54,052 nucleotides of DNA. Origin: Nitrospirota bacterium (GTDB lineage Bacteria > Nitrospirota > Nitrospiria > Nitrospirales > Nitrospiraceae). The stretch spans positions 1 through 54,052 of the forward strand of contig JAHRHE010000015.1 of the NCBI GenBank assembly GCA_020027965.1, given 5' to 3'. Shown here piece by piece: positions 1 to 54,052 of the stretch (its first letter is position 1; the number at the start of each line of letters is the position of its first letter). A program made the translations under genes and the position numbers. Below the pieces are notes generated by a model. The model was not told the origin of the DNA and did not search any database. It saw only the letters and a program-made list of their open reading frames with translations.

Positions 1-312
1 CAGATATTCCGCGTGCTCGGTCACTGCACCCCAGTCGAGCGGCTGCGTGATTTTCACGTCGAATCCTCCCGGGTGGGGGATGGGCTGGCCCAACGCATAC
101 CTGTAGAACTCTTCCGGCCCGGTCCTGGTGGTGCCGAACGCGTAGGAGTCGAGCGACCAGCTCGTATGCACATGGGTTTCGCCGAAATAGGCCTCGCGCT
201 CGGGGTGTATCTGGGCGAAGGTCGGCGACCCTGTCAGGATCAACAGACCAGCCACCAACATTGTGGCTGTTACACAGCCGAGGTGCAAACGATGCGGAGC
301 ACGGTACTTCAT
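1..312 (-). CDS. DUF3604 family protein, N-terminal fragment
   Basis: Reading leftward from ATG at 312 gives 104 codons that run off the window edge without a stop, so the gene is partial. The product starts with a signal peptide (about 30 residues, ending near PTFAQ). It continues with REAYFGETHVHTSWSLDSYA, a GTRTGPEEFYRYALG segment and WGAVTEHAEYL, the characteristic opening of DUF3604 proteins, which look like metal-dependent PHP/amidohydrolase-type enzymes of unknown substrate. The GETHVHTSWSLD histidines are probable metal ligands (inference). A GAGG Shine-Dalgarno lies just upstream of the ATG. DUF3604 genes are, to my recollection, often near parvulin and HupE-like genes, and both occur 2-3 kb away here on the same strand. 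Confidence 0.85.
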   Translation of the reverse strand, partial: MKYRAPHRLHLGCVTATMLVAGLLILTGSPTFAQIHPEREAYFGETHVHTSWSLDSYAFGTTRTGPEEFYRYALGQPIPHPGGFDVKITQPLDWGAVTEHAEYL

Positions 313-660
313 GCCTGCCTCATTTGTTTTAAGGAACGTGATCGCGGAGCAATCCGCGGTCAGCAAAGCCGATCCATCCGCCAGTTCAGTGACACGGTCG
401 TGCCCTTTCCGTCGTTAATTTCTTGGAGCCCTGCAGGGGACACTCTTCAAAGAGCGAGCCCGGGTATCATGCAGCGCACGCCGGCATAGCCGAGGAGGGC
501 TCCGGCGAGCCACGCCACCGTGACTAAACAACAGATCTGAGCACGTCACGACCTCATCACTTCAAGTCCCTCGTCGGCAGCGGCCGACTCACGGCTCGGC
601 TTCCAAAACATCCATGCCACTGGGAATCGGTGACCTATGCCCTTACTGACGCCAGTTCGC
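313..660. other. intergenic, no gene recognised
   Basis: This stretch lies between two minus-strand genes. It holds the Shine-Dalgarno region of the DUF3604 gene on its left edge. A short hydrophobic minus-strand reading around 430-530 has no convincing start or ribosome site. I see no RNA gene or clear promoter. Confidence 0.4.
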
Positions 661-1371
661 TCACTTGATCCAACCCTGTTGCTGGAATCTGGGCCTGATC
701 TGGTCCGCGATCTCCTTGGCAGTCGCCTTGGCTCGGCCCTCAATCTTACTGCTGCCGCTGTACTCCCCATACGCTTTCGCCCCGCCGCCGACGATGAGGC
801 CCACCGGGTTGCCCGTGACAATGAGGGCGGCAACCCCCACTGCGCCGCCCGGGGTTTTACCTCCGCCGGACCGTACGTTGCCGGATCCAAGTTTTCGCAG
901 TCCCTGAGCTGTCACCTGGAAGCCTTCAGCCGCTATCCTCAACTCGGACGCCCCGGAGCCAAATCCGACTGCAACGCGTTTTGTCGCGTCGCCCTCGTCG
1001 ATCGAGAGGAGATAGCCCCGGATCACGAGGTCGTTGATCTCCGGTGTCGTTTGACTCGAAGCTCTCTTTGCCGGCATCCCCATGCCGCGAATCTCCTCGA
1101 CCAACTCCGTCGCAATGAGAGCGCCCACCCGACGGCCGGTCTCGATCTGCTCGGCGGTTTGGGGGGTGGGGTGTTCGGATTGCTTGCCGGCGAGGGCAGA
1201 GTCGGCCGGCACCTCGGCGGGCGTGGCAGCGAAGTCGTATACCCAGATGTGACCGGGCCGAGGGATCTTTTCGGTCACGAGGATCTGGCGGTTAGAGACC
1301 TCGGTTGAAGCGCACCCAGCGACGACGACCAGCGCGAACAGGCACGAGACGATACGGCTATGAGACTTCAT
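661..1371 (-). CDS. DUF4410 domain lipoprotein
   Basis: A 236-residue exported lipoprotein. Residues 1-20 form a signal peptide ending in the lipobox VAGC, so it is probably acylated and membrane-anchored. The body carries the DUF4410 pattern: an early PGHIWVYDF strand, a middle segment with RRVGALIATELVEEI, and a glycine-rich SGASELRIAAEGFQV region leading to a C-terminal glycine-rich hydrophobic stretch and a KEIADQI helix. The family is of unknown function and is common in Gram-negative envelopes. AGAGGAGG lies about 6 nt before the ATG. It stands alone between spacers of about 340 bp, so it may be monocistronic. No promoter was convincing. Confidence 0.85.
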   Translation of the reverse strand: MKSHSRIVSCLFALVVVAGCASTEVSNRQILVTEKIPRPGHIWVYDFAATPAEVPADSALAGKQSEHPTPQTAEQIETGRRVGALIATELVEEIRGMGMPAKRASSQTTPEINDLVIRGYLLSIDEGDATKRVAVGFGSGASELRIAAEGFQVTAQGLRKLGSGNVRSGGGKTPGGAVGVAALIVTGNPVGLIVGGGAKAYGEYSGSSKIEGRAKATAKEIADQIRPRFQQQGWIK

Positions 1372-1706
1372 GGCGAACCTCCTCTGGCGAATTGGTGTGG
1401 TGAAATTCCTCCCCAGGAGCCTGTCGGAGTTTAGGAGAAATGAGCAGTCGCACGATAATTGATCAGTCGCGCTGATCTTACATGAATTGAAGGCTGAGGT
1501 ATATTGACAAACTTGACAGGCCTGCAGGAAGACAGTCAGGGGCCTATTCTATTGATGAGCTGTAGAATCGTCAAGCCCGCTGAGCGCGCGAGGTCACGGC
1601 CCCGCCACCATCTATCAGAAGAGCGTGGCGGGAAAGAGCCGAGTCGAGAATGCCCAACGTACCCCGGCTTGCACTGTCCAGTCCGGGCCCCATACCGTGT
1701 GTCTTC
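1372..1706. other. intergenic, no gene recognised
   Basis: This spacer separates the HupE-like gene from the DUF4410 gene, both on the minus strand. Next to the DUF4410 start it contains a strong Shine-Dalgarno (AGAGGAGG). An AT-rich patch near 1450-1510 could hold the DUF4410 promoter, but no well-spaced -35/-10 pair is visible. Two TTGACA hexamers face the plus strand near 1504-1518 without a matching -10. Confidence 0.4.
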
Positions 1707-2732
1707 TCAAAACGCCGTGAGCCGCTGGAAAAACCAAAAGGCCGCCAGCGTGCCCAGTACGTACGATGCGACGGGCCGGGCACGATGCGCCATAATCTCG
1801 GGGAGCGTCATCCGCTTCAGCACGGGACGCAGACCAAGGACCACCGCCACAAAGGCAAGCTGGCCCAGTTCGACGCCGACGTTGAACGTGAAGAGCGCCA
1901 GGGGCACGTCCGTCCGCGGGAGGCCGATCTGGGCGAGTGCGCCGGCAAACCCGAAGCCGTGTAACAGCCCGAAACAGAACGCCACCGCCCAGGGCCATCG
2001 AGCCGTCACACTCGGTCGGCCGCGATGGAGTCGCAACACCTCGGTGGCCAGCAGCAGGATGCTCAATGCAATGGCCGCCTCCACGGGAGGGCTAGGGACG
2101 CGCATGACGCCGAGCGTGGCCAGGGCCAGTGTGATGGAGTGGGCCAGCGTGAACGCGGTAATGGTTTTCACCAGCGCCCACCCCCGGTCCACCAGCAGCA
2201 GGAGGCCGAACACGAACAACAGATGATCGAAGCCGAGCAGGATGTGCTTCACGCCGTGCAACAGAAAATCCCCGGCGACCGACAGGATCCCGGCCGAGCC
2301 GTTCAATTCGATCCACGGGCGCGACGGTCCCACCACCTGAGTCCAGTGCGTGCCGTCCCGATGCCTCACCCGCACCAGGACATCCGTAATGCCGGCTTCG
2401 AGTCCGCGGAAGCGAATCCGCCGGCCGGACAAACCCTCCTGGCCCGCGTCAATGACGCGCCGCTCGACGACAGAATCCGGCAGCACCCGTTCGGCGGGGT
2501 CTGCGACGTTGCGTACACCCGCCGGCATGTCCAACACGACCGGCAGCCGCATACCGGCCAGCCGTGGCGTGCGCCACAGCACGTCGTAGCGGCCCGGCGC
2601 CGTCTCGCTGATCTCCAGATACGCGGGCCTCGATTCGTGCGCTTCGGCAGGCAGCGCAAAAGAAACCAGCATGACCAGCAGGCCGAGTGCACCGAAGCCC
2701 CGGGAGAGGGAAAGACCCAAGCTGCGCCTCAT
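1707..2732 (-). CDS. HupE/UreJ-like (HupE/UreJ_2) membrane protein
   Basis: A 341-residue exported membrane protein. A signal peptide (to about residue 30, PAEAHE) precedes a beta-rich extracytoplasmic domain of about 150 residues with GRYDVLWRTP. A polytopic C-terminal half follows, opening with FLLHGVKHILLGFDHLLFV and ending with a GLLHGFGFAGAL segment. Both are hallmarks of the HupE/UreJ_2 family, whose histidine-rich helices suggest metal transport or binding (inference; the family is not characterised). I chose the ATG at 2732 because it overlaps the TGA of the upstream parvulin gene (ATGA) and directly precedes the signal peptide; the open frame extends further but would bury it. The 4-bp overlap implies translational coupling with the parvulin. 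Confidence 0.88.
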   Translation of the reverse strand: MRRSLGLSLSRGFGALGLLVMLVSFALPAEAHESRPAYLEISETAPGRYDVLWRTPRLAGMRLPVVLDMPAGVRNVADPAERVLPDSVVERRVIDAGQEGLSGRRIRFRGLEAGITDVLVRVRHRDGTHWTQVVGPSRPWIELNGSAGILSVAGDFLLHGVKHILLGFDHLLFVFGLLLLVDRGWALVKTITAFTLAHSITLALATLGVMRVPSPPVEAAIALSILLLATEVLRLHRGRPSVTARWPWAVAFCFGLLHGFGFAGALAQIGLPRTDVPLALFTFNVGVELGQLAFVAVVLGLRPVLKRMTLPEIMAHRARPVASYVLGTLAAFWFFQRLTAF

Positions 2733-3670
2733 CGGGTCGCCTCCTTCACGGACGCGACAGCCTTCGCCGCCGCTTCGGAGAGCTCGGGGCGCTGCACAAC
2801 AATCTCGTAGCGGTCTCTCAGCGCCTCGTAGGACTTGCGTCTCGCCTCTGCCCGTTGCTCGGCCTGCCATTCCGATTTCACGGCCAGCTCGACTTCTTCG
2901 AATGACGGGATGCGGCCGGGAGTCAACGAATCGACCCGGACAAGATGCCACCCGTACCCCGACTCGATCGGGCCCTGCCAGGACCCAGGTCTGAGCTGGA
3001 ACAACGCCGCGGCGAACGCTGTGCCGAATACACTGACCACTTGCTCCGGCGTGCTGTCTCCGTAGTGGTCCTGGAACATAAACGGGTCGCCGGCTTGCGG
3101 GCCCGCCGCCGACGCGGGCCGCCCCGATGCGAGCCGGGGCAACGCGCGGCGCGCCTCCTCCTCGGTACGCGCCCCACGGCGATCGAACGAGAAGAACACA
3201 TGCCGAAAATTCGCGCGTGGTGGGTTGGCGAACTGTTGCTTGTGCTCCTCGAACCAGGTTTTGAGCTCGGCGGCGCTCGGCTCGCGAATTGCCGCCACAT
3301 CCTCGGAGAGGAATTCCATCTTCTGGGCCAGGCGTCGCTTGACAATCGTGTCGCCCTTGTCAAGGCCGAGGGCGAGGGCCTCGCGGTAGAGGATTTCCTG
3401 GCGAAGTTCCTCCTCGATGAGGCCTTGAAGCTCCGCTTGCGTCGGCGAGCGTCGCCACCGGGCAGCCCAGGCGACCTCCAGTCGTCGAACGTCATCGGCC
3501 GTCAACTCGATCCGCTCGAGATTGTCGGTTGGGGATGGATCGCGCAGGGCCCCATAGATGACGAACAGCGCCAGGCCGGCCAGCAGGAAATGCAGCAGCG
3601 GCTCCTGCAGCCACCGCTTGAGACGGTGTGGCTCCCAGACACGGTCAGGACGTGGACGTTCGTCGCTCAT
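2729..3670 (-). CDS. membrane-anchored parvulin-type peptidyl-prolyl isomerase
   Basis: A 313-residue protein with a short cytoplasmic N-terminus, one transmembrane helix at about 24-42 (LLHFLLAGLALFVIYGAL) and a periplasmic remainder. An SurA/PrsA-like helical section (about 55-150, with LIEEELRQEILYREALALGL) is followed by a PpiC rotamase domain (about 150-275). The latter shows FRHVFFSF, DPFMF, a VVSVFG segment and the typical GYGWHLVRVD end. It probably assists folding of exported or outer-membrane proteins. It overlaps the HupE-like gene by 4 bp downstream and lies 57 bp after pqiC, so it may belong to the pqi transcript. Its close coupling to HupE/UreJ_2 suggests a dedicated client (inference). 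Confidence 0.88.
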   Translation of the reverse strand: MSDERPRPDRVWEPHRLKRWLQEPLLHFLLAGLALFVIYGALRDPSPTDNLERIELTADDVRRLEVAWAARWRRSPTQAELQGLIEEELRQEILYREALALGLDKGDTIVKRRLAQKMEFLSEDVAAIREPSAAELKTWFEEHKQQFANPPRANFRHVFFSFDRRGARTEEEARRALPRLASGRPASAAGPQAGDPFMFQDHYGDSTPEQVVSVFGTAFAAALFQLRPGSWQGPIESGYGWHLVRVDSLTPGRIPSFEEVELAVKSEWQAEQRAEARRKSYEALRDRYEIVVQRPELSEAAAKAVASVKEATR

Positions 3671-3727
3671 AGCCCAACGGTTTTATTGCGCGGGGATCGA
3701 CCGTGTTCTATCGGGCTTGGTGGTGCC

Positions 3728-4381
3728 TCAAGGTGGCGTGGATGCAGGCGGTGTGGATGCAGGTGATGTGGGTCCAGCCGGCGTGGGCCCGGCCGAACGG
3801 ATAGACGCCGCGATCTCGCGACTCACCGTGGCCAGCGCCCGGCCGTGGGCCGCCACCAAGGCATCGTAGTCGTTCCCGTTGGTGGGCTCTCGCACCACCG
3901 ACCGGCCCGATTTCGGTTCACCACCGGAGGCACTGCGAACCGTCCATAGAGTGTCGATCATCACGGCCTGGCCGGGGGCTGAATCGAAGTGCTGGATGTC
4001 CAGGAGCACCTGGTACTCGGCCGTGAAGCTGGCGTTGTGGGGATAGGTGACCACCTGCCTTGCGCCGAGCAGGTGCGCAAGGCTCTCCGCGACCACGCGC
4101 GGGATCTCGCTCCTCAGCGGCTCGGCCCAGCGGTGCTGATCGAGTAACTCGACCTGGTTCGCCCCGACGCGGACGACGAGCTGCGGACGGTCGACCATCT
4201 CAGGGAGCGTGACCGGGCCGACCGCGACGCTGTACTCCGCCACGGCCTTCTCGGTCCTGTCACTGGCCGGGATCCCGCTGGCGCTCAGCGTGTAGAAGCG
4301 CGGCTCGGACGAGGTGCTGCAGCCCACGAGGACCGCAGCGACCAGACATGATATGGCGATGCCGAGGCGACGTCGCATCAC
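3728..4381 (-). CDS. pqiC: PqiC-like ABC-type transport auxiliary lipoprotein
   Basis: A 217-residue lipoprotein with lipobox AVLVGC at about residues 16-21. It is followed by the conserved EPRFYTLSASG opening of the PqiC/YmbA (DUF330) family and by VAVGPVTLPEMVDRPQLVVR and DQHRWAEPLRSEIPRVV, which are diagnostic. PqiC is thought to be the outer-membrane-anchored partner of the PqiB tunnel for lipid transport between membranes. The ATG overlaps the pqiB stop by 4 bp (ATGA). The C-terminus has a short low-complexity tail of repeated Pro/Ala/Ser/Thr, encoded by a 12-bp tandem motif near 3733-3765. This tail is not typical of the family and may be a recent expansion. Confidence 0.93.
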   Translation of the reverse strand: MMRRRLGIAISCLVAAVLVGCSTSSEPRFYTLSASGIPASDRTEKAVAEYSVAVGPVTLPEMVDRPQLVVRVGANQVELLDQHRWAEPLRSEIPRVVAESLAHLLGARQVVTYPHNASFTAEYQVLLDIQHFDSAPGQAVMIDTLWTVRSASGGEPKSGRSVVREPTNGNDYDALVAAHGRALATVSREIAASIRSAGPTPAGPTSPASTPPASTPP

Positions 4382-5991
4382 TGTTTTTGATCCTTTTTGC
4401 CACGAATCAGCGCTTCCGGATGGCGCTCGAGATAGTCCGCGAGCAGGCGCAGCGACTGTGCCGTCCGGCTGAGCTCACGTAGCGTTTCGCGCGTGTCCTG
4501 AGTCAGCGGTGCGTCGGGCTTGAAGGCGCGCTCCGCTGTGCCGAGCGTCCGACGTGCTTCCTCCAGCGTCAAGCGCGCTTCGGGCGCGACCTCCGCGTCG
4601 AGCCGCTTGACGAGTTTATCGATACTCTGCAACGTCTCATGCAGGTCGGCGCCGATTTGGTCGACGGGGACTTTTTCTAGTTTCGCCGCAACTCGGCTGA
4701 TGGTCTCCTGCAATTCCTTCAGGCCGCCTGGCATGGTCGGCATTTCAGGTGGCTCCTTGGTCCAATCTATTTTCGCGGGCTTCGCCGTGGGGAACATATC
4801 GAGTGCGACATAGAGCTGGCCAGTCAGCAGGTTGCCGGTCTTGAGCTGTGCGCGAAATCCGTGCTCGACCAGGGTGTTGAGAACTCTATTCCGATCCTCC
4901 ACAGACGCGGAAGTAACCAGGGAAGGGTCCTTCAGGCGTCCGCGCAGGCGATCGGCATGGAGGCTGGCTTGGACCCTCGTTTGAAACTCCTTCTTGACCG
5001 GGTCGAACTGCAGGCCGATCTCCGTCACCTCGCCTATGCTCATACCGCGGAAGTCCACCGGCGCTCCCACTGCCAGCCCGCGCACGGATTCGTCGAACAC
5101 GAACACCCAGGCTCGAGCAATGAGGTCGGGGCGCTTCATCGCCTCAGCCCGGTCGGCGTAGAGGGTGAAGACCGTATTGGCTTGAGCTGGGGTCGCCAGC
5201 ACTGTGTCAGGTGGCGTCTGGAACGCGATGCCGCCGAGCACGATCGTGGCCAGAGATTGGGTGGAGATCTTGACTCCGGTCGCATCGAGCGTCACGTCGA
5301 TGCCGCTCGCGTGCCAGAAGCGCGTGTTGGCGGTGACGTACTTGTCATAGGGCGCGTTGACGAAGATCTTCATGGTCACGCCCTTGCCGTCCTTGTCCAG
5401 CTCACTCGCCACGACCCGGCCGACCTGCACGCGGCGAAAAAAGACCGGGTCGCTGACATCGAGCGAACCGACATCCTGGCTGCGCAGCACGAACTCGCGG
5501 CCCGGCTGGTCCCCGGTGAACACCGGCGGGACCTCGAGGCCTACGAAGTCTTTCCGCCGGTTCGTGGACTTGCCGATATCGACCCCGATGTAGGAACCAG
5601 AGAACAGCGTCCCCAGTCCGGAGATCCCGCCGGCGCCGATGCGCGGCCGCACGACCCAGAAGTGGGTGTCCTCCACAAGTGAGCTCTCCGCCCCCTTCAC
5701 CAGCTCCGCGGTCACCACGACGCCGGAGCGGTCCTCACTCAGCATAATCTGTTTCACCTCGCCGACGTCCACGTCCTTGAACTTGATCTTCGTCTTGCCG
5801 GCCTCAAGCCCTTCGCCGGTCTTGAAGCTGATTGTAATCGTAGGCCCCCGATCGAGGACGGCTTTCACCGCGAGCCAGCCGCCGACGAGCACGGCCACGA
5901 TGGGGATCAGCCAGACGAGCTGCGGCGACCATTGCCGCTTCGGCGCGGCGACGGCTTCGGGGAGGTCGAAGTCTCGCGATTCTTTAGCCAT
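4378..5991 (-). CDS. pqiB: PqiB, MCE-domain lipid transport protein
   Basis: A 537-residue protein, close to the usual PqiB length of about 545. A single N-terminal transmembrane helix (about 23-43) is followed by three MCE/MlaD domains. The first begins TITISFKTGEGLEAGKTKIK, the second is around VGSLDVSDPVFFRRVQVGRV, and the third is around ESVRGLAVGAPVDFRGMSIG. A helical, coiled-coil C-terminus follows (about 430-530). In characterised systems PqiB hexamers form a periplasm-spanning tunnel for lipids. It sits between the PqiA halves and PqiC with 8-bp and 4-bp overlaps, the standard order of the operon. Confidence 0.95.
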   Translation of the reverse strand: MAKESRDFDLPEAVAAPKRQWSPQLVWLIPIVAVLVGGWLAVKAVLDRGPTITISFKTGEGLEAGKTKIKFKDVDVGEVKQIMLSEDRSGVVVTAELVKGAESSLVEDTHFWVVRPRIGAGGISGLGTLFSGSYIGVDIGKSTNRRKDFVGLEVPPVFTGDQPGREFVLRSQDVGSLDVSDPVFFRRVQVGRVVASELDKDGKGVTMKIFVNAPYDKYVTANTRFWHASGIDVTLDATGVKISTQSLATIVLGGIAFQTPPDTVLATPAQANTVFTLYADRAEAMKRPDLIARAWVFVFDESVRGLAVGAPVDFRGMSIGEVTEIGLQFDPVKKEFQTRVQASLHADRLRGRLKDPSLVTSASVEDRNRVLNTLVEHGFRAQLKTGNLLTGQLYVALDMFPTAKPAKIDWTKEPPEMPTMPGGLKELQETISRVAAKLEKVPVDQIGADLHETLQSIDKLVKRLDAEVAPEARLTLEEARRTLGTAERAFKPDAPLTQDTRETLRELSRTAQSLRLLADYLERHPEALIRGKKDQKQ

Positions 5992-6610
5992 CGTTCTTCC
6001 TCACCGGATCCCACATGAGGCGGGGATCGAAGGACTCCGCCCCGAACATCGTGAGCACCACCACCGCGCCGAAAGCGATCGCCCCCGGCCCCGCCTTGAT
6101 CGTCGCCAGACCCTGGAACTGAACGAGTGCGGTGAGGATCGCCGCGACGTAAATGTCCACCATCGACCACCGACCGACGAACTCCACCATCCGGTAGAGC
6201 CGGGTGCGGTCCTGCAGCCGCCTGGTGGAGCGCCGCTGCACCGAGACGAGCAACAGCGTCAGCGCGACCATCTTCGCGCCCGGCACCAGGATGCTCGCGA
6301 TGAAGATAATCGCCGCCAGGGGCCACGAGCCCGACGTCCAGAGATACACGACGCCGCTCATGATCGTGTCCCGCTGCGAGCCGAACAGCGAACCGGTCTC
6401 CATGACCGGCAGGACGTTCGCCGGGACATAGAGGATGTAGGCGGCGATGAGGAACGCCCAGGCGCGCGTGATGCTGTCGGGCTTGCGCAGGTGCAGGCTG
6501 GCCCCGCAACGCGCGCACGCCAGGTCGTGGCCTGTCGCCGGCGATCGGCTGAGGAGACTGCAGGCGTGGCAGACGAGCAGCCCCGCTTCGGCGGCGGTCA
6601 AGGCGATCAT
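5984..6610 (-). CDS. pqiA: PqiA-like membrane protein, second half
   Basis: A 208-residue protein equal to one half of canonical two-repeat PqiA. It opens with a zinc-ribbon-like pair of CxxC motifs (VCHACSLL and CARCGASL). Four transmembrane helices follow, with the family signatures LPVMETGSLFG, SILVPGAKM and RWSMVDIYVAAILTALVQF. The start at 6610 was chosen because ATG overlaps the stop of the preceding half (ATGA) and places the zinc ribbon at the N-terminus. It overlaps pqiB by 8 bp. PqiA is the inner-membrane partner of PqiB. E. coli PqiA has both repeats in one polypeptide; here they are separate proteins. Confidence 0.9.
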   Translation of the reverse strand: MIALTAAEAGLLVCHACSLLSRSPATGHDLACARCGASLHLRKPDSITRAWAFLIAAYILYVPANVLPVMETGSLFGSQRDTIMSGVVYLWTSGSWPLAAIIFIASILVPGAKMVALTLLLVSVQRRSTRRLQDRTRLYRMVEFVGRWSMVDIYVAAILTALVQFQGLATIKAGPGAIAFGAVVVLTMFGAESFDPRLMWDPVRKNDG

Positions 6611-7266
6611 GTCGTGGCCTCTCTCGCGGCGGTCCCTGCCTCGAAACCCGGCCGTTGACGGGCGGCCGCATCGGCTCGCGCCCACAGCTCGCGGGGATCG
6701 AAGGTCGCCGCCGCCGCGGCGACCAGGAACATCAGCGCGCCGAACGACCACAATCCGATCCCGGGCACGACATGGGCGAGGTGCGAGAGCTTCGCCAGTG
6801 ACACGAGCGTCCCGAGCATGAAGACCTCGACCATGCCCCAGGGCCGCACCGTCTGGATGAGGCGGAACGTGGCCGGGAGCCCCCTCGGGACCCACCCGAA
6901 CTTGAGCGGCAGCAGCATGTACAGCATCGCCCCGATGTCGAGCATGGGCATCAGGATCGTCGTGACGAACACGAGCGCGGCCACGCTCGTCATGTCCGTC
7001 TCGTGGAGCGTACGCACCGTCCCGATCAGCGTTGTCGAGGTGCGGTTGCCCGACGCCTCGAGCCCGACGATCGGGCACAGGTTCGCGATGACGAACAGCA
7101 CAGCGGCCCCGAGGGTGTAGGCGAGGGTGCGGTCGAAGCTGTCCGCCTTGTTGCGGTAGAGCAGGGCCCCACAGCGCCGGCAGCGCGCGACACCACCCTG
7201 CGGGACCGGGGTCTCGCGCTGGAGCAGGTCGCATTCGTGACAGGCGATGAGCGATGGGACAGACAT
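6607..7266 (-). CDS. pqiA: PqiA-like membrane protein, first half
   Basis: A 219-residue protein, the first gene of the pqi operon. It has an N-terminal zinc-ribbon pair (ACHECDLL and CRRCGALLYR) and four transmembrane helices carrying FVIANLCPIVGLE, TILMPMLDIGAM and RPWGMVEVFMLGTLVSLAKL, all PqiA signatures. It overlaps the next PqiA half by 4 bp (ATGA), so the two are translationally coupled and probably assemble as a heterodimer equivalent to fused PqiA (inference). A TATAAT lies about 55 bp upstream of the ATG. The Shine-Dalgarno is weak. Confidence 0.9.
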   Translation of the reverse strand: MSVPSLIACHECDLLQRETPVPQGGVARCRRCGALLYRNKADSFDRTLAYTLGAAVLFVIANLCPIVGLEASGNRTSTTLIGTVRTLHETDMTSVAALVFVTTILMPMLDIGAMLYMLLPLKFGWVPRGLPATFRLIQTVRPWGMVEVFMLGTLVSLAKLSHLAHVVPGIGLWSFGALMFLVAAAAATFDPRELWARADAAARQRPGFEAGTAAREATT

Positions 7267-7317
7267 GGGACGGCTCGGCTCGAATTAAACCCGATAATGA
7301 GCTGCAAATGCAAGCCG

Positions 7318-7346
7318 ATTATACTGACCCCATGTCGTCCGCTGGA
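7318..7346 (-). promoter_or_regulatory. putative promoter of the pqi operon
   Basis: On the minus strand a perfect TATAAT (7323-7318) lies about 55 bp before the first pqiA ATG. The hexamer 17 bp upstream (TCCAGC) matches the -35 consensus poorly. The call therefore rests mainly on the -10 and on the position in the divergent spacer. Confidence 0.4.
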
Positions 7347-7420
7347 TTACCCGAAGCGCTTGCCGCCCGGCCCGTCGTCGCGGGCTCCAGGGAGCCGCCG
7401 GCCTGGCTGACACGTTCTGG

Positions 7421-7447
7421 TGGACAAGCGAGCGATTGTGCTAGACT
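7421..7447 (+). promoter_or_regulatory. putative promoter of the M48 protease gene
   Basis: TGGACA (7421-7426) and an extended -10 TGCTAGACT (TAGACT at 7442-7447) are separated by 15 bp, a short spacer. They lie 56 bp ahead of the ATG at 7503, in the divergent spacer shared with the pqi operon. Confidence 0.35.
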
Positions 7448-7502
7448 ACGCGCCTTCGTGCCGGCGCGTCATCTTGGATATATACAAGGATAAGGAGGAC
7501 TC

Positions 7503-9035
7503 ATGGCCCCTGACATCGGCCCACACGTCTGTGAGAACGAGACGCATCGGGCGCACGTCCCGCTTCGCGCGTGGCTGTTCATCGCCGGTGCTTTCGCCCT
7601 GTTGAACGGCGGCTGCGCGATGAACCCAGTCAGCGGAATGCCGGAGCTGGCGCTGGTCTCTGTCGAACAGGAAAAGAAGATCGGGGCCGAGGAAGCGAAG
7701 AAAGTCGAGCAGCAGATGGGCCTGCTGGATGACGCTGCGCTCACCCAGTACCTGAATACCCTTGGCCAGCGACTGGCCGATCAATCGCCCCGAAAAGACG
7801 TCGCGTACCAGTTCCATGTCGCAGACATGGCCGAGCCCAACGCCTTCGCCCTTCCAGGTGGGTACGTCTACGTCACGCGCGGGTTGCTGGCGCTGACCAA
7901 CTCCGAAGACGAGCTGGCGGGAGTCGTCGGGCACGAGATCGGGCACGTGGCGGCCCGGCATAGCGTGCAAAAGATCTCGAAACAAGGCCCGTTTGCGGTG
8001 GTCTTTGGGATCGTGTCCGGGATCACAGGCCTGGTCAGTCCCTTGGTCGGAAACATCATTGGTGGAATCGGCGCCTTCACGCAGAGTCTCGTGTTTGCGC
8101 CCTACAGCCGCAGCCAGGAGACTGAGGCTGACCGGGTGGGCCAGGAGATGGCGGCCCGGGCCGGGTGGGATCCCGCCGCCCTGTCCGCGTTTCTGAACAC
8201 GCTCGAGCGCGACGTGGAACTGATGAACAAGGGCCCCCGGAAGCCCAGTTTTTTTGACTCCCATCCAGCGACACCCGATCGCGTAGCCAAGACCGCGGAG
8301 CACGCCAAGGAGCTGACGCGTGCGACCCGTCAGCCGATCAGCGCCTCACGCGAGGCCTTCCTGGCCCGGCTGGATGGCGTCGTCGTGGGGCAACGAGCGG
8401 CCAACGGGATCTTCGAGGGACAGGCCTTCCTCCATCCGGATTTCAATCTCTTCGTGCAGTTTCCGGAAAAATGGCAACTCGAGAACTCTCCTGAGAAGGT
8501 GGCGGCCGTGGCGCCTGACGGCGAGGCGGCGGTGATCCTCGGGGCGGCGGCGGAGGGCAACGACCCGCTGGACGGCGCGCGCGCCCTTGAGAAGGCCGCG
8601 AAATCGTCGGACATCGTGGCCAAGACACAATCGATCACGATCGGCGGCTTGCCCGCCGCTCATACGCAGATCGAGACGGACGGCAGGCTCAAACTCGATC
8701 TCACCTGGATTGCCCATGGAGGGCTGATCTACCAACTGGCGGGCCTGGCCCCGACCAAACGGTTCGACAGCCTGCAAGCCGTTTTCCATTCTGTCGCGCA
8801 CAGCTTCAGGCCTCTGTCGGCCTCCGAACGTGCCACTATCAAAGAGCAGCGCATCCGCCTGGTCAGGGCTCACGCTGGGGAGACAATCGAGGCACTCGCC
8901 AGTCGTTCCAATTCGGCCTGGAAGAAGGAAGAGGTGGCCGTGGCCAACGGCTTGGCGCTGGGGGACCAGCTCAAGGACGGGCAACTGCTCAAGGTGACGA
9001 TCGCCGAGCCCTACGCACCAAAGAAGCCACGGTAA
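7503..9035 (+). CDS. M48 family metalloprotease lipoprotein (BepA/LoiP-like)
   Basis: A 510-residue exported zinc metalloprotease. The N-terminus has a hydrophobic segment ending in LLNGGCAMNP, a likely lipobox, preceded by a rather long n-region. The M48 domain shows the helix KKIGAEEAKKVEQQMG, the AFALPGGYVYVTRGLL strand and the zinc motif HEIGH (H144, H148). The third ligand is in the SRSQETEAD helix (E206). A C-terminal tail (about 455-505) with AHAGETIEALASRSNSAW resembles a degenerate LysM-like domain. Members of this family degrade or chaperone outer-membrane proteins. The start has a near-perfect AAGGAGG 7 nt upstream. It diverges from the pqi operon. Confidence 0.92.
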   Translation: MAPDIGPHVCENETHRAHVPLRAWLFIAGAFALLNGGCAMNPVSGMPELALVSVEQEKKIGAEEAKKVEQQMGLLDDAALTQYLNTLGQRLADQSPRKDVAYQFHVADMAEPNAFALPGGYVYVTRGLLALTNSEDELAGVVGHEIGHVAARHSVQKISKQGPFAVVFGIVSGITGLVSPLVGNIIGGIGAFTQSLVFAPYSRSQETEADRVGQEMAARAGWDPAALSAFLNTLERDVELMNKGPRKPSFFDSHPATPDRVAKTAEHAKELTRATRQPISASREAFLARLDGVVVGQRAANGIFEGQAFLHPDFNLFVQFPEKWQLENSPEKVAAVAPDGEAAVILGAAAEGNDPLDGARALEKAAKSSDIVAKTQSITIGGLPAAHTQIETDGRLKLDLTWIAHGGLIYQLAGLAPTKRFDSLQAVFHSVAHSFRPLSASERATIKEQRIRLVRAHAGETIEALASRSNSAWKKEEVAVANGLALGDQLKDGQLLKVTIAEPYAPKKPR

Positions 9036-9107
9036 TCATTCTGCAAAGCCGTCACGCTCGTGTGTAGGGCCGTGTGGCTTGAACGGAAGCCTTTCTTGCT
9101 CAAGACG

Positions 9108-9550
9108 ATGTCTCTCCTGGTTCCAGTGGGTTGGATTATCCTGGCCGCGCTGACCGGCTGCTCCACCCTCACGGTCGTCGGCGACCTTCACGAGCAACGG
9201 TTTGTCTCCGAAGGTCGGCCGCTGGCCCACATTCATGCCAAGGTATCGGGCCTCTACCTCTTCAATCTGATCCCTTTCGTGACCGGCAGCGCGGAGGAGG
9301 CCAACGCGATCAGGCTTTTCCAACATGAAACCGCCGTGGAGCGCGTCGTGAGTAGCGCGTCGTGAGTATGGTGACCCGCCAAAGCAAGGCCATGGGAGCT
9401 GCCCGGTTGACGGACTTGCAGTCTTACACCGACAGCGAGTGGCAATGGTGGTCCCTCGGCTTCTGGTGGCGGTGGACCTCCGTGTCCGCCAACGCCTCGG
9501 CGGTTCCCGAAACCCCATCCCAAGGCACGGTCACTCCCTCGCCGCGCTGA
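9108..9550 (+). pseudogene. small lipoprotein gene split by a 14-bp tandem duplication
   Basis: From ATG 9108 the frame encodes a signal peptide with lipobox LAALTGC, then TLTVVGDLHEQRFVSEGRPL and a GLYLFNLIPFVTGS segment. It stops at 9363-9365 just after ETAVERVVS. The continuation MVTRQSKAMGAARLTDLQSY, then SEWQWWSLGFWWRWTSVSANA, is in another frame and ends at 9550. The break coincides exactly with a directly repeated 14-mer (9341-9354 and 9355-9368). Removing one copy rejoins the frames as ERVVSMVTRQ, giving a protein of about 142 residues. Its function is unknown. It could be a fresh mutation, a slippage-reversible (phase-variable) state or an assembly error. A start at GTG 9060 is also possible but gives a poorer signal peptide. 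Confidence 0.75.
9341..9368 (+). repeat. perfect 14-bp tandem duplication
   Basis: The 14-mer GCGCGTCGTGAGTA occurs twice head to tail (9341-9354, 9355-9368). Because 14 is not a multiple of 3, the second copy shifts the frame of the small lipoprotein gene and introduces a TGA. Confidence 0.95.
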
Positions 9551-9670
9551 ACCCCACGAGCCTCTTGCACATGGCCTCGCCCTGGCGTACCCTGTCCGCC
9601 GTTGTCTGGCTTTCGGCATCGTCACCTGCATGATTCCGTAGTACCGACAGAGGCTCTCACGCTCAGAGGT

Positions 9671-11044
9671 ATGCTGACTCGGCTTCCTTCCTTCTGGCTG
9701 CTCGTTCTGCTGGCTGGTCTCGTTGGGTGCGACCACGTCGGTTCCAGTCTCAATGCACCGCTTGAGCGATGGAACCCCGCCTACGGGTACCGGTACGAAA
9801 ATCTCCCGCTCGTTCCCGGGGGCAGTTCCGACAGCCTGTTCTTCGTTGCGTCTTTCTCCGGTGGAGGCATCCGCGCCTCCACCCTGGCCTATGGCGCGTT
9901 GCGGGAGCTGGCGCGTCAACAGATTACCTGGGAGGGGCGTCAGAAGCGGCTGCTCGACGAGCTGAGCGTGATCCGTGCCCTGTCCGGAGGCAGCTTCACG
10001 GCGGCCTATTACGTTCTGTATGGGGATCGGATCTTCCACGACTTTGAATATCGGTTTTTGCGGAAAGACTGGGAGAGTGAGCTCAAGTCACGTGTCTTCT
10101 GGTCCCCCTACAATTGGCTCCGTCTCATGTCCCCGTATTTCGGCCGTGCCCACCTGTTGTCCGAACTTCTCGATGAAGCCCTGTTTGATGGCCATACGTT
10201 TGGCGACCTGGTCACGCGCTATCAACGGCCGATCCTCTTCATCCACGCCTCGGACATGGCCACCCTGTCGCGGTTTGAATTCTCCCAGGCGCAATTCGAT
10301 ATGATCTGTTCAGACCTGAGCCCATTGCCGATTGCCCATGCAACCGCCGCGTCCAGCGCGCTTCCGTTGATTCTCAGTCCGATCTCGCTGAAGAACTATG
10401 CCGGGCAGTGCGGATATCACCCGCCGATTTGGCTGGACCATGCGCGACGCACCTCCTGGTCGCAACAACGGGCCGACGAGCTCCGGTCCTACCTCGACGC
10501 AGAGAAGCGCCCGTACATCCATCTGCTGGATGGCGGGCTGTCCGACAATGTCGGCATGCGAGGCACGATCGAGCGAGCGGCTGTCATCGGAGACTTTGAC
10601 AAATCCTTTCGGGCTTATGGGGGGCAGAAAATCCGGAAGCTGGTCTTCCTGGTGGTGAACGCCGAGACCATTCCTGATGTGGCGTCCTATCGCTTTAGCA
10701 AGGTCCCGGCTCTCTCGACAGTGCTGCACGCGCTCATCGACATTCCGGTCAACCGGTATTCCATCGATACGCTCCATCTCATGCGGGCCGAGATCGACAG
10801 ATTGAAGGCTCAGCTTCGCCGCGGGGAGCTCGGCAAGGACAGCATTTTTACGCCCGATGCGGATGTGTATTTCATCAACGCCAGCCTCAGTGAGGTAGAC
10901 GATCCGGACGAGCGGGACTATCTGATGAAGATCCCGACCACCCTGTACCTGACCGACGAACAGATCGACCGGCTGCTTGTGGCCGCCTCTCACCTGATCC
11001 ACCGGGACAAGGATTTTCAGCGACTGATGCAGGACTTGCGCTAG
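9671..11044 (+). CDS. patatin-like phospholipase lipoprotein
   Basis: A 457-residue protein with a lipoprotein signal (LLAGLVGC) directly after the chosen ATG; a longer open frame upstream would bury it. The patatin fold is shown by the oxyanion-hole loop ASFSGGGIRAS (about 58-68), the nucleophile turn RALSGGSF with Ser105, and the catalytic Asp287 in LLDGGLSDN. The nucleophile elbow reads A-L-S-G-G rather than G-x-S-x-G, so its first Gly is replaced. Such proteins are acyl hydrolases, here likely facing the periplasm. A close AGAGG precedes the start. The gene is followed by a 150-bp spacer before the kinases and seems to be transcribed alone. Confidence 0.88.
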   Translation: MLTRLPSFWLLVLLAGLVGCDHVGSSLNAPLERWNPAYGYRYENLPLVPGGSSDSLFFVASFSGGGIRASTLAYGALRELARQQITWEGRQKRLLDELSVIRALSGGSFTAAYYVLYGDRIFHDFEYRFLRKDWESELKSRVFWSPYNWLRLMSPYFGRAHLLSELLDEALFDGHTFGDLVTRYQRPILFIHASDMATLSRFEFSQAQFDMICSDLSPLPIAHATAASSALPLILSPISLKNYAGQCGYHPPIWLDHARRTSWSQQRADELRSYLDAEKRPYIHLLDGGLSDNVGMRGTIERAAVIGDFDKSFRAYGGQKIRKLVFLVVNAETIPDVASYRFSKVPALSTVLHALIDIPVNRYSIDTLHLMRAEIDRLKAQLRRGELGKDSIFTPDADVYFINASLSEVDDPDERDYLMKIPTTLYLTDEQIDRLLVAASHLIHRDKDFQRLMQDLR

Positions 11045-11195
11045 TCCCGTTCCACCGCTTCTGCGGCCCTCCTTATGGGGTCCTGATTCACACACAGGGG
11101 GCGACATGGGCCTCAGGGAGGGGGCTTTTCTTTGGAGTGGACTTTGCGTATACTCGTGAAGCACACTGACACTCGCATGGTGCCGTCTCCGGAAG

Positions 11196-13514
11196 GTGAC
11201 GGCCGTGTACGGAAGGAAGCGCGTGGGAGAACAACCGCGGTCGGCTGAACACAGACAGGGCACTTCCCCGCGGAACGGCCCCTCGTCGAGATCCTCTTCC
11301 CTCGACCAGTCGAACCGTTCCCTGTTCATCCAGCAACAAACGCTCATCACGATTGTCCTCTCCTATCAACTCCTGTTCAGCCATGACGCCCTGCTCAGCG
11401 TGGAGGGGAAAGAGTATGTGATCCTGGGGCTGATGCTGCTGGTGGCCGGCCTCATGGCGCTCCCGGCCTGGCTGGTCGAGGCGGCCTGGTTTCCAGCGGC
11501 CTTAGCCGTGACCGACACGGCCGTGACCAGCGGCGTCATCTACCTGTCCGGTGATGCCGGGTCCGACACGTACCTCGCCTATTTCGCGATCATTCTGATC
11601 GCGACCGCCAGCCGGAGCTTCGAGATGATCCTGTCGCTGGCTGTGTTGGTCTGTGCGGTCTACGGTGTCGTCCTGTATATGGGGAGTCTGGAGACAACCG
11701 GCTTGCTGGAGCAGCACCTCTTGCGTCTGCCGCTCCTCATGGTGATGGCGATTTTTTATGGCGTGACCACCCACAGGCTGCGCAAGACGGTGCGTGCACA
11801 TGCCCGGTTGGAGGGCGCCCTCGCCGAGCAGGAATTCGTCGGGGAGGGACTCCGCCAAGCACGCGATGAGTTGGAAAAGCGCGTCCAGGAACGGACGGCG
11901 GAGCTGACCCGGGTGAACGTCGTCTTGCGGTCCGAGGTCATCGAGCGCAAGCGAGCGGAGGAGCAGTTGGCCAGGATGGCCCAGGACCGACTCCTGCTCC
12001 TGCAGTCCACCGCTCAAGGGATCTATGGAGTGGATCTGGAGGGGCGGTGTAGCTTCATCAATAATACCGCAGCCCGCATCCTGGGGTTCGACCCCGCGGA
12101 CGCGGTGGGAATGAACATGCACCAGCTCATTCATCAAAAGCATGCCGATGGTTCGGTCTATCCGGCCACGCAGTGCCCCATCGAGCAGACCTTGCGGAGC
12201 GGGGAGCGCTGCCGGGTTGCCAGTGAAGTGTACTGGCGACGAGACGGGACGGCGATCTCCGTCGAATACACCTCATTTCCGATCATCGAAGGCCAGCTCA
12301 TCAGAGGCGCCGTCGTCTCCTTTGCCGACATCACCGAGCGCAAGCAGTTGGAGGACCAGCTCCTTCAATCGCAGAAAATGGAGGCGGTCGGACGGCTGGC
12401 CGGCGGCATCGCGCATGACTTCAATAATTTATTGACGACCATCAACGGGTACGCGGACCTGATGTTGATGCGAATGCCTCAGACCAATCCCATTCGGCAG
12501 CAGATCGAGGAGGTCAAGAAGGCTGGGCAACGAGCGGCCTCCCTGACGCGCCAGTTGTTGGCGTTCAGTCGCAAGCAGATGCTGGAGCTCAAAGTCCTGG
12601 ACCTGAATGCGCTCGTCACCGACATGGAGCCCATGTTGCACCGCCTGATCGGCGAGGACATCCAGTTGGCGCTGGTGCGCGCCCCCTCGCTGGGACGCAT
12701 CAAGGCCGACCCGACCCAGATGGAGCAGGTCATCCTGAACCTGGCCATCAATGCGCGCGACGCGATGCCCGGGGGCGGCCGGCTGACGATCGAAACGGCC
12801 GAAGTCCAGCGCGACGCGACGTCGGCGCCCGGGCCGGCCGACCTGGCGCCTGGGACATTCGTGATGCTCACGGTGAGCGACACCGGGTGTGGGATGGATA
12901 CGGCAACCCAAGCGCGGATCTTCGAGCCCTTCTTCACGACCAAGGAGCAGGGCAAGGGGACGGGGCTAGGCCTGGCCATGGTTCACGGTATCGTCAGGCA
13001 AAGCGGCGGGCAGATCGAGGTTTCCAGTGTGCCTGGGCGTGGCGCGACCTTCAGGATCTATTTGCCGCGCGTCGAGGGGGCGAGCGCCACGCCGCAGCCG
13101 AGCGCGGTACAGGCGGCGCCACCGTCGGGGTCGGAGACTGTCCTCTTGGTGGAAGACGAGGAGATGGTCCGGAGCTTTGTGCGGCAAATTCTCCAGCAAC
13201 AGGGCTACCAAGTGCTGACCGCGACCAACGGGGAGGAGGCGCTGCAGATCAGCAACGGCTACGAGGGGCGGATTGACCTTCTGTTGACCGATGTCGTCAT
13301 GCCGGGCATGAGCGGGCGAGAGATTGCGGACCAACTCACGGTTCAGCGGCAGGGCCTCAAGGTCCTGTTCATGTCGGGCTATACGGAGAGTGCCATCGTC
13401 CATCATGGCGTCATGGACCCCGGCGTCGACTTTCTCCCTAAACCCTTCACAGGGGACACCTTGGCGCACAAACTCAGTGAGATGCTCAAGGAATCGCGTC
13501 AGGCATCGTCCTGA
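11196..13514 (+). CDS. membrane-bound hybrid sensor histidine kinase with PAS and receiver domains
   Basis: A 772-residue protein with GTG start, though alternatives downstream are possible because the first 45 residues look unstructured. Five or so transmembrane helices (about 75-192) form an MHYT/7TM-like membrane sensor. A coiled coil (about 205-260, RDELEKRVQERTAEL) leads to a PAS domain (about 262-380), then HisKA with the phospho-acceptor His407 in GGIAHDFNN. The HATPase domain has NARDAMP, DTGCGM and GKGTGLGL, and the C-terminal receiver has phospho-acceptor Asp699 (LLLTDVVMP). The architecture is CckA-like. No DNA-binding output is present, so signalling must pass to a phosphotransferase or regulator elsewhere. 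Confidence 0.92.
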   Translation: MTAVYGRKRVGEQPRSAEHRQGTSPRNGPSSRSSSLDQSNRSLFIQQQTLITIVLSYQLLFSHDALLSVEGKEYVILGLMLLVAGLMALPAWLVEAAWFPAALAVTDTAVTSGVIYLSGDAGSDTYLAYFAIILIATASRSFEMILSLAVLVCAVYGVVLYMGSLETTGLLEQHLLRLPLLMVMAIFYGVTTHRLRKTVRAHARLEGALAEQEFVGEGLRQARDELEKRVQERTAELTRVNVVLRSEVIERKRAEEQLARMAQDRLLLLQSTAQGIYGVDLEGRCSFINNTAARILGFDPADAVGMNMHQLIHQKHADGSVYPATQCPIEQTLRSGERCRVASEVYWRRDGTAISVEYTSFPIIEGQLIRGAVVSFADITERKQLEDQLLQSQKMEAVGRLAGGIAHDFNNLLTTINGYADLMLMRMPQTNPIRQQIEEVKKAGQRAASLTRQLLAFSRKQMLELKVLDLNALVTDMEPMLHRLIGEDIQLALVRAPSLGRIKADPTQMEQVILNLAINARDAMPGGGRLTIETAEVQRDATSAPGPADLAPGTFVMLTVSDTGCGMDTATQARIFEPFFTTKEQGKGTGLGLAMVHGIVRQSGGQIEVSSVPGRGATFRIYLPRVEGASATPQPSAVQAAPPSGSETVLLVEDEEMVRSFVRQILQQQGYQVLTATNGEEALQISNGYEGRIDLLLTDVVMPGMSGREIADQLTVQRQGLKVLFMSGYTESAIVHHGVMDPGVDFLPKPFTGDTLAHKLSEMLKESRQASS

Positions 13515-13901
13515 CACGCTCGCCTCAGCGTTGCGTGATCCCAGCCTAGCTCCGCGCAAGTCACCGAGCACTGAGTCGTCGCGACTGCGGTCTGAGGGGC
13601 AGTCACGGTTCAGGCTCGCGCCGAGGGTCGGTCCCGTCACCCTGCACATTCTGTACATTCCCGCCGGTGCTCGGATCCCTTGATCGACTGTGCCTTCGTT
13701 TTCGGGTGAGCAGCGGCCTGGCTGATCAGTTCGCTCTTCCACGGCCGATTCTTGAGAACAGGAGTCCCGCAGATACTTCCGGATCACCCCATGAAAGAGC
13801 CCATTCGTCAAGCAAAACCGATCCACGCGAGCCGGTCCCCTGCCGGAGCGATTTGAGTCGGTTGCTGGACAATTTCCCACCTGCCCTGTACGGTCCTGGC
13901 T
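13515..13901. other. intergenic spacer between two hybrid kinases
   Basis: 387 bp without a supported gene. Short plus-strand frames here have no ribosome site and no recognisable domain. No clear promoter or terminator is visible, although the second kinase would need one if it is not co-transcribed. Confidence 0.4.
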
Positions 13902-16022
13902 ATGAGCGGATTCCATCGAATTCAGCCAGCAGAGGATCGGAGCCTGAGCAGCGAAGCGATGGTCCGACAACTCTCCGCGCTGTATGCGCTGATCCGCAGC
14001 GACAAGCTGCACGCCGAGGAGTACGTGACGGTGCTGCAGCATGTGACCGAGGTCGTGGCTCAGGCCCTGGACGTCGAGCGTGTCAGCATCTGGTGTAAGA
14101 AGGCCGGCGGCTCGGCAATCCGCTGTCTCGAGCTCTACGAACCGAGCCTCCATCGCCACTCGTCCGGACTGGAGCTGGTGCTGGGTGATTACCCCCGGTA
14201 TTCACAGGCGCTGGCCTCCCAGGAGGTGATCGTCGCAGAGGACGCTCACCACGACGAACGCACGTGCGAGCTTTCGGCCGGCTACCTGACCCCCCACGGC
14301 GTCACCTCGCTCATCGACATCCCGATTCATCTGGTCGGCGGGTTGGACGGCGTGTTCCGGTACGAGCATCGCGGACCGGCTCGCCGGTGGATGCCGGACG
14401 AGCTCACGTTTGCGGTCACGGCTGCCAACGTGGCGTGCCTTGTCATCGGCCAGCGGGAACACCGGCGAGCCGAGGTGCAGCTCCAGGAGTCGCAGCGCAG
14501 ATATCAGGAACTCGTCAATTCGTTTAACGGCATCGTGTGGGAAGCCGAGGGGGTGGACTTTCGCTTCACGTTCGTCAGCCAGCAGGTGACACGCCTGTTG
14601 GGCTACGCGCCGGAAGAGTTGCTGGAGGGGCTGACCTGGAAGAGTCTGATTCATCCCGATGATCTGGACTATGTCTCCGCCACGTTCGAGAAGGCGGTGG
14701 AAGAGAAGCGTAGCCAAGACATTGAATATCGGGTCCTCGCGTCCGATGGTCGAGGGGTCTGGGTTCGGGACTCGGTGACGCCGATCATCGAGGGCGGTCG
14801 GCTGCTCCAGTTGTGCGGCGTGATGCTGGTCATTACCGAGCGCAAAGACCTGGAAGCGCAGCTCCACCAGGCGCAGAAGATGGAAGCCGTCGGGAAGCTG
14901 GCCGGAGGGATCGCGCACGACTTCAATAATCTGCTGACGATCATCACGGGGTACACCCAGTTGCTCTTGAACCGTCTCGGCCAAGAGGATTCGCTCGTTC
15001 CGGACATCCAGGAGATCAAGAAAGCGGGGGACCGGGCCGCCGCGCTCACGCAGCAGCTTCTGGCCTTCAGCCGCAGGCAGGTGCTGATCCCGAAAGTGGT
15101 CGACCTCAACGCCATCGTGGCCAATATGGAGACGATGCTGCAGCGACTCATCGGCGAGGACATTCACCTCGTCACCGTGCTGGATCCAGGGCTCGGCCAT
15201 GTCAAAGCGGATCCGGGGCAGCTCGAGCAGGTGATCATGAACCTGGTGGTCAATGCCCGGGACGCCATGCCGAAGGGAGGCAAGCTCACCATCGAAACGA
15301 CGAACCACGACATCAGGCAGTCCTATCGCCGGGGGCAGGCCGTGATTCAGCCCGGCCGGTATGCGATGCTGTCCGTCAGCGATACCGGGTGCGGGATGGA
15401 ACCTGAGCTCCAGGCCCGCGTCTTCGAGCCGTTCTTCTCGACCAAGGGGCAGGGCAAGGGAACGGGATTGGGGCTGTCAACCGTCTATGGCATCGTCAAG
15501 CAAAGTGACGGCTATATTTTCCTCTACAGCGAACCTGGGTGTGGCTCCACGTTTAAGGTCTACCTGCCTCGGGTCGAGGAAGCCGCCGTAGAGGTCGAGA
15601 CCGGGATGATGCCGGCCGGATTTCCTCAAGGCACCGAAACGGTCCTGCTGGTGGAAGACGAGCCGGGGGTCAGAGCCCTCGTCCGGGACACGCTGCGAAT
15701 GCACGGCTACACCGTGCTTGAGGCGCGGCATGGCATCGAGGCCTTGCTGACGGCCAAGCAGCACACGGGTCCGATCCATCTCTTGATGACGGATGTGGTG
15801 ATGCCCCAAATGAGCGGTCGCGAGGTGGCTGATCGCCTGTCCGTGACCCGCTCGGACCTGCGCGTGCTGTTCATGTCCGGCTATACCGAAAACGCCATCG
15901 TCCACCACGGCGTGCTGCACCCCGGGACCGCGTTCCTGCAGAAGCCCTTTTCGCCGGAATCCCTGGCCCGGAAAGTGCGCGAAGTGTTGGATGCCGGAAA
16001 GACCTCGAGCGGAGCCAGCTGA
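13902..16022 (+). CDS. cytoplasmic hybrid histidine kinase, GAF-PAS-HisKA-HATPase-REC
   Basis: A 706-residue soluble kinase with no membrane segment. An N-terminal GAF domain (about 25-185) shows a LDVERVSIWC strand and SLIDIPIHLVGGLDGVFRYE. It is followed by a PAS domain with PAC (about 200-315, GYAPEELLEG, VTPIIEGG). HisKA carries His339 in GGIAHDFNN, HATPase has NARDAMPKGG and DTGCGM, and the receiver has Asp631 (LLMTDVVMPQM). From the H-box to the C-terminus it closely parallels the preceding kinase, including the shared LFMSGYTE and IVHHGV motifs, so the two are paralogs with swapped sensor modules. The start codon has no good Shine-Dalgarno; a start at a later Met (residue 20) is possible. 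Confidence 0.9.
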   Translation: MSGFHRIQPAEDRSLSSEAMVRQLSALYALIRSDKLHAEEYVTVLQHVTEVVAQALDVERVSIWCKKAGGSAIRCLELYEPSLHRHSSGLELVLGDYPRYSQALASQEVIVAEDAHHDERTCELSAGYLTPHGVTSLIDIPIHLVGGLDGVFRYEHRGPARRWMPDELTFAVTAANVACLVIGQREHRRAEVQLQESQRRYQELVNSFNGIVWEAEGVDFRFTFVSQQVTRLLGYAPEELLEGLTWKSLIHPDDLDYVSATFEKAVEEKRSQDIEYRVLASDGRGVWVRDSVTPIIEGGRLLQLCGVMLVITERKDLEAQLHQAQKMEAVGKLAGGIAHDFNNLLTIITGYTQLLLNRLGQEDSLVPDIQEIKKAGDRAAALTQQLLAFSRRQVLIPKVVDLNAIVANMETMLQRLIGEDIHLVTVLDPGLGHVKADPGQLEQVIMNLVVNARDAMPKGGKLTIETTNHDIRQSYRRGQAVIQPGRYAMLSVSDTGCGMEPELQARVFEPFFSTKGQGKGTGLGLSTVYGIVKQSDGYIFLYSEPGCGSTFKVYLPRVEEAAVEVETGMMPAGFPQGTETVLLVEDEPGVRALVRDTLRMHGYTVLEARHGIEALLTAKQHTGPIHLLMTDVVMPQMSGREVADRLSVTRSDLRVLFMSGYTENAIVHHGVLHPGTAFLQKPFSPESLARKVREVLDAGKTSSGAS

Positions 16023-16409
16023 GCCGATCGCGCCCCCGCACCGATCACCCCTGTCGTTCGCCTGCCTCACGGTTGTTCCACCCCCCCTGCCGGCGTCCTC
16101 ATCCGCTCCCCTGCCTTTCCCGCTTTATCCGGTAACCTCAGTTTTTACTGGAAAAAAACGAGGGTTTCTGGTTTGCTAACGTAGCCGGCATCTAACCCTG
16201 GCGGTGGTAGACTTGGTCGTATCAGGCTTCCCGCGCACGCGACACAGCCTAGAAGACCCCGTATCCCCTCACAACCTGGCTCGTCAGGGTCTCAGCGCCG
16301 CGCCCGCGTTGGCGGGAAGCTCCAGGGGGCGGGAGTATAAAGAGCATAAAGGATTTGCCCATGAGACAGCCTAGGCGAAGATCTGCCGCCGCACCGTAAA
16401 GGCGTTCCA
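16023..16409. other. intergenic with possible -10 element for the TPR gene
   Basis: 387 bp without a supported gene. A TATAAA at 16336-16341 lies about 70 bp before the GTG of the TPR protein but has no good -35 at 16-18 bp. A small imperfect hairpin (near 16130-16152) with an adjacent A-run could end kinase transcription, but it lacks a T-tract on the plus strand. Confidence 0.35.
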
Positions 16410-19400
16410 GTGCCGCCCAATAAACCCCCGAAGAAGACAGCCCTCTTTGATGAGGCGCTCAAGCAGATGAACGCCGGCAAGTACGGCCGGGTTGCGTCTG
16501 TCCTGAAGGAGTTGCTTGCCGCCGAGCCGACGCACCAGGGGGGGCGCCGGCTGTTCGCCACGATGCACTTAAAACTGGGCAATCTGATTACCGCCAGAGC
16601 GATACTGGAAACGCTTGCTCAGGAGGCGATGCAGCGGCAGGACTATCGTTTGGCGGAGGCGGTTCTGCGCGAATACCTGGCAGCCGCACCACGGTGCCTC
16701 CCGTTCCTGGAGCTGCTCGGCCAGGTGTGCGAAGACAAGGGCGATGCCCCGGCAGCAATGACCGAGTACGGGAAGGCGATCGAGATGGTCCTGGAGGATC
16801 CGGAGCCTGACCGTCCCACCCTCGCGGCTGATCTCTATGTCAAAGTGAAACGGCTGGCACCCACGGGCCCGGTAACCCAACGTTTCGCATCCCTCTTTGA
16901 ACCACCGCCGGCTCCCGCTCCGATGGCTCCCTCTCCGATGGAACCGAAGGTGGACGCGCAGCCGAGGCCGGCTGAGCCTCCCTCGCCGGTGGAAGTGACG
17001 GCGGAGCCGTCGCCCACGCGGGCCAAACCGTTCGAGCCACCGCCAACGATCAGGCCGACCGCCCCGCCGCCAAAGCCGGCCCCTCCGCCTCCCGGCAGAA
17101 AGGTGTCACCGGCACGGCCGGCGAAACCGGTCGAACTGCCACCGAAGATCACGCCGGAGGCTCCGCCGGCCGGGGCGAAGCCAGCGCCCTCGCCGAGCAC
17201 AAAGGGGTCATCGGCATCGCCGCCAAAACCGGTTGAGCCGCCACGGCCTCAGCCACCGGCCGGGAAAGGCAGACCCTCTGCGTTCCGGCTGCGTTCGGGA
17301 GAGGGTGGGGAAGTCCCCCGGTCTTTCGCCGACTCCGAGCAGGAGGTCCCTGAGACCTCATCGTCACCCGCTCGGGAAAAGGGCAAGGGAGGGGCATTTC
17401 GTCTGCATGGAGACAAGGGGCCCTCCAGCTTGCTGGAGCTCCTGCATGAGGGTGGCTCGGCTGACTCGTCGTCGTCGCCGACCGAGAGCGTGGAAGAGAG
17501 CGAGCCGAGCGAGACAGGAGACTCACCGGACCCAATCCAGGCACCTGTCGAGCCAACGGCACTCGAGTCTGTGAACGAACCCTCGACCCAGCCGTCTCTC
17601 GAACCCGAACCCGACCCCGAGCCCACACCCCAGGAACCGCCGCCCCCTCCGCCCTCACCGCCGGTGGAGGAAGCGACGGCGCCGAGCCTCCATCCGGTGC
17701 ACGAGACCTGGACGCCGCCGATTCTGGAGCTCATCCCACCGCCTCCCCCACCGGTGGAGGAACCGACGGGGACGCCGAGCCTCCATCCGGTGCACGAGAC
17801 CTGGACGCCGCCTACCCTGGAGCCCATCCCACCGCCTCCCCCACCGGTGGAGGAACCGACGGGGACGCCGAGCCTCCATCCGGTGCACGAGACCTGGACG
17901 CCGCCTACCCTGGAGCTCATCCCGCCGCCTCCGCCACCGGTGGAAGAACCGACGGTGATGCCGAGTCTGGCGTCGGCAGAAGGGGCGGGGGCGCTCCCGC
18001 TGACGGTCGAGTCTGCCGCGAGCATGCCGGTGCTGGAGGTGTCCCCTGTTGCCAGCGCACCGGTCTCGCCCTCGGTTGAGGAATCTCCGGTCATGCCGAG
18101 CCTGCCGCCGGTGGAGGAGTCGTGGACGGCGGCTTCCGTGCAACCGCTTTCGCTTGGTTCCTCCACGGCCTGGCGTGAAGCGGCTCCTGTGCCGCCTCCA
18201 CCCTCGCCATCCACAAGCTGGCCTGATCCGATTGCGGAGGCGCCACCAAGCGCGCCATCGGCGACGTCAGGCCAGTCAGAACCGTCAAGTCTGAGCGACT
18301 ACGACATCTCCTCCTCGGTGGCCTTCATCGAGGAGACCGCTGGGGCGCCTCCGAGGCTCCCTGGACACTTAGCGGCGCGCTTGCGCGTTGATCAGGACGA
18401 ATCGCTTTCGATCGCCCAGGGCAGGACCCCACCGCGCGTGGATGAAGTAGAGCCGAGCCCCAAGCCTCGCAGGGTCCGCTCCTCCCGAAAGGTGGTCCTG
18501 CAAGCGAGAACTGCTGTCCTGGTCAGTCGTGGGATTTCGGCCGTACGCGCCACGGCCCGCGCGATCATGTCTGCGGTCCTTGCGGTCCTTGCCCTGATCA
18601 CCCTCGTCATTGTAGGCCCGGCAGTTTTGTGGGTCTCGATCGAAGAGTCCGCCAGCGATCTGGCTCAAACTCTGAAGCAGACCCCTGCCCGCTCCTTGCA
18701 AGATCCGAAGAAGAACGGGTACTTCCTCCTGCTGGGATTCGGCGCCAACGCCTCAGCCGATCCGGTGAAAGCGGGATATGAGAGGTGGCAGAAATCCGCC
18801 GACAATCCTGGCCAGGGGTGTTCCGGTGTGGAAGGCGAATCCCGCGGGCCACTTCATTTTGTACCTGAAACACAGAGGCTGGCGGGGTGGTTCTTGATCG
18901 CCGATCCCACGGGTCGGTTTCAGAACGAGTCCGCCCGGATCAGCTCCGTGATCTCCCAGTCCCGACCGCTGATGGAACGATACCGTCAATGGCTCAGCAT
19001 GCCATTTGATGACTGGGGGTACGGCCAACCCGACAGCCCTGATTGCGCCCAGATTCTGGTTGCCCACCGGCTTTACGTGGCCGAGGGTTTCCACCAGGGA
19101 ATGGAGGAAGGGCTCACTCGATTGGAGAAGGACGTCGCGGCCTGGCGCACCGCCCTGGGGCAGGCTCGAACCCTGGCGGTCAAAGACATGGCGGCCGCGG
19201 CGTTTAACGAGGATCTGATGGTCGTCGCCGGATTGCTCAGCCGGACGGAGCTGAGAGGCGAAGCAGTCTCCCGCCTGCTCAGAGTGGCCCAGCCCCTGAG
19301 CGCGGCCGAGATTTCCCTGCGCTGGCCGATGCAGAATGCCTTTGTGCTCGTCAGCAAAAAAATTGAAAGTGGCGTGGCAAGAAACAACCCGATCGTAGAG

Positions 19401-19883
19401 CAATCGTTCCTGGCTCGGGCGCTGACGGGCATGCCGCTGCCGAAGCAACGGGTCGTCAACGGCTATGCCAGATTCTATGAGGCGGCGATCAAGTCGGCAG
19501 AGAGTTCCGATGTGACATTTCCGAGTTTGCACGAGTTCACCAGAACGCCGCCTCAAATGGTGGTGGATTATCTGCTGAATCCCATTGACAATTACCTTGT
19601 CCAGATCCCCAAGCCGGTCTGGGAACAATTCACAGGCATGATTCTGGAAACCGAGGCGCGCGTCCAGCTGGTTGCCATCATGGCTAGGATGCGTGGGCTG
19701 TCCAGTGAGGGAAACCTGCTGGCGCGCGTCGCCAGGGCGGGACAGAACATCTTCGATCCCTTTACGGGCCTGCCGATGCTGGTGAACCAGGAGAGGAAGA
19801 GACTGTACAGCGTCGGGCGGGACAGAAAAGACGATAACGGGGATCCTAGGCTGGACGTCAGCGTGCCGATTCCGTTGTTATAG
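16410..19883 (+). CDS. TPR and proline-rich single-pass membrane protein
   Basis: A 1157-residue protein of unknown function with GTG start. The N-terminus (about 10-150) is helical with TPR-like repeats (DEALKQMNAGKYGRVASVLK, then LAEAVLREYLAAAP and AAMTEYGKAIE). Residues about 165-690 are low-complexity Pro/Ala/Glu/Ser with an internal repeat of 30-31 residues. One transmembrane helix (about 717-742, AVLALITLVIVGPAVLW) is followed by a periplasmic domain of about 410 residues. The latter includes FLLLGFGANASADP and a TRFQNESARI-like helical region resembling nothing I can name. The long Pro-rich linker could span the cytoplasm or tether complexes. A weak AAAGG precedes the start. Pili/secretion scaffolding is one possibility, without evidence. 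Confidence 0.8.
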   Translation: MPPNKPPKKTALFDEALKQMNAGKYGRVASVLKELLAAEPTHQGGRRLFATMHLKLGNLITARAILETLAQEAMQRQDYRLAEAVLREYLAAAPRCLPFLELLGQVCEDKGDAPAAMTEYGKAIEMVLEDPEPDRPTLAADLYVKVKRLAPTGPVTQRFASLFEPPPAPAPMAPSPMEPKVDAQPRPAEPPSPVEVTAEPSPTRAKPFEPPPTIRPTAPPPKPAPPPPGRKVSPARPAKPVELPPKITPEAPPAGAKPAPSPSTKGSSASPPKPVEPPRPQPPAGKGRPSAFRLRSGEGGEVPRSFADSEQEVPETSSSPAREKGKGGAFRLHGDKGPSSLLELLHEGGSADSSSSPTESVEESEPSETGDSPDPIQAPVEPTALESVNEPSTQPSLEPEPDPEPTPQEPPPPPPSPPVEEATAPSLHPVHETWTPPILELIPPPPPPVEEPTGTPSLHPVHETWTPPTLEPIPPPPPPVEEPTGTPSLHPVHETWTPPTLELIPPPPPPVEEPTVMPSLASAEGAGALPLTVESAASMPVLEVSPVASAPVSPSVEESPVMPSLPPVEESWTAASVQPLSLGSSTAWREAAPVPPPPSPSTSWPDPIAEAPPSAPSATSGQSEPSSLSDYDISSSVAFIEETAGAPPRLPGHLAARLRVDQDESLSIAQGRTPPRVDEVEPSPKPRRVRSSRKVVLQARTAVLVSRGISAVRATARAIMSAVLAVLALITLVIVGPAVLWVSIEESASDLAQTLKQTPARSLQDPKKNGYFLLLGFGANASADPVKAGYERWQKSADNPGQGCSGVEGESRGPLHFVPETQRLAGWFLIADPTGRFQNESARISSVISQSRPLMERYRQWLSMPFDDWGYGQPDSPDCAQILVAHRLYVAEGFHQGMEEGLTRLEKDVAAWRTALGQARTLAVKDMAAAAFNEDLMVVAGLLSRTELRGEAVSRLLRVAQPLSAAEISLRWPMQNAFVLVSKKIESGVARNNPIVEQSFLARALTGMPLPKQRVVNGYARFYEAAIKSAESSDVTFPSLHEFTRTPPQMVVDYLLNPIDNYLVQIPKPVWEQFTGMILETEARVQLVAIMARMRGLSSEGNLLARVARAGQNIFDPFTGLPMLVNQERKRLYSVGRDRKDDNGDPRLDVSVPIPLL
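17661..17968 (+). repeat. in-frame 90/93-bp tandem repeat in the TPR/proline-rich gene
   Basis: Units begin with CCGGTGGAGGAA at 17661 (90 bp), 17751 (93 bp) and 17844 (93 bp), plus a partial diverged unit from 17937. Each unit encodes PPVEE, then PSLHPVHETWTPP and a polyproline run. Units two and three are almost identical at the DNA level, which suggests recent expansion and possible copy-number variation between strains. Confidence 0.92.
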
Positions 19884-19924
19884 GGTTGGTTGATCCTGAA
19901 TCTTGAGCGGAACCTTCAGCGGAC

Positions 19925-20275
19925 GTGCGGTCTACCCGCCTTCGGCTTGTCTCCACGACACCTCCCACCATCACACCACGCGGTCGCAACTCATGGGTGA
20001 GACCGTGCGTGAGCTTCAGAAGTCTCCCCCCGGAATGCCGGCAGCAACTCCGAGAGAAGTGGCTGGACATGAGCCTGAAGGAACGACGCAACATTCGACA
20101 AGCACTGAGAAGGAATCCGGCGCCCAGGGCACCCTTCCAGTCGCACCCCAATCGCAGGTCCCGGGCGGGTCGGTCACCCGCTCGCCAGGCAAGGAGGGGG
20201 CGTTTTTCGGTAGCTCCTTCGCGCAGACGCGCTACTTCATCCGTGTGCCTTCCTTCACCGGCGGTTCAATCTTGA
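19925..20275 (+). CDS. possible small DUF3106-like protein or remnant
   Basis: A GTG-started frame of 116 codons contains SLPPECRQQLREKWLDMSLK, then ERRNIRQALRR. This matches the charged pattern of DUF3106 proteins (leucine-proline-E-R, W-x-x-M-S-x-x-E-R). The flanking residues are Arg/Pro/Ser-rich, with no signal peptide, and the end overlaps the convergent gene's 3' end by 44 bp. The middle segment may be real or a decayed copy. If it is not a gene, the 348 bp between the TPR gene and the convergent exported protein are otherwise empty. Confidence 0.3.
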   Translation: MRSTRLRLVSTTPPTITPRGRNSWVRPCVSFRSLPPECRQQLREKWLDMSLKERRNIRQALRRNPAPRAPFQSHPNRRSRAGRSPARQARRGRFSVAPSRRRATSSVCLPSPAVQS

Positions 20276-20585
20276 TTTGCGGACCCTGCACGTCCGGGAG
20301 TTGCCCGGCGCCTGAGCGCTTGAGGACCCGCTGATTATTCTCGTCTGCGAGGGTTTGGACCACGTGTGAGTCTTCAGCGGCGGCCCCCTCCAACAGGGCT
20401 TTCTCTCCTGTCGCGTTCGTTTGGCCGGCGTCATTCGCCAGGAGTTGTCCTGTCACAGGAGACACCGCTTTGCCGGCTGGATAACCCGGATGCGTGGGTA
20501 GCATCGAGGGATTGGCCAACGCTAGCGAGAGCGAGAATCCCAAGACCAGAAGGATCGTCAGCGTGACCATCAGGGTGATCTTCAT
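20232..20585 (-). CDS. small exported protein of unknown function
   Basis: A 117-residue protein starting with a clear signal peptide (MKITLMVTLTILLVLGFSLS, cleavage near ALANP). It is followed by a hydrophilic mature part rich in Asn, Gln, Glu and Gly (HPGYPAGKAVSPVTG, VVQTLADENNQRVLKRSGAG) with no domain I recognise. The ATG at 20585 has AAAGGAGAG upstream and fits the signal peptide; the longer open frame does not. Its leader contains a promoter and a 12-bp hairpin followed by a T-rich tract. It is convergent with the TPR region and divergent from the amidohydrolase gene. Confidence 0.8.
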   Translation of the reverse strand: MKITLMVTLTILLVLGFSLSLALANPSMLPTHPGYPAGKAVSPVTGQLLANDAGQTNATGEKALLEGAAAEDSHVVQTLADENNQRVLKRSGAGQLPDVQGPQIKIEPPVKEGTRMK

Positions 20586-20614
20586 CGCGGCTCTCCTTTC
20601 ATGAGAAAATAATA

Positions 20615-20649
20615 ATGCCTTCTCGGGCACACGGCGGCCGAGAAGGCAT
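20615..20649 (-). terminator. terminator-like hairpin in the leader of the small exported protein
   Basis: A perfect 12-bp inverted repeat (20615-20626 and 20638-20649, ATGCCTTCTCGG arms, 11-nt loop) is followed on the minus strand by TTATTATTTTC. This looks like an intrinsic terminator, about 30 bp upstream of the ATG at 20585 and about 90 bp downstream of a good promoter. It could attenuate the gene or end a short RNA. Confidence 0.6.
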
Positions 20650-20746
20650 GAACGGAGGACGTTCGATGGTCTCCAGCAGCGGAACAGTGGCGGGCTACCC
20701 CGGTACCATGGCAAACCCCATGAGGAACTGGAGGGTCAGTAGGCGC

Positions 20747-20776
20747 AGTATGCGCCGCCCGACCCCCGATCGTCAA
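20747..20776 (-). promoter_or_regulatory. sigma70-type promoter of the small exported protein / leader RNA
   Basis: On the minus strand TTGACG (20776-20771), an 18-bp spacer and CATACT (20752-20747). Transcription would start near 20740, giving a leader of about 155 nt before the ATG at 20585 that includes the terminator-like hairpin. Confidence 0.55.
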
Positions 20777-20835
20777 GGCTGTGTTTCTATCCACCAAGTT
20801 CGCCGCTCATCCTTGAATAGCCCTTGACCTGCTGC

Positions 20836-20865
20836 TTGACACCCTTCCCTGGTTTTCCTCACAAT
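20836..20865 (+). promoter_or_regulatory. sigma70-type promoter of the amidohydrolase gene
   Basis: A consensus TTGACA (20836-20841), 18-bp spacer and CACAAT (20860-20865) lie about 37 bp upstream of the chosen ATG. This also argues for the start at 20902 rather than the longer open frame. Confidence 0.6.
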
Positions 20866-20901
20866 CAGGCACCCACATCGTGCTCTGGAGGCTCGACGGC
20901 C

Positions 20902-22383
20902 ATGAGCAACCGCCCACATGTTCCGATCAGGCCCTGGATGAAACAGGGGGCGACGTTCCCGTCGCCGATCCCGACCCGCATCGTCTCGAATGAGGAATTC
21001 CTCCCAATCCCGCAAACGCCGGCGCAGGCCAAGCTTGAGTGGCTGACCGACTCGATCGGGGACCTGGCCGGCCGATCACTGGGACTCAGCCGCCGAGACT
21101 TTCTGAAGACCACGGGCGGCATGGCGGCCGCCCTGCTGGCCATGAATAGCGTCTTCGGGAAGTTCTTTGACGTGCTGGATGTCGAGCTCGTTGAGGCGGC
21201 GGCCTTTACCGAGCGTAAAGGCGAGGCGTTCTTCATCTTCGATGTCCAGACGCATTACGTCAGCACCGGCTATGATCCGACTGACGCCGAAGCAGGCCGA
21301 AAGGCAGCTGTCACGAAGCAGGCATTACTTGGAATCCGCCGGCGCGCGCGGGAAGCCGGATTGAATCCCAAGTTGGCCGGCGATCTAGGAACGCTGGCGG
21401 ATCTCTCCTGGAAAAGCTTCATCAAAGAGGTTTTTCTGGACAGCGAGACCTCGCTGGGGCTGATCAGCACCCCGCCCGGGCCTTACCCGCAGGAGGCGGT
21501 GGTGCCGCCGAAAGAGATGGCTCACATCCGGGACGAGATCAACCGCGTGAGCGGTTCACAGCGCATGCTGGCGCATGGCCTGGCCACCCCGCAACTGGGC
21601 CGGGCCGACCTGGATTTCATGGACCTGCAGGCCGGCGCGCTGAAGGTGGACGCCTGGAAATGCTATACGGGTTCCCCACCCAAAGGATTCGAGCACGGCT
21701 GGTGGATGGATGACGAGAAGGTGACCTACCCGATGCTGGAGAAGGCTCGCGCGCTCAAGGTCCCGCGCGTCTGCGTGCACAAGGGACTCCCCCTGGGTCC
21801 GGTGGCGGACTACAACCATCCACGCGACCTGATCAAGGCGGCGAAAGATTTTCCGGACATTACCTTCTTGGTTTATCATTCGGGGTTCCTGGGCGCCGCC
21901 ACGATCGATGAGACTTTCGCGCGTACCGGTCAGATTCCCTGGACGAGCGAGTTCTGCCGGATGAAGCGGGCAGAGCCGGCGATCAAGAACATATATATGG
22001 AGCTGGGTTCGACCTTCGGTCAACTGGTGACGACTCATCCGGAGATCTGCGCGCATCTGCTGGGCGAGATCATCGCTGCCTTCGGGTCGGATCACGTGGT
22101 CTGGGGCACGGACTCGATCTGGTACGGGACGCCGCAGTGGCAGATCGAAGCCTTCCGGCGGTTCCAGATCCCGGACCGTCTGATCGAACAGCGCGGGTTC
22201 ACTCCGCTCACGCGGGAGGTGAAGGCGCAGATCTTCGGATTGAACGCCGCGCGGGTGTTCGGGGTGGATGTGAACGAGAAGCGCAACGAATTGCCGAAAG
22301 ATTATTTGAGCCTGATCAAGATGGCGTATCGAGAGGAAGGGGTGGAGCCGAGCCACCGGGTCTATGGATGGGTAGTGGGGTAG
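20902..22383 (+). CDS. Tat-exported amidohydrolase family protein
   Basis: A 493-residue protein. A twin-arginine motif SRRDFLK (Arg64-Arg65) followed by a hydrophobic stretch with AAALLAMNS marks a Tat signal preceded by an unusually long N-terminal part of about 60 residues. The rest resembles amidohydrolase_2 TIM-barrel enzymes: IFDVQTHYV near the first strand, KCYTGSPPKG with DDEKVTYPMLEKA, RVCVHKGLP, FLVYHSGFLGA, and FGSDHVVWGTDSIWYG at the end (metal-binding His and Asp positions). It is therefore probably a periplasmic metal-dependent hydrolase or decarboxylase; the substrate is unknown. GGAGG lies 10 nt before the ATG. It is monocistronic, followed by a repeat-rich spacer. Confidence 0.88.
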   Translation: MSNRPHVPIRPWMKQGATFPSPIPTRIVSNEEFLPIPQTPAQAKLEWLTDSIGDLAGRSLGLSRRDFLKTTGGMAAALLAMNSVFGKFFDVLDVELVEAAAFTERKGEAFFIFDVQTHYVSTGYDPTDAEAGRKAAVTKQALLGIRRRAREAGLNPKLAGDLGTLADLSWKSFIKEVFLDSETSLGLISTPPGPYPQEAVVPPKEMAHIRDEINRVSGSQRMLAHGLATPQLGRADLDFMDLQAGALKVDAWKCYTGSPPKGFEHGWWMDDEKVTYPMLEKARALKVPRVCVHKGLPLGPVADYNHPRDLIKAAKDFPDITFLVYHSGFLGAATIDETFARTGQIPWTSEFCRMKRAEPAIKNIYMELGSTFGQLVTTHPEICAHLLGEIIAAFGSDHVVWGTDSIWYGTPQWQIEAFRRFQIPDRLIEQRGFTPLTREVKAQIFGLNAARVFGVDVNEKRNELPKDYLSLIKMAYREEGVEPSHRVYGWVVG

Positions 22384-22392
22384 AGGGAGTGG

Positions 22393-22640
22393 AGGGTGAC
22401 CGGGCTGACCGGTGTGCTCGCGCGTCGCGCACTCAAGAAGGAGGGGCGGGGCGAGGTGGCAGGTGGCCTCCCGTGCTCGCGCACCGCGCACACAGGATCT
22501 ATCGGTTCGAACAGTGATGGATGTGTGCTCGGTGGACGCGCGCAGTCTGAGTCCACCCTGCCACCTGGCCGTCTGGGGAGGAGAAGGCAGCGAACTTGCG
22601 ACCGCCGGACGCGCGCAAGAGGGGTCAGGCCGGTCACCCT
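22393..22640. repeat. nested inverted-repeat region (MITE-like or structured intergenic element)
   Basis: The spacer has outer arms AGGGTGACCGGGCTGACC (22393-22410) and its complement with one mismatch (22623-22640). Inner arms are AGGTGGCAGG (22454-22463) and its exact complement (22557-22566). Inside are related GC-rich direct motifs of the type GTGCTCGCGCxxCGCGCAC near 22414, 22473 and 22526, and a weaker one near 22598. No transposase is present. It may be a MITE-like or REP-like element. The rest of the spacer up to 22813 shows nothing recognisable. Confidence 0.6.
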
Positions 22641-22813
22641 CTCTTGGACACTCAAAGGAAAGAAGGTGGCATCGGCTAGTGAGGGACGGGGAAACGGGAC
22701 GGGTGATGACGTGCGCAGTTAGAGGCAGCCTGGACACCTACCCTCAAGGGCGTAGCAAGGAGTGGAGTGCCGGGCATCTGTTGCTCCAGCTGGCGATAGC
22801 TCTTTGAGATGGA

Positions 22814-23317
22814 ATGCACCAGACCACTAATGCGGAGGTGAACGAGTCGCTTGCTCAGCGCCTTCTGTCCAGGTCTATGCTGGTTTTACCGCTTGCCGTC
22901 CTCGGCTTCGCACTGAGCATTGCGGGTTACCTGATCGTTTCCAAGGAACTACGCTACCAGCGTGAAGGCGTCGTGGTACAGGCGACAATCAATTCGAAAA
23001 CGACGCGGTACGTGCAAACCGAGGAGCAAGGAGCTGTTAAGAGCTACGAAATTGACTACCAGTTTTTGTCCCCGCAGGGGCAGATGATCCACGGGCTCGG
23101 AAACGTAGGAGGGCTAATTGGATTAAACCTGAAAGAAGGAGATGCCCTCGAGGTCCAGTATCTTCCCGATGATCCAGCGTCTAGCAATCGAGTATTTGGA
23201 AGCGGCAACTGGACTTTGGGGATCGTTCTCTTAAGCATCGGAGGTGTTTTCCTACTCGTCGGTTTGGTCGCTGGGGGTTCTGGGAGAGGTCGACGAGGAG
23301 TAATAGGAGGCTCATAG
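22814..23317 (+). CDS. DUF3592 domain membrane protein
   Basis: A 167-residue protein with two transmembrane helices (about 23-43 and 136-157). They bracket an extracytoplasmic or cytosolic beta-rich segment (REGVVVQATINSKTTRY, YEIDYQFLSPQG, GDALEVQYLPDDP), typical of DUF3592. The function is unknown. Base composition is visibly more AT-rich than in the neighbours, which may indicate transfer. It ends 2 bp before the next gene, so they form an operon. A start at 22814 is preceded by only a weak ribosome site. Confidence 0.85.
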   Translation: MHQTTNAEVNESLAQRLLSRSMLVLPLAVLGFALSIAGYLIVSKELRYQREGVVVQATINSKTTRYVQTEEQGAVKSYEIDYQFLSPQGQMIHGLGNVGGLIGLNLKEGDALEVQYLPDDPASSNRVFGSGNWTLGIVLLSIGGVFLLVGLVAGGSGRGRRGVIGGS

Positions 23318-23319
23318 GC

Positions 23320-24003
23320 ATGAAGAGCGAAATTCTGTATCCCGGAGCCTTTCCGATGGTGCGGATCGCACTGGCGTCGGGGGAAAGCGTCAAGGCGGAG
23401 TCGGGGGCCATGGTGGCAGCCTCGCCCACCATTGACGTGGAAAGCAAGCTGGAAGGCGGATTTCTCAGCGCGCTGTCCAGAAAAGTGCTGACCGGCGAGA
23501 AGTTCTTCTTCCAGACGCTCCGGGCGGCGCGTGGAGCCGGGGAGGTGTTGCTGGCGCCGACCGTCCCCGGAGAGATCGTGATCATGGAGCTTGATGACAT
23601 CCACGAGTACATGGTCCAGAAAGACGGGTTTCTTGCGGGCGCCGAGAGTGTCAAGATCGAGAGCCGGATGCAGAGCCTGAGCCGGGGGCTCCTCGGTGGC
23701 GAAGGCTTCTTTATCCTGAAAATCAGCGGGAAGGGCCCGTTGATCCTGAACAGTTTCGGCGCGATTCATAAGGTCGAGCTCAAACCGGACGAAGAATACA
23801 TCGTGGACAACAGCCATCTGGTGGCCTGGACCGCCACGACGACTTACACCATTGAAAAGGCGTCGGCCGGCTGGATCGCGAGCTTTACCTCAGGCGAAGG
23901 GTTCGTGTGCCGGTTCCGGGGCCCCGGCCTCGTCTATATCCAGAGCCGCAACCCCGGCGGATTCGGAGCCTGGATCCGGCAATTTATTCCGGTTTCCGAA
24001 TAG
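23320..24003 (+). CDS. AIM24/TIGR00266 family protein
   Basis: A 227-residue protein made of repeated beta-strands with the family's glycine landmarks: YPGAFPMVRIAL, ESGAMVAASP, GGFLSALSRKVLTGE, GGEGFFILKISGKG and a C-terminal RNPGGFGAWI tail. The family has an AIM24-like double-stranded beta-helix fold of unknown biochemical role. AGGAGG lies 11 nt before the ATG. It directly follows the DUF3592 gene and precedes an M48 peptidase gene, with a short hexamer repeat in between. Confidence 0.92.
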   Translation: MKSEILYPGAFPMVRIALASGESVKAESGAMVAASPTIDVESKLEGGFLSALSRKVLTGEKFFFQTLRAARGAGEVLLAPTVPGEIVIMELDDIHEYMVQKDGFLAGAESVKIESRMQSLSRGLLGGEGFFILKISGKGPLILNSFGAIHKVELKPDEEYIVDNSHLVAWTATTTYTIEKASAGWIASFTSGEGFVCRFRGPGLVYIQSRNPGGFGAWIRQFIPVSE

Positions 24004-24005
24004 GC

Positions 24006-24112
24006 AAGGTTGAGGCTAAGGTTAAGGCTAAGGATTTGAGAAGAAAAGAGTGATGGAATCCTCCAAGGAATCTTCAGCTCCGGGCTCAACCTCAGCCTCG
24101 ACCTCAACCTTT
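24006..24112. repeat. hexanucleotide repeat block and its inverted counterpart
   Basis: 24006-24035 contains five tandem variants of RAGGYT (AAGGTT, GAGGCT, AAGGTT, AAGGCT, AAGGAT). 24083-24112 contains five variants of the complementary ARCCTY type inside the start of the next gene. The two blocks can pair into a hairpin spanning the ribosome-binding site and start codons of the M48 gene. Confidence 0.6.
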
Positions 24113-25219
24113 CCCAACGCCCTCTGTTTCGGTAGTGATCTTCCAGCGGCAGGGGTGCCGTGTCAGGTGGAGGTGACGCCGGTTGGGCTGCATCTCCTCC
24201 TTCCCCAGCCCGTTGGCGGAATGAGAACAGACGAGACGGTTCCGTTTGCCGGCATGTCGGTGAAGGCAGGTGGCTTCGATCATGATCAGCTCGTCGTCAC
24301 ATGGCCGCACCAGGGCAACTCCCGCACCTTGTATCTGAAAGACCCCTCGCTCATTGCCTCCTTCCGCCGCTCGGCCCCGCCTGAGCTGATTCCCCATCTG
24401 GAGCGAACCGCAGGGAAGGTTCGCCGGGTGCGACTCGGACGACGCACGCTGCTGGCGATTGCGGTCGGAGCGCCGCTCGCGCTGGTCGTGACGCTCTGGC
24501 TGGGATCAGACACTCTGGTCAACATGGCGGTCAGCCGCATCCCCGTTGAATGGGAGCGGGCGATCGGAGAATCGGCGAGCCGGGAATTCATCGCCGGCCA
24601 GACAGTGGTCAAGGAAGGCGCGGCCGTCGCGGCCGTGCAGGAGATCACGAAGAGGCTGACCGACCAGATTCCGGACAACCCTTATCAGTTTCAGGTCACC
24701 GTGGTGCGGAGCGACACGGTCAACGCCTTTGCGCTGCCCGGCGGGTACGTGGTCGTGTTCACGGGGTTGCTCAAGAAAGCCGAGAGTCCGGATGAAGTGG
24801 CGGGGGTGCTGGGCCATGAGCTCAACCACGTCTTGCTGCGCCACGGGCTCGAGCGGATCGTCAAGACCCTGGGGATCGTGGCCGTCGTGACGATCTTCAC
24901 GGGGAATCAGGAAGGCCTGGTCGGGCTGGCGCAGCGGTTGGGGATTGAGCTGATCACCTTGAAATTCGGGCGTGACCAGGAGAGGGAGGCGGACCTCGGT
25001 GGTCTGCGGCTGGTGCATCGGGCGAAGATCTCGCCGGATGGGATGATCCGCTTTTTCGAGCGGCTCTCCCCAGCGGACAAACAACAAGTGGAGCTGCTGT
25101 CCACGCATCCGATGAGCGCCGCGCGGGCTGAGCGGCTCAAGACGGAAGCCGCCTCGCTGCCCCGCCAAGAACCCGAGCCGTTCACCTTTGCCTGGAAGGG
25201 CGTACAGGCAGCACTGTGA
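24053..25219 (+). CDS. M48 family metallopeptidase with N-terminal beta domain
   Basis: A 388-residue protein. The N-terminal part (about 20-110) is beta-rich and resembles the DUF7092-type domain placed before M48 peptidases. A transmembrane helix (about 130-150, TLLAIAVGAPLALVVTLWLG) precedes the peptidase domain with NAFALPGGYVVVFTGLL, the zinc motif HELNH (His255, His259) and the RDQEREADLGGLRL helix carrying the third ligand. It probably works at the periplasmic face of the inner membrane. The GTG at 24050 directly before the ATG is an alternative start. The first 25 residues (Ser/Thr-rich) are encoded by the inverted hexamer repeat. It overlaps the next gene by 4 bp (GTGA). Confidence 0.9.
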   Translation: MESSKESSAPGSTSASTSTFPNALCFGSDLPAAGVPCQVEVTPVGLHLLLPQPVGGMRTDETVPFAGMSVKAGGFDHDQLVVTWPHQGNSRTLYLKDPSLIASFRRSAPPELIPHLERTAGKVRRVRLGRRTLLAIAVGAPLALVVTLWLGSDTLVNMAVSRIPVEWERAIGESASREFIAGQTVVKEGAAVAAVQEITKRLTDQIPDNPYQFQVTVVRSDTVNAFALPGGYVVVFTGLLKKAESPDEVAGVLGHELNHVLLRHGLERIVKTLGIVAVVTIFTGNQEGLVGLAQRLGIELITLKFGRDQEREADLGGLRLVHRAKISPDGMIRFFERLSPADKQQVELLSTHPMSAARAERLKTEAASLPRQEPEPFTFAWKGVQAAL

Positions 25220-25803
25220 AGGGTCGAACGCTGACCGGTCAACCCGGGAAGGAAAGCCGTCCACTCAGACGTCGGAGGGACCGCGCGTGGCGCATCGGAG
25301 TCATCGCCGACACGCACGGGCTGTTTGACCGGGCGATCCTGCGCCATTTCCAGAGCGTGGGGCACATTCTACACGCCGGCGACATCGGAGACCGATCCGT
25401 AATCACCGAACTGGAAAAGATCGCACCCGTCACGGCGGTCTCCGGGAATGTGGATGGGTACGAGCAGAGCGGAATTCAGCCGGAGGCCCTCATCGAAATC
25501 GGCGGCCGAACGATCGCGATCCGGCACATCGTCTATGAAGGTGGGAAACTGACCAGGGAGGGACGAGCGTTCCTGGATCGGGAACGGCCCGACGTGTGCA
25601 TCTTCGGCCATACGCACCAGCCCAGGACAGAATGGTACGGACGCACGCTGCTCTTCAATCCCGGCTCGGCCGGCCCAAAGCGCTTCAAGTTGCCTCGGGG
25701 CCTGGGCCTCCTCACGATTGAAGGCGGCATCATCACGCCGACCCACATCCGCCTGGACGATCAGGTGGTTGGGCCACCCACAGTGGCCGATATGGGAGGG
25801 TAG
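25216..25803 (+). CDS. YfcE/MJ0936-type metallophosphoesterase
   Basis: A 195-residue calcineurin-like phosphoesterase with all dimetal motifs: IADTHG, HAGDIGD, VSGNVDG, FGHTHQP and LFNPGSAG. It is therefore predicted to hydrolyse phosphodiesters in the cytoplasm. The GTG start overlaps the stop of the M48 gene (GTGA), giving a basic N-terminal extension of about 25 residues before the first strand. A downstream start is possible. It is followed 3 bp later by the PEGA lipoprotein, so translation is probably coupled. Confidence 0.92.
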   Translation: MKGRTLTGQPGKESRPLRRRRDRAWRIGVIADTHGLFDRAILRHFQSVGHILHAGDIGDRSVITELEKIAPVTAVSGNVDGYEQSGIQPEALIEIGGRTIAIRHIVYEGGKLTREGRAFLDRERPDVCIFGHTHQPRTEWYGRTLLFNPGSAGPKRFKLPRGLGLLTIEGGIITPTHIRLDDQVVGPPTVADMGG

Positions 25804-25806
25804 GCT

Positions 25807-26193
25807 ATGAAAGCGATTGCCATTGTTGCAGTGGCTCTACTGTCGACCGCTTGCGCAACTATCATGAATGGCAGCACCCAAGCCGTAACGATTGCCTCTG
25901 AGCCTCCTGGCGCAACGATTTCAGTGTTGGGCAACGAGCTGGCACGGACACCGGCCACGATCACCCTTCGCCGAAACCAACGGCACACGATTCTTCTATG
26001 GAAACAGGGTTATGAAGAGCGGCGCGTCGAAGTGATAGGAGCACCGGAGCATTTTGTAGAGGCAACGCTCGGCAATCTGTGGAATCTGTTTATCGGCTTT
26101 TACGTCGATTTTCTGACAGGCGGAGCCTTTGAATTAGACCCACTGGTTATCAACGCCACCCTGCTAAAACAGGCGGATCGGCCTAGCCCCTAA
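25807..26193 (+). CDS. PEGA domain lipoprotein
   Basis: A 128-residue lipoprotein with lipobox LLSTAC. It is followed by TIMNGSTQAVTIASEPPGAT, which holds the PEGA core (residues about 33-60, with GNELARTPATITLRR), and a C-terminal hydrophobic GNLWNLFIGFYVDFLTGGAF segment. PEGA modules are surface beta domains often found in caspase, kinase or LPP20-type neighbours. Base composition is lower in GC than the surrounding genes. It is the last gene of the 22.8-26.2 kb run and lies upstream of two further lipoproteins. Confidence 0.85.
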   Translation: MKAIAIVAVALLSTACATIMNGSTQAVTIASEPPGATISVLGNELARTPATITLRRNQRHTILLWKQGYEERRVEVIGAPEHFVEATLGNLWNLFIGFYVDFLTGGAFELDPLVINATLLKQADRPSP

Positions 26194-26373
26194 CATCGGC
26201 TCTGCCGGTCAGAAACACTTCAAACATTCATTCCCTTGGCCGACCGGTCTCAGTAACCTGTTGAATTCATTCAATGAGCCCAATGAGCGTTTGAGATCTT
26301 TATGGGTACTTGCCAAGCAAAGAAGATTCCTCTAAGGTAAGCGCCGGCCTGGGCCAGATTTTTGGAGTACAGG

Positions 26374-27657
26374 ATGACCACCCCGATCCTTCGAGCTGGG
26401 ATCCTGATCGCCTTTGGCTGGCTCGTGGCCTGCAGCTCCGTCCCCCAGAGAGAAGTAGGCCAAGCCTCAGACCTTCCGCCGGCGACCGAACCCCAAAAAG
26501 GCCTGATCGCCAAAATTCAGAAGCAATATCCGTCCGACCAGTATCTCCTGGGGATCGGCTTGGGCGAATCCGGCAAGGCCGCGACGGAACTGGCACGCGC
26601 GGATCTTGCCAAGAAGATCCGGGTTGAGGTGCGGATGGTGCAGGTGGACCTGCAGCGAGAACGGGGCGGGAAGACCGAGCAAGAGTTCAGCACCGTCCTG
26701 GAAACCGAGGTTGCGGAACTGATCAAAGGCATCGAGATCGTGGAACAGGGGCGAGACCTCCAGACCGGTGAGGCCTTCGCGGTGGCGGTGTTGCCCAAAT
26801 CGGAGATGCAACGCATCCTGCAGCAGCCGAGGGGCCAGCCCGAGCGTCTCTTTCCTCCGGTCGGTCTTTCTCCGGAAACAAAAGAAGGCATCTGGGTAAC
26901 GGGCGAGGGAGCGGTGCTGTTAGGGGAGGACCTCACCGTGGCGGAAGCCAAAGCGCGCGCCAGGGATGAGGCCAGGCGCCATGCCGTGGAGCAGGCGGTC
27001 GGCACCTTCGTCAAGGGTCTGACCGTGGTGTACAACGCCCAGGTGGCGGAGGATCTGGTCCGTTCTCTCGTGCGGGGGATCGTCGTGGAAGAGCAGGTAC
27101 AAGAGGAAGGCGTCCGGCAAATCGGGCCAGGCGCCGGTACCCCGGCCCTTCAGTATGTCACCAGGCTGCGTGCCAAGGTCAGACCGGTCCGGGTTGAGCA
27201 TAAAGGTGATTTCACCGTCAAGACCTCGCTCAACAAGACGGTCTTTCAAGACGGTGAGGAAATGCGGATCACCGCCACCCCATCGCGCGATGCGCACCTG
27301 TATATCTTCAACGTCACGCAGGATGACGCAGTCACGGTGCTGTTCCCGAACCGGTTCGCCGAGGACAGCTTCGTTCCGGCTCAAAAGGAGTTGGTTTTCC
27401 CTGACGAGGGGCAACGCACGATGGGACTGCGGCTGCGAGTGTTTCCTCCCCAGACAGGGAAGAAGGCGGTGGAGCGGATCAAGTTCATCGCCACCACCAG
27501 GAAGATCGACCTGGGGAGGGGAAAAATGCGCGAGGGAGTATTCCAGGTGTACCCCGGGAAGGACACCGCTCTGGTCACGGATATTCTCAAAGAGCTGTCC
27601 CTGCTCGAGGAATCCGAATGGACCGAGGCGACGATTCCGTATGAAGTGAGAAGGTAG
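26374..27657 (+). CDS. LPP20-like lipoprotein with DUF4384 domain
   Basis: A 427-residue lipoprotein with lipobox LVACSS. The N-terminal half (about 35-255) shows the LPP20 pattern DQYLLGIGLGESGKAATELA, then ADLAKKIRVEV, followed by a second copy-like segment LTVAEAKARARDEARRHAVE. The C-terminal part (about 280-400) is DUF4384-like: VKTSLNKTVFQDGEEMRI, DAHLYIFNVTQDD and VTVLFPNRFAEDSFV. DUF4384 is often fused to, or next to, caspase-like proteins, and the next gene is one. The ATG at 26374 with TTGGAG upstream is preferred over the TTG 12 bp earlier. Role unknown, probably an envelope-located partner of the caspase. Confidence 0.85.
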   Translation: MTTPILRAGILIAFGWLVACSSVPQREVGQASDLPPATEPQKGLIAKIQKQYPSDQYLLGIGLGESGKAATELARADLAKKIRVEVRMVQVDLQRERGGKTEQEFSTVLETEVAELIKGIEIVEQGRDLQTGEAFAVAVLPKSEMQRILQQPRGQPERLFPPVGLSPETKEGIWVTGEGAVLLGEDLTVAEAKARARDEARRHAVEQAVGTFVKGLTVVYNAQVAEDLVRSLVRGIVVEEQVQEEGVRQIGPGAGTPALQYVTRLRAKVRPVRVEHKGDFTVKTSLNKTVFQDGEEMRITATPSRDAHLYIFNVTQDDAVTVLFPNRFAEDSFVPAQKELVFPDEGQRTMGLRLRVFPPQTGKKAVERIKFIATTRKIDLGRGKMREGVFQVYPGKDTALVTDILKELSLLEESEWTEATIPYEVRR

Positions 27658-27692
27658 GGATCTTTAGGAATGCTGTGGAACAGGAGGGGGAA

Positions 27693-28988
27693 ATGAAACA
27701 CCTGGTACAGCCGATCCTACTGGTCTGTGTGCTTTTGTCCTTGACCGGGTGTTCGGTAGTCATGGCCTTGAGCGGAAAAAAGGAACCCAATCTTCAGGCG
27801 ATCCATGTCGGATCGACCAATGCGGATGTGGAGGCCCACCTCGGTCCTCCCGTGGATTCCGCTAGGACCGATTACGGAGCACGTACCGACGTTTATGAGT
27901 ACGAGGTAGGAAACGAGCCCAGCGTTGCACGAGCTTTCGTACACCTGCTCTATGATGTCTTCACAATCGGCTTCTGGGAGCTTATCGGAACACCGGTCGA
28001 GGCAACGCGTGGTGAGAAACGTCGGTTGCCGATCTACTACGGTCCTGACGGCCTGGTCGCCGGCATCAATGAATATGCACCCGAGACGCCCCCCGGGGCC
28101 GTGGCGGAGTCCGGTGGACCGAGATCAAGCCCGCAACCCCTTCGACAGGAAGAGCGGCCAGCTCTCGTCGCCGAGAGCGACGTAGACAGGCTTCCTGCAG
28201 TGACGGCTAGACAGCGCCATGGTGCCCACGCTGTTGTCATCGGCATCGGACAATATCGTGAAAAACTGCCACAGGCGGACTATGCTGACCGCGACGCATT
28301 GTTGATGAGGGAATACTTGACCAGAGCCATGGGATACCAGGAAGAAAATGTCGTGGTGCTGCTCAATGAGCGTGCCGCCAAGGGGGATCTGGAGAAATAC
28401 CTCGAAGGATGGCTCCCGAATCGGGTCGAGAAAGACGACACCGTGTTTGTGTACTATTCAGGACATGGCGCCCCAAATCCGAAGACCGGGGAAGCGTATC
28501 TAGTTCCCTATGATGGTGATCCCACCTTTGTGAATACCACCGGCTATCCGCTCAAGCGCCTTTACGACAATCTGGCAAAGCTGCCTGCTAAGGAAACGGT
28601 GGTAGTGCTCGATTCGTGTTTTTCGGGCGCGGGGGGGCGTTCCGTCATTGGCAAAGGGATGCGACCTGTTGGACTTTCTGTAGAGAATCCGGTTATTGCT
28701 GCCGGGAAAACGGTGGTCGTGGCGGCCAGTGCGGGCGATCAAATTTCCAGCACCTACGACCAGAAGGGACATGGGTTGCTGACCTATTTCTTTCTGAAGG
28801 GACTTCAGGGAGATGGAGATCAGAACAAAGACGGCGCCATCGATCTCTCTGAACTCTATTCCTATCTCAAGCCTCAGGTCGAGCGGGTGGCCCGGCGGGA
28901 ATTCAACAACGAGCAGACCCCTCAGCTTCTCGGGAACCCGGAGCTGCTGAAGAAGGGAATCCGCTTGCTGGAAGTGCCAAAACGATAG
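27693..28988 (+). CDS. caspase-like (peptidase C14) lipoprotein
   Basis: A 431-residue lipoprotein with lipobox LLSLTGC and AGGAGGGGG 3 nt before the ATG. Residues about 30-130 resemble a BamE/SmpA-like segment (HVGSTNADVEAHLGPPV, ELIGTPVEA). The caspase domain (about 185-425) has HAVVIGIGQY, the catalytic His258 in YYSGHGAP and Cys309 in LDSCFSGAGG, so the dyad looks intact. Residues about 374-388 form an EF-hand-like calcium loop (DQNKDGAIDLSE). A secreted, membrane-anchored caspase-like protease would act in the periplasm or on the cell surface. It follows the LPP20/DUF4384 gene by 35 bp and likely shares its transcript. Confidence 0.9.
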   Translation: MKHLVQPILLVCVLLSLTGCSVVMALSGKKEPNLQAIHVGSTNADVEAHLGPPVDSARTDYGARTDVYEYEVGNEPSVARAFVHLLYDVFTIGFWELIGTPVEATRGEKRRLPIYYGPDGLVAGINEYAPETPPGAVAESGGPRSSPQPLRQEERPALVAESDVDRLPAVTARQRHGAHAVVIGIGQYREKLPQADYADRDALLMREYLTRAMGYQEENVVVLLNERAAKGDLEKYLEGWLPNRVEKDDTVFVYYSGHGAPNPKTGEAYLVPYDGDPTFVNTTGYPLKRLYDNLAKLPAKETVVVLDSCFSGAGGRSVIGKGMRPVGLSVENPVIAAGKTVVVAASAGDQISSTYDQKGHGLLTYFFLKGLQGDGDQNKDGAIDLSELYSYLKPQVERVARREFNNEQTPQLLGNPELLKKGIRLLEVPKR

Positions 28989-29170
28989 CTGAGCACAAGA
29001 GAGCTCACGGTGCCATCTCGCTTTGGCGAAACAGGCAGGACTCGTATCCCTGCCACATGACGAACCGGCAGGGAGCCTTCACCGGAGCAGAAGGGAACCA
29101 GCCTTCGACCGACCATTCTTCTATCCTTCCTAGCTTTCTCCTCCACGGTGGATCACCCAGCGGTGGGAGA

Positions 29171-29854
29171 GTGCCCGACCGGCCGAAGTCCCTAAGGGCG
29201 CTGGTACGGCCAGCGCTGTCGGGGCTTCTACGATCGGTTCTCGCGGGCCTGCTTGTCCTGCTCCTGGCTTCGAGAGGGTACGCCCTCGAGCAAGTCGACG
29301 CGGAGCTGAGCCTCTATGTCTTGGGAGCCTTCCCACGCGACAATGATGTGGTCTTGAATGGCGTGAGTCAGGTTGGAACCACTGTGAGTGGAGGCGTGGG
29401 GGCCGGCTTTAAGGCCGGTTTCTATCCGAAGGTCTTGGGCGGATTTGTCGGCCTCGAATACGAGGTGTATGGACACGGTGGTGAGATTACGTTTCCTCTT
29501 GCAACGGGAGGAGGATCCCTCCATCAAGCAAGCACGGATCTGACCGTGATCAATTCCATGGTTAATCTGCTGGTGCGCTATCCTTGGGCGGTGTTCACCT
29601 TCTATGGCGGAGTTGGGGTGGGCCACTCGTCCGGCATCCTCAGCGGAACTGATATTCCCGGCCGGCAGGATCAGGGTCTCGAAACTGCCCCGGCCTTCGG
29701 CTACCAGTTTCTGGGCGGATTGCAGGCCAATGTGAGCGAGCGGGTGTTCGTGTTTGCCGAATACAAGTATTTTTCATCGAACTATCATTGGCAAGAGCTC
29801 TCCCTCGATTATCGAGCCAACTATGTCTTATCGGGTTTAGGAATGCGGTTCTGA
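29171..29854 (+). CDS. outer-membrane beta-barrel protein (porin-like)
   Basis: A protein of about 227 residues. A hydrophobic signal (LLRSVLAGLLVLLLASRGYA) precedes a beta-strand-rich body with alternating hydrophobic residues (GVGAGFKAGFYPKVLGGFVG, WAVFTFYGGVGVGHSSG, RVFVFAEYKYF). It ends in GLGMRF, the C-terminal Phe of outer-membrane barrels. I prefer the GTG at 29171 because it places the signal near the N-terminus; the frame is open from an ATG at 29057, which has no ribosome site. It may be an OmpW/OprF-sized small barrel. It follows the caspase-like gene after 180 bp. The function is unknown. Confidence 0.8.
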   Translation: MPDRPKSLRALVRPALSGLLRSVLAGLLVLLLASRGYALEQVDAELSLYVLGAFPRDNDVVLNGVSQVGTTVSGGVGAGFKAGFYPKVLGGFVGLEYEVYGHGGEITFPLATGGGSLHQASTDLTVINSMVNLLVRYPWAVFTFYGGVGVGHSSGILSGTDIPGRQDQGLETAPAFGYQFLGGLQANVSERVFVFAEYKYFSSNYHWQELSLDYRANYVLSGLGMRF

Positions 29855-29928
29855 TCGGATCAGCGCGAGCACAGGTGACAGGCGTGCGCCGTTCTTCTCT
29901 TAACGTCTTGCAAAACAGTCAGGAAGTG

Positions 29929-29957
29929 TTGACAACTCTGCCTAGTGCAAATATAGT
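29929..29957 (+). promoter_or_regulatory. strong sigma70-type promoter of the TRL-like gene
   Basis: TTGACA (29929-29934), 17-bp spacer and TATAGT (29952-29957) give one of the best consensus promoters in the window. The predicted start site is about 85 bp upstream of the ATG at 30051. Confidence 0.75.
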
Positions 29958-30050
29958 GTGGGTCATATCTCTCAAGGTCGTCCATATTCGCTGATGAACG
30001 GCTCGGTTCAGCGGCATGTGCAGTGAACTCACACCACACAGGAGGACGGT

Positions 30051-30368
30051 ATGAAATTGGTCCTGATGTTGATCGCGGTCTGTATTCTCACCCCAGCTCT
30101 CAGTGGTTGCCCGATTGTGCAGTCGCCTGCCGCGGGCGGGATTTACACTGAGCTCAAGTACGGCAACTTCGCCACCACGTCCACGGCTTCGGCGAAAGAA
30201 GGAAAGGCCTGCGTGCAGTCGATCTTGGGATTGGTAGCTACCGGTGATGCCAGCATCGCTGCCGCGAAGGCCGCCGGGGGAATCACGGAAGTCTCCTACG
30301 TGGATCACTATGCAAAGAGTATTCTGGGGATTGTGGGTGACTGGTGCACGATCGTCAGAGGGAGGTAG
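30051..30368 (+). CDS. TRL-like family lipoprotein
   Basis: A 105-residue protein with a lipobox-type signal (ILTPALSGCP) followed by the TRL domain. The domain shows GGIYTELKYGNFATTSTASA and KEGKACVQSILGLVATGDAS, with ILGIVGDWCTIV at the end. TRL-like proteins are small exported lipoproteins of unknown role. AGGAGG lies 8 nt before the ATG. It has its own consensus promoter and an intrinsic terminator 20 bp after the stop, so it is monocistronic and likely well expressed. Confidence 0.85.
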   Translation: MKLVLMLIAVCILTPALSGCPIVQSPAAGGIYTELKYGNFATTSTASAKEGKACVQSILGLVATGDASIAAAKAAGGITEVSYVDHYAKSILGIVGDWCTIVRGR

Positions 30369-30387
30369 ATAGTCTCCGGAAGCGTCC

Positions 30388-30417
30388 GAAAGGGCCTGGG
30401 GCATCCCAGGCCCTTTC
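30388..30417 (+). terminator. intrinsic terminator after the TRL-like gene
   Basis: A 13-bp perfect stem (30388-30400 and 30405-30417, GAAAGGGCCTGGG arms) with a GCAT loop, followed by TATTTCT. The A-rich 5' side also allows function in the other direction. Confidence 0.85.
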
Positions 30418-30498
30418 TATTTCTGGAGCAGCCAGAACAGAATCCGATCGCCTCTGCGCTCATGCCAGCGTGGCTGCGACCCTACGGGAGGGACCTCA

Positions 30499-31014
30499 AT
30501 GAGAACACACCTGATCGCGATCCAAATCGTAATGCTCATGGTGAGTGTGCAGGCCGACGCCGTGTTGGGCGCCGGAACTACGGATACAGGACCTGGATGC
30601 GGTCTAGGAAAGCTGCTGTGGTCGAGTTCCAAACATCCAAAGAACATTGCACCCCAGGTCATGATGTGGACGACCAATGGGATCGGGATGGCCTCCTTTG
30701 CCATCAGCACCGGGACCTCGGGTTGCACGAACGACGGAATCATCATGGCCCAGTACAAAGTCACCGTGTTCGCCGCCATTAACTTTGACAATCTCTCGCA
30801 AGAGATGGCCCAGGGGCAGGGAGAGCATCTCGCGTCGCTGGCGACCTTGATGGGCGTGCCGGCAGAGCATCAGGCCGAGTTCTTTGCTCTGACGCAGGCA
30901 AAGTACAGCTCGTTGATCCAATCCGGGGAGACCACGCCAGTCGCGATGCTGACTGCGCTGCACGAGGCGATGGCCGCGCATCCAGTTCTTGTCACCCTGT
31001 CGGCGCCCCAGTGA
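30499..31014 (+). CDS. DUF3015 family exported protein, copy 1
   Basis: A 171-residue protein with a signal peptide (to about residue 25, VLGAG) and the DUF3015 pattern. The pattern includes TGPGCGLGKLLW, FAISTGTSGCTNDG, VFAAINFDNLSQEMAQGQGE and AEFFALTQAKYSSLIQSG. GGGAGGG precedes the ATG by 6 nt. The family is periplasmic or outer-membrane-associated with unknown function. The terminator of the upstream gene separates it, so it has either readthrough or an unseen promoter. A central block of 177 bp is 98% identical to the following gene. Confidence 0.85.
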   Translation: MRTHLIAIQIVMLMVSVQADAVLGAGTTDTGPGCGLGKLLWSSSKHPKNIAPQVMMWTTNGIGMASFAISTGTSGCTNDGIIMAQYKVTVFAAINFDNLSQEMAQGQGEHLASLATLMGVPAEHQAEFFALTQAKYSSLIQSGETTPVAMLTALHEAMAAHPVLVTLSAPQ

Positions 31015-31500
31015 CGTTCTGGGGATCCTTCCGGGAAGCAAGCCGCAGCCCGGTTGCATTTTCACGTTCGACCATGTTTTGCGTCCTCGTCCCAGAGTTT
31101 TTTGTAAGCTCAGCAACTGAATTGGTATATAATCCCGCCTGGTTCGATTGTGTTTAGCCCGATGGCAATCACTCAACAGGAGGGGTTCACAATGGTGAAA
31201 AGGCTCGCAATCCTGCAGCTCGCGATCGTCCTCATGTTTTCCCAGACCGGTGTCGCATTGGCGGTCAACCCGGATACTGGCCCAGGCTGTGGTCTTGGAA
31301 AACTGCTGTGGTCGGACTACAAGCATCCAAAGAACATTGCACCCCAGGTCATGATGTGGACGACCAATGGGATCGGGATGGCCTCCTTTGCCATCAGCAC
31401 GGGGACCTCGGGTTGCACGAACGACGGAATCATCATGGCCGAGCACAAAGTCACCGTGTTCGCCGCCATTAACTTTGACAATCTCTCGCAAGAGATGGCC
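30634..31500 (+). repeat. near-identical 177-bp block shared by two DUF3015 genes
   Basis: 30634-30810 and 31324-31500 differ at only three positions, offset by 690 bp. Sequence immediately outside both ends diverges much more. The span listed covers both copies and the DNA between them. Confidence 0.85.
31102..31133 (+). promoter_or_regulatory. putative promoter of DUF3015 copy 2
   Basis: A perfect TATAAT (31128-31133) lies about 59 bp before the ATG at 31192. A TTGTAA (31102-31107) sits 20 bp upstream, which is longer than ideal. Confidence 0.5.
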
Positions 31501-31704
31501 CGGGGGCAGGGGGAGCATCTGGCCTCGCTGGCCACGCTCATGGGGGTGCCGGCGGAGCATCAGGCAGAGTTCTTCGCGCTGACGCAGGAGAAATACATCT
31601 CCTTGATCCAGTCCGGGGAAACCACCCCAGGCGCGATGCTGACTGCGCTGCAGGAGGCGATGGCTACGCATCCAGTCCTCGTAAGACTCAATGTCCATCG
31701 CTGA
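31192..31704 (+). CDS. DUF3015 family exported protein, copy 2
   Basis: A 170-residue paralog of the preceding protein, with its own signal peptide (MVKRLAILQLAIVLMFSQTG, cleavage near ALAVN). It has TGPGCGLGKLLW, HPKNIAPQVMMWTTNGIGMA and AEFFALTQEKYISLIQSGE. The ATG at 31192 with CAGGAGGGG upstream is preferred to earlier ATGs in the same frame that lack a ribosome site and would put charged residues before the signal. The N-terminal and C-terminal thirds diverge from copy 1 more than the central block does. A TATAAT box upstream suggests independent expression. Confidence 0.87.
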   Translation: MVKRLAILQLAIVLMFSQTGVALAVNPDTGPGCGLGKLLWSDYKHPKNIAPQVMMWTTNGIGMASFAISTGTSGCTNDGIIMAEHKVTVFAAINFDNLSQEMARGQGEHLASLATLMGVPAEHQAEFFALTQEKYISLIQSGETTPGAMLTALQEAMATHPVLVRLNVHR

Positions 31705-32017
31705 GGTCAACTTGTTGCCCCATGGTGTTCCTGAAAGATCAGGGCCTGTGCCGGCACGCTTGGCGGGGTTGGCAGATTGAAGCATGGCGATCGCGTCGTT
31801 GATCCAGGATGGCAGGCATCGCCGCGAAAAGTTTTGGTAGTGCCGGAAGGCATTCTGTTATATCTGCCTCAACAAGTCGGAGGAATGGCACCCATTGTAT
31901 AGGGAGTCCATTCGACCATGGCGGCGTCTGAGATACCTGGCGTCGTTGTCAATAGAATAGCGCGGCGCGTGGCCGCAGGTCGCGCCGAAGAGGTCGCTCA
32001 ACCGGAGGGACAGAGCG
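31705..32017. other. intergenic between DUF3015 copies 2 and 3
   Basis: 313 bp without a supported gene. Just before the degenerate third copy a Shine-Dalgarno (CGGAGGGA, about 31993-32010) remains, suggesting that this copy was once a functional unit. No clear promoter is seen. Confidence 0.4.
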
Positions 32018-32447
32018 ATGAGAAAAAAGCTGCTTCTCGTATTGGGTCCGATGCTCTTCGTTACTCTGCAGGCCAACAATGCCTTTTCCGTCCACCCGGA
32101 CATAGGTCCAGGGTGCGGACTGGGAAAAATCGCGTGGCAGGATTACAAGCATACTGATATGATTGGCCCGCAACTGCTGATGTGAACAAAAGATGAACGC
32201 GTTTGCCAGCCTCAATTTCGAGAACCTATCTCAGGAGATGGCGCAGGGTGGGGGCGAACACTTGGCCTCACTGGCCACGCTCATAGGGGTGCCGGCGGAG
32301 CATCAGGCCGAGTTCTTTGCCCTGACGCAGGAGAAATACACCTCCTTGATCCAGTCCGGTGAGGCTTCGCCGACTGCGCTGCTCAAAGCGCTGAATGCCG
32401 CGATGGCCGAGCACCCCGTCCTCGCCAAAGCCACGGCTGCGCGCTGA
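32018..32447 (+). pseudogene. DUF3015 copy 3, inactivated by deletion
   Basis: From ATG 32018 the frame encodes a signal peptide (MRKKLLLVLGPMLFVTLQAN), then IGPGCGLGKIAWQDYKH and IGPQLLM before a TGA at the position of the conserved Trp codon (TGG to TGA). The segment equivalent to TNGIGMASFAISTGTSGCTN and what follows, about 35 codons, is missing. The remainder reappears in another frame as FASLNFENLSQEMAQGGGE, later AEFFALTQEKYTSLIQSGE, and ends at 32447. The gene therefore carries both an internal deletion with frameshift and a stop. Confidence 0.85.
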
Positions 32448-32607
32448 GCTTGCTGCCCGGCCTCCCGCCGGGAGCCTCCACGAAGCTCCGGCAGGAACAC
32501 CGTCGGCAGACATGGAGGAGCGCTGGCGAAGGCATGAGCGTCGCCCAACGTCTCGATCGCGTTCACGGGCTGTGGCGAATTCTCTTTCCTGGACTACGCC
32601 TCACCTT

Positions 32608-32659
32608 ACCCTCTCCATAGCCCATTGCACCCGGCAGGGCAATGGGCTATGGAGAGGGT
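32608..32659. repeat. perfect 21-bp inverted repeat
   Basis: Arms at 32608-32628 and 32639-32659 (starting ACCCTCTCCATAGCCCATTG) are exact complements with a 10-nt loop. It ends 20 bp before the TTG start of the DUF4105 gene. There is no T-tract on either side, so it is a weak candidate as an intrinsic terminator. A cruciform, a processed RNA stem or a small mobile-element trace are alternatives. Confidence 0.85.
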
Positions 32660-32678
32660 GTGATATCCTGATTCGACG

Positions 32679-34598
32679 TTGCTAAGACGGCCTGCACTTG
32701 CTCTCGCCTTCCTCGTCCTTGCGGCCCCTGCGTTTGCAGTTGAGGGCACGGACCGGGAATATCTCGCTGAACTGGTCCGCCGGGCGGCTGGGACCAATCT
32801 CGCCGACGAACGCGACTGGCATCTGCTGCTGCACTACCGGAAAAACCTCTGGGGCGGCTACACGAGCGAAGCGGATGACCCCGGGTTCTTTCTGGCCCGG
32901 TCCGGCAAGACCGATCCTCAGGCCGAACTGAACGCCACACTCGCCAAGTTTTTCTCCACCGACCTGGTCGGACGGTCTCAGCAGCCGGCGCAGTGTGCGT
33001 TCGTCGCACGCTACGCATGGCTGAAGGAAAAGCTCTCATTCGACGACCGACGCCTGCCGCCGCAGCCCTGTGAGCGGTTCCAGGCCTGGTTGGAGGAGCT
33101 GAACGCGCAATCGGTGACCATGATTTTTCCATCGGCCTTCATAAACAATCCTGCCTCCATGTTCGGCCATACCCTCCTGCGACTCGATCAGAAGGGGCAG
33201 ACCGAACAGACGCGTATTCTGGCCTATACGATCAACTATGCCGCTGATGTTCCACTCGACGTGGGGATCGAATACGCCTTCCGTGGGATCTTCGGGGGGT
33301 ACAAGGGCTTTTTCTCCACCATCCCCTACTACCTCAAGGTGCAGGAATACGGGGATATTGAGAATCGAGACATTTGGGAGTACCGGTTGAATTTCACCGA
33401 GGGGCAGATCCGCCGGATGCTGATGCATGCCTGGGAGCTGGGCAATGCCTATTTCGACTATTTCTTCTTCAAGGAGAATTGCGCCTACCATTTGCTGTCC
33501 TTGCTGGAGGTGGCCGATCCGACCCTGCTTCTGACCGACCAGTTCGTGTTCTGGACGGTCCCCGCGGATACGGTGCGACTGGTGACGCGCCAAGCCGGCC
33601 TCGTGGGAGACATCGCCTACCGCCCGTCACGGAGCACGCAAATCAAGCGGAAGCGGGCACTGTCGTCAGTCGACGAACAGGAATGGATCGTGCGGATCGC
33701 CAAGGATGCTTCACTGGTCCAGTCGGAGGAGTTCAGGAGCCTGCCGACGGAGCGGCAAGCGTTCGTGCTGGACCTCGTGTCCGACTACTTGCGCTACCGG
33801 AGCGTGACGGACGAGGGGAATGCCCCCTCGTACAAGGAACGAAATCGCACGGTGCTGACGGCCCGGAGCGGTCTCAAGGTGAAGACGGAGGCGGTCAGCA
33901 TCGCGCCGTTCGCGCAGCGGCCTGACTTGGGGCACAAGACCTCCCGGGCCGGCCTCGGTTTCGGGTGGCGAAACGACCACCTGTTCGAGGAGCTATCGGT
34001 GCGAGCAGGGTACCACGACTTGCTGGACCCTGAGATCGGGTACACGCCGGATGCCCAGATCGAGCTGCTGGCCTTGAGCGTCCGCCATTATCAGGAGAAC
34101 GATCAGTTCCGCGTGGAACAGTTCACGCTGGCCAACATCGTCTCGTTGTCCCCGATGGACGCGCTGTTCAAGAGCCCTTCATGGAAGATCAATGCCGGCA
34201 TGCAGAGCCTTCGCCCGGAAGAGCGCGGCGTGGGGTGCCGGTATTGCAGTACGGGCGTTCTGAACGGCGGGGTCGGAGCGGCGCTGGAAAGCCGCATCCT
34301 GGGCCGTGAGGTCTATTTCGCCTTCGGCGAGCTGGAGGCTGATATCGGTAAGGGCTATGAGGAGAATTACCGGATGGGAGGTGGCGGGACCGTGGGCTTG
34401 CTGGCCGATCTCACCGACCGCTGGAAGATCCTGCTCTCGACGACCTATCTCCGATACCCGCTGGGAGACCGATCGGACGATTTTCGTGTATCATTCGGGC
34501 AACGCTACACGCTGCAGCGAAATCTCACGGTCCGATTTGAGTTCAACCACCGCGATCACGACGACCAAACCTTGTTCTCGGTACAAGCGTTTTTTTGA
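32679..34598 (+). CDS. DUF4105 (Lnb-like N-terminal) outer envelope protein
   Basis: A 639-residue exported protein with TTG start and a signal peptide (cleavage near APAFAVE). The middle (about 140-300) is the DUF4105/Lnb N-terminal periplasmic domain with VTMIFPSAFINNPASMFGHT, ILAYTINYAADVP, FSTIPYYLKVQEYGD and FFKENCAYHLLSLLE. Conserved His and Cys there suggest a cysteine-type acyl-transfer site. The C-terminal 230 residues are beta-strand-rich and end in SVQAFF, as in outer-membrane barrels. Lnb is an intramembrane lipoprotein acyltransferase; this protein shares only that domain, so the reaction is inferred. No convincing Shine-Dalgarno; the 21-bp inverted repeat sits right before it. 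Confidence 0.88.
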   Translation: MLRRPALALAFLVLAAPAFAVEGTDREYLAELVRRAAGTNLADERDWHLLLHYRKNLWGGYTSEADDPGFFLARSGKTDPQAELNATLAKFFSTDLVGRSQQPAQCAFVARYAWLKEKLSFDDRRLPPQPCERFQAWLEELNAQSVTMIFPSAFINNPASMFGHTLLRLDQKGQTEQTRILAYTINYAADVPLDVGIEYAFRGIFGGYKGFFSTIPYYLKVQEYGDIENRDIWEYRLNFTEGQIRRMLMHAWELGNAYFDYFFFKENCAYHLLSLLEVADPTLLLTDQFVFWTVPADTVRLVTRQAGLVGDIAYRPSRSTQIKRKRALSSVDEQEWIVRIAKDASLVQSEEFRSLPTERQAFVLDLVSDYLRYRSVTDEGNAPSYKERNRTVLTARSGLKVKTEAVSIAPFAQRPDLGHKTSRAGLGFGWRNDHLFEELSVRAGYHDLLDPEIGYTPDAQIELLALSVRHYQENDQFRVEQFTLANIVSLSPMDALFKSPSWKINAGMQSLRPEERGVGCRYCSTGVLNGGVGAALESRILGREVYFAFGELEADIGKGYEENYRMGGGGTVGLLADLTDRWKILLSTTYLRYPLGDRSDDFRVSFGQRYTLQRNLTVRFEFNHRDHDDQTLFSVQAFF

Positions 34599-34609
34599 CT
34601 GGGCGAATC

Positions 34610-34682
34610 GCTGATAGCTGATCGCTGATGGTTTGTGGCAAGCTTCTTGGTAAAGGCTGCTGGCTATTGGCCATTCGCTATT
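34610..34682. repeat. two heptanucleotide tandem repeats
   Basis: 34610-34630 is three copies of GCTGATN (GCTGATA, GCTGATC, GCTGATG). 34662-34682 is three copies of SGCYATT (GGCTATT, GGCCATT, CGCTATT). They resemble the short tandemly repeated heptamers scattered in some bacterial genomes. The second block lies inside the first codons of the alpha/beta hydrolase. Confidence 0.65.
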
Positions 34683-35366
34683 CTTCCGCTCCAGGAAGTG
34701 TGGTTTGAGGCCGCGGATGGCGCCCGGCTGTTCGGATGGTACGTCGAGTCGTCCGGCGGGCCGGCGACGCTCCTCTGGTGCCACGGCAACGCGGGTAACA
34801 TCATCAATCGTCTGGAGAATCTCGTCGAGCTCTACAAGCACGGCCTCTCGGTGTTCCTGTTCGACTATCGCGGGTATGGCCGCAGCCAGGGGCGGCCGAC
34901 CGAGGAGGGACTCTATCAGGATGCGATGGCCGCCTATGCCTATCTCAGCGCGAGTCGGCGAGTCGCACCCGAACGGCTCGTGATCTTCGGACGGTCGCTC
35001 GGCGGCGCCGTGGCCGCTGAGGTGGCAAGTCAGCGGCCGGCAGCCGGTCTGGTCCTAGAATCCGCCTTTCCTTCAGTCGAGGCGCTGGCCAAGCATCACT
35101 ATTTCGGGTTGCCGGTCCATTGGCTGCTCGGCGCGCGGTTCACGCTCGTCGATCGCCTGCCGCGTATCGCCGCGCCGATTCTGGTCATCCATGGAGACCG
35201 GGATGATATCGTTCCGCTGGAACTTGGCCAGCAGGTGTTCGACGCGGTGCGTGGTCCCAAGGCGTTCTATCTCGTCCAAGGCGCAGGCCACAACGATCTC
35301 TATCTGGTGGGAGGCACACCCTATTTCCAACGCCTGAAGCGTTTTGCCGATGAGGTGATCCGGTAG
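34635..35366 (+). CDS. alpha/beta hydrolase (BEM46-like)
   Basis: A 243-residue serine hydrolase with GTG start. It has the oxyanion region WCHGNAGN, the FLFDYRGYGRSQG strand, nucleophile elbow GRSLGG, an Asp in VIHGDRDDIVP and a C-terminal His in GAGHNDLY. The catalytic triad is complete. Relatives usually begin with a membrane anchor and a further 40-60 residues before the LQEVWFEAADG strand. Here the N-terminus is short and encoded by a heptamer repeat (GYWPFAIL), so the 5' end was probably replaced or truncated. Substrate unknown. There is no strong ribosome site. Confidence 0.85.
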   Translation: MASFLVKAAGYWPFAILPLQEVWFEAADGARLFGWYVESSGGPATLLWCHGNAGNIINRLENLVELYKHGLSVFLFDYRGYGRSQGRPTEEGLYQDAMAAYAYLSASRRVAPERLVIFGRSLGGAVAAEVASQRPAAGLVLESAFPSVEALAKHHYFGLPVHWLLGARFTLVDRLPRIAAPILVIHGDRDDIVPLELGQQVFDAVRGPKAFYLVQGAGHNDLYLVGGTPYFQRLKRFADEVIR

Positions 35367-35509
35367 AAGATCTTCGCCAGGGCCCTTGCTTTCGTCGTTC
35401 ACCTGAGGCGGGACGGCCTGACCGGCGGGAGCGAGAGGCTTCGTCACGCGCGTCCGGGGCCGGTGGCTGCCCGCCGACCCGGCCCAGCCAAACACCAACG
35501 AATTCCTCT

Positions 35510-35537
35510 GGAACTTACCTAAGTATCCTGCTAAAGT
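35510..35537 (+). promoter_or_regulatory. possible sigmaE-like promoter upstream of mlaA
   Basis: GGAACTT (35510-35516) matches the envelope-stress ECF -35 consensus exactly and is followed 15 bp later by TAAAGT (35532-35537). The latter only loosely resembles an ECF -10. It lies 120 bp before the GTG at 35657, in a 290-bp spacer that holds no gene. Confidence 0.35.
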
Positions 35538-35656
35538 GCGCCGACCCAAGAGGAGCGGGTAACCAGGCGACGGCTTCAGTCTGAGGTCGAAGTTGCGTGC
35601 TCGGCTTCGACCTGCCCTGATGGTCGACGGTTCTCCGCTCGAGGAAGGAGGGCACA

Positions 35657-36679
35657 GTGCAGAGACGGGCGTCTGAGTGCACCGGGTGGGGCCCCATGGC
35701 CTTGCTCGCGTTGGTCGCCGGCGGCTGCGCGAGTGTGTCTGGGCACCTTCCCGAAGTCCCACCAGCCGGATCCCTCCCAGCGGCTGAGGTGTCCGCGGTC
35801 GTTGTTGGTGGGCCGGGCCTTCTCGTGGACACGGGGACCGAGGAGGCGTCCGCGTTCATCACGACGATTGCCGAACGTGACGCCGCCGGCAAATCGTCGA
35901 GTCAAGCGTCTCCCAAGGACAAGGTTTCGGACCCGGACCGGCCGGCGAGCCCCAAGGGTACGCAAGCGCGCGACGAGGATTATGACCCTTTTGCCAAAAA
36001 GGAAGAGGGGCTGTCCGGTGAGATAGAAGAGTATGACCCTTGGGAATCCTATAACGTCGCCGTCTTTGAATTTAACTACAAGCTCGACCGCTACGCGATC
36101 AAGCCGATCGCAAAGTTTTATAACCGGCTGATTCCCGATGCGGTGCAGCGAGGGATCAGCAATCTCTTCCACAACGCGCGGTTCGTCCCGCGCTTTTTCA
36201 ACAATCTCTTCCAGGGGAAGTTCAAGGGCGCGGGCTTGGAACTCGGCCGCTTCGCGATCAACAGCACGTTGGGGATTGGGGGGCTGTTCGACCCGGCGAA
36301 GAACTGGCTTGAGCTGACCACGCCCGACGAAGACATGGGGCAGACGCTGGGGTATTACGGGATGAAGCCCGGTGCCTACCTCATCCTGCCCTTTTTTCCG
36401 CCTTACACGGTCCGTGACGGTGTGGGGTTCGTCCTTGACATCTTCCTCGATCCAATCAACTGGTTCTTGCTTCCGTTCATCGAGATCGAGCAGGCTCCGA
36501 AGGCGACGACGGGCCTCGAGGCGACCCTGGTGAATATCGGCTCGCGCGTCGAGTTCGTCTTTAACGAACGGTCCCTGAACCTGGAGACCTTCGAGGGGGT
36601 CGAAGAGGCCACGCTGGACCTCTACAGCGCCGTCCGGAACGGGTACTTACAGAAGCGCGCCCGGGCCATTCGGGAGTAA
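35657..36679 (+). CDS. mlaA: MlaA/VacJ family lipoprotein
   Basis: A 340-residue lipoprotein with GTG start, GGAGG 5 nt upstream and lipobox VAGGCAS. A low-complexity linker (about 25-120) precedes the MlaA domain. That domain has YDPWESYNVAVFEFNYKLDR, FHNARFVPRFFNNLFQGKFK, RFAINSTLGIGGLFDPA and PFFPPYTVRDGVGF, all diagnostic. MlaA sits in the outer membrane and removes misplaced phospholipid from the outer leaflet for the Mla retrograde pathway. The partner Mla ABC genes are not in this window, but the MCE system PqiABC is. The N-terminal linker is longer than in E. coli MlaA. Confidence 0.95.
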   Translation: MQRRASECTGWGPMALLALVAGGCASVSGHLPEVPPAGSLPAAEVSAVVVGGPGLLVDTGTEEASAFITTIAERDAAGKSSSQASPKDKVSDPDRPASPKGTQARDEDYDPFAKKEEGLSGEIEEYDPWESYNVAVFEFNYKLDRYAIKPIAKFYNRLIPDAVQRGISNLFHNARFVPRFFNNLFQGKFKGAGLELGRFAINSTLGIGGLFDPAKNWLELTTPDEDMGQTLGYYGMKPGAYLILPFFPPYTVRDGVGFVLDIFLDPINWFLLPFIEIEQAPKATTGLEATLVNIGSRVEFVFNERSLNLETFEGVEEATLDLYSAVRNGYLQKRARAIRE

Positions 36680-36683
36680 GATC

Positions 36684-36699
36684 GCCAGTTTCAACTGGC
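36684..36699. terminator. bidirectional hairpin between convergent mlaA and kbl
   Basis: GCCAGTT (36684-36690) and AACTGGC (36693-36699) form a perfect stem directly after the mlaA stop and abutting the kbl stop at 36701. TTTA follows on the plus side. The flanking ATCGCC/GGCGAT pair can extend it. Confidence 0.5.
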
Positions 36700-36700
36700 T

Positions 36701-37903
36701 TTAGGCGATGATTCCCAGCTCCCGACCCACCTTCGCAAAGGCCCTGACGGCGCGCTCGAGTTGCTCCCGTGTGTGCGCGGCGGACATCTGGACGCGAATC
36801 CTGGCCTGGCCTTTCGGCACGACCGGGTAGCTGAACCCGACGACGTAGATGTCTTCCTGGAGCAGGTGTTCAGCCACACTGGTGGCGAGCGCCGCGTCGC
36901 CCAGCATGATGGGGATGATCGGATGAACCCCGGGCACCAACGTGAAGCCGAGCGACGACAATTGCGAGCGGAAGAAGGCGGTGTTCTCGCGGAGTGTTGA
37001 GCGCAGCGTCTCTCCCTGGGCGGCGAGCTTGAGCGCCTGCAGGGCCGCAGCGGCAATCACGGGCGGGAGCGAGTTCGAGAAGAGATACGGGCGGGACTGC
37101 TGCCGCAGCAGCTCAACGGTCTCCGCGCGGCCCGACGTGAAGCCGCCCGAGGCGCCTCCCAGCGTTTTCCCAAGCGTGCTGGTGACCAGGTCCACCTGGT
37201 CTGCCACCCCGAAGTGGTCCGGGGTACCCCGCCCGGACTTGCCCAGCACCCCGGTGGCATGGCTGTCATCCACGACCATCGCGGCATCGTGCTGCTCTGC
37301 GAGGTCCACAATTGCGTCCAGCCGCGCAAGATCCCCATCCATCGAGAAGACCCCATCCGTGACGATCAGGCGCAGTCGGTAACCGGCCGCCTCCTTGAGC
37401 GCGGCTTCCAGCTCGGACATGTTGGAATGCGCGTAGCGGAACCGTTTCGCTTTGCAGAGCCGGATGCCGTCGATGAGGCTGGCATGGTTCAGGGCGTCAC
37501 TGATGACCGCGTCGCGCTCGTCCAGGAGCGTCTCGAAGAGGCCGGTATTCGCGTCGAAGCAGGAGCTGTAGAGGATCGTGTCGCCGGTCCCCAGAAATGT
37601 GGTTATGGCCTGTTCGAGCCGCTTGTGCAGGTCCTGGGTCCCGCAGATGAAACGCACCGACGCCATGCCATAGCCGTAATGCCGCAGTCCTTCCGCCGCA
37701 GCCTGAAGCACCTCGGGGTGGTTCGCCAAGCCAAGGTAGTTGTTCGCGCAGAGGTTTAGGACATCCGCGTCCCCTTGTCTCTGCGCGACTCGGATCTCGG
37801 CACCCTGTGGCCCCAAAACCTGCCGCTCGGCCTTGTACAGGCCCGCAGCTCGAATCTCGGCAAGCTGCTCTTGAACAACCTTTTTCAATGACCCGTACGC
37901 CAT
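36701..37903 (-). CDS. kbl: glycine C-acetyltransferase (2-amino-3-ketobutyrate CoA ligase)
   Basis: A 400-residue PLP enzyme of the alpha-oxoamine synthase family, which cleaves 2-amino-3-ketobutyrate with CoA to glycine and acetyl-CoA. It has [12 protein letters not shown], the [16 protein letters not shown] block, [20 protein letters not shown] and the PLP lysine Lys246 in [13 protein letters not shown]. Length and motifs match E. coli Kbl closely, including the FICGTQ segment that distinguishes it from BioF and ALAS. It lies 94 bp downstream of tdh on the same strand, the usual threonine-degradation pair. Confidence 0.96.
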
Positions 37904-37928
37904 ACGCTTCGCGTCAGGCTAGAGGTTC

Positions 37929-37989
37929 GGGGCGAGAGGCAATGGGTAAGAAGGTGTTCTCTACCCTCTCACCTAGTGCCTCGCGCCCC
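37929..37989. repeat. imperfect inverted repeat between tdh and kbl
   Basis: GGGGCGAGAGGCA (37929-37941) pairs with TGCCTCGCGCCCC (37977-37989) with one mismatch. An inner GGGTA/TACCC pair sits inside the loop. It fills most of the spacer, and could stabilise the tdh mRNA end or tune kbl expression. Confidence 0.5.
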
Positions 37990-37997
37990 CTGCCCAT

Positions 37998-39032
37998 TTA
38001 TGGGGTTAAGACCACTTTGCCGCACCGCCCAGAGTTGATCAGCTCGAACCCGCGGGCAAACTCGGCCATCGGAAGCGTGTGGGTAACCACGGGGCGAATG
38101 TCCAGACCGGCCTTGAAGAGTCCCGCCAACCGGTACCAGGTGTCAAAGAGCCGGCGGCCGGTCACGCCATAGACCCGGATCCCCTTGAAGATAATCTCGT
38201 TTGGCAAGTCGAACGAGACCTGCCCGGTGGGAATGCCGAAGAGCGTGACGCGTCCGCCATTCTTGACGGAGCGGAATGCCTGATGGAGGGCCGCAGGATC
38301 CCCGGACATCTCCAGCGCGGCGTCCACCCCTTCACCGTTGGTGACGTCAAGGATCGCCGAGGCCATGGAATCCGCCGAGTCCGTCTTGGCATTAAGGGTA
38401 TGATCCACACCAAGCTGTTTGGCGAGGGCGAGCCGGTAATCGCTGATGTCCGAGGCGATGATCACCGACGCCCCAGCCACGCGCGCGACGGCGGCGGCGA
38501 ACAAGCCGGTGGGCCCGCAGCCGGTGATCAGCACGGAGTGGCCGGTAAGATCCTCCGCCAGCGCTGCGTGGACCGCGTTCCCGAGCGGTTCCTGGACGCA
38601 GGCCAGCTCAGGCGGGATGTCCCTGGAGGTTTTCCAGAGCACCCGTACCGGCAACACGACAGCTTCGGCGCAGGAGCCGTCCACATCAATGCCCAGGATG
38701 CGGTAGTTCTTGCAGACGTGCGCCTGGCCCGTCCGGCACTGGAAACACCGTCCGCAGGTGAAGTGAGACTCCGCAGCTACGTAGTCCCCCGGCGCCACGG
38801 ACGTCACGTTGGCACCCAATTCCACGACTTCACCGCACATTTCATGGCCGATGATCCGGGGCGGTCTGATCCGGCCCTGGGCCCATGCATCCCAGTTGTA
38901 GATGTGCGCGTCGGTGCCGCACAACGACGTCGCCTTGACGCGGACGACCACCTCGGCAGGGCCCGGGCGGGGATCCGGCATGGGCTGCAGCGTGAGTCCT
39001 GGCGCAGGAGCTGTCTTGACGAGGGCCTTCAT
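37998..39032 (-). CDS. tdh: L-threonine 3-dehydrogenase
   Basis: A 344-residue zinc-dependent medium-chain dehydrogenase that oxidises threonine to 2-amino-3-ketobutyrate with NAD. Catalytic-zinc ligands are Cys38 and His63-Glu64 (SLCGTD, GHEMCGEV). Structural-zinc cysteines are at 93, 96, 99 and 107, and the Rossmann motif is ITGCGPTGLFAA. The ATG at 39032 gives MKALVKT and the family's normal length; the frame is open about 38 codons upstream but without a matching N-terminus. It is followed by kbl, completing conversion of threonine to glycine and acetyl-CoA. Confidence 0.96.
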   Translation of the reverse strand: MKALVKTAPAPGLTLQPMPDPRPGPAEVVVRVKATSLCGTDAHIYNWDAWAQGRIRPPRIIGHEMCGEVVELGANVTSVAPGDYVAAESHFTCGRCFQCRTGQAHVCKNYRILGIDVDGSCAEAVVLPVRVLWKTSRDIPPELACVQEPLGNAVHAALAEDLTGHSVLITGCGPTGLFAAAVARVAGASVIIASDISDYRLALAKQLGVDHTLNAKTDSADSMASAILDVTNGEGVDAALEMSGDPAALHQAFRSVKNGGRVTLFGIPTGQVSFDLPNEIIFKGIRVYGVTGRRLFDTWYRLAGLFKAGLDIRPVVTHTLPMAEFARGFELINSGRCGKVVLTP

Positions 39033-39184
39033 GATGTGACTTTTGCGGGTTTCATTATCCCACAGGAGGGTCAAACGCGCCACCCTCTTGACCTGAATGC
39101 CGAGAGCCGGTAGGCTGGGACGCCCTGTCAACGATGAGTGCCTCAAGGAAAAGTAACGCTCTAGCCTGACCCGGAGGTGGCCGA

Positions 39185-40228
39185 ATGCTTGAAGGATACT
39201 GGTACGTCGCGGCTCAAAGCCACCGGGTCAAGTTCGGATCTCCGACGGCTGCCGTGCTGCTCGAGCGCCCGTTGGTCCTGGTCCGGGACGAGTCGGGAAC
39301 CGTGCATGCGCTCGAGGATCATTGTGCGCACCGCGGGGTGCCGCTGTCGGCAGGCTGGCAGGAGGGCGATTCCATCCGATGCCGGTATCACGGGTGGCGC
39401 TACAACTTCTCGGGCGCCTGTGTCGAAGTGCCGGTCTTAGGGAAAGGAAGCAGCGCGGCCGCTAAATCGCCTTGCGTTCAATCCTTTCGGGTTCAGGAAC
39501 AGGACGGCTGGGTCTGGGTCTATGCGAGCCATGAGCGATTCCCCAAGCCCTCGACCCCGCCACCCAAGTTTCCGGCTCCGTCGGTGCCCAGTCGTGTGTC
39601 GCTCCTCCGGATGTCGCTGCCGGTGAAGGCCAGGATGGACCTGGCTGTGGACAACTTCATTGACCCGGCACACGTTCCCTACGTGCACCATGGGCTCTTC
39701 CGTCAGCGGCATGTCCCGCGCGAGAAGGAAAAGGAATTCACCCGCCTCCCAGAAGGCTTTCGAACCGTTTCCAACAACGTCCACCTGCCCAACACCATCG
39801 TCTTTCGCGTGCTCAATCCCAGGCTCACGCCGGCCCGGACGACGATTGACTTCCTGATGCCCGGCATTCACGTTGAAACGTTCGAGGTCGGCACGCGCTG
39901 GGGAGCGATCATGGTGGTAGTCACGCCAATCGCGGAGCGTGCGGCTCGACTGGACTTCACCATGGGGTGGAATTTCCTCCACTGGGCATTCCCGTTGGTG
40001 TGGCTGGCCCGGATCATCGCTCAGAAGGCGCTCAAGCAGGACCGAGCCATCGTGGAGCTGCAGGAGCTGGGACACCGCCACAGCACCGCGATGAGTCTCA
40101 GCCTGGATTCTGATACGATGGCGGTCTGGTACCGGCGCCTTCAGAAATATCATGCGGACCAGCTCGCCGGTGCACCCAACCTCACCCATCCCGTACCGGA
40201 ACGGACCACCCTGCGGTGGATCACCTGA
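39185..40228 (+). CDS. Rieske non-heme iron oxygenase
   Basis: A 347-residue oxygenase of the pheophorbide-oxygenase/vanillate-demethylase type. The Rieske 2Fe-2S ligands are Cys47-x-His49 (DHCAHRG) and Cys66-x2-His69 (RCRYHGW). The mononuclear iron motif follows at Asn157, Asp160, His163 and His168 (NFIDPAHVPYVHH). The C-terminal half forms the substrate barrel and ends in an amphipathic helix. GGAGG precedes the ATG. No reductase is adjacent, so electrons must come from an unlinked partner. The substrate is unknown. Confidence 0.93.
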   Translation: MLEGYWYVAAQSHRVKFGSPTAAVLLERPLVLVRDESGTVHALEDHCAHRGVPLSAGWQEGDSIRCRYHGWRYNFSGACVEVPVLGKGSSAAAKSPCVQSFRVQEQDGWVWVYASHERFPKPSTPPPKFPAPSVPSRVSLLRMSLPVKARMDLAVDNFIDPAHVPYVHHGLFRQRHVPREKEKEFTRLPEGFRTVSNNVHLPNTIVFRVLNPRLTPARTTIDFLMPGIHVETFEVGTRWGAIMVVVTPIAERAARLDFTMGWNFLHWAFPLVWLARIIAQKALKQDRAIVELQELGHRHSTAMSLSLDSDTMAVWYRRLQKYHADQLAGAPNLTHPVPERTTLRWIT

Positions 40229-40265
40229 GGGACCGGCGCCGCTGACCCCTGTGAGACTCTGGCCC

Positions 40266-40856
40266 ATGACTCAGTCGTGGACGGTAACCATGGCCTGCGC
40301 GGTCTGGCTGTTCAGCGGGACCTGGGTGTGGGCTCTGGAGTTCTCCGCCGACCAGATCACCCGGACAAATGGGCATAGCCGGAAGGCCTACATCTATTAT
40401 CGCGACCAGATGTGGCGGCTGGAGCACCACGACCTGGGGCCGGTGAACGTCACGATCGTCCGCAAGGACAAGCAGCTTATGTGGTTGCTGCTCTCCCGGA
40501 TGAAACACTTCAAGACCGTCCCGTATGACCCCGATCAGGCGCCCAAGGTCAGCGAGCGTCTGGAGGGGGAGGTGGCGCGCGAGGAGATCGGGACCGAGAC
40601 GCTGGACGGGCACCCGACCACGCTCTACCAGGTCACGGTCCGGCAGAACGATCAGGAGCATGTCTTCTACCAGTGGCTCGCCACGGACATCCGGTTCCCG
40701 CTCAAGCTGGCTCGGAAAGATGGAAGCTGGCTGGTCGAATACAAACATGTGAAACTGAGGGCGCTCTCCGATTTTCTCTTCCAACTGCCGGTCAGCTTCC
40801 AGCCGTTGGAAGAATTTGACCAGAACAAGACCGGCAAGCCGGATAAGGCGATGTAG
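40266..40856 (+). CDS. exported LolA-like / DUF4412-type protein
   Basis: A 196-residue protein with a signal peptide (MACAVWLFSGTWVWA region) and a beta-rich body. The body shows LEFSADQITRTNG, KAYIYYRDQMWRLEHHD, PVNVTIVRKDKQLMWLLL and EEIGTETLDGHPTTLYQVTV. This resembles lipoprotein-carrier-like half-barrels (DUF4412/LolA superfamily). It may bind a lipid or hydrophobic cargo in the periplasm (inference). Alternative starts are a GTG 15 bp upstream and a Met at residue 9. It lies between the Rieske gene and the SUMF1-fold gene on the same strand (gaps of 37 and 29 bp), so they probably form one transcript. Confidence 0.75.
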   Translation: MTQSWTVTMACAVWLFSGTWVWALEFSADQITRTNGHSRKAYIYYRDQMWRLEHHDLGPVNVTIVRKDKQLMWLLLSRMKHFKTVPYDPDQAPKVSERLEGEVAREEIGTETLDGHPTTLYQVTVRQNDQEHVFYQWLATDIRFPLKLARKDGSWLVEYKHVKLRALSDFLFQLPVSFQPLEEFDQNKTGKPDKAM

Positions 40857-40885
40857 GAACGCGGAGAGAGTGACGGAGGCTTCAG

Positions 40886-41812
40886 GTGGCTGGGAAACTG
40901 ATCACGAGTATTGCGGTCGTTGCTGTAAGCGGGCTTACCGGGGTTGCTGGCGCGCTCGATGTCGCGGACGTCACGCGTGAGTGGACCCCAGAGGGGAAAA
41001 TAATAGCGTCTGAGCGCGCGAAGTTGCCGGCTCATGACGAAATGGTCCGCATTCCGGCCGGCTCGTTCATCATGGGCAGCGACAGGAAAGTGGACCGGAA
41101 CGCCTATCAGCCCGAGTTTCCTCAGCGGAAGGTCTATCTGGATACCTACGAAATCGACAAGTTCGAAGTCACGACGGTCCAGTACCTCAGGTTTGTCCTC
41201 GCCACCGATCGACCGCCTCTTTTGGACTGGCAGTATGATGGAGGTAACTTTCAGGAGTCCATGGCCAGTCATCCGGTGATGCATGTCACCTGGTATGACG
41301 CCGAGGCCTACTGCCGGTGGGTGGGGAAGCGCTTGCCGACCTCGGCGGAGTGGGAGAAGGCGGCGAGAGGCGAGGACGGGCGCATCTATCCTTGGGGCAA
41401 TCAGCCGGCAGGCCTGTCGCGCGCGAACTTCGGCCGTACCGGATTGTCCGGGCCGGTCCGCGACAGGCCGGAGCGTCTCCTGCTCTATCCGCCGATTATC
41501 TCCGTGGACAAGTATGAAAATTCGGTCAGCCCCTACGGCGTCTATCAAATGTCCGGCAATGTGGCGGAATGGACGGCCGACTGGTACGATCCGAACTATT
41601 ATAAGACGGCGCCGGATCGGAATCCCAAGGGACCGGAGCGAGGGACGCAGAAAGCTTTTCGGGGCGGGGGGTGGATCGATAGCACGCCCAGCGTCCGGCC
41701 CGCCCAGCGCAACGGAGCAGATCCCAACACAAAGATGAACTGGCTCGGCTTCCGCTGCGCACGCGATATGCCCGGCCTGAAGGCTGAGCCGGGCATCGAC
41801 CGCAAGGAATAG
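40886..41812 (+). CDS. exported SUMF1/FGE-fold protein
   Basis: A 308-residue protein with GTG start (GGAGG 7 nt upstream) and a signal peptide (to about VAGAL). The formylglycine-generating-enzyme fold is clear: MVRIPAGSFIMGSD, DTYEIDKFEVTTVQYL, PVMHVTWYDAEAYCRWVGKR, LPTSAEWEKAARGEDGR and GNVAEWTADWYDP, with GFRCARD at the end. The catalytic Cys pair of true FGE, expected after the GGGW strand, is absent (WIDSTPSVRPAQR), so sulfatase activation is unlikely. NirV/PvdO-like accessory roles are more plausible. A second such protein lies 0.9 kb away on the other strand. Confidence 0.92.
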   Translation: MAGKLITSIAVVAVSGLTGVAGALDVADVTREWTPEGKIIASERAKLPAHDEMVRIPAGSFIMGSDRKVDRNAYQPEFPQRKVYLDTYEIDKFEVTTVQYLRFVLATDRPPLLDWQYDGGNFQESMASHPVMHVTWYDAEAYCRWVGKRLPTSAEWEKAARGEDGRIYPWGNQPAGLSRANFGRTGLSGPVRDRPERLLLYPPIISVDKYENSVSPYGVYQMSGNVAEWTADWYDPNYYKTAPDRNPKGPERGTQKAFRGGGWIDSTPSVRPAQRNGADPNTKMNWLGFRCARDMPGLKAEPGIDRKE

Positions 41813-41824
41813 TTCCTCACCTGT

Positions 41825-42673
41825 TCATCGTTCCGATCGTTTCTGCGTGAGCAGTGAGTCGGCGCGTTCACTGGCCTCTTTGACCAGGGTTCCCATCTTG
41901 GGATGGGAAGGCTCCAGATCCACCGGAAGGTCGTAGCTGCGCAGGCGTCCACTCGCGATTGTGCCGATTGAGGCAACCACCATCCGCCGCGTGGCCCGCC
42001 GCAACTGCTCCACCTGCTGATGACCTCCTAGCAATTCCACGAGATGATCCACCTGTACCGCATTCGTGACCAGCATCACGTCTACCTGTCCCGCGATGAT
42101 CGCGTCCAGGACCCGTCGCAGCGGCGCCGTATCTTCTGGCAGGGCCCAGCGGTAGACCGGCACGCGGGTGACCTGCGCACCACGCTCACGCAGGCCGTTC
42201 AACAGCTCAGGGTTCGAGACACCATATTCCTGGACGCCGATCCGGAGCCCCGCCACAGGCTTCCGCTGATCCAAGATTCCCAGGATGTCGCGCCACGTGT
42301 TGGGCTCCGGCACCGCGATCTCCGGCGTCAGGCCCAGCTCCTTGAGCGCCGCGATGGGCTTCGGCCCGCGCGCGACCAGGCTCACGCAGCCCAGCGCCGC
42401 TCGAATGTGATCCAACGGGGAGCGGGTCCGCAGCACCTCGACCATTGTGCGAGTCCCTACCCCGGTCAGCAAGATGAGCATGTCGAACTGACCGTTCAGT
42501 AAGAACTGACCGAACCGCAGCACGTCCGTGTTGTCCGAAAGCGGGATCTCGCGCATCGAAGGCGCGACAAGCGGCTGCCCGCCATAGCGGGTAATGAGGC
42601 TGGTCATCTCTTGCGCCATCCGACTCTCAAAGGCCGCCACGCGGAGGCCGCCAAATCCGCGGTCATGCGGCAT
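41825..42673 (-). CDS. hemD: uroporphyrinogen-III synthase (HemD) family protein
   Basis: A 282-residue protein with the two-lobed HemD pattern: LRVAAFESRMAQEMTSLITR, GQPLVAPSMREIP, DMLILLTGVGTRTMVEVL, GLRIGVQEYGVSNPELLNGL and VDVMLVTNAVQVDHLVEL near the end, with ASIGTIASGRL. HemD closes hydroxymethylbilane to uroporphyrinogen III in tetrapyrrole synthesis. No other hem gene is nearby, so this may be the cell's HemD or a paralog with a different role. It is convergent with the plus-strand SUMF1 gene (12-bp gap) and shares direction with the next one. Confidence 0.85.
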   Translation of the reverse strand: MPHDRGFGGLRVAAFESRMAQEMTSLITRYGGQPLVAPSMREIPLSDNTDVLRFGQFLLNGQFDMLILLTGVGTRTMVEVLRTRSPLDHIRAALGCVSLVARGPKPIAALKELGLTPEIAVPEPNTWRDILGILDQRKPVAGLRIGVQEYGVSNPELLNGLRERGAQVTRVPVYRWALPEDTAPLRRVLDAIIAGQVDVMLVTNAVQVDHLVELLGGHQQVEQLRRATRRMVVASIGTIASGRLRSYDLPVDLEPSHPKMGTLVKEASERADSLLTQKRSER

Positions 42674-42727
42674 GGGGGCCTCGAAGGAACACGCTATCTG
42701 TGTTGCTCGTGTCCAACTTTTTCCTTT

Positions 42728-43555
42728 TTACTTCGCTGCGCTCAGCGCACAACGAAAGCCTGTTGACTCGTTTCGAACCTTAGGATCGCTCTTGACGCGC
42801 GTAAAGACACGCACGAGAGGAGTTTCAACAGCCCACCCGGAGCTCCGGAGAACTTTATGGGTCCCGGTCTCAGGGCCCTTCGGATTGCGCGCCGGGCTCT
42901 TCTCATAATAGAGTGGGTCGTACCAGTCGGCCACCCATTCCCAGACATTGCCCGCCATATCGTAGGCGCCGTACGGGCTCTTACCGGCCTTGTAACTTCC
43001 CACCGGCATCAGGGTCTTCTCTCCTTGCCAGCGCTGGTTGTAGTTGAGGTGCCCGTGGGTCGGCTCCACGTTCCCCCAGGGAAACCGGCGGTCGTCCGTA
43101 CCGCGCGCGGCTTTTTCCCATTCGGCCTCGGTCGGCAGTCGCTTGCCGGCCCAGTGGCAAAAGGCCTCCGCGTCGTACCAGTCCACATTGACCACGGGCC
43201 GGTCGGCAATCGACTCCGGCATCAGCCCACCCTGCCAGAGATTTCGGCTCGGGTCGGTCGGGTGCTGGGGCGTGCGATGGCCGGTGGCCTTCACGAACTC
43301 CAGGTACCGCCCGTTCGTCACTTCAAAGGTATCGATCGAGTAGGTATCCAGAAACACCTCATGGCGGGGATATTCGTCTCGGCCTCCATCGCGGTCGCCT
43401 GGCGGCACTCCCATGGGGAAGATCCCCGTCGGCACCAGGACCATCGGTGCGCCATCTTTAGCCACGACCTCTGCAACTGGCGCGGCGAATGCGGGCCCGG
43501 AGGCCGCAAGCAGAATGACGATGACCCATCGCCTCGCCGGACAGACTCTCAACAT
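42728..43555 (-). CDS. exported SUMF1/FGE-fold protein, second copy
   Basis: A 275-residue protein with a signal peptide (ILLAASGPAFAAP) and AAGGAG about 10 nt before the ATG at 43555. It shows MVLVPTGIFPMGVPPGDRDG, FLDTYSIDTFEVTNGRYLEF, PVVNVDWYDAEAFCHWAGKR, LPTEAEWEKAARGTDDR and GNVWEWVADWYDP. The expected active-site Cys pair is again missing: SSGWAVETPLVRVFTRVKSD contains none, and the only Cys at that end is in GFRCAL. It is related to the plus-strand copy but not near-identical. It lies 54 bp upstream of hemD on the same strand. Confidence 0.92.
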   Translation of the reverse strand: MLRVCPARRWVIVILLAASGPAFAAPVAEVVAKDGAPMVLVPTGIFPMGVPPGDRDGGRDEYPRHEVFLDTYSIDTFEVTNGRYLEFVKATGHRTPQHPTDPSRNLWQGGLMPESIADRPVVNVDWYDAEAFCHWAGKRLPTEAEWEKAARGTDDRRFPWGNVEPTHGHLNYNQRWQGEKTLMPVGSYKAGKSPYGAYDMAGNVWEWVADWYDPLYYEKSPARNPKGPETGTHKVLRSSGWAVETPLVRVFTRVKSDPKVRNESTGFRCALSAAK

Positions 43556-43724
43556 CGTCTTTGACTCCTTCTTTCGTGCATGACCAGGGCTCAGGACTGA
43601 CGGCTCACAATTCAAAGCCTAGCGGGATGCTACCACACTGCTCAGGCTGAATCGACCAGAGAACGGACAGCCCTGTGCCTGTCCAGTGACGTGGACAGGT
43701 GTGGGGGAAGGCACAGCTTTCCGA

Positions 43725-43753
43725 TTGACGGAAGAAGCACGCGGGCCTACTAT
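43725..43753 (+). promoter_or_regulatory. sigma70-type promoter of the VOC-MBL-epimerase-asnB operon
   Basis: TTGACG (43725-43730), 17-bp spacer, TACTAT (43748-43753). The start site is predicted about 35 bp upstream of the first ATG at 43796. Confidence 0.65.
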
Positions 43754-43795
43754 AGAAAATGCTCGGAGAGAGGTTGAGAACTGAGGGGTCTGGGC

Positions 43796-44206
43796 ATGAC
43801 GACTCCGGTGAATCGAGGGTTGCGGCACCTTGCGCTGCGCGTGACCAACCTAGACAGATCTCGAGCCTTCTACGAAGGGCTCTTCGGAATGAAGGTGGTC
43901 TGGCAGCCCGATGCGGACAATCTGTACCTGAGCTCGGGCCTCGACAACCTCGCGTTGCACCAGATTCCTCCAGCGGAGCTGGCCGACTATCAGCCACCGC
44001 GTGGTCAGTTCCTGGATCATCTTGGGTTCGTCATGGAGTCACCGGACACGGTGGACCGGATGTTCGAACAGGCTGAGAAAGCCGCGGCGAAGATCGTGCA
44101 CCGCCCGAAGGCCCACCGGGACGGCAGTTATTCGTTCTACCTGGCTGATCCGGATGGGAATACGGTCCAGGTGCTCTTCGAACCGACGATCAGCCGTAAG
44201 GCGTAA
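43796..44206 (+). CDS. VOC/glyoxalase family protein
   Basis: A 136-residue single-module VOC protein with the beta-alpha-beta-beta-beta pattern: LRHLALRVTNLDRSRAFYEG, DNLALHQIPP, FLDHLGFVMESPD and FYLADPDGNTVQVLFEP. His11, a His near residue 75 and the Glu in LFEP are candidate metal ligands. It could be a dioxygenase, a lyase or a binding protein; the motif alone does not decide. It is the first gene after a good promoter, followed 19 bp later by the MBL-fold gene. Confidence 0.9.
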   Translation: MTTPVNRGLRHLALRVTNLDRSRAFYEGLFGMKVVWQPDADNLYLSSGLDNLALHQIPPAELADYQPPRGQFLDHLGFVMESPDTVDRMFEQAEKAAAKIVHRPKAHRDGSYSFYLADPDGNTVQVLFEPTISRKA

Positions 44207-44225
44207 GGAAGCGTTACTAACGAGT

Positions 44226-45863
44226 ATGGCAGTTTGGGATAAATTCCAGAGAGACCAATACGTCGGGCTGGTGCCGTGGGCCTGGGTCCAGCTCGAGAGT
44301 GCGGAACCGCCGGGCCCGTTCCCCTACATCGGCGGGGTGGCTCCTGAGGTCGTGGCCAGCCTGCAGGAGGCGCACGGCTTGTTGCTGAGTGCGATCGAGA
44401 CCGCCATTAGCGACGTCTTTTCCCGTCGTGCCCCCCTGGATGACCCCACACGCAGCGCGCGTCTAGAGGATGCGTATGCGGAGCTAGTGCGGTCGAGGCC
44501 GAAGTTGAGCGCACATATCCGCTGTGGGCGCAAGCCGGACGGAACATTTTTTTGGGAGTTTCCCTTGGATGCAGCCAAGTCGGCCACGATGACCTACGCC
44601 GGGCTGCGACTCTTCAACGCGGTGGCCAGACAGGCCATCCCGTTTGGCTTTGAGCATCCGATCGGCCCCGCGGTCGGAAATTTCCTCGGGTTCCTGGATG
44701 GGACCCACAGAGTTTCGGAGCTCCAAACGGTCGCGACCGCGTCCGGCCGCGATTTGGAACGGCAGTTGACTCACCTGATGGAGCTCCTCCAGACCCATGA
44801 TTGCCTGACCGTGGCAGGACGCGCGTCTCTCAAGGAGCGGTGGCTGTCGGCAACCCGCGACCGCGATCTGGTCCACCTCGGTCACGCGGCCCTGCTCTAC
44901 CGCCAGACGGATCAGTTCTTTCTCTTCGACCCGTGGCTGCTGCCCTGGTTCGCCGAGTCGCCGGTCCCCTCGCTCTGGGGCTCGTTGCTGCCCCGCACAA
45001 CCGCCATCTTTCTGACGCATGACCACGACGATCATGTCGACCCGCGTACCCTCTTGCACATGCCGAAAGACATTCCTGTCGTCGTTCCGAGCCGGAAGAA
45101 CCGTCGCGCCTTGTACTTCAATTACCTCTCGCTGCTGCGGGAGCTGGGGTTCACGCGGGTCATCGAGCTGGCCCACGGCGAGACCTGGAAGTTCGAGGGT
45201 GGAGAAGTTGTCTCCGTCCCGTTTTTCGGGGAAGACCCCTGCGATCTGGAGATGCCGCGCAACTGCTATCTAATCGCGGATCGAGGCCGGAATACGCTCG
45301 TGCATGTGGACAGCGGCCCCACCAACTCCGGCCGTTCGGCGGTCAAGGACGGAGTCATTGCGGAGCTGGTCCGGCGCCATGGGCCGATTGCCACCGTGCT
45401 GGCCTCCCAGCAGCAGCTCCTGGAGGTGCGGACCTATGCCGCCCATGCCCCGCTCTCCCATCCTGGTCGCTGGCTCGATGTCGGCGAGAACGGCTACCTG
45501 ACCAACGGGTATCTGTCCGAGCTGGCCGCCAGCGCCAAGGCCCGACTCTTCGTCTCCTACGCCACCGGAGGAGCCGACTGGTATCCGGACCATCTCTCAT
45601 TCATGTTCAGCCGGCGCAACCCCGCCCGCACTGCGCTGCTCACCGGCCATTGGGAACCACCGGAAGAGCTTCGGGAGAAGCTGGCGCCCTACGGGTGCGC
45701 TTATCACGCGAGCCGTGCGTTGGACGTGTTCCGCCCGGCAGAGGACGGAGGGACCGAAATCCTGTCCCTCTCCGAGAAACTGGATCCACTCGCACTGTAC
45801 CGAGTCGACTACGGCGATCCTCCCTTCATGCAGCAGACAACGTCCTCCCGACCCTCACGGTGA
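44226..45863 (+). CDS. metallo-beta-lactamase-fold protein with PqqD-like internal domain
   Basis: A 545-residue protein starting at ATG 44226; the frame is open further upstream but overlaps the VOC gene. The N-terminal 145 residues are unrecognised (opening [20 protein letters not shown]). Residues about 150-200 ([20 protein letters not shown], then [16 protein letters not shown]) look like a PqqD-type winged-helix module. The C-terminal half is an MBL hydrolase with [14 protein letters not shown] (metal motif His265-Asp-His-Asp-Asp-His270), [11 protein letters not shown] and [11 protein letters not shown] PqqD-like helix within an MBL enzyme suggests a peptide or modified-substrate function (inference). 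It lies in an operon with a sugar epimerase and AsnB. Confidence 0.82.
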
Positions 45864-45907
45864 ACAGGATTGAGTCCCTCACAATTGAGTCTGTCGGGGC
45901 GACGCCC

Positions 45908-46939
45908 ATGACTGCCTTTGAGACCGTGAGACAGAGGGTCGCGGCCGCCCCGAGGCGATGGCTGGTCACCGGCGTGGCAGGGTTCATCGGCTCAAACCTC
46001 CTCGAGCTGCTGTTGCAGTGCGGCCAGACGGTGATCGGACTGGACAACTTCTCAACCGGGTCACGGCAGAACCTCGAGGATGTGCGGCGGTCGGTCGGAT
46101 CCGAACGGTGGGCGCAGTTCACCTTCATCGAGGGGGATATCGCAGTGCCTGGGGACTGTGCGAAGGCCTGCGCGGGCGTCGACACTGTGCTCCACCAGGC
46201 CGCGCTCGGATCGGTCCCCCGCTCAATTGCCGACCCGCAGGCGACCAACCGGTCGAATATCGATGGCTTTCTCAACATGCTGGTGGCGGCCAGGAGTGCG
46301 AAGCTCAAGCGGTTCGTGTATGCCAGTTCCGGTGCCGTCTACGGGGATCATCCCGGGCTCCCGAAGGTCGAGGAGGCCATCGGGAGGCCGCTCTCACCCT
46401 ACGCGGTGACCAAGTGTGTGAACGAGCTCTACGCCGAGGTCTTCGGGAAGACCTACGGCATGGAATGTGTGGGTCTTCGCTACTTCAATGTGTTCGGGCG
46501 GAGGCAAAGCCCGGAGGGTCCCTATGCCGCGGTCATTCCAATCTGGGTCGCGAATCTGCTGGGAGGGAAAGCCTGCATGGTGAATGGGGATGGTCAGACC
46601 AGCCGGGACTTCTGCTACATCGACAACGTGCTCCAGGCCAACCTCCTGGCCGCCACCATCGACCATCCTGAGGCGGTGAACACGGTTTACAACATCGCGG
46701 TAGGCGAACGGACCACCTTGCTCGACCTCTACCGGATGATCAGGGATCGCCTGCAGGGGGCACGGCCCGACCTCCGAGGCGTCGAGCCCCACTTCGGACC
46801 GTTTCGGCCCGGAGACGTCAGGCATTCCCAGGCCGACATTATGAAGGCCAAACGGCTGCTCGGCTACGCTCCCAGCCACACGGTCGCGCAAGGGCTCGAT
46901 GCTGCAATCCCCTGGTATGGCTCCCGCCCGCGGGCCTAA
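45908..46939 (+). CDS. UDP-N-acetylglucosamine 4-epimerase (WbpP/TviC-like)
   Basis: A 343-residue short-chain dehydrogenase/epimerase. It has the NAD-binding [49 protein letters not shown], the catalytic YxxxK (SPYAVTK) and [20 protein letters not shown]. The [18 protein letters not shown] opening and length fit WbpP/TviC enzymes that interconvert UDP-GlcNAc and UDP-GalNAc (or the uronic acids) for surface polysaccharide synthesis. A GTG at 45860 overlapping the MBL stop (GTGA) is an alternative start adding 16 residues. It is followed 58 bp later by asparagine synthetase. Confidence 0.9.
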
Positions 46940-46997
46940 CGATCCGGCCTTGCGCCAAACCGGCTTGTGCGAAAACTCGATCTGAAAGGATGGAACG

Positions 46998-48947
46998 ATG
47001 TGCGGGATTTGTGGGGTCGTGAACTTCGAAGGCATGCCCGTAGCCCCAGAAGTCCTTCGGCGCATGACGGCGAGCCTCGCGCATCGGGGTCCCGATGGGG
47101 AGGGGACGTTTTTCCATTCGGGCAACGGCTCGGCCTCAGGTCCCGCGGTAGGCCTCGGTCACCGTCGGCTGGCCGTCATCGACCTGAGCCCCAACGCGAA
47201 TCAGCCGATGCCCAACAATGACGCCACGCTCTGGATCGTCTTCAACGGGGAGATCTACAACTTTCGAGAGTTGCGCGCGCGCCTCCAGGCTCAAGGTCGG
47301 GCCTTTCGTTCTCATTCCGATACGGAGGTGATCCTCCACCTATATGAGGAGCTCGGAGATCGGTGTGTGGATGAACTCGACGGGATGTTCGCCTTCGCCC
47401 TCTGGGACGGGCGCCGCCAGCGCTTATTTCTCGCCCGAGACCGTGTGGGAAAGAAGCCGCTGTATTATGCCTGGGCCGGGCCCACGTTCGTCTTCGCGTC
47501 CGAGGTCAAGGCGATTCTTCGGCATCCGGCGGTCTCCGCCGACCTGTCGCTCGAGGCAGTTCCACACTATTTCACCTTTGGCTACCCACCGCCAGGAAGG
47601 ACCTTCTACCAGGCCATCGCTCAGCTCCCGCCCGCCCACACCATGACGGTGGAGGCCAACGGGCGTGTTGAGCTCCAGCGCTACTGGGACCTGACTTTCC
47701 CCCCTTCACCTCGACGCCACCCTCCCTTCCCTGAAGCCGCGGCTCAGGTCCGAGCGCTTCTCACGGAAGCGGTGCGGAAACGACTGGTCGCCGATGTGCC
47801 ACTGGGCGCATTCCTCAGCGGCGGCCTCGACTCCAGCATCGTGGTGGGACTGATGAGCCGGTTCGTGGATAAACGGGTCAGAACCTTCAGCCTCGGATTT
47901 GCTGGAGAGCCGGGCTTCGACGAAACCCGGTATTCCCGCCTGGTGGCGGGGCATTTTGGCACGGACCACACCGAGTTCATTGTCGAGCCGAAGGCCTTCG
48001 ATCTGATCGAATCCCTCGTCTGGCACCATGACGGGCCGTTCGGGGATCCATCCGCGATCCCGACCTATCTTGTCGCGCAGTTAACCAGACAGCACGTGAC
48101 CGTGGCGCTCAACGGCGATGGGGGAGACGAACTCTTCGCGGGGTATCTCCGATTTCAAGCCGCCATGGTCGCCGAACACGTGCCGCGGTCTCTCTCAAGG
48201 CTCTGCGCCCGTGGGCTGGCCCTCCTCGATGAGCCCCAGCGTTACCACCACTGGCTTCGACGCGCCCGACGGTTCTTCGCCGCTTCCGGGGATCCACTGA
48301 TCGGGCGGATGCAACGATGGGTCTCGATCTTCGACGAAGACCTCCCGCGGTTGTTGCGCCCAGAGATCTTCGCCGGCCTGCCGGCGGCAGGCTTCGGTTA
48401 TCCGGCAGAGGTCCTGGACAAGATGGCCTCGTTCTCGACGTTGGCGAAGATCCTCTACCTGAATTTCAGGACCTATCTTCCCGATGATCTCCTGGTGAAA
48501 ATGGACCGTTCGACCATGGCTCATGGGCTTGAAGGTCGCTCGCCCTTCCTTGATCTCCGATTGACCGAGTACGTCGCGGGGCTCCCGGATCAGTTCAAGC
48601 TCCACTGGGGAACCACGAAGCATATCCTGAGAGCGGGCTTCGTCGACTTGCTTCCCGCCGAAATTCTGTGCCGCACGAAGCGGGGGTTCGGGGTCCCTCT
48701 GGGAGCCTGGTTCCGGGGCAAGCTTCGCGAGTCCCTGCAGGACCTGCTGCTCTCATCGCGAGCACTCTCGGGCGAGTATCTTCAGCTCCCCTATGTCGAG
48801 GAGCTGGTTCGTGAACACACGGAGGGGATGAGGGACCATGGCCATCGCCTATGGGCCCTTCTGGCGTTCGAGGTCTGGCTGCGAGCCATTCGAAATCCGG
48901 CCACGGAGCTCATGGCCGCCGGAGAAGCACCCTTTCAGGAACAGTAA
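46998..48947 (+). CDS. asnB: glutamine-hydrolysing asparagine synthetase
   Basis: A 649-residue class-II amidotransferase. The N-terminal nucleophile Cys2 (MCGICGVVNFEG) and RGPDGEGTF and VFNGEIYNFRELR form the glutaminase domain (about 1-215). The synthetase domain has the ATP-binding SGGLDSSIVVGL, LGFAGEPGFDETRYSRLVAG, NGDGGDELFAGY and MAHGLEGRSPFLD. It is of the AsnB type common in surface polysaccharide and secondary-metabolite loci, where it amidates sugar or peptide carboxylates instead of free aspartate. It is last in the VOC-MBL-epimerase operon. No Shine-Dalgarno is strong; AAAGGATG precedes the ATG. Confidence 0.94.
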   Translation: MCGICGVVNFEGMPVAPEVLRRMTASLAHRGPDGEGTFFHSGNGSASGPAVGLGHRRLAVIDLSPNANQPMPNNDATLWIVFNGEIYNFRELRARLQAQGRAFRSHSDTEVILHLYEELGDRCVDELDGMFAFALWDGRRQRLFLARDRVGKKPLYYAWAGPTFVFASEVKAILRHPAVSADLSLEAVPHYFTFGYPPPGRTFYQAIAQLPPAHTMTVEANGRVELQRYWDLTFPPSPRRHPPFPEAAAQVRALLTEAVRKRLVADVPLGAFLSGGLDSSIVVGLMSRFVDKRVRTFSLGFAGEPGFDETRYSRLVAGHFGTDHTEFIVEPKAFDLIESLVWHHDGPFGDPSAIPTYLVAQLTRQHVTVALNGDGGDELFAGYLRFQAAMVAEHVPRSLSRLCARGLALLDEPQRYHHWLRRARRFFAASGDPLIGRMQRWVSIFDEDLPRLLRPEIFAGLPAAGFGYPAEVLDKMASFSTLAKILYLNFRTYLPDDLLVKMDRSTMAHGLEGRSPFLDLRLTEYVAGLPDQFKLHWGTTKHILRAGFVDLLPAEILCRTKRGFGVPLGAWFRGKLRESLQDLLLSSRALSGEYLQLPYVEELVREHTEGMRDHGHRLWALLAFEVWLRAIRNPATELMAAGEAPFQEQ

Positions 48948-48974
48948 GCCTCGGCCCTCGGTCCTCAGTCCTGG

Positions 48975-49670
48975 TTATGCAGTGCTGAAGAGTCTTTCGA
49001 GATGATCCGGTGAAATTCGTTGGAGGTCCGGTAGCACCACATGCGCCTCGATGAGCTGCTCGGGCGGGTAGGTCGTGGACACGCCGATCACCTTCATGCC
49101 AGCCGCGACAGCGGCTCGAATTCCGGCCCGCGAATCCTCGATGACGAGACACTCCGCCGCCCGGATCAACGGCGGTCGGGGCTCCGCTCGGTTGAGCAGC
49201 TTGAGGGCCCGGTGGTAGATGGCTGGATCCGGCTTGCCCATCGGGGTATCTTCGGCGGACACGATCACGTCGAAGCTCTGCTCGATGCGCGTCCCCCGCA
49301 ATGCGAACTCAATCTGTTCCCGGCGCCCCCCTGTCGCAATCGCTAGCCTGTAGCGCATTCGCACCTGCGACACGAACTCCACGACCCCCGGAAACAACTG
49401 AGGCTTGTGCGTGGCCGTGTTGGCTGTGAACAGGGCCGCCTTGCGGTCCACGATGGCCTGCACGCGCGCGGGATCGCGTGCGCCGATGGCGGACCCCACC
49501 AGCGCGTCGGCGCATTGGCGTTCGTCCATGCCGAGGTAGGTCCCGTAGTACTCGTCCTTCGTGAGCGTGAGGCCGTGTTCGCGCAGGGCTTGCTGAAATG
49601 TGAGGAAGTGTTGGGTCTCGTCGTCCGCGATGACCCCGTTGAAATCAAAAATGATCGCGCGTAGCGGCAT
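48975..49670 (-). CDS. HAD-superfamily hydrolase (beta-phosphoglucomutase-like) with DxN motif
   Basis: A 231-residue Cof/PGM-type HAD with motif I IIFDFNGVIADDE (Asp9, Asn11), motif II IATGG, motif III KPD (GKPDPAIYHRAL) and motif IV VIEDSRAGIRAA. The usual second Asp of DxD, which serves as general acid/base, is Asn. It may therefore be a phosphatase with altered acid/base chemistry or a non-catalytic member; the nucleophile Asp9 remains. It is convergent with asnB, 27 bp apart, and has a 95-bp spacer to the antiporter gene. Confidence 0.9.
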   Translation of the reverse strand: MPLRAIIFDFNGVIADDETQHFLTFQQALREHGLTLTKDEYYGTYLGMDERQCADALVGSAIGARDPARVQAIVDRKAALFTANTATHKPQLFPGVVEFVSQVRMRYRLAIATGGRREQIEFALRGTRIEQSFDVIVSAEDTPMGKPDPAIYHRALKLLNRAEPRPPLIRAAECLVIEDSRAGIRAAVAAGMKVIGVSTTYPPEQLIEAHVVLPDLQRISPDHLERLFSTA

Positions 49671-49765
49671 GGCCGCACGACCTTACCATGAGCAATTTCG
49701 CCGTGACAAGGAATGGTGTATAGTCGAAGGCCAAATCCGGCTCTGCCGCTCCACGGAGAGAAGTC

Positions 49766-51772
49766 GTGACTGATTACCGCGCGCTCAGCGACCTATTGAT
49801 GATCTTCACGGTGTCGATCACGGTCGTGTTCGTGTTCCACCAACTACGGCTCCCCTCCATCGCCGGGTTTCTGGCCGCGGGCGCACTGATCGGGCCGTAT
49901 GGGCTGAACCTGGTCTCAGACCTGAACCAGGTTCGCGTGATGGCCGAGATCGGCGTTGTGCTGTTGTTGTTCACAATCGGCGTCGAGTTCTCGCTGGCGC
50001 ATGTGGCGGCATCCCTTCGACTGCTGCTCGTCGGCGGCTCGCTTCAAGTGGCCAGCGTTCTGCTGCTGGTGATGGGCGGAGGCGTCGCCGCCGGGCTCTC
50101 CACCCGTCAGGCGATCTTCTGGGGCTGTCTGTTATCGCTGAGCAGCACCGCGATCGTGTTGAAGGCTCTGGCGGACCGAGGGGAGAGCGATTCCCTGCAT
50201 GGGCGAGCCACGATCGGCATTTTGATCTTCCAGGACCTGGCTGTGGTTCCGATGATGCTGCTCACACCCGTCCTTGCCAGCGAGGTCGGCGAGACAGTCG
50301 GGACCGTGTTGCTCACGCTGGGGAAGTCCGTGGCGTTGGTCGGAATGATCGTCTTGGCGGCCTGGTTTCTGGTGCCTCGGCTGCTGCAACATATCGTGCG
50401 GAGCCGGAGCCGGGAGCTATTTGTGCTGACCATCATCGTGCTCTGTCTCGGCATCGCCTGGCTCACGTCGCTCACCGGGCTCTCACTGGCGTTGGGCGCC
50501 TTCATCGCCGGCCTGGTCATCTCGGAGTCTGAGTACAGTCACCAGGCGATGGCCGAAGTGTTGCCATTCCGGGACAGCTTCAACAGTCTCTTCTTCGTCT
50601 CGATCGGCATGTTGATGAATGTGCGAGTCCTGGTGGCTCATCCGGTGCTTGTGGTAGCGCTGGTCGGTGCAGTCCTGGTCGGAAAATTCATCTGTGGCGC
50701 GGTCCCCGTGCTCGCCGTTGGCTATCCTCCGCGGTCGGCGGTGCTGGGCGGGATCGCGTTGGCCCAGGTGGGGGAGTTCGCTTTTATTCTCGCCCAGGAA
50801 GGCCAAAAGGCCGGACTGCTTGCCGGCGAGCCCTATCAACTCTTTCTGGCGGTCTCCGTGTTGACGATGATGGTGACACCGTTCCTGATGCAGGGTGCGC
50901 CGAAACTCGCCAGACGCGTGGAAGCCATCCAGCGATTGCACCGCTGGTTCCCGGGCCAGACGACCGCCCACGTGGCCAGCGTGGGCGGTCGCCAGCTCAA
51001 GATCAAGGATCATGTCATCGTCGTCGGGTATGGCCTGAACGGCCGCAACCTGGCTCGGGTGCTGGAGGAGACGGAGATCCCCTACGTGGTCTTGGATCTG
51101 AACGGGGACAAGGTGCAGCAGGAGTCCCGGTGCGGTCTTCCGATCTACTATGGGGATGCGACCAATCCGAGGGTGCTCCACCACATGCGGATTGAGGACG
51201 CCCGGGTGCTGGTGGTCGCCGTTTCGGATCCCTTCTCGGCCCGACGCACGGTCCAGATCGCCAGAAGCGCGAATCCCCAGCTCCACATCATCGTCCGGAC
51301 CCGATACCTCAAGGAGCTGGAAGAGCTGCAACAATTGGGAGCCGATGAGGTTGTGCCCGAAGAATTCGAGACCTCGATTGAGATTTTCGCCTTGGTGCTC
51401 CGCACCTACAAGATACCCCAGGATCTGATCATCCAGAAAGCGGAGCAAATCCGGCGGGAAGGCTACGCGCTGCTACGACGCAGCGAGCTCCCTGAACTGG
51501 CTCACCATCTCCGAGGCGGGACCCTGACCGATGTCGAAGTCGAAACCTACCGGATTGAGGCAGACTCGCCCGCACTCGGGAAAACTCTGGGGCAGGTCTC
51601 TATCCGACCTCGCACTGGCACGTCGGTCATTGCCCTGACCCGTGGCGGGATGACAGAATCCAACCCGTCTGAAGAGGTCCGATTGGAGGAGAACGATGTC
51701 TTGGTTCTGCTGGGGACCCGAGAGCAGATCAGGCGAGCCGTGGCACTGCTGGCAGACACGAAGACTTCGTAA
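49766..51772 (+). CDS. CPA2 family cation:proton antiporter with TrkA domains (KefB-like)
   Basis: A 668-residue protein. About 12 transmembrane helices (1-385) include FTIGVEFSLAHV, the SLSSTAIVLKALADRGE loop, GRATIGILIFQDLAVVP and LALGAFIAGLVISESEY. A TrkA-N domain (about 412-530, DHVIVVGYGLNGRNLARVL, YGDATNPRVLHHM) and a C-terminal TrkA-C domain (about 575-665) follow. It is typical of K+ or Na+/H+ exchange linked to redox or nucleotide sensing. It could be KefB/C-type efflux; no glutathione-binding ancillary protein gene is nearby. GGAGAG precedes the GTG. Confidence 0.95.
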   Translation: MTDYRALSDLLMIFTVSITVVFVFHQLRLPSIAGFLAAGALIGPYGLNLVSDLNQVRVMAEIGVVLLLFTIGVEFSLAHVAASLRLLLVGGSLQVASVLLLVMGGGVAAGLSTRQAIFWGCLLSLSSTAIVLKALADRGESDSLHGRATIGILIFQDLAVVPMMLLTPVLASEVGETVGTVLLTLGKSVALVGMIVLAAWFLVPRLLQHIVRSRSRELFVLTIIVLCLGIAWLTSLTGLSLALGAFIAGLVISESEYSHQAMAEVLPFRDSFNSLFFVSIGMLMNVRVLVAHPVLVVALVGAVLVGKFICGAVPVLAVGYPPRSAVLGGIALAQVGEFAFILAQEGQKAGLLAGEPYQLFLAVSVLTMMVTPFLMQGAPKLARRVEAIQRLHRWFPGQTTAHVASVGGRQLKIKDHVIVVGYGLNGRNLARVLEETEIPYVVLDLNGDKVQQESRCGLPIYYGDATNPRVLHHMRIEDARVLVVAVSDPFSARRTVQIARSANPQLHIIVRTRYLKELEELQQLGADEVVPEEFETSIEIFALVLRTYKIPQDLIIQKAEQIRREGYALLRRSELPELAHHLRGGTLTDVEVETYRIEADSPALGKTLGQVSIRPRTGTSVIALTRGGMTESNPSEEVRLEENDVLVLLGTREQIRRAVALLADTKTS

Positions 51773-51780
51773 GCCCCGCT

Positions 51781-52458
51781 TCAGGGCTTCTTCCCGGTCA
51801 TGAGCTCATAGGCTTCCAGAAGAGAAGCGACCTCAACCACGGTCATGTCCCTCTGGCTGGCTTGCTGGTGGAGATCCCATTCCTCCGTCCGCGCCTGGCC
51901 TTTCGGCACCAGCATCGTGTGCATCCGCGCCATTGCTGCACCCTCCAGCTTAGTCGGCAGCAAACCCACTTCGCCGATCTGACCGTCCGGCGTGACGACC
52001 CCCGTCAGCACCATGCCGGAGCGCAATGTGTCTCCCCGCCAGGCGGCCATGATCCCGACCGCGACCATGCTGCTGGCGCTCGACCCCTCTGTGAACCTCG
52101 TGTAGGTGCTGTGCTTGATCGTCAGCGTCCAGCTCCGCGGGTCTTGGCCCAGGGCGCGCGCCGCGGCGGCCACGGCGCGATGGACCCCCTCTTTCCATTC
52201 GGCGTCGACCGTCGATCCTGCAGCCCGCTCACTGAAGAGCACCGACGGGCCGTGGTGCTGCGGGTCTGGATCGAGCTGGATGGTGATGTAGCTCACCCCT
52301 CCGCTCGACGTCCCGTGGTTGAAGCTCACGGTCAGCGCGGGGACGGTGGCGAACCGGTGGGGTTCCGCGGAGAGCGCTGGTGTGGCGCTGAGCGCCAAGA
52401 GGCCGCCCAAGAGGGGCGCCCATGCGAACGATGTGATAAGGACGAAGGGTCGTCTCAC
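51781..52458 (-). CDS. exported stand-alone Lon-type (S16) protease domain
   Basis: A 225-residue protein with GTG start and a signal peptide (LLALSATPALSAEP). The remainder aligns by pattern with the Lon catalytic domain alone. VTPDGQIGEVGLLPTKLEGA carries the catalytic Lys170 (equivalent of the GGxxxK motif), and EGSSASSMVAV carries the Ser127 nucleophile (GxSA). HSTYTRFTEGSSAS and GMVLTGVVTPDG are strongly Lon-like. There is no AAA+ domain and no N-domain. It probably acts on periplasmic or secreted proteins without ATP. It is convergent with the antiporter (8 bp). Confidence 0.85.
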   Translation of the reverse strand: MRRPFVLITSFAWAPLLGGLLALSATPALSAEPHRFATVPALTVSFNHGTSSGGVSYITIQLDPDPQHHGPSVLFSERAAGSTVDAEWKEGVHRAVAAAARALGQDPRSWTLTIKHSTYTRFTEGSSASSMVAVGIMAAWRGDTLRSGMVLTGVVTPDGQIGEVGLLPTKLEGAAMARMHTMLVPKGQARTEEWDLHQQASQRDMTVVEVASLLEAYELMTGKKP

Positions 52459-52574
52459 GATTATTACCCTCGGAATTTAGCATAGCAGATGCTGCGTATT
52501 GCGCAAGCGGCGGCCAGGACACCAGCGTGCGTCTGGCCATCATTTCCACAGCTTCGGAGGATCCCCCTGCTGCC

Positions 52575-52604
52575 TTGACAACCCCGAGAGGCGCAGACTA
52601 TAGT
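52575..52604 (+). promoter_or_regulatory. sigma70-type promoter of the DsrE2-TusA operon
   Basis: TTGACA (52575-52580), 18-bp spacer and TATAGT (52599-52604). The start site is predicted about 75 bp before the ATG at 52688. Confidence 0.75.
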
Positions 52605-52687
52605 CAAATTCACTTCTTCGGCGCTCATTCTCCAGCATGCCGGTTCCGGAACGAAGCGATCCGAACGGGACCTCGAGAGGTGATACT

Positions 52688-53218
52688 ATGAACAGCACGA
52701 AACTCGAACCCGCCACTGCGTTGGCAGAGCTGCAGGAACAGAAGCCTGATCGAGTGACCATCGTAGTCTTGAGCGGGGATATGGACCGGGTGATGGCGGC
52801 CTTCATCATCGCCTCCGGAGCGGCGGCGATGGGCATGCCGGTCACGATGTTCTTTACGTTTTGGGGGCTCAACGCCATCCGGCGCGACGGGGTCTCGGGT
52901 GGAGCCAAGGATTGGCTGCGCAGGATGTTCGGGTGGCTCAACAAGGGGGGCGCGGACTCGTTGCCGCTCTCGCGATTCCACTTCTGGGGGCTGGGGACCC
53001 GAATGATGAAGCGAGTCATGCAACAGCATCGGATGCCCGGCATCCCGGAGCTCAGGGAGACCGCTCATGAGCTGGGGGTGCGGTTTATCGCCTGCACGAC
53101 CACCCTGGGGCTCATGGGAATCTCGAAAGACACTTTGATTGATGATGTCGATCAGTTGGCAGGGGTGACGACCTACTTGGCTGAGGCCAAGGAGGGCAGC
53201 GTCAACCTGTTCATATAA
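52688..53218 (+). CDS. DsrE2-like DsrE/DsrF family protein
   Basis: A 176-residue DsrE/F/H-fold protein with TIVVLSGDMDRVMAAFIIAS, then GAAAMGMPVTMFFTFWGLNA and the conserved Cys in IACTTTLGLMGI. It belongs to the DsrE2 group of membrane-associated sulfur carriers that work with TusA and rhodaneses in persulfide transfer. The ATG at 52688 has GAGAGG upstream and is preferred over an earlier in-frame ATG without a ribosome site. TusA follows 14 bp later, forming a two-gene operon with its own promoter and terminator. Confidence 0.92.
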   Translation: MNSTKLEPATALAELQEQKPDRVTIVVLSGDMDRVMAAFIIASGAAAMGMPVTMFFTFWGLNAIRRDGVSGGAKDWLRRMFGWLNKGGADSLPLSRFHFWGLGTRMMKRVMQQHRMPGIPELRETAHELGVRFIACTTTLGLMGISKDTLIDDVDQLAGVTTYLAEAKEGSVNLFI

Positions 53219-53232
53219 CTGAGGCACGAAGC

Positions 53233-53481
53233 ATGATCCAATCCGATGTGAAGCTGGATACCCTCGGCTACTTCTGCCCCATGCCGATCATCATGACGTC
53301 CAAGAAAATCAAAGAGCTGATCCCCGGGCAGGTGCTGGAGGTGCTCTCTGACGATGAGGGGATCAAGAAGGACATGCCGGCCTGGTGCCAAACAACCGGT
53401 CATGAGATGGTCGGCCTGGAAGAAGAGGCGAGCGACGCTCGGAGGATCTACAGAGCCTTCGTGAAGAAAACCAAACAATAG
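53233..53481 (+). CDS. tusA: TusA-family sulfurtransferase
   Basis: An 82-residue TusA/SirA-like protein with the active-site Cys in DTLGYFCPMPIIMTSKKIKE and VLEVLSDDEGIKKDMPAWC. It accepts sulfane sulfur as a persulfide and passes it on. In tRNA thiolation TusA partners with TusBCD; with DsrE2 it serves sulfur trafficking or sensing, which fits the preceding gene better. It is followed 18 bp after the stop by a strong terminator. Confidence 0.93.
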   Translation: MIQSDVKLDTLGYFCPMPIIMTSKKIKELIPGQVLEVLSDDEGIKKDMPAWCQTTGHEMVGLEEEASDARRIYRAFVKKTKQ

Positions 53482-53499
53482 GCGCGCGCTGACTCTGAG

Positions 53500-53538
53500 G
53501 AGCCGGGGAGGCCACCAGCCTCCCCGGCTCTTTTTTTT
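53500..53538 (+). terminator. intrinsic terminator of the DsrE2-TusA operon
   Basis: A perfect 13-bp stem (53500-53512 and 53518-53530, GAGCCGGGGAGGC arms) with a CACCA loop, followed by eight Ts (53531-53538). Confidence 0.95.
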
Positions 53539-53833
53539 CACAGTTTTCTCCGGGGTTGTTCACACATTGTTGAGACCCTATCCACAACATATTGACTCGA
53601 TTTCGTAACAAGCCCCTGTATGTTGTATTTTTTCTTGACTTAATGGAGCCCCTTTGTTATGAGTCACCGTAGGCTGTTCCCAGGCCATTCTGACCGTGTC
53701 TTCAGAGGTGTGTCGCTTGCAGAATGGGAACCCCTCCCACACCTGTCCTTCTGTTGAGCCCAACCCTGCTCTTGATGTTGTCCCCGTACAGTCTTCAGCC
53801 AGCAATAGTTCAGACAACCGAGGAGGTCACCTC
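53539..53833 (+). promoter_or_regulatory. promoter-containing spacer before the terminal gene
   Basis: An AT-richer spacer of about 295 bp. It contains TTGACT (53635-53640), 17-bp spacer and TATGAG (53658-53663), giving a predicted leader of about 165 nt before the ATG at 53834. The leader begins near 53670 and has no recognised riboswitch. Confidence 0.5.
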
Positions 53834-54052
53834 ATGGGTACCGGTCGTCTCGTCTTCGATGAGGCAGTGGCCCAGATCGCCAGAACGGCAGTGGCCGGGG
53901 TGGACGACTCGCGGATGGAACGGATCGTTGACGCGGGCACTGGGCATCAGGACGGATTCCTGGTGGAATCGTTCCTGGAGCGGGTGGTGGTTTTTGCCGC
54001 GCAGCGGGGGACGCTCTCCTTGTCCGATGTCAGCGACGCACGACGCGTGATG
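53834..54052 (+). CDS. unidentified protein, N-terminal fragment
   Basis: From ATG 53834, preceded by CGAGGAGGTCACCTC (a near-ideal Shine-Dalgarno), the frame stays open for 73 codons to the window end. It gives MGTGRLVFDEAVAQIARTAV and later RMERIVDAGTGHQDGFLVES, VVVFAAQRGTLSLSDVSDAR. The segment is acidic and helical and has no domain I recognise. It is partial because the gene continues past the window. Confidence 0.65.
   Translation, partial: MGTGRLVFDEAVAQIARTAVAGVDDSRMERIVDAGTGHQDGFLVESFLERVVVFAAQRGTLSLSDVSDARRVM

Follow-up and report, generated by a model that had tools for sequence, protein, structure and literature searches.

Three consecutive lipoprotein genes, encoding a PEGA-domain protein, an LPP20/DUF4384 protein and a caspase, are carried by the window analysed here, which is the entire contig G000:C34 (54,052 bp) within a 3.6-Mb Nitrospira-type genome. 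We consider it fairly probable that the caspase, a protease of the metacaspase/orthocaspase type, is tethered to the outer membrane, where it would cleave after Arg/Lys in signalling or processing and act with a dedicated periplasmic DUF4384 partner. The protein falls within a large, little-described clade of exported caspases, with members in nine phyla.

Gene organization and genomic setting

The features of the locus are listed in Table 1. A sequence-only reading of the window had proposed three successive genes, each with a lipobox, and this arrangement was verified at the level of open reading frames, Pfam matches and signal peptides, as all three products feature both a signal peptide and a lipobox. 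Pfam matches above curated cut-offs were obtained for PEGA in the first product (8.7e-08; 32.4 bits versus 20.8), and for LPP20 (3.8e-10; 40.5 bits versus 25.9) and DUF4384 (8e-17; 61.5 bits versus 27) in the second. The latter consists of an LPP20 domain (residues 48–140), a FlgT_N-like middle region (about 166–285) and the DUF4384 domain (291–376), and its sole cysteine is that of the lipobox; an alternative TTG start at 26362 is possible. For the caspase gene, the ATG start is preferred, the RBS-like sequence AGGAGGGGG being found before it; a GTG at 27675, which would give a longer product, is less likely.

Table 1 Features of the caspase locus and of the encoded caspase (window coordinates).
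Feature	Position	Strand	Description
M48 protease gene	24050-25219		upstream of the PEGA gene
YfcE-type phosphodiesterase gene	25216-25803		between the M48 and PEGA genes
PEGA-domain lipoprotein gene	25807..26193	+	128 aa; lipobox LLSTAC; sole Cys is C16
LPP20+DUF4384 lipoprotein gene	26374..27657	+	427 aa from ATG; lipobox WLVAC (C20)
Caspase (Peptidase_C14) lipoprotein gene	27693..28988	+	431 aa from ATG; lipobox SLTGC (Cys20)
N-terminal module of caspase	27750..28112	+	about residues 20-140; BamE similarity sub-threshold
SDVD motif	28176..28187	+	residues 162-165; entry of caspase domain
Asp201	28293..28295	+	invariant; aligns with acidic S1-pocket position of metacaspases
Catalytic His258	28464-28466	+	GHG position; verified on sequence
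Asp307-Ser308-Cys309	28611..28619	+	putative S1-pocket Asp and catalytic Cys (Cys309 codon 28617-28619; DxCxSG position)
Loop 314-327	28632..28673	+	low confidence in model; conserved R316 and R324; candidate autoprocessing loop
EF-hand-like loop D376-QNKDGAIDLS-E387	28818-28853	+	12-residue EF-hand pattern, between two predicted helices
Barrel gene	29057-29854		after the caspase gene

The YfcE and PEGA, PEGA and DUF4384, and DUF4384 and caspase genes are separated by 3, 180 and 35 bp, respectively. Plus-strand terminator-like sites were not found in any of these gaps; a 13-pair hairpin with a T-rich tail is located at 30388–30417, 3' of the TRL gene. A promoter scan of the intergenic gaps gave no match above chance. 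Because the gap between them is small and free of terminator-like sites, the DUF4384 and caspase genes are probably carried on one transcript. The PEGA gene may be transcribed with the YfcE gene, and thus on a different transcript, given its close spacing to the latter and its distance from the DUF4384 gene.

The three genes had been described as following an M48 protease gene and preceding a barrel gene. This order is correct, except that the YfcE-type gene intervenes after the M48 gene. Neither the M48 nor the barrel gene could be retained as a component of the caspase system. In the family to which the window belongs, AIM24-M48(-YfcE)...TRL-OMP constitutes a core neighbourhood, and caspase and DUF4384 genes are absent from it in 20 further sampled relatives, the sole caspase seen among these (in G171) lying about 7 kb off. 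The M48 and barrel genes are therefore ordinary core neighbours, and the caspase module is an insertion.

Caspase domain and predicted envelope anchor

The caspase domain matches PF00656 at 2.6e-16 (60.5 bits versus a gathering threshold of 21.4), and a sequence profile search also finds metacaspases. In the AlphaFold2 model, residues from about 161 to 425, which correspond to the caspase domain, mostly have pLDDT values >90; confidence is low for residues 27–140 and for the loop that directly follows the catalytic cysteine. The best Foldseek match of the model is 3bij (GSU0716; 5e-12). Other matches include the metacaspases 7qp1 and 4f6o as well as MALT1, the caspase/metacaspase matches ranging from 1e-11 to 1e-12. 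A caspase fold can be assigned to the model with confidence; the geometry of His258 and Cys309 was judged only through this fold match.

The His/Cys dyad, which had been described as apparently intact, is present in the sequence. H258, C309, D201, D274 and D307 are invariant in an alignment of 54 relatives from the wider clade (54/54), and the dyad is kept in 46 of 47 Nitrospiraceae homologues. Judging from these residues, the caspase is probably enzymatically active. D201 and D307 align with positions that are occupied by acidic S1-pocket residues in metacaspases, from which a preference for Arg or Lys at P1 is predicted. The loop 314–327 is probably flexible, although its low confidence may instead reflect modelling. 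Basic residues are conserved therein (R or K at R316 in 52/54 proteins, R324 in 49/54, K321 in 37/54), and intersubunit autocleavage would be expected at this site. The SDVD motif is also conserved (of the 54 relatives, 49 have D163 and 48 have D165). Autocleavage at this motif was set aside, because the invariant acidic residues of the putative pocket point to Arg/Lys, and not to Asp, at P1.

That an apparently active caspase is anchored in the envelope had also been put forward from the sequence, and two types of evidence agree with it. The lipobox column is occupied by Cys in 48 of the 54 wider-clade proteins, most of the others having ordinary signal peptides, and the lipobox Cys is invariant in all 19 Nitrospiraceae proteins with differing N-terminal modules. 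Moreover, 129 of 135 caspase domains contain exactly one cysteine, the catalytic one, and the mature window caspase contains only two, the lipidated and the catalytic residue. For comparison, same-phylum homologues that have no signal sequence or hydrophobic N-terminus (L205, L207, L208 and L209) feature four cysteines in the aligned part of the domain, whereas complete exported homologues hold one. The single-cysteine domain is a second, independent sign of envelope location. As the residue at position +2 is Ser, the caspase is probably held in the outer membrane and faces the periplasm; the +2 rule for lipoprotein sorting derives from E. coli.

Genetic partner and exchangeable modules

Linkage was analysed in 76 caspase loci, which were fetched by caspase similarity alone, some of the stretches being short. 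DUF4384 genes are present in 20 loci from several phyla, versus 0.55 expected, an excess of about 36-fold. The background (38 DUF4384 genes in about 65 Mb from 21 genomes, mostly genomes with linked loci) is, if anything, generous. Linked DUF4384 genes lie on the same strand as the caspase gene in all 20 cases, as the next gene in 17 and three genes away in 3. Among the Pfam families of 120 operon-like neighbours, DUF4384 (17) ranks far ahead of the next, TPR (4), and it is the only strongly recurrent neighbour family of clade caspases. Within Nitrospiraceae, caspase and DUF4384 genes are adjacent or nearly so in nine genomes (G004, G007, G025, G093, G104, G129, G152, G156 and G157), and the two domains are fused in one protein in G045, G048 and G050. 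In about 56 of the 76 loci, some of them represented by short stretches, the sequence fetched contains no DUF4384 gene; therefore, the partner is non-obligatory or acts in trans.

DUF4384 partners differ in composition. FlgT_N is matched by 7 of the 20 (Pfam, best 9.1e-07), and the window partner has no such match; an LPP20 domain combined with a lipobox is special to the window and a few others. A structural search with the predicted LPP20-DUF4384 model (pTM 0.46) yielded no usable match. PEGA is not recurrent among the 120 operon-like neighbours, and PEGA-caspase fusions occur in G129, G152, G093, G156, G157 and one Elusimicrobia record. Of the two modules expected to recur beside caspases, DUF4384 does so as a neighbour, whereas PEGA is a separate neighbour in the window and is fused to the caspase in relatives. 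When co-occurrence of the three genes was checked, linkage was found to be conserved for the caspase-DUF4384 pair and local for the PEGA gene.

The segment between lipobox and caspase domain varies extensively. Ankyrin repeats are found in 15 of 54 proteins, and PEGA, HEAT, CARDB, PDZ, DsbA/thioredoxin, LptE-like and DUF2846 modules are found in others. When 135 N-termini were clustered by sequence, 20 remained singletons and the others formed 15 groups of more than one member. On a FastTree tree, parsimony required 36 changes among the labels of these groups, a number that is approximate, as the clusters are crude, and from which it follows that N-terminal modules were exchanged repeatedly. 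In the window, this segment had been called BamE/SmpA-like, an assignment that Pfam does not sustain: the PF04355 cut-off (23.2 bits) is reached neither by the window caspase (16.1) nor by four other proteins carrying the module (14.7–18.6). A stand-alone copy of the module resides in the AIM24-M48/TRL-OMP neighbourhood of four relatives (G008, G121, G150 and G151), joined in three of them to a CsgG/FlgO-like domain. Since this copy occurs in the same neighbourhood, a resident gene may have been the source of the N-terminus of the window caspase.

Proteins in which a signal peptide is followed by PDZ, S41 protease and caspase domains were identified in Desulfobacterota-type genomes (L110 and L131 by Pfam, L122 by clustering). 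L131 has recognisable Ser and Lys motifs of S41, and L122 has the Lys motif. In L110, a caspase lipoprotein gene and a DUF4384 gene come immediately after the fusion gene. In L140 and L144, the caspase gene is followed by LPP20, trypsin-like protease and DUF4384 genes and by one further gene, which encodes an SLT transglycosylase in L140.

Proposed role and alternative explanations

The window caspase shares the predicted fold, the dyad and putative acidic S1-pocket residues, expected to select Arg/Lys, with metacaspases and orthocaspases (PF00656; MaOC1 of Microcystis, GSU0716 3bij, yeast Yca1 4f6o). In contrast to these, it is a predicted exported lipoprotein with a single catalytic Cys, an N-terminal module of the exchangeable envelope type and a DUF4384 partner gene, and orthocaspases described in the literature consulted mainly carry WD40, AAA, NACHT or FGE-sulfatase domains. 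In cyanobacterial orthocaspases, DUF4384 has been described as an accessory domain (PMC8283722, PMC7475262), and 23 caspase-DUF4384 fusions are listed in cyanobacteria (PMC8283722). These combine the same two domains in one protein, whereas the window has separate adjacent genes, both products of which are predicted to be exported, and its DUF4384 domain is preceded by LPP20 and FlgT_N-like regions. Asplund-Samuelsson et al. 2012 (PMC3501461) describe a high metacaspase density in Nitrospirae and 46 bacterial metacaspases with an N-terminal helix, perhaps a signal peptide, and proposed extracellular roles. These proteins probably belong to the same general class as the window caspase; the searched parts of that paper report neither a lipobox, the single-Cys signature, DUF4384 linkage nor module exchange. 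Export of bacterial caspases was suspected as early as 2012, and fusions of caspases to DUF4384 are already known. A literature search that covered few subscription papers found no description of caspases that are lipoproteins and have a DUF4384 gene as partner. Envelope PDZ-S41 (Ctp/Prc) proteases, fused to clade caspases in the three Desulfobacterota-type proteins, are similar in their periplasmic PDZ-protease logic but belong to a different catalytic family, and the window caspase has no PDZ or S41 domain.

From the computed gene content, lipoboxes, dyad, fold, conservation and linkage, we infer the following mode of action. The caspase would be exported via Sec and lipidated on Cys20, with the N-terminal module, weakly BamE-like in the window and exchangeable in the wider clade, sensing or docking to an envelope structure. 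Upon a trigger, the caspase domain would become active, probably aided by cleavage in the basic loop, and would cut after Arg or Lys in proteins of the envelope. The LPP20-FlgT_N-like-DUF4384 lipoprotein would be the dedicated partner, as an adaptor, regulator or substrate, and the PEGA lipoprotein may play a docking part, as PEGA may do when fused to caspases in relatives. The role in envelope proteolysis or stress that had been suggested, or one in quality control, would fit, because PDZ-S41-caspase fusions and trypsin-like and SLT neighbours are found in the clade.

These S41, trypsin-like and SLT companions would also suit a gingipain-like housekeeping protease that matures specific secreted or outer-membrane proteins, with the DUF4384/LPP20 protein as scaffold or substrate. 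In other families, exported peptidases of clan CD are known to act in processing, and relatives of LPP20/FlgP and of FlgT belong to flagellar motors as components at the outer membrane. We regard this explanation as unlikely: the caspases are patchily distributed and have exchangeable, sensor-like N-termini, which suits a regulatory role better than constitutive maturation, and the recurrent families among the 120 neighbours include no single substrate gene except DUF4384. Neither can much probability be given to a protease that is silent at the surface and, on release, kills the cell or its neighbours in regulated death, phage defence or competition. A match at 1.8e-18 was obtained with a generic PADLOC caspase model; the 14 PF00656 genes of G169, a lineage-specific multiplication, and the exchange of modules are reminiscent of conflict systems; for bacterial caspases, roles outside the cell or in fratricide have been suggested (PMC3501461), and release of polymorphic toxins by caspases has been described (PMC3482391). 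However, no defence or toxin/immunity family recurs among the 120 neighbours, the caspase has no C-terminal toxin domain and its partners are envelope modules. The NCBIfam cut-off for the EACC1-associated conflict caspase (NF047832) was also missed (99.2 versus 140 bits).

A chromosomal neighbourhood shared by chance, in which the caspase works alone and the DUF4384 and PEGA proteins serve other processes, seems very unlikely. The insertion of the module in a core neighbourhood and the lack of recurrence of PEGA as a neighbour elsewhere would agree with it; the excess of DUF4384 beside caspases in several phyla and the existence of both kinds of fusion argue against it. The possibility that envelope calcium is the trigger, acting through the EF-hand-like loop, would add to the tethered-protease explanation rather than replace it, and appears improbable. 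The calcium-type loop recognised earlier does follow the canonical pattern, which is found in strict form in 38 of 47 Nitrospiraceae homologues (42 when relaxed), but the Pfam EF-hand score of the window caspase (13.4 versus 25.9 bits) is below the cut-off. In the wider clade, in which the active site is invariant throughout, only 18 of 54 proteins have the strict pattern (24 relaxed). Calcium was consequently rejected as a general trigger of the clade, and calcium control, if real, would be a trait of the Nitrospiraceae lineage.

Discussion of bacterial caspases has mostly centred on cytoplasmic proteases that act in death or defence. As a tethered protease with a dedicated partner, the window caspase would represent a widespread lipid-anchored branch, whose genetic partner and sensor modules would give caspases a role in envelope surveillance; the linkage would also give the DUF4384 domain a testable partner. 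More tentatively, and with rather little confidence, we envisage a multi-phylum system of periplasmic caspase signalling, in which outer-membrane lipoprotein caspases with swappable sensors would operate with a DUF4384 adaptor and, in some lineages, downstream of PDZ-S41-caspase proteins. If true, such a periplasmic caspase cascade would be an extracytoplasmic counterpart of eukaryotic caspase relays.

Exported caspases and their arrangements

Exported caspase domains begin with a strongly conserved SDVD motif, which lies at 28176-28187 in the window. Caspase genes, most of them encoding lipoproteins, occur in tandem arrays of three to six at loci L070, L071 and L124. A signal peptide, a PDZ domain, an S41 protease and a caspase are joined in the proteins encoded at L110:5082-7334 and L131:283-2478, so that one exported chain combines two protease families; L122:5730-7967 falls in the same cluster.

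Neighbouring and module-sharing proteins

The window's caspase shares its N-terminal module with CsgG/FlgO-like lipoproteins.

CsgG/FlgO-like lipoproteins with the N-terminal module
Locus	AIM24-M48 neighbourhood
L076:8239-9255	inside
L077:8112-9140	inside
L075:7340-8299	outside
L180:13906-14898	inside

A small secreted protein of the TGPGCGLGKLLW family is encoded three times in tandem in the window (30499-31014, 31150-31704 and 32193-32447), the third copy being shorter or having a late start.

Another caspase gene in the same genome

The window's own genome carries a caspase paralogue of 710 residues (L064:6749-8881, contig C35). Both catalytic residues are replaced (GHG by GRA, DSC by DLT), and the protein is a predicted pseudoenzyme.
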